Of a DNA stretch of 36,354 bases, positions 1-36,354 are shown one piece after another. The notes under the pieces were generated by a model. It did no database searches, was not told where the DNA came from, and saw only the letters and a program-made list of their open reading frames with translations. The translations under genes were made by a program, and so were the position numbers. Location of the stretch: contig KE159528.1 in the NCBI GenBank assembly GCA_000403215.2, positions 12,754 through 49,107 on the forward strand. The letters run 5' to 3'. Numbering within the stretch: the first letter of the stretch is position 1; every line of letters begins with the position of its first letter. Origin of the DNA: Lachnospiraceae bacterium A4 (GTDB lineage: Bacteria; Bacillota; Clostridia; Lachnospirales; Lachnospiraceae).

Positions 1-2
1 GC

Positions 3-68
3 ATAACGCAGATAATTCAGGAACAGCAGGATGAGTCCGGAACCTACTGGGGTTCACGGGCTTCTTAA
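3..68 (+). CDS. Possible 3' end of an upstream gene (partial)
   Basis: One frame is open from the left edge and stops with TAA at 66-68, giving a 21-residue tail that ends in TYWGSRAS. The composition looks protein-like, but the piece is too short to identify a family. It would be convergent with the alpha-galactosidase operon. It may be chance. Confidence 0.3.
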   Translation: MTQIIQEQQDESGTYWGSRAS

Positions 69-180
69 GCAGCGCAAACTTTTTACTCACAAGTATAATA
101 TATGTTTCTAATAAATTGGTCAACCCTGAATCACTTACGTGCATGTCATTTCCGCAAACAAGATTTCCGTAAGACATAAA

Positions 181-210
181 AGTCGGGCAGGGGAATCCCC
201 CTACCCGACT
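181..210 (-). terminator. Terminator of the alpha-galactoside operon
   Basis: The arms AGTCGGG and CCCGACT enclose an AGGGG/CCCCT stem with an AAT loop. On the minus strand the hairpin is followed by TTTTATG. It overlaps the stop codon of the alpha-galactosidase gene (201-203), so it should end the minus-strand operon. Confidence 0.7.
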
Positions 211-2381
211 ATTTCCATGTAGATTTGATATGCCCGATACTCGCCCATCTCTACCGGCATCGGCATTCCTGCTGCCATCAGCGCAGAACCGTGATAGCAG
301 ATGCCTGTCGCGGCATCCCTGTAGACCGCATTGGGGTCCAATCCTTTCAACCGGACATAATTTACAGTCATATTTCCGTGAATCTCCTGCATCACCACAC
401 TGAGCAGTACCTGCTCCCTGTCCTCCGACACAAATGCCCACGCTGCACAGGCATCCTCAAACGGATTGGACAAACGGTAATAATCTCCTTTACAAATCAG
501 CCCTTCGTACTTTTTATAGCGGGTTATCTGTTCCTGAATTTCTTCCTTCTCCTCCTCGGAGAGCAGATCTGGATTAAATTCATATCCAAACGTGCCCGCC
601 ATCGCAACCACACTGCGCGTGTGCAGACTGGTGATTCTGCCAGTCTGGTGATTTGGCACCGCAGACACATGGGAGCCAACCGCACAAGCCGGATAAAAGA
701 ACGACGTCCCATACTGGATGCGCAGGCGGTCAACCGCGTCTGTGTTGTCGCTGCACCAGATTTGCGGTGTGTAATACAACATGCCCGCATCAAACCTGCC
801 GCCGCCACCGCTGCATCCCTCGATCAGCATATCTGGATAGCGATGCATCAGTCTCTCGAGGAACTCGTATACACCGCGCACATAGTCATATGTCACTTTC
901 CCCTGCGCGTGTTCTATCGAGTAGATATCGGTGAGGCTGCGGTTCATATCCCACTTCACATACTCGATATTTCCCTGATCAAGCACCGCACAGATCTGGT
1001 CAAAAATATGATCACGCACTTCTTTTCTCGAAAAATCAAGCACTAGCTGGTTGCGCGCGCGGACAGGTTTTCTCGACGGAATCTGAATTGCCCAGTCAGG
1101 ATGACTGCGGTAAATATCACTGTCCTCCGATACCATTTCCGGCTCTATCCAGATGCCAAACCTGACACCAATGTCATTAATGCGCCGCACCAGCTCGCCC
1201 AGCGTACAGCCCAGTTTCTTTTCATTGACCTGCCAGTCGCCCAGCCCGCTGTTGTCGTCATCACGCTTGCCAAACCAGCCGTCGTCCATCACAACCATGT
1301 CAATGCCAAGCGCTGCTGCCTGCTCGGCCAGCTTGTAAATCGTCTCCCCGTTAAAATCAAAATACGCCGCTTCCCAGCTGTTGATCAGCACTGGTCTGGA
1401 CTGCTGGCTGTATTTTCCGCGGCAGACATGTTCCCGAATACAACGGTGATATCGTTTCGACAGTTCTGCAAAGCCCTCTGCGGAATAGCAGAGAATTGTC
1501 TCCGGTATCGTCAGTGTCTCCCCATTTTCCAAAGGATAATGGAACAAGTCACTGTGCAGCCCCATCAACGCGCGGGTATGCCCATACTGGTCGCGTTCCG
1601 CCTCACACAGAAAGTTTCCGCTGTAAACAAAGACCATGCCATAGCAGCTTCCCGTGTTCTCTGTCGCATCTTTCTCTGCAATGATGACCGCCGGATTATA
1701 CTGATGGCTGGAAGTTCCCCTGCGGCTGCCAATGGACTGACAGCCGTGCGAGATTCTTGTCCGCTGAAAATTCCGCTCCATCGCATGCCGCCCGCAAAAA
1801 CTGATAAAATCATACTCCCCACTCATGAAATCCAGACAAGCCGAGGACGCCTTTTCCACACAAACCGGCTCAGCGCCGATGTTCATGATCTCCGCACTCC
1901 GCGTGATAATATCCATCTCCTCGAGCACACCGTACAACAGCCGCACCTGAACGCCACTGACAGAATCCTTTATCATGATTTCCAGCGTTTCCGCCTCATG
2001 TTCCCCCGCATACACAGCAGGAAGCCCGCTTAATGTATATTTCCCCTTTTTTATCTCATGGCTGACATAGCGCAGATCACAATACTCAGAACCGTCCGCA
2101 TTGCGAATCACCAGCGCTGTGTTCCTGTAATCGCCTGTCCCCAGATGTGGATACTCCTGCGGCAAAGCATCCATCGAATACGTCCGGTCATTTCCGGCGT
2201 CCGCCGGATTTCCCGAAAAGCCTCTGTCATAGTAGGTCAGCAGATAGTCCATATTTCCCGAAATCCGCTCACCATAATACAGATGCAGCAGGAAACCCAG
2301 CCGGTCAACCTTCATCTGATAGGTCGTGTGTTTTGTGTTTAACGTAAATAGTTGCTTATCCTGTTGAAATTCAATAGCCAT
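201..2381 (-). CDS. Alpha-galactosidase, glycoside hydrolase family 36
   Basis: This enzyme hydrolyses terminal alpha-1,6-galactose from melibiose, raffinose or stachyose. The 726-residue length is normal for bacterial GH36. The N-terminal half is the beta-sandwich typical of the family and the (beta/alpha)8 catalytic barrel starts near residue 325. The nucleophile motif YVKWDMNR lies at 474-481 with Asp478. The GCSGGGGRFD loop is at 522-531, and the acid/base aspartate lies in the SDNTDA motif at 544-549. There is no signal peptide, so the enzyme is cytoplasmic and acts on imported sugar. AGGAG precedes the ATG with normal spacing. It is the last gene of the transporter operon, 19 bases after the second permease gene. 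The exact substrate is inferred. Confidence 0.95.
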   Translation of the reverse strand: MAIEFQQDKQLFTLNTKHTTYQMKVDRLGFLLHLYYGERISGNMDYLLTYYDRGFSGNPADAGNDRTYSMDALPQEYPHLGTGDYRNTALVIRNADGSEYCDLRYVSHEIKKGKYTLSGLPAVYAGEHEAETLEIMIKDSVSGVQVRLLYGVLEEMDIITRSAEIMNIGAEPVCVEKASSACLDFMSGEYDFISFCGRHAMERNFQRTRISHGCQSIGSRRGTSSHQYNPAVIIAEKDATENTGSCYGMVFVYSGNFLCEAERDQYGHTRALMGLHSDLFHYPLENGETLTIPETILCYSAEGFAELSKRYHRCIREHVCRGKYSQQSRPVLINSWEAAYFDFNGETIYKLAEQAAALGIDMVVMDDGWFGKRDDDNSGLGDWQVNEKKLGCTLGELVRRINDIGVRFGIWIEPEMVSEDSDIYRSHPDWAIQIPSRKPVRARNQLVLDFSRKEVRDHIFDQICAVLDQGNIEYVKWDMNRSLTDIYSIEHAQGKVTYDYVRGVYEFLERLMHRYPDMLIEGCSGGGGRFDAGMLYYTPQIWCSDNTDAVDRLRIQYGTSFFYPACAVGSHVSAVPNHQTGRITSLHTRSVVAMAGTFGYEFNPDLLSEEEKEEIQEQITRYKKYEGLICKGDYYRLSNPFEDACAAWAFVSEDREQVLLSVVMQEIHGNMTVNYVRLKGLDPNAVYRDAATGICYHGSALMAAGMPMPVEMGEYRAYQIYMEIVG

Positions 2382-2400
2382 ACGCGTTTTCTCCTAATAC

Positions 2401-3246
2401 TTATTTTACTGCACCGTTTACCACACCGTTCAAAATCTGCTTCTGGCAGACAATATAGAAAATCAGTATCGGAATCAGTGACAGCAGGTAAGAAGCAAAT
2501 GCCAGATTGTAATTTGTGCCGAACTGTGTCTGGAAATTGAGCTGTGCCAGCGGCAGCGTATTCTGTTCAGAACCTGCCATGATGACCAACGGTGTCATCA
2601 CGTCATTCCACACTGACAGAGCAGTCAGAACCGCTACAGTCGCGTGCATCGGACGCATAATCGGGAAAATGATTTTCCAGTATGTTCTCCATGTGGAAGC
2701 CCCGTCCACCTTCGCCGCCTCCTCGAGCGCCATCGGGATATTGACAAGATAACCGGAATACAGCATAACATTCATCGGCATGTAAAATACAACATACAGG
2801 ATAATGACACCAAACCAGTTCGCCAGCCCCAGTTCAGCCGTCTGCTTTGCCAGCGGCATCATCAGGATTGCGAATGGAACAAACATACCACTCACGATAA
2901 ACAGATAGACAAAACTGTAAAATTTGCTGTGGCTCTTGTTTCTGCCGAGCGCATAGCCCATCACAGAGTGAATCGTGACGGAAAGCACTACTGTCAGCAG
3001 CGTGATCAACACACTGTTTCTGAGTGAGTTCCAGAAATCTGTCACACGCATTGCCTCTCTGAAATTGTCAAGACTCCATGTCTTAGGGAGGGACAAAATG
3101 CCACTGACGCTGTTTGTCATCTCCGCAGGCTGCTTAAATGCGATAATGATTGTCATATAGAGTGGGAACGCAATTGCAGAAAGACCTAAAATAAGCACAA
3201 CCATCGCTGTCCAGTTTGTTTTCCTTTTTATCATATCTTCCTTCAT
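2401..3246 (-). CDS. Sugar ABC transporter permease, MsmG/MalG type
   Basis: This is the second membrane subunit of a CUT1-type carbohydrate importer. Its 281 residues show about six hydrophobic segments. The cytoplasmic EAA loop that docks the ATPase is at about 175-196 (EEAAKVDGAS, then a conserved Pro after the IIF stretch). The ATG overlaps the stop of the first permease by one base (TAATG), which implies translational coupling. GGAGGAG lies eight bases upstream. The context with a GH36 enzyme indicates alpha-galactoside uptake, as in the streptococcal Msm system, but substrate specificity cannot be read from the permease. Confidence 0.93.
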   Translation of the reverse strand: MKEDMIKRKTNWTAMVVLILGLSAIAFPLYMTIIIAFKQPAEMTNSVSGILSLPKTWSLDNFREAMRVTDFWNSLRNSVLITLLTVVLSVTIHSVMGYALGRNKSHSKFYSFVYLFIVSGMFVPFAILMMPLAKQTAELGLANWFGVIILYVVFYMPMNVMLYSGYLVNIPMALEEAAKVDGASTWRTYWKIIFPIMRPMHATVAVLTALSVWNDVMTPLVIMAGSEQNTLPLAQLNFQTQFGTNYNLAFASYLLSLIPILIFYIVCQKQILNGVVNGAVK

Positions 3247-4112
3247 TATAACTGCTCCTCCTTCTTACCAGTAAATTTCATCTGTGCTACAGAAACCGTC
3301 ACGATTACCAAAAAGAATATCACCGCATTGGCGCTCTGGAAGCCAAACTGTCCGCCAGACATACCATTGTTGTAGATCAGGTAAGAGATTGACTCTGTAC
3401 TCTGTGCAGGACCGCCCTTGGTCAACGCCATAATCTGATCAAATACCATCAGGAAATTTTTCACGCACAATACCATATTAATAGAAAAGAATGGAATGAT
3501 CAGCGGAAAAGTCAGGTAGCGGAACTGCTTCCATCCTGTCGCGCCGTCCAGTCCGCCCGCCTCGTACACGTCCTCCGGCACAGTCTGCAAGCCAGAGATG
3601 TAGATGATCGTGTTCATCGCAATCGCCTGCCATGCACAGACAATCACAATACCAATCCAAGCTGAGTCTGGATTTGACAGTATACTTTTGCTCAATGACT
3701 CAGAGCCAATCATTGCGCCCATCGCCGGAAGAATATATGTAAAAAAGTAATTGAAAATATAACCTACAACCAGTGCGCCGAGAATGTTTGGCAGAAAGTA
3801 TGCACCCCTGAAAAAGCTCTTCGCCCGTATCCTGCCATTCAGTGCCAGCGCTAAAATCAGACTAATCACATTCACCACAATCGTTGAAGCAATTGCAAGC
3901 TTAAATGTAAACAAGTAAGATTTTCCGACACGCGCGTCCGTAAACAAATCTGCATAGTTGCGCAGTCCTACCCAGTCATATGAACCAAAGCCCTTAAAAT
4001 TCGTAAAGCTGTAGATGACGCCGCGAATCAGCGGAATCGTGTTGAAGCACACAAACAATGCTAAAATTGGAATCGTAATCAACAAAAACGTCCTTTTTCT
4101 CTCATTTTTCAT
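3246..4112 (-). CDS. Sugar ABC transporter permease, MsmF/MalF type
   Basis: This is the first membrane subunit of the CUT1-type importer. Its 288 residues start with a cytoplasmic basic stretch and hold about six transmembrane segments. The EAA docking loop is at about 182-203 (YEAGGLDGATGWKQ). It follows the binding-protein gene by 18 bases and overlaps the next permease by one base, so all belong to one operon. It pairs with the MsmG-like subunit to form the membrane channel. AAGGGG about ten bases upstream supports the ATG at 4112. Confidence 0.93.
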   Translation of the reverse strand: MKNERKRTFLLITIPILALFVCFNTIPLIRGVIYSFTNFKGFGSYDWVGLRNYADLFTDARVGKSYLFTFKLAIASTIVVNVISLILALALNGRIRAKSFFRGAYFLPNILGALVVGYIFNYFFTYILPAMGAMIGSESLSKSILSNPDSAWIGIVIVCAWQAIAMNTIIYISGLQTVPEDVYEAGGLDGATGWKQFRYLTFPLIIPFFSINMVLCVKNFLMVFDQIMALTKGGPAQSTESISYLIYNNGMSGGQFGFQSANAVIFFLVIVTVSVAQMKFTGKKEEQL

Positions 4113-4130
4113 AGTCCCACACCCCTTCTC

Positions 4131-5411
4131 TTAATTTCCATGCGTTTTTTCGTATTCCTGAACCATACGGATAATGTCCCTGTTGTAACGCAGCCAGTCG
4201 GTATCAAATTTCTTTAGAAATGCATCCACATCCTTCTGAATCAGGAAGGTCTGAATCTGTGCATCGACTGCCATCTCCGACGGATAATAGTGATCCTGAT
4301 AGTCTGTCATTTTGCCCTCTGCAATGTGCTGGTTCATACCGTCCAGCATGGGAGACAGGGTAAAATTGCCCTCCTTGCAGGGAATTGCAATCTGTGCGTC
4401 GATATACTGCTGGAGATTCTCCTCCGCAAGCAGGAAGTCCAGCACCTTGTATGCAGCCTCCTTATTCTTGCAGTCCGCCATCACGCAGAACTGAAGGTCA
4501 ATACCGGAGTTCAACGTATTCTTTGCGGCATCGTCATTTGCAGGCATCACGAAGGAGTCAATGTTCAAATCGGGATTTACTGACAAAATCTGTGGGATTG
4601 CATAGCTTCCGATGGGATACATTGCTGCCTCGCCACGCGCAAAGGCGGTACAGGCATCATTGTAGCTGAATGCAAAGGGGTCCTCCACACTGTATTGCAG
4701 CAGGTCGAGATACTTCTCTGACACCTCGCGGTACTCCTTCTCAAAGGTCGTCTCTCCCCTGTTTACCTGCTTTGTCACATCGGCAGGTGCAAGGCTGACT
4801 GCCATGGCATTCCACGGTGCAAGACACGTCCACGTGTCCTTGAAGCCAAAATAAAATGGCAGGATTCCTTCCGCCTGAATCTGATCACAAAGCGTTTGCA
4901 TTTCTGTCCAGTTCTGGGGAATCTGCCAGCCATGTTCCGCAAACATATCCCTGTTGTACAGCACGCCTGCTGCATTCGCTACATATGGAACGGCAAAGAT
5001 GCCGTCTGTTGGGACTAACTCCAATGCCTCGTCCGTGTCAAGATATGCCTGATTGATGTCCTGCAAACCTGCATAGTCTGAAACGTCCGCCAAAATCTCT
5101 GCATCCACGAAATAGGAGTAATTGATATCTCCTCCGATTCCTATGATATCAGGGTAGTCCTCGCGGATAAACCTTGTCTTTAAAATGGTCATCGCATCAT
5201 TGGGAGAACTGATCTTTAACTGGATATCATCATGCTGCGCGTTGAACTTCTCTTCCACCATCGCAAAGTAACTCGCTGCTTCCGGCTTGTACTGGACAAT
5301 CTCAATCTTTGTCTTGCCATTGTTGTCCGAGGATGCACAACCCTGAACACCCGCCGCCGCTGCGATACAGCATAATGCCATCCCTAAGTGCCTTACTGCT
5401 TTTCCTTTCAT
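4131..5411 (-). CDS. Extracellular sugar-binding lipoprotein, MsmE type
   Basis: This is a family 1 solute-binding protein that would capture alpha-galactosides outside the cell and deliver them to the permeases. The signal peptide is basic then hydrophobic and ends in a lipobox VQGC with the lipidated Cys25, so the mature protein is tethered to the membrane. The 426-residue length fits the family. AAGGAGG precedes the ATG. It is the promoter-proximal gene of the operon, downstream of a divergent region shared with the AraC regulator. The operon has no ATPase gene, so a shared MsmK-like ATPase elsewhere must power it (inference). Confidence 0.92.
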   Translation of the reverse strand: MKGKAVRHLGMALCCIAAAAGVQGCASSDNNGKTKIEIVQYKPEAASYFAMVEEKFNAQHDDIQLKISSPNDAMTILKTRFIREDYPDIIGIGGDINYSYFVDAEILADVSDYAGLQDINQAYLDTDEALELVPTDGIFAVPYVANAAGVLYNRDMFAEHGWQIPQNWTEMQTLCDQIQAEGILPFYFGFKDTWTCLAPWNAMAVSLAPADVTKQVNRGETTFEKEYREVSEKYLDLLQYSVEDPFAFSYNDACTAFARGEAAMYPIGSYAIPQILSVNPDLNIDSFVMPANDDAAKNTLNSGIDLQFCVMADCKNKEAAYKVLDFLLAEENLQQYIDAQIAIPCKEGNFTLSPMLDGMNQHIAEGKMTDYQDHYYPSEMAVDAQIQTFLIQKDVDAFLKKFDTDWLRYNRDIIRMVQEYEKTHGN

Positions 5412-5438
5412 TCTATTTTATCCTCCTTTTTCTTGATA

Positions 5439-5505
5439 AATATAGTTTAACATACCTTAATGCTATCGTAAATTGCATCATTTTGCTTATTTTATACCTT
5501 AATGC
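5439..5505 (-). promoter_or_regulatory. Promoter of the alpha-galactoside operon with AraC-type direct repeats
   Basis: On the plus strand ATACCTTAATGC occurs at 5452-5463 and again at 5494-5505. The copies are 42 bp apart, close to four helical turns. On the minus strand a possible -10 TATATT lies at 5439-5444, so the proximal repeat overlaps the -35 region, where no good hexamer is seen. That layout fits activator-dependent transcription by the divergent AraC-family protein. A weaker copy, AAACCTTAAT, is at 5581-5590. The assignment to this regulator is inference. Confidence 0.5.
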
Positions 5506-5650
5506 CGCTTAATCAGAATTAGCTTGAAGTCATCTAGCATTTTGGTATATACTGTATTATAATTGTATACTATGTATATCAAACCTTAATTTGCAAATAC
5601 TTGGCTGAACACATTGCCATACATTAAAATATGAGAAGGGAATTTGTATT

Positions 5651-6508
5651 ATGAGCGAAGTCATTTTTTCCGTATTTCCAAGTGAGAATTTTATAGATTT
5701 AGGATTGTACCAGTTTGGCTGGGAGAAATGCGACCCGTCACACTCGTTTGGTCCCGCGGCGAGAAACCACTATCTGTTTCACTACTGTATTTCCGGCACA
5801 GGCATCTTGTATAGCAACAATACAAAGGGCGAGTCCGTTCTCTATCCGATTAAGAGCGGACAAGGGTTTATGTGTTTTCCAAACCAGATTACTATGTACA
5901 TTGCCGACCATGAAATTCCGTGGGAATATGTGTGGCTTGAGTTTGACGGGCTGCGCGCAAAAGAGACGATCGAACTGACCGGGCTGAGCGTAGATCAGCC
6001 TGTGTACAAGGCACGTTATAAAGATTTGGCAGACTTGATGAAGTCGGAGATGCTCTACATTGTCAGCCATAAGGAGGAATCGCCCTTTCACCTGATCGGG
6101 CATCTCTATCTGTTTCTTGACAGCCTTGTGCGCTCGTGCAGCCTGACAAAGCTCAACAGCGGTAACGGACTGCGCGATTTCTATATTCGAGAGGCCGTCA
6201 CATTTATCGAGCAGAATTTTCAGAATGCAATATCTGTGGAGGATATCGCGGCTTCCTGCGGCTTAAACCGAAGTTATTTCGGAAAAATCTTTCATGAGAA
6301 TATGGGAAAATCACCGCAGGAATTTCTGATTTCCTATCGTATGACAAAGGCGGCGGAGCTCTTGAAGCTTACAAACCTGTCCATCTCCGATATCAGCAAC
6401 GCCGTCGGCTATCCAAACCAGCTGCACTTTTCGCGCGCCTTCAAAAACGTGTATGGCGTCTCGCCCAGACAGTGGCGGTATGAGCATCACGCTTTACCGC
6501 AGGAGTAG
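5651..6508 (+). CDS. AraC-family transcriptional regulator of the alpha-galactoside operon
   Basis: This 285-residue protein has an N-terminal cupin-like sugar-sensing domain (about 20-150) and a C-terminal double helix-turn-helix (about 185-282). The latter holds the typical ISVEDIAASCGLNRSYF segment and the family signature around VGYPNQLHFSRAFKNVYG. It is divergent from the binding-protein gene, as MsmR and RafR are from their transporters. It probably activates that operon when the sugar is bound. GAGAAGGG lies ten bases before the ATG. The ligand is inferred from the neighbours. Confidence 0.92.
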   Translation: MSEVIFSVFPSENFIDLGLYQFGWEKCDPSHSFGPAARNHYLFHYCISGTGILYSNNTKGESVLYPIKSGQGFMCFPNQITMYIADHEIPWEYVWLEFDGLRAKETIELTGLSVDQPVYKARYKDLADLMKSEMLYIVSHKEESPFHLIGHLYLFLDSLVRSCSLTKLNSGNGLRDFYIREAVTFIEQNFQNAISVEDIAASCGLNRSYFGKIFHENMGKSPQEFLISYRMTKAAELLKLTNLSISDISNAVGYPNQLHFSRAFKNVYGVSPRQWRYEHHALPQE

Positions 6509-6552
6509 CCGGCTGGCAAGCGGACATGACTGCCTTCCGCAGATACCCCTTA

Positions 6553-9500
6553 TCATCTGCTGACAAAGTAGACATCGGGCAATATGATGGGATACTCCTG
6601 CCCGTCCGTCGTATCTGTCCAGCCGACCACAAAGCGCACGCTCGCACTCTCCATCACATAGCCCTGCCTTTGATATTTCTCGATTTCTTCCAAAAACTTT
6701 TTGGAAAAACGAACCACCTGAACGGTTTTGCCGTCCGACGCTACCGAAAGCCCGGACGCACTCGTCAAAAGCTTTGCACCAGAGACAATTCTCTGGATAA
6801 GATTTTTCTTATCCTTGAAGAAGCCAAGATAGACGTCCTTATGTGATAGCTGCATCAGGATTTCTTCGGGGCGCCCATACAGGGTACTGTCCACCTGCGC
6901 CCTCACGTTCCCCGTGATCAAGCGGTCAAAATCTTTGTTGTTATAAAAGAGATACAAGTCCTTTTTCGCCCTTGTCATGCCCACGTACAGCAGCCGTCTG
7001 CGCTCGTCCGTGTCAAACGAAACATGGTCGTCAAGCATCATAACCACCTCGTCAAACTCCCTGCCCTTTGACTTGTGCATTGTGGACACGACCACGTCCC
7101 GGCTGTCATTTTCGAAAAAGTCCTCGATGTTGGATTCATGCAGAAACACCTCCAAGTCCGAGCGGTACTTCCGTTTGTTCGCCAGTGCAAACGCTTCAAG
7201 AATGGCAAGGCACAGCGCCAGATTGGTGCTGTCCTGATAGACCGATGCCATCCTGTCTCTTGCCGCGTCCCACAGCTTTTGTGGTATCACAGGTGTATCC
7301 AGCTCTTTTGTAATTCTTTTCATAAAAAAGCGCAGCTCAATCATATTGTACAGATCAAACCCGTCATTGGACTGAATCAGCTTCGCCCGAATGCCTTTTT
7401 TCTTTAGAAGTCCCACGACGCGCAGTGTCTCGTCGTTCGTGTTGGTGAGAATGCACACACTTCCCCTGTCCCGCACCTTGACTGCCTTTGCCGCCACAGG
7501 CTCCTCAAGATTTCTGCTGGCGCACTGTATCAGCTCTACCACGCCCGGCGCTCCGTCCTTCACAGCAGTGATCGGCGCGCTTTTCATTCTGTGCGAGATC
7601 TGCCGCACAAACTGATTGGCAAACGCTACAATATTGCCTGCGCTTCTGTAATTGTCCAGCAGCTCATACTTTTTCGCATTGTCCCGCGCCAGAAACTCCT
7701 CAAAATACCGGGAACTCGACCCGCGGAACTCATAGATATTCTGGTCGTCATCGCCCACTGCAATCACGCGCAGATCATCATTGCGCTCAATCAGGGCACT
7801 GACAAGCCTGTACTCATTCTCGTCCATGTCCTGTGCCTCGTCAATCACGAGCACTGTCTTTGTAATCCGCCCGATTTCCACGTCACCGTTTGCAATCATC
7901 TGTGACGCGTCCTGCACAACGGTCTTGGCATCCTCGAGATTCCCCATACGGCCAATCAAGTCAAAGCAATACGAATGAAATGTTTTGATTTCTATAAAGC
8001 CCGCCGCATTTCCGATTAAATCATACAGACGTCTGCGAAACTCCGTCGCTGCCGCCCGCGAAAATGTCACCATCAAAAGCTGTTCATGCTTCACATCCTC
8101 CAGCAGCATCAGCGAGGCGAGCTTGTGCACAAGAACCTTTGTCTTTCCACTCCCCGGTCCTGCCGCCACTACAATATACTTTGACACATCATTGTCGATA
8201 ATCTCCCGCTGCACATCGGACAACTCCGCAAAGAGCTTATTATACTTTTCGGGCGTGATATTCCGGTTAATCTCATTTTTGCGGTTTCCCTTGAAGTACT
8301 TGGCAATAAACAGTTTGTAGTCCATCTGAAAATAGTCGTTTACAAACTGTAACGCCTCATCATAATTTCTGACCATCATATTGGCAAACTCACCCACAAT
8401 ATGAATCTGCTGCATCTTCTGTTTATAGTATGCATTCAGGCTTTTATAGTCGTCTGCCTTATAGCGGATTTTGTTGTCCATCTCAAGCCGTGTAATCTGC
8501 ATTCCACTGTACAGCACAAGGAAACCGCCCTCTAGTTTCATGGCATCAATCTTCGCCAGATAGAGAAGTGCATCCTCAATATCTTTATCCGTAATATTCT
8601 CTGTAATATTCTCCGCTGTGTTCTGTTTTGCATTCTCCTTACCGGGCTGGGCTGCGCTTTTTTGGTATTGCGTCTTTAATTCCAATATGGAAAATCCCAC
8701 CGCCTGCTGCTCCCCGCTGTCCGCTGTCTCCCTGCTTTTCTCAAATAAATACTTCACGATAAAGCCAGACAGCCGGATACACTGCTGCCGCTGTTCCCAA
8801 AACGCCTCGGCAGAAAGTTCCGGCACAATAATGGTTCTTGCGGTCGTGTTCTCGATGCTCTTTTTGATATATTTCTTGATTGTCCAATAATAAAGCACTG
8901 TCTTGAATGCATTCACTGTCGCATTTTTTACGCCGCTGCTGACTGCACTTTCATTTAACTCTTTGAGGTTGATGCACTGCCCCTCACCACTGAGCTGGCC
9001 GATGAGAAACTGCTCTAGGGCGGCATATCTTTTCAGCACATTGAGCGACTTGTTCTCCGTGTCCGTCTTTAAGACAAACGCTGTCAAATCCTTTGTGTTT
9101 GCTAAGATATTCTCCTCCCGCAAAATCTGAATCAGCTTGAACGTCTCCTGCCGCTCGATGCCGAGCCTGTCCGCAATGTAATCCACCCTAGACTCCGCAT
9201 CGTCGTTTTGTGCATTTGCCACACTCCTTGCCGAGATCAGCATACTCATGATGCGCTTGGCATTTAGGCGCTCATTTTCACTCATTTTCATCGACGCTTC
9301 TATCTTGAGCGCAGCTTCCATCATATTTTTGACAAGAATACTCGTGGCATAGATGTGCGGCACGTTCTTCCCGCGCTTGAGATAGCCGGCGTTCTCCAAT
9401 GCCTGCACCGCTGTCCTGACGCGCGTCTCTACGTCTGCCACCGTCTCGTCCCATCCCGCCTGACGCGCGATCTCGAGCGGTGTGCGCTGTATGATGGCTC

Positions 9501-11397
9501 TGTTCTTGGTCAAATCCTTGACCGCCTTCCAAACCTGCTGAATCTCACTGATACTGAGTTTCGTCTGGTTCAGCAGCATAAAATGCTTGTCCAAATCCCC
9601 GTCTTGAAACAGCACATAGCACTCTGCCTGCAAATTCTGGTCTCTGCCCGCGCGCCCTGCCTCCTGCACATAATTTTCCAGCGAGTCCGATATATCATAG
9701 TGTATCACCAGCTTGATATTGGGTTTGTCCACCCCCATGCCAAAGGCGGAGGTTGCCACCATCACCTGAACTTCATCGCGGATAAAAGCATCCTGATTCG
9801 CCTGTTTTTCCGCCTTGTCCATCTTTCCGTTAAAGGCAAGCGCGGCGATACCGTCATCACACAGCTTCTGTGCAAGCTCTGTCGTGCGCTTTGTCCTCGA
9901 CACATACACGATGGTGGGACAGTTTTTCTGTTCAATCAGCCAGCGCAGCGTCGTGTATTTCTCCTCGTCACTCTCCTTGTAAAGCACCTCATAGCGCAGA
10001 TTTTTCCTGCCCGCGCCCGAAGTGTACAGCGCTAAATCCAAGTCCAGTTTTTCTTTGAAATATTCCTTGATATCGCTAATGACCTTCTGTTTTGCCGTCG
10101 CAGTAAAGCACGAGACCGGAATCCGTTCCGCTAACTGCTTCTTCTCCTGCAATTCCCGGATAAAGTCACCGATGTAGAGATAATCCACCCGAAAATCCTG
10201 TCCCCACGCGGAAAAGCAGTGCGCCTCATCAATCACAAAACGCGCAATCACCCGTTTTATCAGCAAACGCTCGATCGTCTTAGAGCGCAAAGACTCCGGC
10301 GCGACATACAATATAGAAGCAAGCCCATTCTCGACGCGCTCAATAGCCTCAGCCCGCTCGATCGGGCTGAGCAGTCCATTGATTGTCACTGCGTCCACGA
10401 TGCCCTTCTTTTCCAGATTGTCCACCTGATCTTTCATGAGAGACTGTAGCGGAGAAATCACGACGGTCAATGCCTTGGAAAGCTCCCCTGCCATCAGTGC
10501 AGGCAGCTGAAATGTGATGGATTTTCCGCCGCCTGTCGGAAAGATGGCGAGCAAGGACTGGTTGTCAACTGCCGCTTGAACTGCCTTCTCCTGCAAATTT
10601 TCTCCATCGTATTTCCGAAAATCATCATATCCGAAAATCTGGTTTAACCGCCGGTAAATATTGAGCTGGCTGCGGCAGTATAAACAGCCCTCGGCACAGA
10701 CCGTATTGCGCAGCAGCCGTATTACATTGGAGACTGCCGGGTATCGTATATTGACCCAGTTTGGTATCATAGACGTGCTGTCTTCTGCTGAAATGATTGC
10801 CAGCACATAGGCAAGCTCTACCGGATAACGCGCAGCAATATACGCAATCTCACTGTTGCCACACAATTTTCCATGATAAAAGCTTTTGATGAGCGAAGAA
10901 GCATCTCCCCGCGGATAGTAATTGAGATAAGAAAAAAAGCCACGAAATCCTTCTTCTTGGCTGAGCAGGTCCGCATAAATATCCTTTTGCAGCTCGTTGA
11001 GGCTTTGAAAGGCATTGACCTCATCGTAAAATAATTCCATCGCTTTTATCGCATCATTTAAGGGATTGTTCAGGGAATCGGTCAGCAGTTTGTCGTCCTT
11101 GAGCAGTGCGTGATAGGGCTTGTTCGGAAACAGCAGCGGCGACAGATAGAGCGTGTCTATCATGTCCGTAATTCCCGCTGCCTGCATCTGCTGCCTGATA
11201 TATCTGGCGTCGTGATGGACAATATTGTGTCCACATAGAAATCGCTTGCCGCCAGCGCTGTTCTGCACCAGAAAATCCTCAAACGCCTTGGCTGATTTTG
11301 TATGAATATGTGTGCTTCCGTCTACGGCCGCGCCGTAATCTAGTACCGCACCGCGCTCGACGCTGACCTCTGTGTCAATAAATACAACTGTGTACAT
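6553..11397 (-). CDS. Exonuclease-RecQ-UvrD fusion helicase
   Basis: A single 1614-residue protein carries three nucleic-acid modules. Residues 1-130 resemble a DEDD (DnaQ-like) 3'-5' exonuclease, with FIDTE at 6-10 and GHNIVHHDARY at 56-66. Residues 265-600 are a RecQ helicase core: Walker A TGGGKS 288-293, DEAH 390-393, motif VI near QEAGRAGRD. A winged-helix-like region follows. From about 1055 there is a UvrD/Rep superfamily 1 helicase: GPGSGKT 1080-1086, DEAQD 1186-1190, and near the end MHKSKGREF and YVGMTRAKK. A CxxxCxxC cluster (234-241) precedes the RecQ core. The ATG at 11397 has AAGGGG upstream. An earlier in-frame ATG at 11508 lies upstream of the promoter and is rejected. It probably unwinds and processes damaged or foreign DNA; its exact role is unknown. 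Confidence 0.9.
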   Translation of the reverse strand: MYTVVFIDTEVSVERGAVLDYGAAVDGSTHIHTKSAKAFEDFLVQNSAGGKRFLCGHNIVHHDARYIRQQMQAAGITDMIDTLYLSPLLFPNKPYHALLKDDKLLTDSLNNPLNDAIKAMELFYDEVNAFQSLNELQKDIYADLLSQEEGFRGFFSYLNYYPRGDASSLIKSFYHGKLCGNSEIAYIAARYPVELAYVLAIISAEDSTSMIPNWVNIRYPAVSNVIRLLRNTVCAEGCLYCRSQLNIYRRLNQIFGYDDFRKYDGENLQEKAVQAAVDNQSLLAIFPTGGGKSITFQLPALMAGELSKALTVVISPLQSLMKDQVDNLEKKGIVDAVTINGLLSPIERAEAIERVENGLASILYVAPESLRSKTIERLLIKRVIARFVIDEAHCFSAWGQDFRVDYLYIGDFIRELQEKKQLAERIPVSCFTATAKQKVISDIKEYFKEKLDLDLALYTSGAGRKNLRYEVLYKESDEEKYTTLRWLIEQKNCPTIVYVSRTKRTTELAQKLCDDGIAALAFNGKMDKAEKQANQDAFIRDEVQVMVATSAFGMGVDKPNIKLVIHYDISDSLENYVQEAGRAGRDQNLQAECYVLFQDGDLDKHFMLLNQTKLSISEIQQVWKAVKDLTKNRAIIQRTPLEIARQAGWDETVADVETRVRTAVQALENAGYLKRGKNVPHIYATSILVKNMMEAALKIEASMKMSENERLNAKRIMSMLISARSVANAQNDDAESRVDYIADRLGIERQETFKLIQILREENILANTKDLTAFVLKTDTENKSLNVLKRYAALEQFLIGQLSGEGQCINLKELNESAVSSGVKNATVNAFKTVLYYWTIKKYIKKSIENTTARTIIVPELSAEAFWEQRQQCIRLSGFIVKYLFEKSRETADSGEQQAVGFSILELKTQYQKSAAQPGKENAKQNTAENITENITDKDIEDALLYLAKIDAMKLEGGFLVLYSGMQITRLEMDNKIRYKADDYKSLNAYYKQKMQQIHIVGEFANMMVRNYDEALQFVNDYFQMDYKLFIAKYFKGNRKNEINRNITPEKYNKLFAELSDVQREIIDNDVSKYIVVAAGPGSGKTKVLVHKLASLMLLEDVKHEQLLMVTFSRAAATEFRRRLYDLIGNAAGFIEIKTFHSYCFDLIGRMGNLEDAKTVVQDASQMIANGDVEIGRITKTVLVIDEAQDMDENEYRLVSALIERNDDLRVIAVGDDDQNIYEFRGSSSRYFEEFLARDNAKKYELLDNYRSAGNIVAFANQFVRQISHRMKSAPITAVKDGAPGVVELIQCASRNLEEPVAAKAVKVRDRGSVCILTNTNDETLRVVGLLKKKGIRAKLIQSNDGFDLYNMIELRFFMKRITKELDTPVIPQKLWDAARDRMASVYQDSTNLALCLAILEAFALANKRKYRSDLEVFLHESNIEDFFENDSRDVVVSTMHKSKGREFDEVVMMLDDHVSFDTDERRRLLYVGMTRAKKDLYLFYNNKDFDRLITGNVRAQVDSTLYGRPEEILMQLSHKDVYLGFFKDKKNLIQRIVSGAKLLTSASGLSVASDGKTVQVVRFSKKFLEEIEKYQRQGYVMESASVRFVVGWTDTTDGQEYPIILPDVYFVSR

Positions 11398-11449
11398 CGC
11401 TTCCCCTTTATACCAAATATTTCCAGAAAAATTTGTTGTGTTTGGGAAT

Positions 11450-11478
11450 ATTATACAATAATTTGTCGTATTTATCAA
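11450..11478 (-). promoter_or_regulatory. Sigma-A promoter of the fusion helicase
   Basis: On the minus strand TTGATA (11473-11478) and TATAAT (11450-11455) are separated by exactly 17 bases. Transcription would start near 11443, giving a leader of about 45 bases before the ATG at 11397. Confidence 0.75.
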
Positions 11479-11596
11479 TCTGAAATATAGTACTATGTAC
11501 TGTATCATTCGTTTACTATTGTAATTCTGTTCTATCTAATTGTATCTGTTTCTGCCGCTCTTTGGTCTGTTTTTGATTGTGCATTTATATAGGTAT

Positions 11597-12061
11597 CTAC
11601 TCTAAATGCTCTGGATCACCAATCTCTTCATTTCCAAGATACCTTCTGTATTCTTTTCCCTGATAAAAGTTCATAATCGGACGGCGAAGTTTCGACGGAT
11701 ATAGTGGCAGCTTATTTAATCCTGACAAATCCAGCCATTCAACGCCAACCTGATTCGTATCATGATGCAGCACTGCATTTGCTGTCTCTCCCAAGTAATC
11801 ACACAAAAATACGAGATCTATCCTATGAAAACTTTCACCGTGAACCCCTTCTATCACAAAAAGCAGCTCCCCGCATCTGACCTCTAGTCCTGTCTCTTCT
11901 CTTACTTCCCGCTCAACCGTCTCGGAAAGCACCTCTTCACTGTCCTGACCGCCGCCGGGCAGAATATACCATTCCTCATTTCCGTCATTTACCTTGATTG
12001 CAAGCAGTTTTCCATGTTGAATGACAACTGCTTTCGCAGAAGTGCGTATTTGTCTTGACAT
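11597..12061 (-). CDS. Nudix hydrolase
   Basis: The 154-residue protein has a complete Nudix box at 37-59: Gly, five residues, Glu, seven residues, then REVREETGL. The family cleaves nucleoside diphosphates linked to another group and uses these glutamates to bind Mg2+. Family members clean up oxidised nucleotides or act on NAD, nucleotide sugars or caps, and the substrate cannot be told here. AAAGGA lies upstream of the ATG. It reads in the same direction as the fusion helicase, but the helicase has its own promoter in the gap. Confidence 0.92.
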   Translation of the reverse strand: MSRQIRTSAKAVVIQHGKLLAIKVNDGNEEWYILPGGGQDSEEVLSETVEREVREETGLEVRCGELLFVIEGVHGESFHRIDLVFLCDYLGETANAVLHHDTNQVGVEWLDLSGLNKLPLYPSKLRRPIMNFYQGKEYRRYLGNEEIGDPEHLE

Positions 12062-12241
12062 TTTTCCAATCCTTTCTATATTATGGATATCACTATTTTT
12101 TCATATAAAGGCGCTGTTTGCAGACCTCCCTATACATTGATGATACCACACTGTATGGGACTTTTGAATAATACATCGTTGCTTTCAGCAAAACCGTTTT
12201 CATTACCGGCTGTGGATATAAAGCATTTTTGCAGTTAAACG

Positions 12242-12269
12242 TTGACTATTTCCACAAATATGATACGAT
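12242..12269 (+). promoter_or_regulatory. Probable promoter of the ATPase-nucleotidyltransferase operon
   Basis: TTGACT (12242-12247) and TACGAT (12264-12269) are spaced 16 bases. The ATG at 12338 follows about 60 bases after the predicted start site. The intergenic region is divergent from the Nudix gene. Confidence 0.5.
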
Positions 12270-12337
12270 ACCAATAGAATGCTTTGGGAACACCTTCAAA
12301 AAGGTACGCAGCAGACAGAAGGAGTAAATCAATTTTA

Positions 12338-13924
12338 ATGAAAACAATACGCTATTTTAACACAGAGGGCTGCTGTCTGCCAGCAGAACACTACATGGTG
12401 CCTCTTGATGACAGGATCAAAACAATCCGAGAACTGTATATTGACCGCAAAAAATATTTCGTCATCAACAGAGGTCGTCAATATGGCAAAACGACAATGC
12501 TGGTGGCACTGGCTGCGGCGCTTCGGACAGATTTTGCTGTTATTCTTATGGATTTTCAGTTGATGAGTACCACAAGCTTTGTGGAGGAACCCGCCTTTGT
12601 CACATCGTTTGTCAGCAGTCTGGCAGATCTGGTTGCGGAGGACGACGATTTGGCAGACGCAATCGCAAACGAAGCATACCAGAAAATGACCACACTCTGC
12701 GAACAGCAAAAGCTTTCCATGGATGAAATGTTCCGCTGTCTCAGCCGAATCTGCAAAGCAGCCAAAAAACCTGTCATTCTGATGATAGACGAGGTGGACA
12801 GCGCATCAAACAATCAGGTATTTATCGACTTTCTCGCACAGCTTAGAGGTTATTACCTCGCCAGAAGCCGACGCCCATTTTTTCATTCTGTCATACTTGC
12901 TGGAGTCTATGATATCAAAAATCTGAAATTAAAGATACGTCCAAATTCAGAACACCAGTATAACAGTCCGTGGAATATTGCAGCTGATTTTGATGTAACG
13001 ATGCGTTTTTCATCAGAGCAGATTCAATCTATGCTCAATGAATACCAGACTGATCACCAGACTGAAATGGATATCGTTCAGATTGCAAACGAGATTTACC
13101 AATATACGTCAGGCTATCCCTATCTTGTGTCTGCCCTATGCAAAATCGTAGATGAAAAATTGTCTGGCTGCAAATCTGTCTGGACAAGGGAATATATTGT
13201 GGAAGCCGTTAAAATCCTGCTCGGTTCAAGGACAACACTGTTTGACAGTTTGACCAAACACCTCAGTGAATTTCCTGAAATGAAACAAATGTTATATACA
13301 ATGTTGTTTCAGGGTGAACAAATTGCATTTAACCAGTATAACCACACCATAGAGCTTGCCTGCATGTTTGGATATGTTATTGCAGATGGCAGTACTGTCC
13401 GCGTCGCAAATCGTATTTTTGAAATTTGCTTATATAATCTCTTTCTGTCTGAGGAAGAACTGGCGAATGCGATGAGTCATCAGGCAAAGCAAGATAAATC
13501 TCAGTTTCTTTCCAATGGCAGACTGGATATGGTACGGGTTCTGGAAAAATTTGTACAATATTTTCACGATATTTATGGAGAAAATAATGAAAAATTTATG
13601 GAAGAACAAGGACGCAAAATTTTCCTATTATATCTGCGTCCCATTATAAATGGCACTGGAAATTACTATATTGAGGCACAGACAAGAGATGCAAGACGGA
13701 CTGATATCATTGTAGATTATGCAGGTGAACAGTTTATTATCGAAATGAAAATCTGGCGGGGACGCGAATACAATGAGCGCGGCGAAAAACAACTGGCAGA
13801 CTATCTGAACTACTTTCACCTAGACAAAGGCTATCTGCTGAGCTTTAACTTTAATCAGAAAAAAGAAACAGGTGTTAAGACAATCACAGTCGGTGAAAAG
13901 ACCATCGTGGAAGCTGTTGTCTAA
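12338..13924 (+). CDS. AAA-type ATPase with C-terminal PD-(D/E)XK-like domain
   Basis: The 528-residue protein matches the clostridial AAA-ATPase-like family. Walker A is NRGRQYGKTTM (44-54), Walker B is PVILMIDEVDS (145-155), and a winged-helix-like middle follows. The C-terminal 75 residues hold the nuclease-like core RTDIIVDYAG...FIIEMKIWRG, with the Asp and Glu-x-Lys arrangement of PD-(D/E)XK enzymes. Such proteins are common and often multicopy in gut clostridia, and their function is unproven. A TTG at 12284 could extend the protein by 18 residues, but the ATG at 12338 has AGAAGGAG upstream and fits the conserved N-terminus. A nucleotidyltransferase gene follows and is probably cotranscribed. 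Confidence 0.88.
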   Translation: MKTIRYFNTEGCCLPAEHYMVPLDDRIKTIRELYIDRKKYFVINRGRQYGKTTMLVALAAALRTDFAVILMDFQLMSTTSFVEEPAFVTSFVSSLADLVAEDDDLADAIANEAYQKMTTLCEQQKLSMDEMFRCLSRICKAAKKPVILMIDEVDSASNNQVFIDFLAQLRGYYLARSRRPFFHSVILAGVYDIKNLKLKIRPNSEHQYNSPWNIAADFDVTMRFSSEQIQSMLNEYQTDHQTEMDIVQIANEIYQYTSGYPYLVSALCKIVDEKLSGCKSVWTREYIVEAVKILLGSRTTLFDSLTKHLSEFPEMKQMLYTMLFQGEQIAFNQYNHTIELACMFGYVIADGSTVRVANRIFEICLYNLFLSEEELANAMSHQAKQDKSQFLSNGRLDMVRVLEKFVQYFHDIYGENNEKFMEEQGRKIFLLYLRPIINGTGNYYIEAQTRDARRTDIIVDYAGEQFIIEMKIWRGREYNERGEKQLADYLNYFHLDKGYLLSFNFNQKKETGVKTITVGEKTIVEAVV

Positions 13925-13949
13925 CCACGCAATTGAGGAGGACTCACAA

Positions 13950-14726
13950 ATAAAAGAATACAAAAAATTTATTGGCAGCTTTGTACAAAAGAATCAATTA
14001 ATATTAGGTGACAATCTTGTCGGCGTTTATCTCCACGGTTCTGCGGTAATGGGATGTTTCCACCCCAAAAAGAGCGACCTCGATTTTATCATTGTTATTC
14101 AGCATGATCTGAATGCTGCTGTCAAACGTCAGTACATGGATATGGTCGTCGCGCAAAACAGTCATGATGCTATCATTGCTCCCGCAAAAGGCATCGAGCT
14201 TAGCATCGTGAAAGAATCTGTCTGCCGCCCGTTTGTCTACCCGACCCCATTTGTGCTTCATTTTTCCGCAGCACATCTGAACTGGTATCAGACAAATCCC
14301 TCCGATTACATTGAAAAAATGAACGGAACCGACAAAGACTTAGCTGCACACTTTACAATCCTCTACCACAGGGGAATGACACTTTGGGGAAAAGAGATTC
14401 CCGAAGTTTTCGCCGAAGTTGACGCCACATATTATTTCGACAGTATTTGGAATGACATTGAAAATGCAGAAGAAGAAATCACCGAAAATCCTATGTATAT
14501 CACGCTGAATCTGTGTCGTGTGCTCGCCTACCAGAAAGAGCAGCTCATTTTGTCCAAGTTAGAAGGTGGAACATGGGGGCTTGCAAATCTTCCACAAAAG
14601 TATGCACCTCTGATTGCTGATGCCCTGAAAGATTACACAACTGATCGTACCATGAAATTGAATACAGCACTTGCCAGAGAATATGCCGCCTATATGTTAC
14701 AACAGATTCGCATGGAAAATGAATGA
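13950..14726 (+). CDS. Aminoglycoside-type nucleotidyltransferase with apparent AUA start
   Basis: The protein resembles ANT(3'')/ANT(9)-like enzymes with a C-terminal DUF4111-type helical domain. The nucleotidyltransferase motif GS...DLD is at about 30-45 (LHGSAVMGCF, then SDLDF), with metal-binding Asp43 and Asp45. The family transfers AMP to small molecules such as aminoglycosides; whether this one gives resistance is unknown. The start is odd. A strong GAGGAGG (13935-13941) sits eight bases before ATA at 13950, in frame where family members should start. The only in-frame standard starts are GTG at 13872 and 13893 and CTG/TTG at 13914/13917. All four lie inside the ATPase gene and lack a good ribosome site. 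It ends in an ATGAATGA overlap with the next ORF. Confidence 0.8.
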   Translation: MKEYKKFIGSFVQKNQLILGDNLVGVYLHGSAVMGCFHPKKSDLDFIIVIQHDLNAAVKRQYMDMVVAQNSHDAIIAPAKGIELSIVKESVCRPFVYPTPFVLHFSAAHLNWYQTNPSDYIEKMNGTDKDLAAHFTILYHRGMTLWGKEIPEVFAEVDATYYFDSIWNDIENAEEEITENPMYITLNLCRVLAYQKEQLILSKLEGGTWGLANLPQKYAPLIADALKDYTTDRTMKLNTALAREYAAYMLQQIRMENE

Positions 14727-14913
14727 AACATTCTTGAACCAAATCCGCGATATTGAAGCCAGCTATGACCGCGTGTCCGATAATTTTATCCCATTGCTTT
14801 GCCGGCGATACGGCTGGGAAATTGCGGACAGCGAAACAGGCACAGCGCCTTCATATGTTTATGACCGGGATATCGAAAAAGCGTTTTTCAGGACGCCAAT
14901 GTCATTTAGTTAA
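14719..14913 (+). CDS. Small unknown protein with a C-terminus altered by element insertion
   Basis: This ORF encodes 64 residues starting MNETFLNQ and overlaps the nucleotidyltransferase stop by eight bases, so it is probably translated by coupling. I do not recognise the family. The last residues (MSFS and stop) are encoded by the inverted repeat of the cassette that begins at 14897. Joining the flanks across the cassette gives a 66-residue version ending FRTPRFF, so the insertion trimmed and changed only the tail. Confidence 0.6.
   Translation: MNETFLNQIRDIEASYDRVSDNFIPLLCRRYGWEIADSETGTAPSYVYDRDIEKAFFRTPMSFS
14887..14896. repeat. Left copy of 10-bp target-site duplication
   Basis: TTCAGGACGC directly abuts the left inverted repeat and is repeated exactly at 16846-16855, just outside the right inverted repeat. 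Confidence 0.8.
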
Positions 14914-14942
14914 GTCCAACAGGTTAAGTTAAGGTTTAAAAA

Positions 14943-14981
14943 TACCGTTCACTTTCGCAAAAGTGAGCGGTACTCTTTTTT
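14943..14981 (+). terminator. Bidirectional terminator at the left end of the cassette
   Basis: The arms TACCGTTCACTTT and AAAGTGAGCGGTA (14943-14955, 14960-14972) form a stable hairpin followed by CTCTTTTTT. On the minus strand the hairpin is followed by TTTTTAAA, so it can also end the anti-sigma transcript. Confidence 0.85.
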
Positions 14982-15035
14982 GATAACAATCTGCATCAAA
15001 CTGAAATTTTCACATTCTTAACATATCTGACTTCA

Positions 15036-15923
15036 TTAATTGTCAATATCGTTATCTGTTTCTAAATCCCGGTCTTTTCGAATAGACGCATCACTGGTAT
15101 CCACAAGGCTTCCGTCCTCTGCATTCAGATCTATGCCATAGGCATAAATAGAAATATCATCCTCTGTCTGATAACCCACATGATAAATGAAAAGTCCCGT
15201 CTTTGGCTCATCCAAAAATACATCTGCTATCATCCCTTCTGCCGACAGACCAAACTCCGTCTGCAAATATACTTCTGCTGCCTGCAGTGCTTCTTTTTCG
15301 GTAATCCAGCCTTCTTTCTGCACCTTTGCTTTCAGACCTTCTTCTTTCTCCTCCCACTCCTTTCTCGCTTCCTGCGCGGCTGTTCCCTGAGAAACAGCAT
15401 AATCCCTCGTATAATTAAAATCTATGATCTGCAGCAGCTCTTCATCCGTCAGCGTACGGTCAGGAAGGTAAAGAAAACTAGTATCTGGATCGTAGCTGAG
15501 CGAATCATCTGGTATCTGTCCAACACTGTCTGTAAAAGTGATCGTCTGCTGCGGAAATCTTCCGTTCTGATAGGCTTCCTGCATCTGCTGCATGCGTTTT
15601 ATCTCCTCTTTCGAATATTCTCTGGAAAAACTGTCTGCCTCTGCATTGTTCTGGCCCTGCACCATCTGATTAACTGCTTCCAGCTCCTGCTTTGGTATAT
15701 TCTCCAAACGATCTTTTACAAAATACCGGATCGCCGCCTGACTAGGGATAACTGCTCCTGCGATCAATACAAAAGCGGCAGCTGCCGCAGCTGCCTGATG
15801 TAATCTTTTCTTTCCAAACGCTCTGCGATCCGTCTGTCTTTTTACCTTCATGATTATCTCCTTTTGCATTTCTTCTTTCATATGTATCTGGTCCATCGTT
15901 TCTTTTAATTTCAGTCTGTTCAT
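15036..15923 (-). CDS. Anti-sigma factor (single-pass membrane protein)
   Basis: The 295-residue protein has a cytoplasmic basic N-terminus and one hydrophobic segment near residues 44-64 (alanine-rich, then FVLIAGAVIP). A large acidic extracytoplasmic domain follows, ending in repeated Asp/Asn. This is the usual plan of anti-sigma factors that hold an ECF sigma factor at the membrane until an outside signal. The ATG at 15923 overlaps the sigma stop as ATGA, with AAGGAGG inside the sigma gene at good spacing. The earlier TTG and ATG fit the ribosome site poorly. The signal sensed is unknown. It belongs to the cargo of the mobile cassette. Confidence 0.82.
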   Translation of the reverse strand: MNRLKLKETMDQIHMKEEMQKEIIMKVKRQTDRRAFGKKRLHQAAAAAAAFVLIAGAVIPSQAAIRYFVKDRLENIPKQELEAVNQMVQGQNNAEADSFSREYSKEEIKRMQQMQEAYQNGRFPQQTITFTDSVGQIPDDSLSYDPDTSFLYLPDRTLTDEELLQIIDFNYTRDYAVSQGTAAQEARKEWEEKEEGLKAKVQKEGWITEKEALQAAEVYLQTEFGLSAEGMIADVFLDEPKTGLFIYHVGYQTEDDISIYAYGIDLNAEDGSLVDTSDASIRKDRDLETDNDIDN

Positions 15924-16387
15924 CTGCAACATTCCTCCTTCCAAACTACCCGCAGCTGTTCCCTTCCCCGCTGCATCCTCTTTTTGACTGACTGTACTGA
16001 AATACCAAGTATATCAGCAATTTCCTTCATCTGATATCCTTCCACATAATAAAGATAAATAACAGTCCTCTGCTTAACAGGCAGCTCGAAAAGCTCTGTC
16101 AGTGTCTCCTGCTGTTCCTGTTCCATGACCAGACTTTCTGCAAGCACATCGATGGGAACCTGCGGGTGACGGAGTCTAAATCTCAGCACATCTTTACAGT
16201 GATTTGCTGCTACTCTGATGAGCCATGCTTTTTCGTGTTCTGTATCCGTGAAAACCGGCGCCTTTTCCAGGTATCTGCAAAATGTTTCCTGAATTACATC
16301 CTGGGCATCCTGCTCATTGCACAGCATTACAATACAGATCTTATAGAGCATATCGCTGTATGTCCTTACCGCTTCCTCCAAATTCAT
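15920..16387 (-). CDS. ECF-type RNA polymerase sigma factor
   Basis: The 155-residue protein has sigma region 2 (DMLYKICIVMLCNEQDAQDV, then IQETF) and region 4 (LPVKQRTVIYLYYVEGYQM, then KEIADILGISVQSVKKRMQRGR) and no region 3, as ECF factors do. ATG 16387 has AGGAGG eight bases upstream. A longer in-frame ORF back to 16657 is not needed and its N-terminal part does not resemble sigma factors. It is coupled to the anti-sigma gene and probably directs its own transcription and that of unknown targets. It is part of the mobile cassette. Confidence 0.92.
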   Translation of the reverse strand: MNLEEAVRTYSDMLYKICIVMLCNEQDAQDVIQETFCRYLEKAPVFTDTEHEKAWLIRVAANHCKDVLRFRLRHPQVPIDVLAESLVMEQEQQETLTELFELPVKQRTVIYLYYVEGYQMKEIADILGISVQSVKKRMQRGREQLRVVWKEECCR

Positions 16388-16406
16388 ATCTCTCACCTCC
16401 TCTTCA

Positions 16407-16439
16407 CTTATAACACGCACAAAGACGTCAAAAGGTGAC
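16407..16439 (-). promoter_or_regulatory. Possible ECF-type promoter of the sigma operon
   Basis: On the minus strand GTCACCTTTT (16430-16439) lies about 16 bases before GTGCGTGTTATAAG (16407-16420). The start site would fall just before the AGGAGG. The pattern resembles self-recognised ECF promoters (AC-rich -35, CGT-type -10) more than sigma-A. It is a weak call from pattern only. Confidence 0.35.
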
Positions 16440-16769
16440 TTCTCAGTCAAATATTTTTGCAGCAGTTGAATATTGACAATTCGCACTTTCAAGACATTTA
16501 TGATGACATTTGATTTTATACTTGTTTCGACTTTTTCCACGAAAATGGCATTCAATACCTGTGGCCGGATTTGTCCGCTGAGGACAAACCTAAATTCCTG
16601 CACACCTTCCATACGGTATTTTGAAAACGCCTCATCTTGGTATGGCAGCAGCTTCATTGCACAGTATCATATATTAATCAGGTTGATCACTACACTTTCT
16701 TTTCTGGCAGATGACAATCTGTCTTTTTGTGTTGCTTGAATATAGACAAATCTTCCTTAAAAACCAAAC
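16440..16769. other. Leader region between sigma promoter and terminator, no clear gene
   Basis: This 330-base stretch is open on the minus strand in frame with the sigma gene up to 16657. I see no ribosome site for a start there and no recognised protein similarity in the encoded stretch. It may be the remnant of a longer ancestral cargo gene or plain spacer. Confidence 0.35.
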
Positions 16770-16805
16770 TCAGGCAGAGATAGGAATTACAATATCTCTG
16801 CCTGA
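16770..16805 (-). terminator. Terminator at the right end of the cassette
   Basis: Perfect 13-bp arms TCAGGCAGAGATA and TATCTCTGCCTGA (16770-16782, 16793-16805) with a ten-base loop are followed on the minus strand by GTTTGGTTTTTAAGG. It would stop transcription entering the cassette from the HAD gene, so the cassette is shielded at both ends. Confidence 0.7.
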
Positions 16806-16845
16806 AAAGAAATCAACAAGTCAGTGCCTTAACTAAATGACATTG

Positions 16846-16855
16846 TTCAGGACGC
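16846..16855. repeat. Right copy of 10-bp target-site duplication
   Basis: TTCAGGACGC matches 14887-14896 exactly and abuts the right inverted repeat. It contains the stop codon of the HAD gene, so insertion left that gene intact. Confidence 0.8.
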
Positions 16856-17320
16856 CCCGTTTTTTCTGATACGCTCGATTTCCTTTAAAATGTGATCGGT
16901 CCAGTTGTCGTCCTGCCCGCCTACAATCCAAACATGAAATCCATAAGTCCTCCCATTCTCCGCAACGGAGCGGTCATCATCAATATGTAAGTCAATTCGG
17001 TATTTGCTTGGGTATTTGGATGGCATCGCCTCTGTATGCCCTGCCTGCACTTCCCGCGCATGTCTTGCCCCATTCACAATATTATCAAACTTTATTCCAT
17101 AACAGCGAAACAGACCTCGTATGTACTGTTCAGAACGAAAAGAAGTGGTATACACCCACAACTCCATGCCCTGTTCCCGAAGCGCTTTCATAAGCGCTAT
17201 TGTTCCCAGACGCAGCCGTTCCTTATAAATCGCACAGAAAGGAAACCTCAATGGTGCCTCCACCTTAAACTTTTCTTCTGACACAAAAAGAGTATCATCT
17301 AAATCAAACGAAATTCTCAT
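16847..17320 (-). CDS. HAD-superfamily hydrolase
   Basis: The 157-residue protein begins MRISFDLDDTL, the HAD motif I with nucleophile Asp6 and general acid Asp8. Motif II is the Thr in LWVYTTSFRS and motif IV is the acidic HIDDDRSV. There is no large cap insertion, so it may act on a larger or protein substrate or be a small phosphatase. The substrate is unknown. It starts three bases after the GHKL kinase stop, so the two are probably cotranscribed. Its stop lies in the target duplication of the adjacent cassette. Before insertion it would have overlapped the tail of the convergent small ORF. Confidence 0.88.
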   Translation of the reverse strand: MRISFDLDDTLFVSEEKFKVEAPLRFPFCAIYKERLRLGTIALMKALREQGMELWVYTTSFRSEQYIRGLFRCYGIKFDNIVNGARHAREVQAGHTEAMPSKYPSKYRIDLHIDDDRSVAENGRTYGFHVWIVGGQDDNWTDHILKEIERIRKNGAS

Positions 17321-17323
17321 GAT

Positions 17324-18628
17324 TTACGCGCCTCCTGCTTCTTCCTCCCGGAAAGACTTACACGGAATCATCACCTCCATCACGAAACTGCCATGCTCTG
17401 CATAACAGACCATATTCCCGCCAAGTTTCTCTGCTGCTTCTTTTATCGTTATAAGCCCAAAACCATGCCCACGTTCCTGCTTATCTGTGGAGGGGATTGT
17501 GCCTCGCTCCACATACAAGTCGCTCCGGCATCGGTTTTTGATGCGCATTAATAGATATACCTTATTGTACTTGATCTGCACAGAAACCTCCCGCATTCCG
17601 GCATCAAGCTGTCTCATAGCATCACAGGCATTTTCCAGCTCATTTGACAAAATTTGACACAGCTCCATATGAGGCAATGCTTCCTCCCCAATCTGTATAT
17701 CCGTGCTGCACGCAGCCCCCATCTCCTCAAACTTTCTGGCATAGTGAACAAATACTGCATTAATATATGGGTTGGCACAGTACTGTCCCAGAAGGGCGTC
17801 CATCTCCTCCTGCACCCCTATTAAGTAGGTCTGCGCCTCTTTAATCTGCCCTGCGGCAAGCAGACCAGCAAGCGTGATTGTATGCCCTTTCATGTCGTGC
17901 TTCATTCTCCGAATACTGCGCTGACTCTCAAGCTGTGTCTCCAAAGTATTCTTCTGCTCCTGCAATAAGCGCTCCGCCTGCTTCCGCTGATAGAGCAAAA
18001 GCTGACGGTACAACGATGTAAGAATCGTAGCATATGTCATAGGCATCAACACAAGCACCAGCAAAAACGCCGGAAGCTCCTGCTGCCTATTGGTGATCAT
18101 CACTGGAAAATTCCCCATAATAACAAGCAGGATATAATAAAGCGCCGTCATGCCCGCAAAAATCTCCCATCCGTTTGGCACTGCCTCCTGAAGCTCCATA
18201 TATGGTTTCCTGATGTAGCGAACTGCCACATATTCCAACAATGGAAACATTACAAGTCTGCCGATAAACATGATAATATACTGCCCACCGCCAAAATAAT
18301 AATCCGCCAACTTGGTTACTGTGATAATCCAGAGCGCTACTGTGTCCGCCAGACAGAATGTAAAGAAAAATCTTCCGTTTCTATCCTTTGAAATGAACCA
18401 GAAAACCAACAAACTAGGCAGAGTGCAGGTCAATATAAATACTTTTCCCATCACCTCTGCCCCATAGAGAACCAACCCCGTCATATTCAACAGAATTAGA
18501 AATCCCATTGATATTCCCGTGAGAAGAATCGTCTTTTTCCGCGAATAGCGGGAGCGATACAACATCATGAACAGTACCAATATATGTAACAAGGACCACA
18601 GCACAGATAAATCTCTTAATAGCAACAT
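17324..18628 (-). CDS. GHKL-type sensor histidine kinase (AgrC-like), no partner regulator nearby
   Basis: The 434-residue protein has about six N-terminal transmembrane helices (1-210), a coiled coil, and a phosphoacceptor segment RRMKHDMKGH with His244. The C-terminal GHKL ATPase has the N box ILSNELENACDAM and G box GHGFGLITIKEAAEKLGGN. The plan matches AgrC and other peptide-sensing kinases. No AgrB, AgrD or LytTR regulator is encoded in the window. AAGGTGG lies eight bases before the ATG. An unknown protein is encoded just upstream and a HAD hydrolase just downstream in the same direction, which may link the kinase to an unusual output. Confidence 0.9.
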   Translation of the reverse strand: MLLLRDLSVLWSLLHILVLFMMLYRSRYSRKKTILLTGISMGFLILLNMTGLVLYGAEVMGKVFILTCTLPSLLVFWFISKDRNGRFFFTFCLADTVALWIITVTKLADYYFGGGQYIIMFIGRLVMFPLLEYVAVRYIRKPYMELQEAVPNGWEIFAGMTALYYILLVIMGNFPVMITNRQQELPAFLLVLVLMPMTYATILTSLYRQLLLYQRKQAERLLQEQKNTLETQLESQRSIRRMKHDMKGHTITLAGLLAAGQIKEAQTYLIGVQEEMDALLGQYCANPYINAVFVHYARKFEEMGAACSTDIQIGEEALPHMELCQILSNELENACDAMRQLDAGMREVSVQIKYNKVYLLMRIKNRCRSDLYVERGTIPSTDKQERGHGFGLITIKEAAEKLGGNMVCYAEHGSFVMEVMIPCKSFREEEAGGA

Positions 18629-18649
18629 GATTCAGTCCACCTTCTCTAA

Positions 18650-19738
18650 TTATGTATGAAAACAATACACCTTTTCAGGTATTGTCTCGATCATGAGAAA
18701 CAACTCTGCCGCGAGCGTTTGCGTTTCTACCGGCACTACAGCCTGCACTACGGTGCTTCTGTTTCGCAGTCCATGCGGACCTGTCTCCTGCTCAGGCTTC
18801 CCGCCCATCACCATAATCGTTGTGACACCTCTACTTCCGCCGATGATCTGCGTCTCGACAGGCGCCGAAATACGGTCCAGTTCCTCGGCAGTATCAAACT
18901 GTGCACTGAAGCCTTCCTTGGTGCATTCATACTCTACTGTAAAATACCCCATTCCCGCAGGACATTGTTCTTCAAGTGCGTCCAGAACACTTTTTTTCAT
19001 CTTCTCAAATTCTTCTATTGACAGATGCTGTAACGCCATTTCCTGATATTGTGCATCCTGAAATCTTTCCTGTTGTTCCTGCAAAGGTTGTGACATTCCT
19101 ACCTGATTGATGTAACAAATAATTTCCTCTCCGCCCTCCTCCAAAGAAAATCGAAGCTCAGCAGTCTTTCCCCGCTCTAATGTTACAGGAATCTGCACAG
19201 CATATTGTCTGCTTGTTGAGCCCAATGTCAACTGTCCGATTTCCCCTGTAAGTTCTGGAAGTTTATCATAAATACCATTCAGGCGCAGCTCTGACAGCCC
19301 TATATGATTCCAGTCCATTTCATAATAAGGAGAGGTTTTGGGTATACGCCACCCCTTTTCCATCATTTGTTGAAAAAGAAGATATGCTTGTACAAAATCT
19401 GCCTGCATCAGACCGCCCACACCGCCTTGAAAAGAATAGCACGTTTCTCCTATTTTTATTTGCCTGATATACAGTGACCCGCCGCTTTTTTGATCTGTAC
19501 GACCAGATTCCAGCATGGATTCCCTTTTCGTCTGAATGTTCCTGCTGGAAGTGTATTTTTCCTGTAACGGCTGTTCCTCCAATATGTATAAAAACGCCCC
19601 CTTATTGTGACACTCCTTTCGGAGTCCCATACCGACGATATGAATACACACATCATCGAGCATGACATCTTTGCCGATTACTTTTACCTCATCTAAACGG
19701 AAAATCTCTAAATATGTCTGAAATGCATTATAATTCAT
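18650..19738 (-). CDS. Conserved-looking protein of unknown function
   Basis: The 362-residue protein is soluble, with no signal peptide or membrane segment. I do not recognise the family with confidence. It is rich in Glu and Gln, has a helical GIn-rich stretch near 225-260, and its C-terminal part carries a Gly-rich GGSRGVTTIMVMGGKP segment. ATG 19738 has AGGAGG seven bases upstream, so the earlier in-frame start at 19759 is rejected. It ends 21 bases before the kinase gene and is probably in its operon. A hairpin sits directly before its ribosome site. Confidence 0.75.
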   Translation of the reverse strand: MNYNAFQTYLEIFRLDEVKVIGKDVMLDDVCIHIVGMGLRKECHNKGAFLYILEEQPLQEKYTSSRNIQTKRESMLESGRTDQKSGGSLYIRQIKIGETCYSFQGGVGGLMQADFVQAYLLFQQMMEKGWRIPKTSPYYEMDWNHIGLSELRLNGIYDKLPELTGEIGQLTLGSTSRQYAVQIPVTLERGKTAELRFSLEEGGEEIICYINQVGMSQPLQEQQERFQDAQYQEMALQHLSIEEFEKMKKSVLDALEEQCPAGMGYFTVEYECTKEGFSAQFDTAEELDRISAPVETQIIGGSRGVTTIMVMGGKPEQETGPHGLRNRSTVVQAVVPVETQTLAAELFLMIETIPEKVYCFHT

Positions 19739-19751
19739 TGTAATACCTCCT

Positions 19752-19769
19752 ATGCGCATCAGTGCGCAT
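19752..19769 (-). other. Hairpin next to a ribosome site
   Basis: ATGCGCA-TCAG-TGCGCAT forms a perfect 7-bp hairpin. On the minus strand it ends one base before the AGGAGG of the 19738 gene. On the plus strand it is followed by CTCTTTTT, so it could also act as a plus-strand terminator, though no plus-strand gene ends here. A role in translation control or as an RNA-processing site is inference. Confidence 0.5.
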
Positions 19770-19819
19770 CTCTTTTTCCCACTGTTCCTAAGGTACAGTT
19801 CCTAAATGTGCGGCACTGC

Positions 19820-20578
19820 TCACAAACGCCAAGCAGCTGTTTCTAATGTTATCTGCCTATAGACAATCTTCTGCTGTATCTCTGTAACGAAACCGTCCAA
19901 ATCCCCTGTTTCCCTTATCACATATGCACCATTTTGCCCCGCAATCCATTGATTTCCAGAATGATACCGCACGAGCCGACTGTCTATACATGCCAGACTG
20001 CGTCCTTGCCGAATCGCGTACCGAACCGTGTGCATCGTGCCGCTGTCACTTGCCGCCTCGATCACGAGCACACCATCGCTGATTCCGCTTTGAATGCGGT
20101 CTCTTTCCACATACCGATACCGCTGTACAGGCGTTGAGGGCGGATATTCGCTGACCAGACACCCACCGTTTGACAACAGTTTTTTTGCAAGAAACACATT
20201 GGAATGCGGCACAATCTGCTCCAATCCGCAAGGCATTACCGCGACACACGTCCCGCCTGCCGCAAGTGCCCCATACAGCGCATACGTGTCGCACCCCAGC
20301 GCAAGTCCGTTTACCACATTGATTCCCCTTGTGCCCAATGCGTAGCCAATCCGATAGGCAAGCGCTCTCCCACTCTCCGACACGCGCCTGCTGCCAATCA
20401 CTGCAATGCTGTGATTTTGATTGATGCACGCAATATTTCCCCTGTAAAATACGCAGTCCGGCGCCTTTGCAATGGAACACAGCCGCTGAGGATACGCTTC
20501 ACTTCTTATGTCTGCCTGCTGAATCCCATCCTCCCAAACGATATTGATCATCTCCCTAAATTTGAACTGCTGTTTCAC
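19820..20578 (-). CDS. dprA: Short DprA/Smf-like protein (SLOG Rossmann fold)
   Basis: The 252-residue protein has the DprA core: AVIGSRRVSESGR, GLALGCDTYALYGALAAGG, the SEYPPSTPVQRYR segment, and RDRIQSGISDGVLVIEAASD followed by SGTMHT. DprA binds single-stranded DNA and loads RecA in competence. This copy lacks most of the N-terminal SAM-like domain and any C-terminal winged helix. It differs from the usual GxAxGID and RNRIIAGLS motifs, so it may be a paralogue rather than the housekeeping DprA. The start is GTG, 12 bases after the HTH-Uma2 stop, with a weak ribosome site, which suggests coupling. A role linked to the nuclease upstream is inference. Confidence 0.85.
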   Translation of the reverse strand: MKQQFKFREMINIVWEDGIQQADIRSEAYPQRLCSIAKAPDCVFYRGNIACINQNHSIAVIGSRRVSESGRALAYRIGYALGTRGINVVNGLALGCDTYALYGALAAGGTCVAVMPCGLEQIVPHSNVFLAKKLLSNGGCLVSEYPPSTPVQRYRYVERDRIQSGISDGVLVIEAASDSGTMHTVRYAIRQGRSLACIDSRLVRYHSGNQWIAGQNGAYVIRETGDLDGFVTEIQQKIVYRQITLETAAWRL

Positions 20579-20590
20579 AGTCTCGATCTT

Positions 20591-21373
20591 CTACATCCGG
20601 CTGCACCACTTCAGTATATGGTCAAAAGAAATCTGTAACGCTCCACCGTATATATGAAGTGCAACCGGCTGTGTCAAATCATATCTTTGGGCATAAATAT
20701 CCCCCTCGAAGAAAAAGACAAGCAGCTGCTTTTTGTATGGATCCAGAATCCAGTATTCGCGCACCCCGGCATTCTCATATTTCTCCAGTTTCTTGAAATA
20801 ATCCTTCCGCTTAGTTGACGGCGAGATCACCTCCAGCACGAAATCCGGCGCGCCAAACACTTTCCCGTTCTGTATCTTTTCATGATCAAACAAAATCAAG
20901 AGATCAGGCTGCACCATCGTCCTGTCATCACAGTCAAGCCGCACATCAATCGGAGAGATCCCCGCCTCGCACTGTACATTATTCTCCAATATATAATTTG
21001 CAATCTGCCTGTAAATCTCACCGACAATCTTCTGATGCTCAAAATCAGGCGCTGCCATATCATAAATCGCACCATCAATCAACTCTACTCTAATTTCGTC
21101 CGGTATGGTAAAATAATCCGCTATTGTGTAAGCCCCCGGGTTCTTCTCCAGCGGACTACCATAGGAATAAACCATACTGTCATTCAACACCATATTGGTA
21201 TCCTCACTCTTTAATACCTGTTCCAGCGCCTGAAGCGTGGCATACCTCGGACGCTCGGTCTCCCCTGAAAAAATCTTCTGGACCGTGCCAAGCGGCACCC
21301 CGGATAACTCGGAAATCTGAGCATAGCTGTAGCCTTTCTGTAATTTCCTCTGTTTCATTTCTTCTATGGTCAT
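20591..21373 (-). CDS. HTH-Uma2 fusion: XRE-type DNA-binding domain plus PD-(D/E)XK nuclease-like domain
   Basis: Residues 1-55 form a Cro/C1-type helix-turn-helix (YSYAQISELSGVPLGTVQKI). From about 80 there is a Uma2-family restriction-endonuclease-like domain, with VELIDGAIYDM, the catalytic Asp in VQPDLLILFD, and LEVISPSTKRKDYFKK near 175-195. The 260-residue length fits fused members. Uma2 proteins are abundant in cyanobacteria and some Firmicutes, and their biological role is unsettled. GGAGGG lies six bases before the ATG. The gene has a consensus promoter with direct repeats that could be its own operator. It is probably cotranscribed with the DprA-like gene. Confidence 0.9.
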   Translation of the reverse strand: MTIEEMKQRKLQKGYSYAQISELSGVPLGTVQKIFSGETERPRYATLQALEQVLKSEDTNMVLNDSMVYSYGSPLEKNPGAYTIADYFTIPDEIRVELIDGAIYDMAAPDFEHQKIVGEIYRQIANYILENNVQCEAGISPIDVRLDCDDRTMVQPDLLILFDHEKIQNGKVFGAPDFVLEVISPSTKRKDYFKKLEKYENAGVREYWILDPYKKQLLVFFFEGDIYAQRYDLTQPVALHIYGGALQISFDHILKWCSRM

Positions 21374-21466
21374 AAATGTCCCTCCGCAATACTGCTATTT
21401 ATGGTTCGTACCCTGCCCCATAAAAACAACTCAGTAGTATTCACGTTTTACATATAACTTAGTCAA

Positions 21467-21512
21467 ATTATATCCATTTTATTTCCATTTGTCAACCGTT
21501 TTATTTCCATTT
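21467..21512 (-). promoter_or_regulatory. Consensus sigma-A promoter with direct-repeat operator for HTH-Uma2 operon
   Basis: On the minus strand TTGACA (21490-21495) and TATAAT (21467-21472) are both perfect and 17 bases apart. The 17-base repeat (plus strand CCATTTTATTTCCATTT at 21474-21490, one mismatch at 21496-21512) occurs twice at a 22-base period, about two helical turns. One copy fills the spacer and the other lies just upstream of -35, a good place for repression by the HTH protein. Confidence 0.8.
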
Positions 21513-21776
21513 CTATATTGATGAAGTTTTCTGGTGCTGTTCAGCATTCGATAAAAGCTGAATCACGCGGTCATAATTTTCCGGACAGTGCGGAAATACA
21601 CAATTGGAACAATCCTTGATGCGCCTCCCGTCTGCTTCTATGTACACTGGATTTCCCGGACAGTTTTCCCTCAAGTACAGCGGGCAGAAACAAAACAGAC
21701 AATTCAATTCTTTCACCCCATGATGACAGGGAAAATATGCACAATCTTTATTCTCAAAAAAGCGGTGTGAATTCAT
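21513..21776 (-). CDS. Small cysteine-rich protein
   Basis: The 87-residue protein has eight Cys in the first two thirds, in the order CAYFPCHHG, LNCLFCFCPLY, CPG, then DCSNCVFPHC. This matches the cysteine-rich small domain family, sometimes found near cobalamin genes or fused to CobZ-type proteins. The Cys are likely to bind a metal such as zinc or an iron-sulfur cluster (inference). AGGAAG lies upstream of the ATG. It ends exactly where the HTH-Uma2 operator repeats begin, so read-through could occur. No cobalamin genes are present here. Confidence 0.8.
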   Translation of the reverse strand: MNSHRFFENKDCAYFPCHHGVKELNCLFCFCPLYLRENCPGNPVYIEADGRRIKDCSNCVFPHCPENYDRVIQLLSNAEQHQKTSSI

Positions 21777-22053
21777 GGAAAAATCTTCCTTTACATCTAA
21801 AATAATATTACTTAGAAACGACGAACAAAACTTTGGCTCATTTTTTCATTATAGAAAAAGCGAACTATATTGTCAAATGTACAGGACAAAAACTTCAAAG
21901 CGAAAGGCAAACAGCCTAACGGACAACAAGGCTATGTGAATCGAAAGGGGAAAAGATTTAATAGAAATTTGTTAGAAATGTATGTGCGATTGTGATATTC
22001 TGTTAGAGGTATAGGTCACAATTTGGTAAAAATATATTTTATGGAGGTATGAC

Positions 22054-22536
22054 ATGACTTACAACGCTATAAATGAGTTGATTGCTTCTGCGGAATCATC
22101 GGGACATGAAAACTTTTGGAACTATGACGGCGAGATTTTCATGTTGTTTTACGACAAGTTCCAATACACACCCTATGCAGACATTCCAGACACTGCCTTT
22201 ATGTATATGGAAATCAATAACTGGCAGGGTATGAGTGTCCGGTGCGGGGTATGGCAGTATTATGAGAGCGGATCGTTCCAAAAGGGGAAATTTGAGCGGG
22301 TGATATCCTTCCTAAAAACCAATGGCGAAAAGGAAATGGCAGATATTTATGCGTGCGGCATACACGACTACGCAAATGAGAAGTACCAGCAAAACTTTGA
22401 TTACCCAGAAGAATGGTTCGATGAAACCGAACGCGTAGACAAATGGATCAGCGATTATGAGAAATACATCTTTAAGTGGATGTATGATTTGATTATAGCG
22501 CATAAAAGCGATGTGTTAGCACTTGGAGAAGCTTGA
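22054..22536 (+). CDS. Unknown acidic protein
   Basis: The 160-residue protein is rich in aromatic and acidic residues (for example MYMEINNWQGMSVRCGVWQY and DYPEEWFDETERVDKW). It shows no signal peptide or membrane helix. A loose likeness to DUF4375/DMP19-type proteins is possible but I am not sure. A good ribosome site, TGGAGG, lies seven bases before the ATG. It stands alone, convergent with the metallophosphoesterase gene. The 277 bases upstream hold no gene and no firm promoter. Confidence 0.7.
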   Translation: MTYNAINELIASAESSGHENFWNYDGEIFMLFYDKFQYTPYADIPDTAFMYMEINNWQGMSVRCGVWQYYESGSFQKGKFERVISFLKTNGEKEMADIYACGIHDYANEKYQQNFDYPEEWFDETERVDKWISDYEKYIFKWMYDLIIAHKSDVLALGEA

Positions 22537-22622
22537 TATAACCTATATGGCAAGCTGAACTGTACCACCTTTTCCATGGCGGGTGATACAGTCCAGTACA
22601 GGTGTTGTGCACACCGCTCGCC

Positions 22623-23489
22623 TCACCGTCCTGCATCTTGTGCCATTCCATACAAACGATCCGACAGCAACGGTACAAATCCCGAAATCCGCTCGCGTGC
22701 CACGTACAATGTGCTGTCCGCGCGGGCGCTCATACTCCACTTTACCAGAGTCATGACACCCTGCTCAATCTCAATGCAGGTAATGCAGCGCGGATGGACA
22801 CAGCTGCCTGTATTATAATAGAAGGAAGGCTCACCCGGCATCACGGGGCGATGTGTGTGCCCTGTAATCAGAATGTGTCTGTTTTCGGATGCCCAGTCAC
22901 TCAGCCGCGTCTCGCATTTGTTTTTCACACGGTAGTTTTTCGCTGCGCTGGTCGGGTCAAGCACACCGAGATTTTCTAACGGGCTCCACAAATACCGGAC
23001 ACAGAAACATGCCACCCGCCAAAATGTAGAATTGAACAGGCTTGCCTGATGCCCATGTGTCAGGTACAGCGCACGCTGCGGCATATTGGGCGGGCTTAAA
23101 ATGATTCCCTCATAAAAAGTGTACGGAAACTGCTGCTGCTGTTTCTTTTTCTTTTTGATCATATCGTGGTTTCCATAGATGAGATACAGCCTGTTCTGCC
23201 TGTGCAGCTGCGCAAACATCTCAAAAACCTCGTCATGTACTTCGACAATATTTTTCATGCTGCGGTTTTCCCAGAGTTCGTCCCCGTCACCAAGCTCGAT
23301 ATACGTATATCCTCTTTTGTAATAATACTTTAGCGCCGCAAAAAATAAATGTTGGTTTTTCAGGAAATTATCAGATGAGGTGCCAATCCCCCTGTGGCAG
23401 TCACTCATCAGGACATACCGCGAGCGATAGGTAAGCGGCAGGGTCGGGGCATCCCGAAAAGCATGCCCCAGCCGTGATGAAACACTCAC
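22623..23489 (-). CDS. Calcineurin-like metallophosphoesterase
   Basis: The 288-residue enzyme shows all metal-binding motifs in order: MSDCHRG (28-34, DxH), GDGDELW (67-73), GNHD and, late, GHTHRP. It therefore binds two metals and cleaves phosphomono- or diesters; the substrate is unknown. A His/Lys-rich KKKKKQQQQ stretch follows GNHD. The start is GTG with AAGGGA upstream, overlapping the DUF4474-like stop by four bases (GTGA), so the two proteins are made together and may interact. Confidence 0.9.
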   Translation of the reverse strand: MSVSSRLGHAFRDAPTLPLTYRSRYVLMSDCHRGIGTSSDNFLKNQHLFFAALKYYYKRGYTYIELGDGDELWENRSMKNIVEVHDEVFEMFAQLHRQNRLYLIYGNHDMIKKKKKQQQQFPYTFYEGIILSPPNMPQRALYLTHGHQASLFNSTFWRVACFCVRYLWSPLENLGVLDPTSAAKNYRVKNKCETRLSDWASENRHILITGHTHRPVMPGEPSFYYNTGSCVHPRCITCIEIEQGVMTLVKWSMSARADSTLYVARERISGFVPLLSDRLYGMAQDAGR

Positions 23490-24421
23490 AGACGTCCCTT
23501 TCTACAGCACCGCTTGCGGCAGCAGCGCTCCTTCCGGTGACAGCGCTTGTTGAAACGGCGTATCCGAAACAGCCGGCGAAACGCAATCGGAATGAAGTAA
23601 TACAGACACAAAACCCTGTCCTCGGTACACTGGAACGGCTTTGTCACCCAAAGGTAGAGCTTGCAGAAAATCTTGTTTTTCCACTGTGAGAAACAACGCC
23701 AGAACCGCGTACACAGTTTATACCGCACCTTGCGCGCGCGGTTAAAATGAACGGTCACACAAAATCCGTTGACAGAGAAATTCTGCTCCGCGCAGCCCGC
23801 CTTGCGCAGTCCGCTGATAAAGGCAAACTGCATTCTTTTGTCCGGGAACTTTATTGTCGCTTTCATGCACAAATCAGACGGCCACACAAAGCTTCCTGTA
23901 AAGAACGCCGTGAGCCACCAGTGGTTTTGCGCAATCTTGACACAACTGCCGTTCTTTCCGCAAAGTACAAACGAGCAGTTTAGCAGTTCCGTGTTTGACA
24001 CCGCCTCAAAACGCGTTGTTTTGTACTCTTTCTCCGAGAGAATCCGGTCGGCATGGTAAATGCCGATTTCCGCTCCTGCATTGATGCCGTACTGCCCTTT
24101 CCAGAACTCAATCAGCCACGTTTTGCCTTCATAGTCAAAGTAGACCGGCAGCGCGTCAAAAACCATCTGAAAGCGGGGCGCCATGTAATCGTATATCCAT
24201 GCATAGCCCGCCTCCCTCTGCCATGCGTCCAGCGTGCTTGAAAAAAATCCGCACTCCTCATGGAAACAATAGCCAAACGGCTTGACAAGTTCCTCTACCT
24301 TGCAGCATTTCTGGCATTTGTCCATACACTGAATCTTGCAGACAATCTTCTTTTTCCGAAAATGGAAAAAGACACTGCAAATAAGCGCAACAAGTAACAA
24401 AATGATTAGGAAGAAATACAT
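23486..24421 (-). CDS. DUF4474-like membrane-anchored protein
   Basis: The 311-residue protein begins with a single hydrophobic helix (about 3-22), then a Cys-rich linker. A domain resembling DUF4474 follows (KPFGYCFHEECGFFSSTLDA near 46-66, then WLIEFWKGQYGINAGAEIGI). The C-terminal 60 residues are very basic and Cys-rich, ending in repeats of CCRK. Function is unknown. It overlaps the metallophosphoesterase by four bases. There is no clear ribosome site before the ATG; instead a long palindrome ends two bases upstream. Confidence 0.8.
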   Translation of the reverse strand: MYFFLIILLLVALICSVFFHFRKKKIVCKIQCMDKCQKCCKVEELVKPFGYCFHEECGFFSSTLDAWQREAGYAWIYDYMAPRFQMVFDALPVYFDYEGKTWLIEFWKGQYGINAGAEIGIYHADRILSEKEYKTTRFEAVSNTELLNCSFVLCGKNGSCVKIAQNHWWLTAFFTGSFVWPSDLCMKATIKFPDKRMQFAFISGLRKAGCAEQNFSVNGFCVTVHFNRARKVRYKLCTRFWRCFSQWKNKIFCKLYLWVTKPFQCTEDRVLCLYYFIPIAFRRLFRIRRFNKRCHRKERCCRKRCCRKGRL

Positions 24422-24422
24422 A

Positions 24423-24471
24423 AGTCATATTCCAATCTATAATTTATTATAGCTTATGTTGGAATATGACT
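24423..24471. repeat. Long palindrome overlapping a possible promoter
   Basis: Perfect 13-bp arms AGTCATATTCCAA and TTGGAATATGACT (24423-24435, 24459-24471) enclose a second palindrome CTATAA-TTTA-TTATAG. On the minus strand this contains TATAAT (24446-24451), a possible -10 for the DUF4474-like gene. It could be an operator or the end of the gatB transcript; neither strand has a T run. Confidence 0.6.
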
Positions 24472-24495
24472 CTTTGTGTAAAAATATATAGAAAT

Positions 24496-25926
24496 TTATA
24501 ACAGTTCCTTGAGCACCTTATTTACCGTACCGGGGTCAGCTTTTCCCCGCATTGCTTTCATGGTCTGTCCAACCAGAAAACCGATCGCCTTTTCCTTGCC
24601 GCCTCGGTAATCTGCCACAGACTGCGGGTTTGCACGAATGACCTCCTCGACCGCCTTTCTAAGCGCCCCCTCGTCGTTTACTGTCTTTAAGCCCTTCTCC
24701 TCCACATACTTTTCAGGGTCCATGTCCTCGGCAAACATCACTTCAAACACTTCCTTTGCCACCGTGGAGTTCACTGCCTTACTGTCCACCAGCCCGATTA
24801 GCTTTGCCAAATTTTCGGGTGAGAAACAGATTTCCTCTGGATCCATGCCCTTTTCTTTCAATAGCCGAAGTGTCTCCCCCATCAGCCAGTTTGACACCTT
24901 TTTCGGCTGGCCGCAGATTGCCACAGTCTCCTCGAATAAATCTGCAAGATGCTTCGAATCCGTGATGATGCCGATATCGTACTCTGGAATGTCAAACTCT
25001 GTTTTGTAGCGCGCCATTTTCTCCTCGCGAAACTCCGGCTGGCTGTCACGAATCTGGGCAATCCACTCGTCACTGATATAGATGGGCGGCAAATCCGGGT
25101 CTGGAAAATACCTGTAATCCTGCGCGTCCTCCTTCGAGCGCATCGCGTAGGAATACTCTTTTGCCTCGTCCCAGCGTCTCGTCTCCTGTGTCACCTGCTG
25201 CCCCGATTCAAGCAGTTCAATCTGACGTTCACGTTCCCCCTCAATCGCATGGGTAATCGCCCGAAACGAGTTGAGATTCTTCATCTCCGTGCGCGTCCCG
25301 AACGTTTCTGCGCCGACCTCCCTGACAGAAAGGTTGACATCCGCACGCATGGAGCCTTCATTTAATTTACAGTCCGAAGCTCCGAGATACTGCACGATCA
25401 TGCGCAGCTTTTCAAGGTAGGCGATAACCTCCTCGGCACTCCGCATGTCCGGCTCTGAAACAATCTCTATAAGCGGCACACCGGAACGGTTATAATCCAC
25501 CAGCGAACAGTCCTCCCACTCGTCATGAATCAGCTTTCCGGCGTCCTCCTCCATATGAATCTCATGGATTCCCACCGACTTTTTTCCCTCGGAAGTCTCA
25601 ATGTCCACATGCCCGTTTCTGCAAATCGGCAGATAAAGCTGGCTGATTTGATAATTCTGCGGGTTGTCTGGATAAAAATAATTTTTCCGGTCGAACTTAC
25701 AGTACTGTGTAATCGTGCAGTTTGTGGCAAGCCCGACTGCCATCGCAGCATTTACCACCTGCCGATTCAGCACCGGAAGCGAACCCGGCATCCCTGTGCA
25801 GACAGGGCAGGTATGGGTATTCGGTGCTCCGCCAAACGCCGTGGAACAGCCGCAGAATATTTTCGTCTTTGTCGCAAGCTCCACATGAACTTCCAGACCA
25901 ATCACAGTCTCATATTGTTTTGCCAT
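24496..25926 (-). CDS. gatB: Aspartyl/glutamyl-tRNA amidotransferase subunit B
   Basis: GatB phosphorylates misacylated Glu-tRNA(Gln) or Asp-tRNA(Asn) and passes ammonia from GatA to make Gln- or Asn-tRNA. The 476-residue length is normal. The N-terminus MAKQYETVIGLEVHVEL is typical, as are CSTAFGGAPNTHTCPVCTGMPG, FDRKNYFYPDNP and the YRYFPDPDLPP motif. The C-terminal YqeY-like tail (about 330-476) binds the tRNA elbow. ATG 25926 has GAGGAG upstream; the start at 25941 would cover that site. It is the last of the gatC-gatA-gatB set. Confidence 0.98.
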   Translation of the reverse strand: MAKQYETVIGLEVHVELATKTKIFCGCSTAFGGAPNTHTCPVCTGMPGSLPVLNRQVVNAAMAVGLATNCTITQYCKFDRKNYFYPDNPQNYQISQLYLPICRNGHVDIETSEGKKSVGIHEIHMEEDAGKLIHDEWEDCSLVDYNRSGVPLIEIVSEPDMRSAEEVIAYLEKLRMIVQYLGASDCKLNEGSMRADVNLSVREVGAETFGTRTEMKNLNSFRAITHAIEGERERQIELLESGQQVTQETRRWDEAKEYSYAMRSKEDAQDYRYFPDPDLPPIYISDEWIAQIRDSQPEFREEKMARYKTEFDIPEYDIGIITDSKHLADLFEETVAICGQPKKVSNWLMGETLRLLKEKGMDPEEICFSPENLAKLIGLVDSKAVNSTVAKEVFEVMFAEDMDPEKYVEEKGLKTVNDEGALRKAVEEVIRANPQSVADYRGGKEKAIGFLVGQTMKAMRGKADPGTVNKVLKELL

Positions 25927-25988
25927 TTTCTCACTCCTCATTTTTTATCATCTTACGAACATAATCCCCATTTTTAAGCCGCCTGTCA

Positions 25989-27431
25989 TCACTGTTTTTC
26001 ATAAGTATACGCTGCCTGTATCAGTTTCTTTTCCTGAAAACTGTCCGCAATCAGCTGTAACCCGATTGGCAGCCCTTTCGAATCCTTCCCGCACGGCAGC
26101 GAGATTGCGGGCAGTCCTGCCAGATTGACCGATATGGTATAAATGTCTCCAAGATACATTTTGAGCGGATCTGACAAGCTTTCCCCCAGCCTTGGCGCAG
26201 TGGTTGGCGCGACAGGTCCAAGAATCAAGTCATACTTTGCAAAGGCGTCATCAAAAGCGTTCTTTATCATCGCCTTTACCTTCAGGGCTTTGAGATAATA
26301 GGCATCATAGTAACCGGAGCTTAGCACAAACGAGCCGAGCATGATTCTGCGCTTCACCTCTGCACCAAAGCCTTCCGAGCGCGTCTTTTTGTACATATCA
26401 TGAAGTCCCTCAAATGACGCTGCGCGATAACCGTACTTGATGCCGTCAAACCGTTCGAGATTCGAGCTTGCCTCCGCCGCCGCAATTGTATAGTAAGCTG
26501 GTATCGCATACGCGACAAGGCTCAGGTCAAACTCCTCAACAACCGCTCCCTTTGCCGCAAGCTGTCTTGCTGCCGCAAGCACTGCATCTTTTACTTCGCC
26601 GTCAAGCCCCTCCCCAAAATAATCTCTCGGAATGCCGATTTTCATTCCTTTTACATCGTCCACCAGTGCCGCTGTAAAGTCAGTATCCTTATTCTCTTCT
26701 TTTCTATTGATCGAAGTGGCATCTTTTACGTCATGGGACGCAATGACCTCCAAGACAGCCGCGCAGTCCGCCACATTTTTTGTCAGCGGTCCAATCTGGT
26801 CCAGTGACGAGCCATATGCGACTAAGCCATAGCGCGAAACGGTTCCGTATGTGGGCTTCAATCCCACCACGCCGCAGAAAGAAGCCGGCTGTCTGATGGA
26901 GCCTCCTGTGTCAGATCCCAGCGCAAAATAGCACTCTCCCGCCGCTACTGCCGCCGCCGAGCCGCCCGAAGAGCCGCCCGGAACATGGTCTGTGTTCCAC
27001 GGATTTCTGGTCACGCCATATGCGGAGGTCTCGGTTGTCGAACCCATCGCAAACTCGTCCATGTTGGTCTTGCCAATCACCACTGCCCCTGCTTTTTCGA
27101 GGTTGACCACCGCCTCTGCCGAGAACGTCGGGACAAAGTTTTCCAGTATTTTTGAAGAACATGTGGTGCGCATTCCCTCTGTGCACAGATTGTCCTTCAC
27201 CGCCACAGGCACGCCTGCGAGAACTCCGTTCAGCTCGCCTTTCTCAATTTTTTCCTGTACGGCTGCCGCTGCCTTCAATGCCTGTTCCCTATCCATCGTA
27301 ACATAGGCATTAATGTCTCTTTCCCTCTCATCAATCCTTGACAGCACAGCCGCCATGGCATCCACGGCCGTGACCTTTCCCTGCTTGATCGCCGCAGAAA
27401 GCTCTACGGCGCTATATGCTAAAATATCCAT
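25989..27431 (-). CDS. gatA: Aspartyl/glutamyl-tRNA amidotransferase subunit A
   Basis: GatA is the glutaminase of the complex, an amidase-signature enzyme. The 480-residue protein has the catalytic Lys79 (VAVKDNL), cis-Ser at 154-155 (PGGSSGGSAAA) and nucleophile Ser178 (GSDTGGSIRQ). Length and order match the family. It lies 15 bases after gatC and before gatB. It works with GatB and GatC in the cytoplasm. Confidence 0.98.
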   Translation of the reverse strand: MDILAYSAVELSAAIKQGKVTAVDAMAAVLSRIDERERDINAYVTMDREQALKAAAAVQEKIEKGELNGVLAGVPVAVKDNLCTEGMRTTCSSKILENFVPTFSAEAVVNLEKAGAVVIGKTNMDEFAMGSTTETSAYGVTRNPWNTDHVPGGSSGGSAAAVAAGECYFALGSDTGGSIRQPASFCGVVGLKPTYGTVSRYGLVAYGSSLDQIGPLTKNVADCAAVLEVIASHDVKDATSINRKEENKDTDFTAALVDDVKGMKIGIPRDYFGEGLDGEVKDAVLAAARQLAAKGAVVEEFDLSLVAYAIPAYYTIAAAEASSNLERFDGIKYGYRAASFEGLHDMYKKTRSEGFGAEVKRRIMLGSFVLSSGYYDAYYLKALKVKAMIKNAFDDAFAKYDLILGPVAPTTAPRLGESLSDPLKMYLGDIYTISVNLAGLPAISLPCGKDSKGLPIGLQLIADSFQEKKLIQAAYTYEKQ

Positions 27432-27446
27432 ACATAATCTCCATTT

Positions 27447-27740
27447 TTATTCAAATGTTTTCGGCACCATGAACATATTGTCCTTTTCGCCGGGCGCATT
27501 CTTTAACGTTTTCTCACTCTCGTCACCGTTTGTCACCACATCCTCGCGGAACACGTTCTGCACCGGTAATACATGGGACATCGGTTCAATGCCTGTCGTG
27601 TCCAGTTCCGCTAATTTGTCAATATAGTCGAGCATTCTGCCCATATCCGCCTTCGCCTGCTCCTTCTCCTCCTCCGAGAGCGCAAGTTTCGCCAGAATCC
27701 CGACATATTCGATTGTCTCGTCCGTAATCACATTTGCCAT
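27447..27740 (-). CDS. gatC: Aspartyl/glutamyl-tRNA amidotransferase subunit C
   Basis: GatC is the small scaffold that wraps between GatA and GatB. The 97-residue protein has the family pattern: [44 protein letters not shown], and a C-terminal [16 protein letters not shown] lies rather far (about 13 bases) before the ATG. The gene follows aspS across a large intercistronic hairpin. Confidence 0.97.
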
Positions 27741-27764
27741 ATTAATAACTATGCTCCTTTCTCC

Positions 27765-27830
27765 GTGTGAAACTTAGTACTTCTCCGCGAAATGCCCTTT
27801 GGCATGAGCGGCTAGAAGTACTTTTCACAC
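27765..27830 (-). other. Large intercistronic hairpin between aspS and gatC
   Basis: The segment folds into a nearly continuous 26-bp stem. Outer arms GTGTGAAA/TTTCACAC, then AGTACTTCT/AGAAGTACT, CCGC/GCGG and ATGCC/GGCAT close a short loop. It begins inside the aspS stop codon. No T run follows on either strand, so it is not a classic terminator. It may be an RNA-processing site or stabiliser, or a small repeat element. Confidence 0.75.
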
Positions 27831-29566
27831 TAATCCCGCACCTTGATATGCACCTCGCGCAGCTGCTGCTCCGTGACCTCATTCGGCGCGCCGCACATCA
27901 AATCCTGTGCCGAACCGCTCATCGGAAAAGCAATCACTTCCCTGATATTCTCCTCATTTTTGAGCAGCATGAGCATTCTGTCAATTCCCGGCGCCATGCC
28001 TGCATGTGGCGGCGCACCGAACTGGAATGCCTGATAGAGTGCACCGAACTTTGATTGCAGTGTCTCCTTGTCATATCCGGCAATCTCAAACGCCTTCACC
28101 ATAATCTCCATGTCATGATTTCTGACCGCTCCGCTTGACAGCTCCACGCCATTGCAAACGATATCATACTGGTACGCCAGAATATCCAGCGGGTTCTCGC
28201 TGCCAAGCGCCTCCAGTCCGCCCTGCGGCATGGAAAAGGGATTGTGTGTAAAACCAATCTGCCTTGTCTCGGGGTCTCGTTCAAACATTGGAAAATCATT
28301 GATATAGCAAAAACGGTATGCATTCTTTTCACACAGATCAAGCTTCTCGCCAAGCTCTATGCGAAGCTGTCCCGCATAGTAATTTGCACGCTCCTCCTTG
28401 TCCGCGATAAAGAAAATGGTATCGCCCGGTTCCAGCCCCGCAAGCGTTGCAAGCTCCGCTTTGAGCCCGTCAGGAATAAACTTGTCAATCGGCCCCTTGT
28501 AAGTCCTGTCCGCCGCAACTTCAAGATATCCAAGACCGCCCATTCCCATACCCGTCGCAAAGTCCAGCAGCTTTTCGTGGAAGCCCTTTGACATCTCGGC
28601 ACATACCTTGATTGCCCGCACCGTCCTGCCGATAAAGGGCTTGAACGAACACTTCTGGAAAAAGTCTGTCACATCAAGTATGCGCAGCGGGTTTCTTAAA
28701 TCCGGCTTATCTGTTCCAAATTCCAGCATTGCCTGTCTGTAGCTGATAATCGGATAAGGTGCCTTTGTCACCGCATACCCATCCGGCGCAAACTTTTCAA
28801 ATGTCGCAGAAAGAACCTCCTCGCCGACCCGGAACACATCCTCCTGCGTTGCAAAGCTCATCTCGAAATCAAGCTGGTAAAACTCACCCGGCGAGCGATC
28901 CGCGCGCGCATCCTCATCGCGGAAGCACGGTGCAATCTGAAAATACCGGTCAAAACCAGATGCCATCAAAAGCTGCTTATACTGCTGCGGCGCCTGTGGA
29001 AGCGCATAAAATTTGCCCTTGTATTTTCTGGAAGGTACGATATAATCCCTTGCGCCCTCTGGCGATGACGCGCACAAAATCGGTGTCTGCATCTCCAAAA
29101 AACCCATCTCCGTCATCTTCTGCCGCAGAAAGCTGATGACCTGTGAGCGGAAAATCATGTTATCCTTTACCTTTTTGTTCCGCAGATCTAAATAACGGTA
29201 TTTTAACCGCACGTCCTCGCGCGTCTCCTTTGATGTCATAATCTCAAACGGAAGCTGCTGGTATACCTTTCCCAGCACCGTCACTTTTTTTGCTTCCAGC
29301 TCTATCGTCCCTGTCGGAAGCTTTGGATTGTACGTATCCTCGTCACGCTTTTCCACCAGCCCTTCGATGGATATGCACATCTCTTTGCTGATGCCGTCCA
29401 AGAGTGTCGTGTCTCTCATGACCACCTGCAATGTGCCGTACATATCGCGCAGATCGATAAACGATACGCCGCCGTGGTCGCGGATGTTTTCCACCCATCC
29501 TGCAACCTGCAATGTCTGACCAATATGCTGTTCACTGATTTCCTTCATTGTAATGTCTCTGTACAT
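27830..29566 (-). CDS. aspS: Aspartyl-tRNA synthetase, probably non-discriminating
   Basis: The enzyme charges tRNA with aspartate. The 578-residue protein has the N-terminal OB-fold anticodon domain (about 1-105), class II motif 2 FRDEDARADRSPGEFYQLDF (215-234) and a C-terminal motif 3 (GAPPHAGMAPGIDRMLML). The segment NGVELSSGAVRNHD is of the alpha-proteobacterial/rickettsial kind rather than the ELGGGSIRIH seen in E. coli and Bacillus (from memory). Being cotranscribed with gatCAB, it probably also makes Asp-tRNA(Asn) for transamidation. AGGAGG lies seven bases before the ATG. A T-box leader precedes it. Confidence 0.97.
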   Translation of the reverse strand: MYRDITMKEISEQHIGQTLQVAGWVENIRDHGGVSFIDLRDMYGTLQVVMRDTTLLDGISKEMCISIEGLVEKRDEDTYNPKLPTGTIELEAKKVTVLGKVYQQLPFEIMTSKETREDVRLKYRYLDLRNKKVKDNMIFRSQVISFLRQKMTEMGFLEMQTPILCASSPEGARDYIVPSRKYKGKFYALPQAPQQYKQLLMASGFDRYFQIAPCFRDEDARADRSPGEFYQLDFEMSFATQEDVFRVGEEVLSATFEKFAPDGYAVTKAPYPIISYRQAMLEFGTDKPDLRNPLRILDVTDFFQKCSFKPFIGRTVRAIKVCAEMSKGFHEKLLDFATGMGMGGLGYLEVAADRTYKGPIDKFIPDGLKAELATLAGLEPGDTIFFIADKEERANYYAGQLRIELGEKLDLCEKNAYRFCYINDFPMFERDPETRQIGFTHNPFSMPQGGLEALGSENPLDILAYQYDIVCNGVELSSGAVRNHDMEIMVKAFEIAGYDKETLQSKFGALYQAFQFGAPPHAGMAPGIDRMLMLLKNEENIREVIAFPMSGSAQDLMCGAPNEVTEQQLREVHIKVRD

Positions 29567-29705
29567 TTCATATCCTCCTCAACAAATGTATCGCTTTCCG
29601 AAGTTCTCCCGCAAGTCCGGTGTAAAAACTTCGAAAAACAATCTTATTCCCCAGAACATGCTTGAAAATTCATTCCTGACATCTGTTTGCTCTAGGCGCT
29701 CCATC

Positions 29706-29985
29706 AAAAAATCCCGGAATACAAAATGTATTCCGGGACGGATAACTGAACTATACCCGCGGTACCACCCGCATTGACAAAACACTGAATCGTAAGAATG
29801 CTTTATCCTCTCTTGCGCTTAACGTGCGCTCACGTATTACCCTACTAAGGCATTGTAACGCCCCTGCCTTTTCAGATAATCTGCTCCAGAGTGTTCCCTT
29901 CGCCAGCTTCCGCGGACAGCGCTCTCAGTCGGTGACGCCGTCTTCCTGTCGTTTTCATTGGCAAGAGTCTCCTTCATGGCATTTA
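29706..29985 (-). promoter_or_regulatory. T-box riboswitch leader of the aspS-gatCAB operon
   Basis: The leader holds the conserved T-box core (GGGTGGTACCGCG, within 29756-29773 on the minus strand), which base-pairs with an uncharged tRNA 3' end. A terminator hairpin with perfect 12-bp arms TCCCGGAATACA and TGTATTCCGGGA follows (29712-29738), then TTTTTT (29706-29711). Stem I upstream has a GAGAG bulge motif and a likely specifier loop reading GGGAACACTC (about 29891-29899). No GAC codon occurs there; AAC (Asn) followed by A, overlapping GAA (Glu), is the best specifier candidate. Binding of uncharged tRNA would let transcription proceed. Confidence 0.9.
29712..29738 (-). terminator. T-box attenuator terminator
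   Basis: A 12-bp GC-rich stem with an AAA-type loop (TTT on the minus strand) is followed directly by six T on the minus strand. It competes with the antiterminator that contains the T-box core. Confidence 0.9.
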
Positions 29986-29992
29986 CTTGTAA

Positions 29993-29998
29993 ATTATA
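29993..29998 (-). promoter_or_regulatory. -10 element of the aspS-gatCAB promoter
   Basis: A perfect TATAAT lies on the minus strand just upstream of the T-box leader. The -35 is weak: TTGGAA at a 15-base spacing, or TCTTGG at 17. Transcription would start near 29985. Confidence 0.6.
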
Positions 29999-30111
29999 TC
30001 ATACGCATTTTTATTCCAAGATTTTTTGTTGCTCTTAGGATAGCACAACGGAAAAATCATTGCAAGTATTTTTTTCAGATTTACAAAACTTTCTCCATTC
30101 ATTTTTCGTAG

Positions 30112-30140
30112 TTGCGCCTTTTGCCGTCAGGTAGTATACT
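30112..30140 (+). promoter_or_regulatory. Promoter of the Rpn-type gene
   Basis: TTGCGC (30112-30117) and TATACT (30135-30140) are spaced 17 bases. The start codon at 30241 leaves a leader of about 95 bases that contains a strong hairpin. Confidence 0.6.
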
Positions 30141-30171
30141 GAAATCAAGTAGGGAAGATTTCTTTCCGCCT

Positions 30172-30216
30172 ACGCGGGCGCCGGACATCTGTCAGCTTGC
30201 TAGAATGCGCCCGTGT
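30172..30216 (+). other. Structured 5' leader hairpin before the Rpn-type gene
   Basis: ACGCGGGCGC (30172-30181) pairs with GCGCCCGTGT (30207-30216) over ten base pairs, with one G-T pair. Inside the loop GACA-TC-TGTC can form a small second stem. The hairpin lies 24 bases before the ATG. It might be a regulatory RNA element; no known riboswitch class was recognised. Confidence 0.55.
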
Positions 30217-30240
30217 GCATACACAAGAAAGGACTGCTTC

Positions 30241-31197
30241 ATGACAAAGAAAACACAATACTTAAAGCCTGACACCATCCTCAAAAATTACTGGAATGAC
30301 AACGAACATTTTGCCGACCTGTTCAACGCAGTTTTGTTTGACGGAAAGCAAGTCATTAAGGCCACGGAACTTACAGACTTAAATACTGAAAGTTCCTCTG
30401 TTTTGGAACACAAAAATTATGCCGAAAGCATTGTGGCATCAAGAGACAGCATAAAAGCGCGAAAGAAATCAACCATTTACGGAATTGAACTTGTCCTTCT
30501 CGGAAGGGAAGATCAAGACCATATTCACTATGCAATGCCAATGCGGAATATGGGTTATGATTACGGCACTTACAAAAAACAATACGACAGCAATGCAAAA
30601 AAGTACAAAACCTCTGAGGGATTGAGTGAAGATGAATATCTCTCCAAAATGAAAAAGAGTGATAGATTTTATCCCGTCATCACACTCACAGTTTATTATG
30701 GCGAAAAACCGTGGGACGGACCGACCTCACTCCATGAAATGCTCGATATTCCAAAAGAACTGGAACCGTTTGTCAATGACTATAAAATACTGCTTGTCGA
30801 GGCGAGGCGAAATAATCTGATGCTCCATAATCTCGAAAATATTGATTTATTTAATCTGTTTGAGATTGCCCTAGACAAAAACATCCCTAGGAAAGAGGCA
30901 AAGAAAAAAGCCATACAATACTGCGAAGAACATAAAACAGACAAATCTGTTATCATGACCTTTGCGGGCGCAATTAATATGCAGCTTGATTATAACACAT
31001 TAAATAAGGGAGATGGTACCATGTACAGTTTATTTGAAGAACTTGCAAAAGACAGCAAAGCCGAAGGAATTATTGAAATCTGTCTTGACTGTGGTCTTTC
31101 TGATGATACTATTCTGGAAAAATTACAGCAAAAATTAAATATATCCTTGCAGCAGGCGCAGGAATACCTCAACACATTTGCCAAGCAGTCCATATAA
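30241..31197 (+). CDS. Rpn-family recombination-promoting nuclease / PD-(D/E)XK transposase-like protein
   Basis: The 318-residue protein resembles Rpn/Transposase_31-type nucleases common as multicopy genes in gut clostridia. The N-terminal part has FADLFNAVLFDGKQVIKATEL. The nuclease core is around residues 70-190, with GIELVLLGRE, RFYPVITLTVYYGEKPWDGP and the downstream KILLVEARR. The tail ends in a helical LQQKLNISLQQAQEYL motif typical of the family. Rpn proteins cut DNA and promote RecA-independent recombination in E. coli. ATG 30241 has AAAGGA upstream; a longer frame from TTG 30112 would begin in the promoter. Confidence 0.85.
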   Translation: MTKKTQYLKPDTILKNYWNDNEHFADLFNAVLFDGKQVIKATELTDLNTESSSVLEHKNYAESIVASRDSIKARKKSTIYGIELVLLGREDQDHIHYAMPMRNMGYDYGTYKKQYDSNAKKYKTSEGLSEDEYLSKMKKSDRFYPVITLTVYYGEKPWDGPTSLHEMLDIPKELEPFVNDYKILLVEARRNNLMLHNLENIDLFNLFEIALDKNIPRKEAKKKAIQYCEEHKTDKSVIMTFAGAINMQLDYNTLNKGDGTMYSLFEELAKDSKAEGIIEICLDCGLSDDTILEKLQQKLNISLQQAQEYLNTFAKQSI

Positions 31198-31308
31198 GTC
31201 TACTCTCAGATGCAAAAAATACTTCTAAACCAGTAAAAGACGCTGCCCAAGAAGTATGAAGTTTCGCATAATAAAACGCAAAATACAGAAGGCAAAGTGG
31301 TGATATTT

Positions 31309-31977
31309 ATGAAACATAAAATACTAATCATTGAAGATGATTTTACCATACAGACGCAGCTAAAAACCCTCTTGACCGCAAACGGATACGAGGTTCACAT
31401 TGTCACCAACTTTTCAGATATCATTCATCTGCTCAAAGAATCCACCCCGCATCTGGTTCTGCTGGATATCAAGCTGCCTGTAAACAGCGGATTTGAAATC
31501 TGCTCACAAATCCGTACTTTTTCTGATATTCCCATCATCTTTGTGACAAGCAGCAACACCGATATGGACGAGTTAAACAGCATTATGCTAGGCGGAGATG
31601 CTTTTATCACAAAGCCCTACAACACCGCAATCCTACTGGCTAAAATTGCCTCGCTGTTAAAGCGCGCGTATGCCTTGCCGCAGACAGAAGTCCTCACATG
31701 GAACGGTGCCGCGCTGCATTTAGAAAGCAGCCAGATCGCACACAATGACCACAAAACCGACTTGACCAAAAACGAAGTAAAAATACTCTATTATCTGTTC
31801 CGAAACGCCGGAAAAATCTGTTCCCGCAATGACATTGTCGATTTCCTGTGGGACAATCAGCTCTATGTGGACGACAATGCCTTGAGTGTAAACATTGCCC
31901 GCATTCGGGAGAAACTGACAGGTATTGGTCTGACCAACTTTATCAAAACCAAACACAGGCAGGGGTACATCATATGA
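31309..31977 (+). CDS. Response regulator, BceR/OmpR type
   Basis: The 222-residue protein has a receiver domain (IIEDDF at the acidic pocket, phosphoacceptor Asp53 in LLDIKLP, Thr/Ser in FVTSSN, Lys in TKPYN). A winged-helix DNA-binding domain follows (about 130-222, ending FIKTKHRQGYII). It should activate the bceAB-like operon downstream by binding TNACA-N4-TGTAA sites. ATG 31309 is preferred over two in-frame GTG codons just upstream. Its stop overlaps the kinase start as ATGA. Confidence 0.93.
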   Translation: MKHKILIIEDDFTIQTQLKTLLTANGYEVHIVTNFSDIIHLLKESTPHLVLLDIKLPVNSGFEICSQIRTFSDIPIIFVTSSNTDMDELNSIMLGGDAFITKPYNTAILLAKIASLLKRAYALPQTEVLTWNGAALHLESSQIAHNDHKTDLTKNEVKILYYLFRNAGKICSRNDIVDFLWDNQLYVDDNALSVNIARIREKLTGIGLTNFIKTKHRQGYII

Positions 31978-32990
31978 ATGGCAGACAATATCTAAAAAAT
32001 CAGCTTCCCGTTTTACTCGTCAATCTTCTGGGCATAATTACGCTCTCCTTATTTCTGCTTGCCTGCGGCAATTCTATCCAAAGTATTCTTTTTCTCTCCT
32101 GTGTCTGGGGAGCTGTCGTCCTTCTCTACCTAACCGTCCTCTATCGCAGGCGGAAAAAATATTTGGAAAATATGCTGTCTATGGCAGAACAGCTAGAGGA
32201 GCGCTATATCATTCCAGAAGTCATAAAAATCCCCGAGCGTGCCGATGATCAGGTTTTCTACCAGCTTCTGAAAATGGCTGAAAAATCCATGTTGGAAAAA
32301 ATAGGCAGTGTGCAGCGTGAGCGAAGCGAATACAAAGAATATATCGAACAGTGGATTCACGAAGTCAAAACCCCGATCACAGCCCTGAAGCTGCTCTGTG
32401 AAAACAACCGCTCCCCATTTACAAGAGAAATGCTGGCAGAGCTTGAGAATATCAATCGTTTTACCGAGCAGGCGCTCTACTATGCCCGCAGCGAGCATCC
32501 CGAAAAAGACTATTGCGTCCGTGAAATCAATCTAAATGATGTCGTGCACAGCGCAATCGCAGATAGCAAATATCTCCTCCGTCAAAATCATGTCACGGTG
32601 ACGGTTGATAAAATGGAAAACCGTGTCTACACCGATGAAAAATGGGTGCGCTTTATCCTGAACCAGCTCATTAGCAATGCCGTCAAATACCGCACAAACC
32701 AGCCAGTTTTACACTTCTATTCCACAAGAAAAGAAAACCATGTACTTTTGTCCGTAGCAGATAACGGTATCGGCATTGCTCAAAGCGATATATCCCTCAT
32801 TTTCGAAAAGGGTTTCACCGGACAGAATGGTCGAACCGTCCCAAACGCCACAGGCATTGGACTGTACCTTTGCAAGCGTCTCTGTGACAAATTGGGCATC
32901 GGGCTGACTGCCCATTCAGAAGGAATCGGGACAAGGATGGTTCTCTCTTTTCAAATCAATCATTTTGTGTCCGATTTTCTAGTCGAGTAA
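31974..32990 (+). CDS. Intramembrane-sensing histidine kinase, BceS type
   Basis: The 338-residue kinase has two transmembrane helices (about 12-31 and 36-57) joined by only a few residues, so it has no outside sensor domain. BceS kinases of this plan sense antibiotic flux through contact with the BceAB transporter. The phosphoacceptor is His129 in EQWIHEVKTPITALKLL. The ATPase has NQLISNAVKYR, DNGIGI and GIGLYLCKRLC. ATG 31974 overlaps the regulator stop by four bases; longer frames upstream lie inside the regulator gene. Confidence 0.93.
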   Translation: MNGRQYLKNQLPVLLVNLLGIITLSLFLLACGNSIQSILFLSCVWGAVVLLYLTVLYRRRKKYLENMLSMAEQLEERYIIPEVIKIPERADDQVFYQLLKMAEKSMLEKIGSVQRERSEYKEYIEQWIHEVKTPITALKLLCENNRSPFTREMLAELENINRFTEQALYYARSEHPEKDYCVREINLNDVVHSAIADSKYLLRQNHVTVTVDKMENRVYTDEKWVRFILNQLISNAVKYRTNQPVLHFYSTRKENHVLLSVADNGIGIAQSDISLIFEKGFTGQNGRTVPNATGIGLYLCKRLCDKLGIGLTAHSEGIGTRMVLSFQINHFVSDFLVE

Positions 32991-33019
32991 AGAAGATTTA
33001 TCCATATACGTAAAACTTC

Positions 33020-33066
33020 TTACAGTTTTGTAAGAACTCTGTAAGAAAATCTGATACAAAAAGTTC
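33020..33066 (+). promoter_or_regulatory. BceR-type operator and promoter of the bceAB-like operon
   Basis: TTACA-GTTT-TGTAA at 33020-33033 fits the TNACA-N4-TGTAA motif known for BceR-type regulators. A further half-site GTAAGAA follows near 33041. A possible -35 (TTGTAA, 33028-33033) and -10 (TGATAC, about 33052-33057) overlap or follow it, giving a site suited to activation. The match to the regulator encoded upstream is inference. Confidence 0.65.
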
Positions 33067-33126
33067 GCTGCACGATTTACAATCAATGTGACAATACAAA
33101 ACTGATTGATTGACGGAGGAATAATC

Positions 33127-33894
33127 ATGACGACGATTTTGAAACTGGAGCATATTCAGAAATATTACGGCAGCGAAGGAAGCATAACCCAAGCCATCCA
33201 GGACATTAGCTTTGGCGTAGAACAAGGCGAATTTCTGGGGATTATGGGCACTTCCGGTTCGGGAAAAACGACACTGCTCAACTGCATTTCCACAATTGAT
33301 ACCGTGAGCGCAGGTCACATCTATTTGGAGGGAACGGATGTGACTGCGTTAAAACCAAAATCCCTTGCCAGATTTCGCAGGGAAAATTTAGGCTTTGTCT
33401 TTCAGGATTTTAATCTGTTAGATACCCTGACAATTTCCGAAAATATCGCCTTGGCGCTGACGATCAACAAAGTTCCTGCCAGGGCGGTGGACTCCCGCGT
33501 TTCTGACATCGCCAAAAAACTAAATATCACCGACATTCTGCACAAATATCCTTATCATGTCTCGGGCGGGCAAAAACAGCGCTGCGCCTGCGCAAGAGCG
33601 ATTGTCAACAACCCGAAGCTGCTTTTGGCAGATGAACCGACAGGCGCTTTGGACAGCCATTCCTCGCAAATGCTGTTGTCCACCATGCAAAGTATCCATG
33701 AACAGCTCCACACAACAATTCTGATGGTGACACATGACGCTTTTACTGCCAGCTATGCAGACCGCATCTTATTTTTGCAGGACGGAAAAATTTTTACGGA
33801 GCTGCATAAGGGAACGGACAGCCGAACCGATTTTTTTCACAAAATACTGAACGTCCTTACCGTCATGGGAGGAGGGCAAAGCCATGTATATTAA
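33127..33894 (+). CDS. ABC transporter ATPase, BceA type
   Basis: The 255-residue ATPase powers the peptide-antibiotic transporter. Walker A GTSGSGKTT is at 41-49, the Q loop in FQDFNLLD, the signature VSGGQKQR at 145-152, and Walker B LLLADEPTGALD from 165. These match the MacB/BceA subfamily. GGAGGA lies six to seven bases before ATG 33127; the earlier in-frame start at 33106 lies upstream of that site. It overlaps the permease gene by 11 bases. Confidence 0.95.
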   Translation: MTTILKLEHIQKYYGSEGSITQAIQDISFGVEQGEFLGIMGTSGSGKTTLLNCISTIDTVSAGHIYLEGTDVTALKPKSLARFRRENLGFVFQDFNLLDTLTISENIALALTINKVPARAVDSRVSDIAKKLNITDILHKYPYHVSGGQKQRCACARAIVNNPKLLLADEPTGALDSHSSQMLLSTMQSIHEQLHTTILMVTHDAFTASYADRILFLQDGKIFTELHKGTDSRTDFFHKILNVLTVMGGGQSHVY

Positions 33895-36124
33895 ACTTAT
33901 TTTCAAAAATGCAAAGCGCTCCGCAAGAGATTATCTGGTCTATATTGTGACCTTAACCATTTGTGCCACACTATTTTATTCGTTTCTGTCTGTTTCAAGC
34001 CGCTATTATAAACCGGATATCGGAAGTGACTATAAGTTCACACTGCTCGGTGACAGCATGAAACTGGCAATCTGCACTGTCACGCTGATTCTGTTGTTTT
34101 TGATATGGTTTGTCAACAACTATATGCTTCGGTGCCGGCAAAAAGAATTTGCCGTTCAGGCAATTCTGGGAATGGAGGCCAAAACGATTGGAAGGCTTTT
34201 CTTTGCCGAGACATTTGTCATGGGAATATGCGCTGTCGGACTGGGCATTGTTCTCGGTGTGGTCAGCTCACAGTTTGTTACTGCAATGCTGCTCACCGCC
34301 TATGGAAAAAGCTACCAGCCGACATGGACATTCTTTCCAGACACCGTACTGCTCACCCTGTTCTTTTTTGTCCTGATCTTTCTTGTGGCGGGACTGTTTC
34401 ATATGCGTACCATTCAGAAAACAAAAGTGATTGACATGCTTTGGGCAGATCGGGAAAATGAGCCGGATTTGAGAAAGAGTCATTGGATTCATGTGGTCGT
34501 GATACTCTTTGAATTGTTCCTGCTGCTCATGCTGGTTGTCGGTGTCGAAAAACTATATTTTTATTACGACAGCCGTTACCCGTTTTTGGTACAAACGATG
34601 TTTTGGGGAAATATCCTGATTCCTGCGGCTGCCTTGGTCTGGTCTTTTGTGTGGCTGCTCCGAAAAATATTCAGCAAAAGCAATGTTCACTTTCACACGC
34701 TGCTTCGGGGGCTTATTCTCTTCTGCGTCCCAAATACCTTTATAGCAGCAAGTGTGCCGTCGTTGATGCATCGCTATTATTTACCGCTGGGAATCGGAAC
34801 GAGAAACCAGTATCTATTGTTCGTTCTGGTTGATTTGCTGTTTTTCCTCTGTGGCATCATTTTTCTTGCAGGCAGCTTCCTGCTCGCATGGAAAGAACAG
34901 TCACCGACACATAAATATCATGAGGAAAACCTTTTCTTTTTCGGGCAGGTCATCTCCAAATTAAATACCACCAGCAAGACAATGACCCTCGTCAGCATTA
35001 CACTGGTACTTGCCATTTTTCTGTTTATTGCCGCGCCAGTCCTTGTAAATTGGGCAATGGGTTATTTAGATTCCCGCTCAATGTATGACATACAGATTTT
35101 TTCACACTACAATAACGTACATGAAGAAAGCGATTTACCACATGATGATTATGGGACTGTCACCAAACTCCTCATGGATCAAGGCATTGAAACAGTTTAT
35201 GACTGCACTTTCCATCTGTATCTGCCCGAAAAGAAAGCCTTTCACAACCGCATGAAATATGATTTTCCTGCCGTGGCAATATCACTGCAGGATTATAACG
35301 CGATACGATGTATGCTGGGACTCAGCGAAATCACGCTGGAAGAAAACGAATTTACAACCCAGTGGCATGCTGCCGCAACGGACGATGAGCGCCGGCAGTT
35401 TCTGGAAACGCACCAAACTGTCACGACAGATGCAGGCTTGCTGCGTTGTGCCAAGCAGGCATATCACCAAGAACCTATGGGCGGGACGCTCTACAACAGT
35501 TACACCAATGTTCTGTATGTATTTCCAGATGCGGCTTGTGACACGTTACTCCCTGTCATGCAAAACCGGTATCTTATGACAGCCAAGACAATCCCCTACG
35601 AGAATGCCCACAGCTTTGAACAGGAATTTACAGCAGTATATCCAGAGGAGACTGCCACTGGTGTGCACTATGGGATTCGTCTGCGCACGCTGCAAGTAAA
35701 TGAAACGAAAGGAACCTGTTTTGTCTTACAGGCTGCGATGCTCTATGGGGCGATTGTACTCATGGTCATCTGCCTCACTGTCCTCTCCCTGCAACAGCTT
35801 TTGGACGCAGGACATTACAGATATCGCTTCTCTGTACTGAGAAGCCTCGGCGTTGAGGAATCGAAGATTGAAAAGCTTGTGCTCAAACAATTAGGTGTCT
35901 GGTTCGGACTGCCTGTAACTGCCGCCATTGTTGTTGCAGTGGTTGTGATCTCGTACTTTATGCAGACCATTTCGGTAGAAATTTCAGCCTATATCGGATT
36001 TCCTGCCCTGCTGTCGCAGCTGGGCATCACCGTGGGGATTCTTGTTTTACTGCTCATTTGCTATTTTATCAGTACATGGATACTCTTTCGGCACTCTGCC
36101 TGCTTAGGAACCGGAAACAACTGA
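33884..36124 (+). CDS. ABC transporter permease, BceB type
   Basis: The 746-residue FtsX/MacB-fold permease has about ten transmembrane helices. A large outside domain lies between helices seven and eight, near residues 400-600. BceB proteins have such a domain, and it recognises antibiotics such as bacitracin or lantibiotics bound to lipid II-cycle intermediates. Hydrophobic helices occur around 55-75, 105-140, 150-170, 205-225, 235-260, 285-300, 320-340, 370-395 and three more after 620. It is the last gene of the module and has no recognised terminator. Drug specificity cannot be read from the sequence. Confidence 0.93.
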   Translation: MYIKLIFKNAKRSARDYLVYIVTLTICATLFYSFLSVSSRYYKPDIGSDYKFTLLGDSMKLAICTVTLILLFLIWFVNNYMLRCRQKEFAVQAILGMEAKTIGRLFFAETFVMGICAVGLGIVLGVVSSQFVTAMLLTAYGKSYQPTWTFFPDTVLLTLFFFVLIFLVAGLFHMRTIQKTKVIDMLWADRENEPDLRKSHWIHVVVILFELFLLLMLVVGVEKLYFYYDSRYPFLVQTMFWGNILIPAAALVWSFVWLLRKIFSKSNVHFHTLLRGLILFCVPNTFIAASVPSLMHRYYLPLGIGTRNQYLLFVLVDLLFFLCGIIFLAGSFLLAWKEQSPTHKYHEENLFFFGQVISKLNTTSKTMTLVSITLVLAIFLFIAAPVLVNWAMGYLDSRSMYDIQIFSHYNNVHEESDLPHDDYGTVTKLLMDQGIETVYDCTFHLYLPEKKAFHNRMKYDFPAVAISLQDYNAIRCMLGLSEITLEENEFTTQWHAAATDDERRQFLETHQTVTTDAGLLRCAKQAYHQEPMGGTLYNSYTNVLYVFPDAACDTLLPVMQNRYLMTAKTIPYENAHSFEQEFTAVYPEETATGVHYGIRLRTLQVNETKGTCFVLQAAMLYGAIVLMVICLTVLSLQQLLDAGHYRYRFSVLRSLGVEESKIEKLVLKQLGVWFGLPVTAAIVVAVVVISYFMQTISVEISAYIGFPALLSQLGITVGILVLLLICYFISTWILFRHSACLGTGNN

Positions 36125-36354
36125 CACTACCATATTCCATTGTAGTTCTCTATATAATCAGCACGTAATTTTTTCGGCTCTTGACTTGTGGATTCGGAAA
36201 AGAATGCGATACCTATCCATATTTCATTGACTTTGTTATTAAGATTTGCTATCTTGAACTTCTTATGAGTTGAAAGTTCTCAATAAAAAAAATAACCCTT
36301 TCGTATGGATTTATGGTATCTTTAAGTTGCAACACTTAAGAAAGATATAAACCA

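Follow-up and report, generated by a model that had tools for sequence, protein, structure and literature searches.

Structure of the Element and Its Borders

The DNA analysed here, referred to as the window, is a stretch of 36,354 nucleotides from Lachnospiraceae bacterium A4. At positions 14897–16845 it contains an element of 1949 bp. Inverted repeats of CAATGTCATTTAGTTAAG bound it on the left (14897–14914, plus strand) and on the right (16828–16845, minus strand) and are identical at 18 of 18 positions; a subterminal GTTAAGTTAAG is found near the left end at 14923–14933. The 10-bp target duplication TTCAGGACGC is present in exact copies on both sides, at 14887–14896 and 16846–16855. Even with up to three mismatches allowed, the 18-mer end occurs in the window at those two sites only, and shuffled sequences gave an average of 0.04 sites. 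An earlier note, made from the sequence alone, had described the exact duplication, the perfect repeats and the length of 1949 bp, and all of these were re-found.

To the left lies a small gene on the plus strand (14719–14913, start codon inferred), the last codons of which are the element's end. To the right lies an intact HAD-like gene of 157 amino acids on the minus strand (16847–17320), which was named by inspection and has no Pfam match, and its stop codon is located inside the right copy of the duplication. When the flanks are joined, the small convergent gene differs in its last codons only and the HAD stop codon stays within the duplicated target, in line with the earlier proposal that removing the element would leave a plausible small gene and an unchanged HAD gene.

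Two genes were recognised as intact inside the element, an ECF sigma factor and its likely anti-sigma factor, and in this respect the previous description was right. It had overlooked a relic of an IS701-family transposase of about 200 bp (16487–16689, minus strand, corresponding to the C-terminal end) upstream of the sigma gene, so that the sigma pair is not the only gene-derived sequence between the repeats. This relic matches eight other sites in the same genome. A tblastn search with seven IS4-group transposases gave no match inside the element.

Cargo Genes

The sigma gene (15920–16387, minus strand) encodes 155 amino acids with regions 2 and 4; PF04542 and PF08281 score above the Pfam cut-off and TIGR02937 above the NCBIfam cut-off. 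The partner gene (15036–15923) is on the same strand, encodes 295 amino acids, and its start overlaps the sigma stop codon (ATGA). By inspection, a single hydrophobic segment separates a short N-terminal part of the partner protein from a long outer part. The protein itself was not matched by anti-sigma family models, and no family model scored above its cut-off. Among 14 aligned members of the partner family, PepSY was matched by 10, DUF4179 by six, the NCBIfam antisigma model by three and RsiV by two, all at E values up to 0.1. No solved structure related to the family was found at E values up to 1, and a structure model from the single sequence was too poor to be used (mean pLDDT 41). The partner, a membrane protein, is likely to be an anti-sigma factor.

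Comparison with a second copy of the element in another genome, described below, gave a dN/dS of 0.52 for the sigma gene (p = 0.28) and of 0.47 for the partner gene (p = 0.036). The frames of both cassette genes have stayed open, and purifying selection on them is weak.

Putative Promoter and Terminators

A putative ECF promoter, GTCACCTTTT-N12-CGTGTT, is located at 16412–16439 on the minus strand, upstream of the sigma gene. The motif ACCTTTT-N12-CGTGTT was compared across 18 sigma upstream regions (the window, the second copy and 16 other relatives) and matched at 12 or more of the 13 fixed positions in 15 of them; as it had been picked by eye from the same sequences, this test is partly circular. 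In these 15 regions, its distance to the presumed start ranges from −47 to −61, and 0 or 1 of 300 shuffles scored as high. The remaining three upstream regions (L023, L242 and L244) gave no match to the motif. The motif is nevertheless truly conserved in DNA that otherwise diverges. When the own genome was searched strictly, with at most one mismatch, the single match was the cassette's own copy, and the reversed control gave three. This result supports autoregulation of the operon and does not point to a wider regulon. Spread of a regulon switch, as envisaged in the earlier note, drew no support from this search.

Near the left end, a 13-bp stem (hairpin at 14943–14972) is followed by CTCTTTTTT on the plus strand, and the reverse orientation likewise gives a good fold with U's at its end. 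The left-end terminator was thereby confirmed and is, on paper, a good one in both directions. Near the right end, an inward-facing hairpin with a T-tract (16759–16806, minus strand) has a folding energy of −21.3 kcal/mol (z −4.9) and is followed by UUUGGUUUUU. The terminator scan missed it because its loop of 10 exceeds the limit of 8 in that scan. An inward terminator is plausible at this position and would lower the read-through that comes out of the HAD gene. Of the inward terminator claimed earlier for each end, the left one therefore stood firmly and the right one as plausible only. Insulation at both ends is not a constant feature of the element, since the left hairpin of the window was not seen in the second copy.

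Related Ends and a Possible Parent Element

Copies of the ends had been suggested as something to search for, and they were found in the own genome as well as in many others, some of them around IS4-family transposase genes. The own genome contains a miniature inverted-repeat element (MITE) of 113 bp with identical 18-bp ends and an exact 10-bp duplication, ATTCAACAGG. It also contains an element of 5246 bp, the ends of which are identical at 16 of 18 positions and flanked by another exact 10-bp duplication, CTCCGTCAAG. The transposase of this larger element (438 amino acids, L008:6886–8202) belongs to Pfam DDE_Tnp_1, scores 168 bits with NF033592 against a cut-off of 115, and shows the DDE residues and the YREK signature LYHARWGIETAFRELK. 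Its passenger genes include two HTH proteins. It is the only paired element with a transposase in the own genome and also differs from the cassette in subterminal sequence. No autonomous element with the exact cassette ends was found in the draft assembly of 40 contigs. Such an element is present in another genome (G358), where it measures 1646 bp and has a 10-bp duplication.

At 16699–16739 (plus strand) lies a stretch with a hairpin (16706–16723) that is matched behind the transposase gene in autonomous IS4-group elements, namely those of G442, G358 and Blautia schinkii. This match suggests that the cassette arose by replacement of the inside of such an element. On this reading, an IS4-group element would probably have had its transposase gene replaced and kept its ends and its hairpin.

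For the subgroup IS4, an end consensus of -AATR--------WTW---- and direct repeats of 10–13 bp are given in Table 1 of PMC2266710. By eye, the ends in the window fit this consensus, and the duplication has 10 bp. A relationship to IS231 was rejected, as the ends begin with CAA and those of the IS231 subgroup and MIC231 with CAT (PMC2266710). The earlier idea of a mobile insertion cassette (MIC) like those related to IS231 thus held for the cassette structure and failed for the assignment, as ends and duplication fit the subgroup IS4 instead. A composite transposon was likewise rejected, as no insertion sequence copy lies at either end.

A Second Copy and an Empty Site

G022, a genome that belongs to the same genus, carries the cassette with about 96% identity over 1.47 kb and with smaller pieces at 84–94%. 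Contig C7 ends within this copy, and contig C180 begins with the remainder. The flanks are TATGGTATGG and TATGGTGTGG, which agree at nine of 10 duplication positions, and the right end of the copy has one change. About 300 extra bases follow the partner gene. Apart from the left hairpin, this copy also lacks the 16699–16739 stretch, and the hairpin of the right end is present. The insertion appears to split an open frame, and no relationship was seen between the sequences outside it and the flanks in the window (best E value 0.25).

The earlier note had further proposed to look for relatives with an empty site, and G022 provides one: on its contig C84, the HAD gene directly adjoins the small gene with no insert between the two, so that this genome carries the cassette elsewhere and the site of the window is naturally empty. 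Because the same unit stands at another site in G022 and the site of the window is empty there, the regulatory pair appears to have turned into a mobile cassette. Between the two genomes, dS was 0.043 for the sigma gene and 0.074 for the partner gene versus 1.43 for the HAD gene, a value which is near saturation and represents the flanking divergence by this one gene. Set against this single flanking gene, the low divergence of the cassette indicates that it spread recently, long after the two species had separated.

A match to the partner protein was found in 15 of 38 genomes of the genus; identity was above 90% only in the own genome (G000) and in G022, and the other listed matches reached 29–46%. 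Among 397 genomes of the family, with at most two candidates per genome scored, no further copy of the cassette was found. A strong match to the HAD gene was limited to G016 and G022 among 35 other genomes of the genus (five candidates scored in each), in neither case with an adjoining cassette. Two collections of plasmids and phages gave no match to the cassette, and viral contigs contained no relative of the partner protein.

Proposed Mechanism and Alternative Explanations

Taken as a whole, the locus is very probably a mobile insertion cassette on ends of the subgroup IS4, which contains an operon of a sigma factor and a likely anti-sigma factor with its own promoter and would be moved in trans. 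A compatible DDE transposase of the IS4 group, supplied elsewhere in the cell, would cut at the 18-bp ends, and insertion would create the 10-bp target duplication. Once in place, the operon would be read from its own ECF-type promoter, with the end hairpins on either side. With a promoter of its own and hairpins at its ends, the operon should work independently of the site, which we put forward as a proposal.

A decayed transporter insertion sequence is an unlikely explanation. The locus would then be the immobile remnant of an IS4-group element that once carried a transposase together with the sigma pair and has since been deprived of the former. The hairpin that follows the transposase in relatives is retained near the right end, and the own genome has an IS4-group element with extra genes, the one of 5246 bp. 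However, no remnant of an IS4-group transposase was matched within the element, and the G022 copy also has no recognised transposase, as the transposase search of G022 gave no match. In addition, that copy sits at another site with its own near-exact duplication. Decay could still account for both copies if each had lost its transposase independently after moving. Much less probable, to the point of being far-fetched, is homologous recombination or a larger mobile element as the source, with the inverted repeats being a pre-existing pair of MITEs. A precedent for such an arrangement was seen at one fetched locus (L181), where two MITE-like pairs flank other DNA, but the 10-bp duplication in the window is exact and lies directly against the outermost ends, and the surroundings of the two copies are unrelated (best E value 0.25 as above).

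A different doubt concerns the cargo and not the mobility. The sigma pair might be a passive passenger that is caught between two ends, decays and has no regulatory role at its new sites. We regard this as a real possibility that falls somewhat short of an even chance. The weak purifying selection would be expected of such a passenger, and the own genome has no strict promoter match other than that of the cassette (one match, with three in the reversed control). Yet in neither copy is one of the two frames broken, the stop and start codons overlap, and each copy retains the promoter motif.

Comparison with Known Systems

Among the closest relatives in kind is MIC231 of Bacillus cereus, a cassette that carries a peptidase gene and is mobilised in trans by the IS231A transposase; MIC231D carries a fosfomycin resistance gene (PMC3913671). 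Like MIC231, the element of the window has IS4-family ends, no transposase and cargo inside, and a target duplication is usual (PMC3913671, PMC1196294). Of the features by which PMC3913671 defines an MIC, those found here are a bracket of inverted repeats related to those of an insertion sequence, no transposase gene, a duplication, and occurrence at different sites together with an empty site. The two differ in their ends, which belong to the subgroup IS4 in the window and to IS231 in MIC231, and in their cargo, as the element of the window carries an ECF sigma operon together with its promoter, and MIC231 a peptidase or fosfomycin resistance gene. Movement in trans has been reported for MIC231 with the IS231 transposase, whereas for the element of the window we infer it.

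Elements of the subgroup IS4, as described in PMC2266710, share the end consensus and the 10-bp duplication, and autonomous relatives encode a DDE/YREK transposase; in contrast to them, the element of the window has no transposase and carries passenger genes. MITEs are also non-autonomous and have the same ends and the same type of duplication, but the element of the window differs from them by its intact genes. Transporter insertion sequences (PMC3129680, PMC9330008) carry passenger genes and keep their transposase, which is missing here, and the 5246-bp element of the own genome is of this kind. According to PMC2266710 (2008), no passenger modules had been observed by then outside IS231, be it in another family or in another subgroup of IS4. 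Among openly licensed papers, none was found that links miniature inverted-repeat, Lachnospiraceae and IS4, and the one found for mobile insertion cassettes and sigma factors together concerns a qnr plasmid. Measured against these sources, the MIC kind is already known, and the IS subgroup and the cargo are new.

The cargo of MICs described in these papers consists of peptidase or resistance genes. If a transcription-control pair moved with nothing but its promoter, signalling circuits would be able to travel as independent units. The presence of the module at different sites in two species and the naturally empty site together make a testable set. It is conceivable, and we suggest it only tentatively, that ends of the subgroup IS4 form a general cassette system in the family and that one of its cassettes is a self-starting circuit of promoter, sigma factor, membrane sensor and end hairpins, which would work wherever it landed and spread an envelope-sensing regulator between species.

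Census of Related Ends

With one mismatch allowed, the 18-mer was found in 97 of 397 genomes of the family, and a reversed control in three of them. Across named genomes, the exact 18-mer was present in at least 105 stretches, with Bacillota, Bacteroidota, Chloroflexi and others among the matches listed. The loci inspected further were 100 chosen stretches (20 + 80) plus those fetched previously, and 13 duplicate loci of own-genome ends, of the element in the window and of the copy in G022 did not enter the count. Elements were counted if their ends lay within 9 kb and were flanked by a duplication of at least 8 bp, in which one mismatch was tolerated from a length of 9 bp; the count misses elements that are interrupted by the end of a contig or have no duplication. 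Of the resulting 54 duplication-flanked elements, 31 were shorter than 350 bp, 18 had an IS4-group transposase match, four were longer with no such match and one was masked. Among the 18, four were partly masked (L223, L224, L225 and L332) and one of 530 bp (L083) had a match of only 57 amino acids.

The left 91 bp of the element in the window, including the hairpin, recur at 87% identity beside an unrelated gene in G279, and this match was limited to the own genome and G279 among the 397 genomes. The G279 element was dropped as a candidate and not counted as a cassette because no right end was found.

Transposase-less elements with IS4-type ends appear worth screening for cargo. Among the four longer ones, two measured 494 and 820 bp, and two contained sizeable genes, namely the element of the window and one of 2065 bp in G219, which carries genes for a metallo-hydrolase and a methyltransferase.

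Related elements and possible remnants

Named genomes (L086-L190, among the matches listed) contain short elements that are bounded by the same 18-bp inverted ends as the window cassette and have duplications of 9-11 bp. As the records that carry them are titled Bacteroidetes, Chloroflexi and others, this end type is either very old or very widely spread. Within the window's own genome, a 113-bp MITE (L009:4718-4830 = G000:C36:62717-62829) is identical to the cassette at its ends and is flanked by an exact duplication of 10 bp. A 5246-bp IS4-group element (L008:3231-8476 = G000:C8:69230-74475), likewise with a 10-bp duplication, contains a transposase together with two HTH genes, a gene that by inspection is lipoprotein-like, and other unknown genes. 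Traces of this element, namely the same end sequence and 53 aa of the transposase at 96%, were seen in genome G032. The interiors of several IS4-group elements in genome G010 (L221-L225) are masked (N), which hides their content.

A second transposase-less cassette, of 2065 bp, was found in genome G219 (L227:1634-3698, contig C37), with perfect ends, the duplication GCCCCGCGGG, and metallo-hydrolase and methyltransferase genes as cargo. In the copy of the window cassette in G022, a genome of the same genus, about 300 extra bases after the partner gene (L050:128-433, contig C180) contain the end-like CAATGTCATTTGATTAGA and are possibly a nested remnant. A stretch of 91 bp at the left end of the window cassette, including the hairpin, recurs in a different genus (L330:4098-5389, G279:C15), adjoining an unrelated gene with weak acetyltransferase matches, all below cut-off; a right end for this element was looked for and not found.

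Other genes in the window

Directly upstream of the small flanking gene lies an AadA-like nucleotidyltransferase gene (13872-14726, + strand) with an AadA_C domain, scoring under all NCBIfam cut-offs among the matches listed. Further left, 6553-11508 (- strand) encodes a 1651-aa protein that combines helicase domains of the DEAD-box and UvrD types in a single chain.
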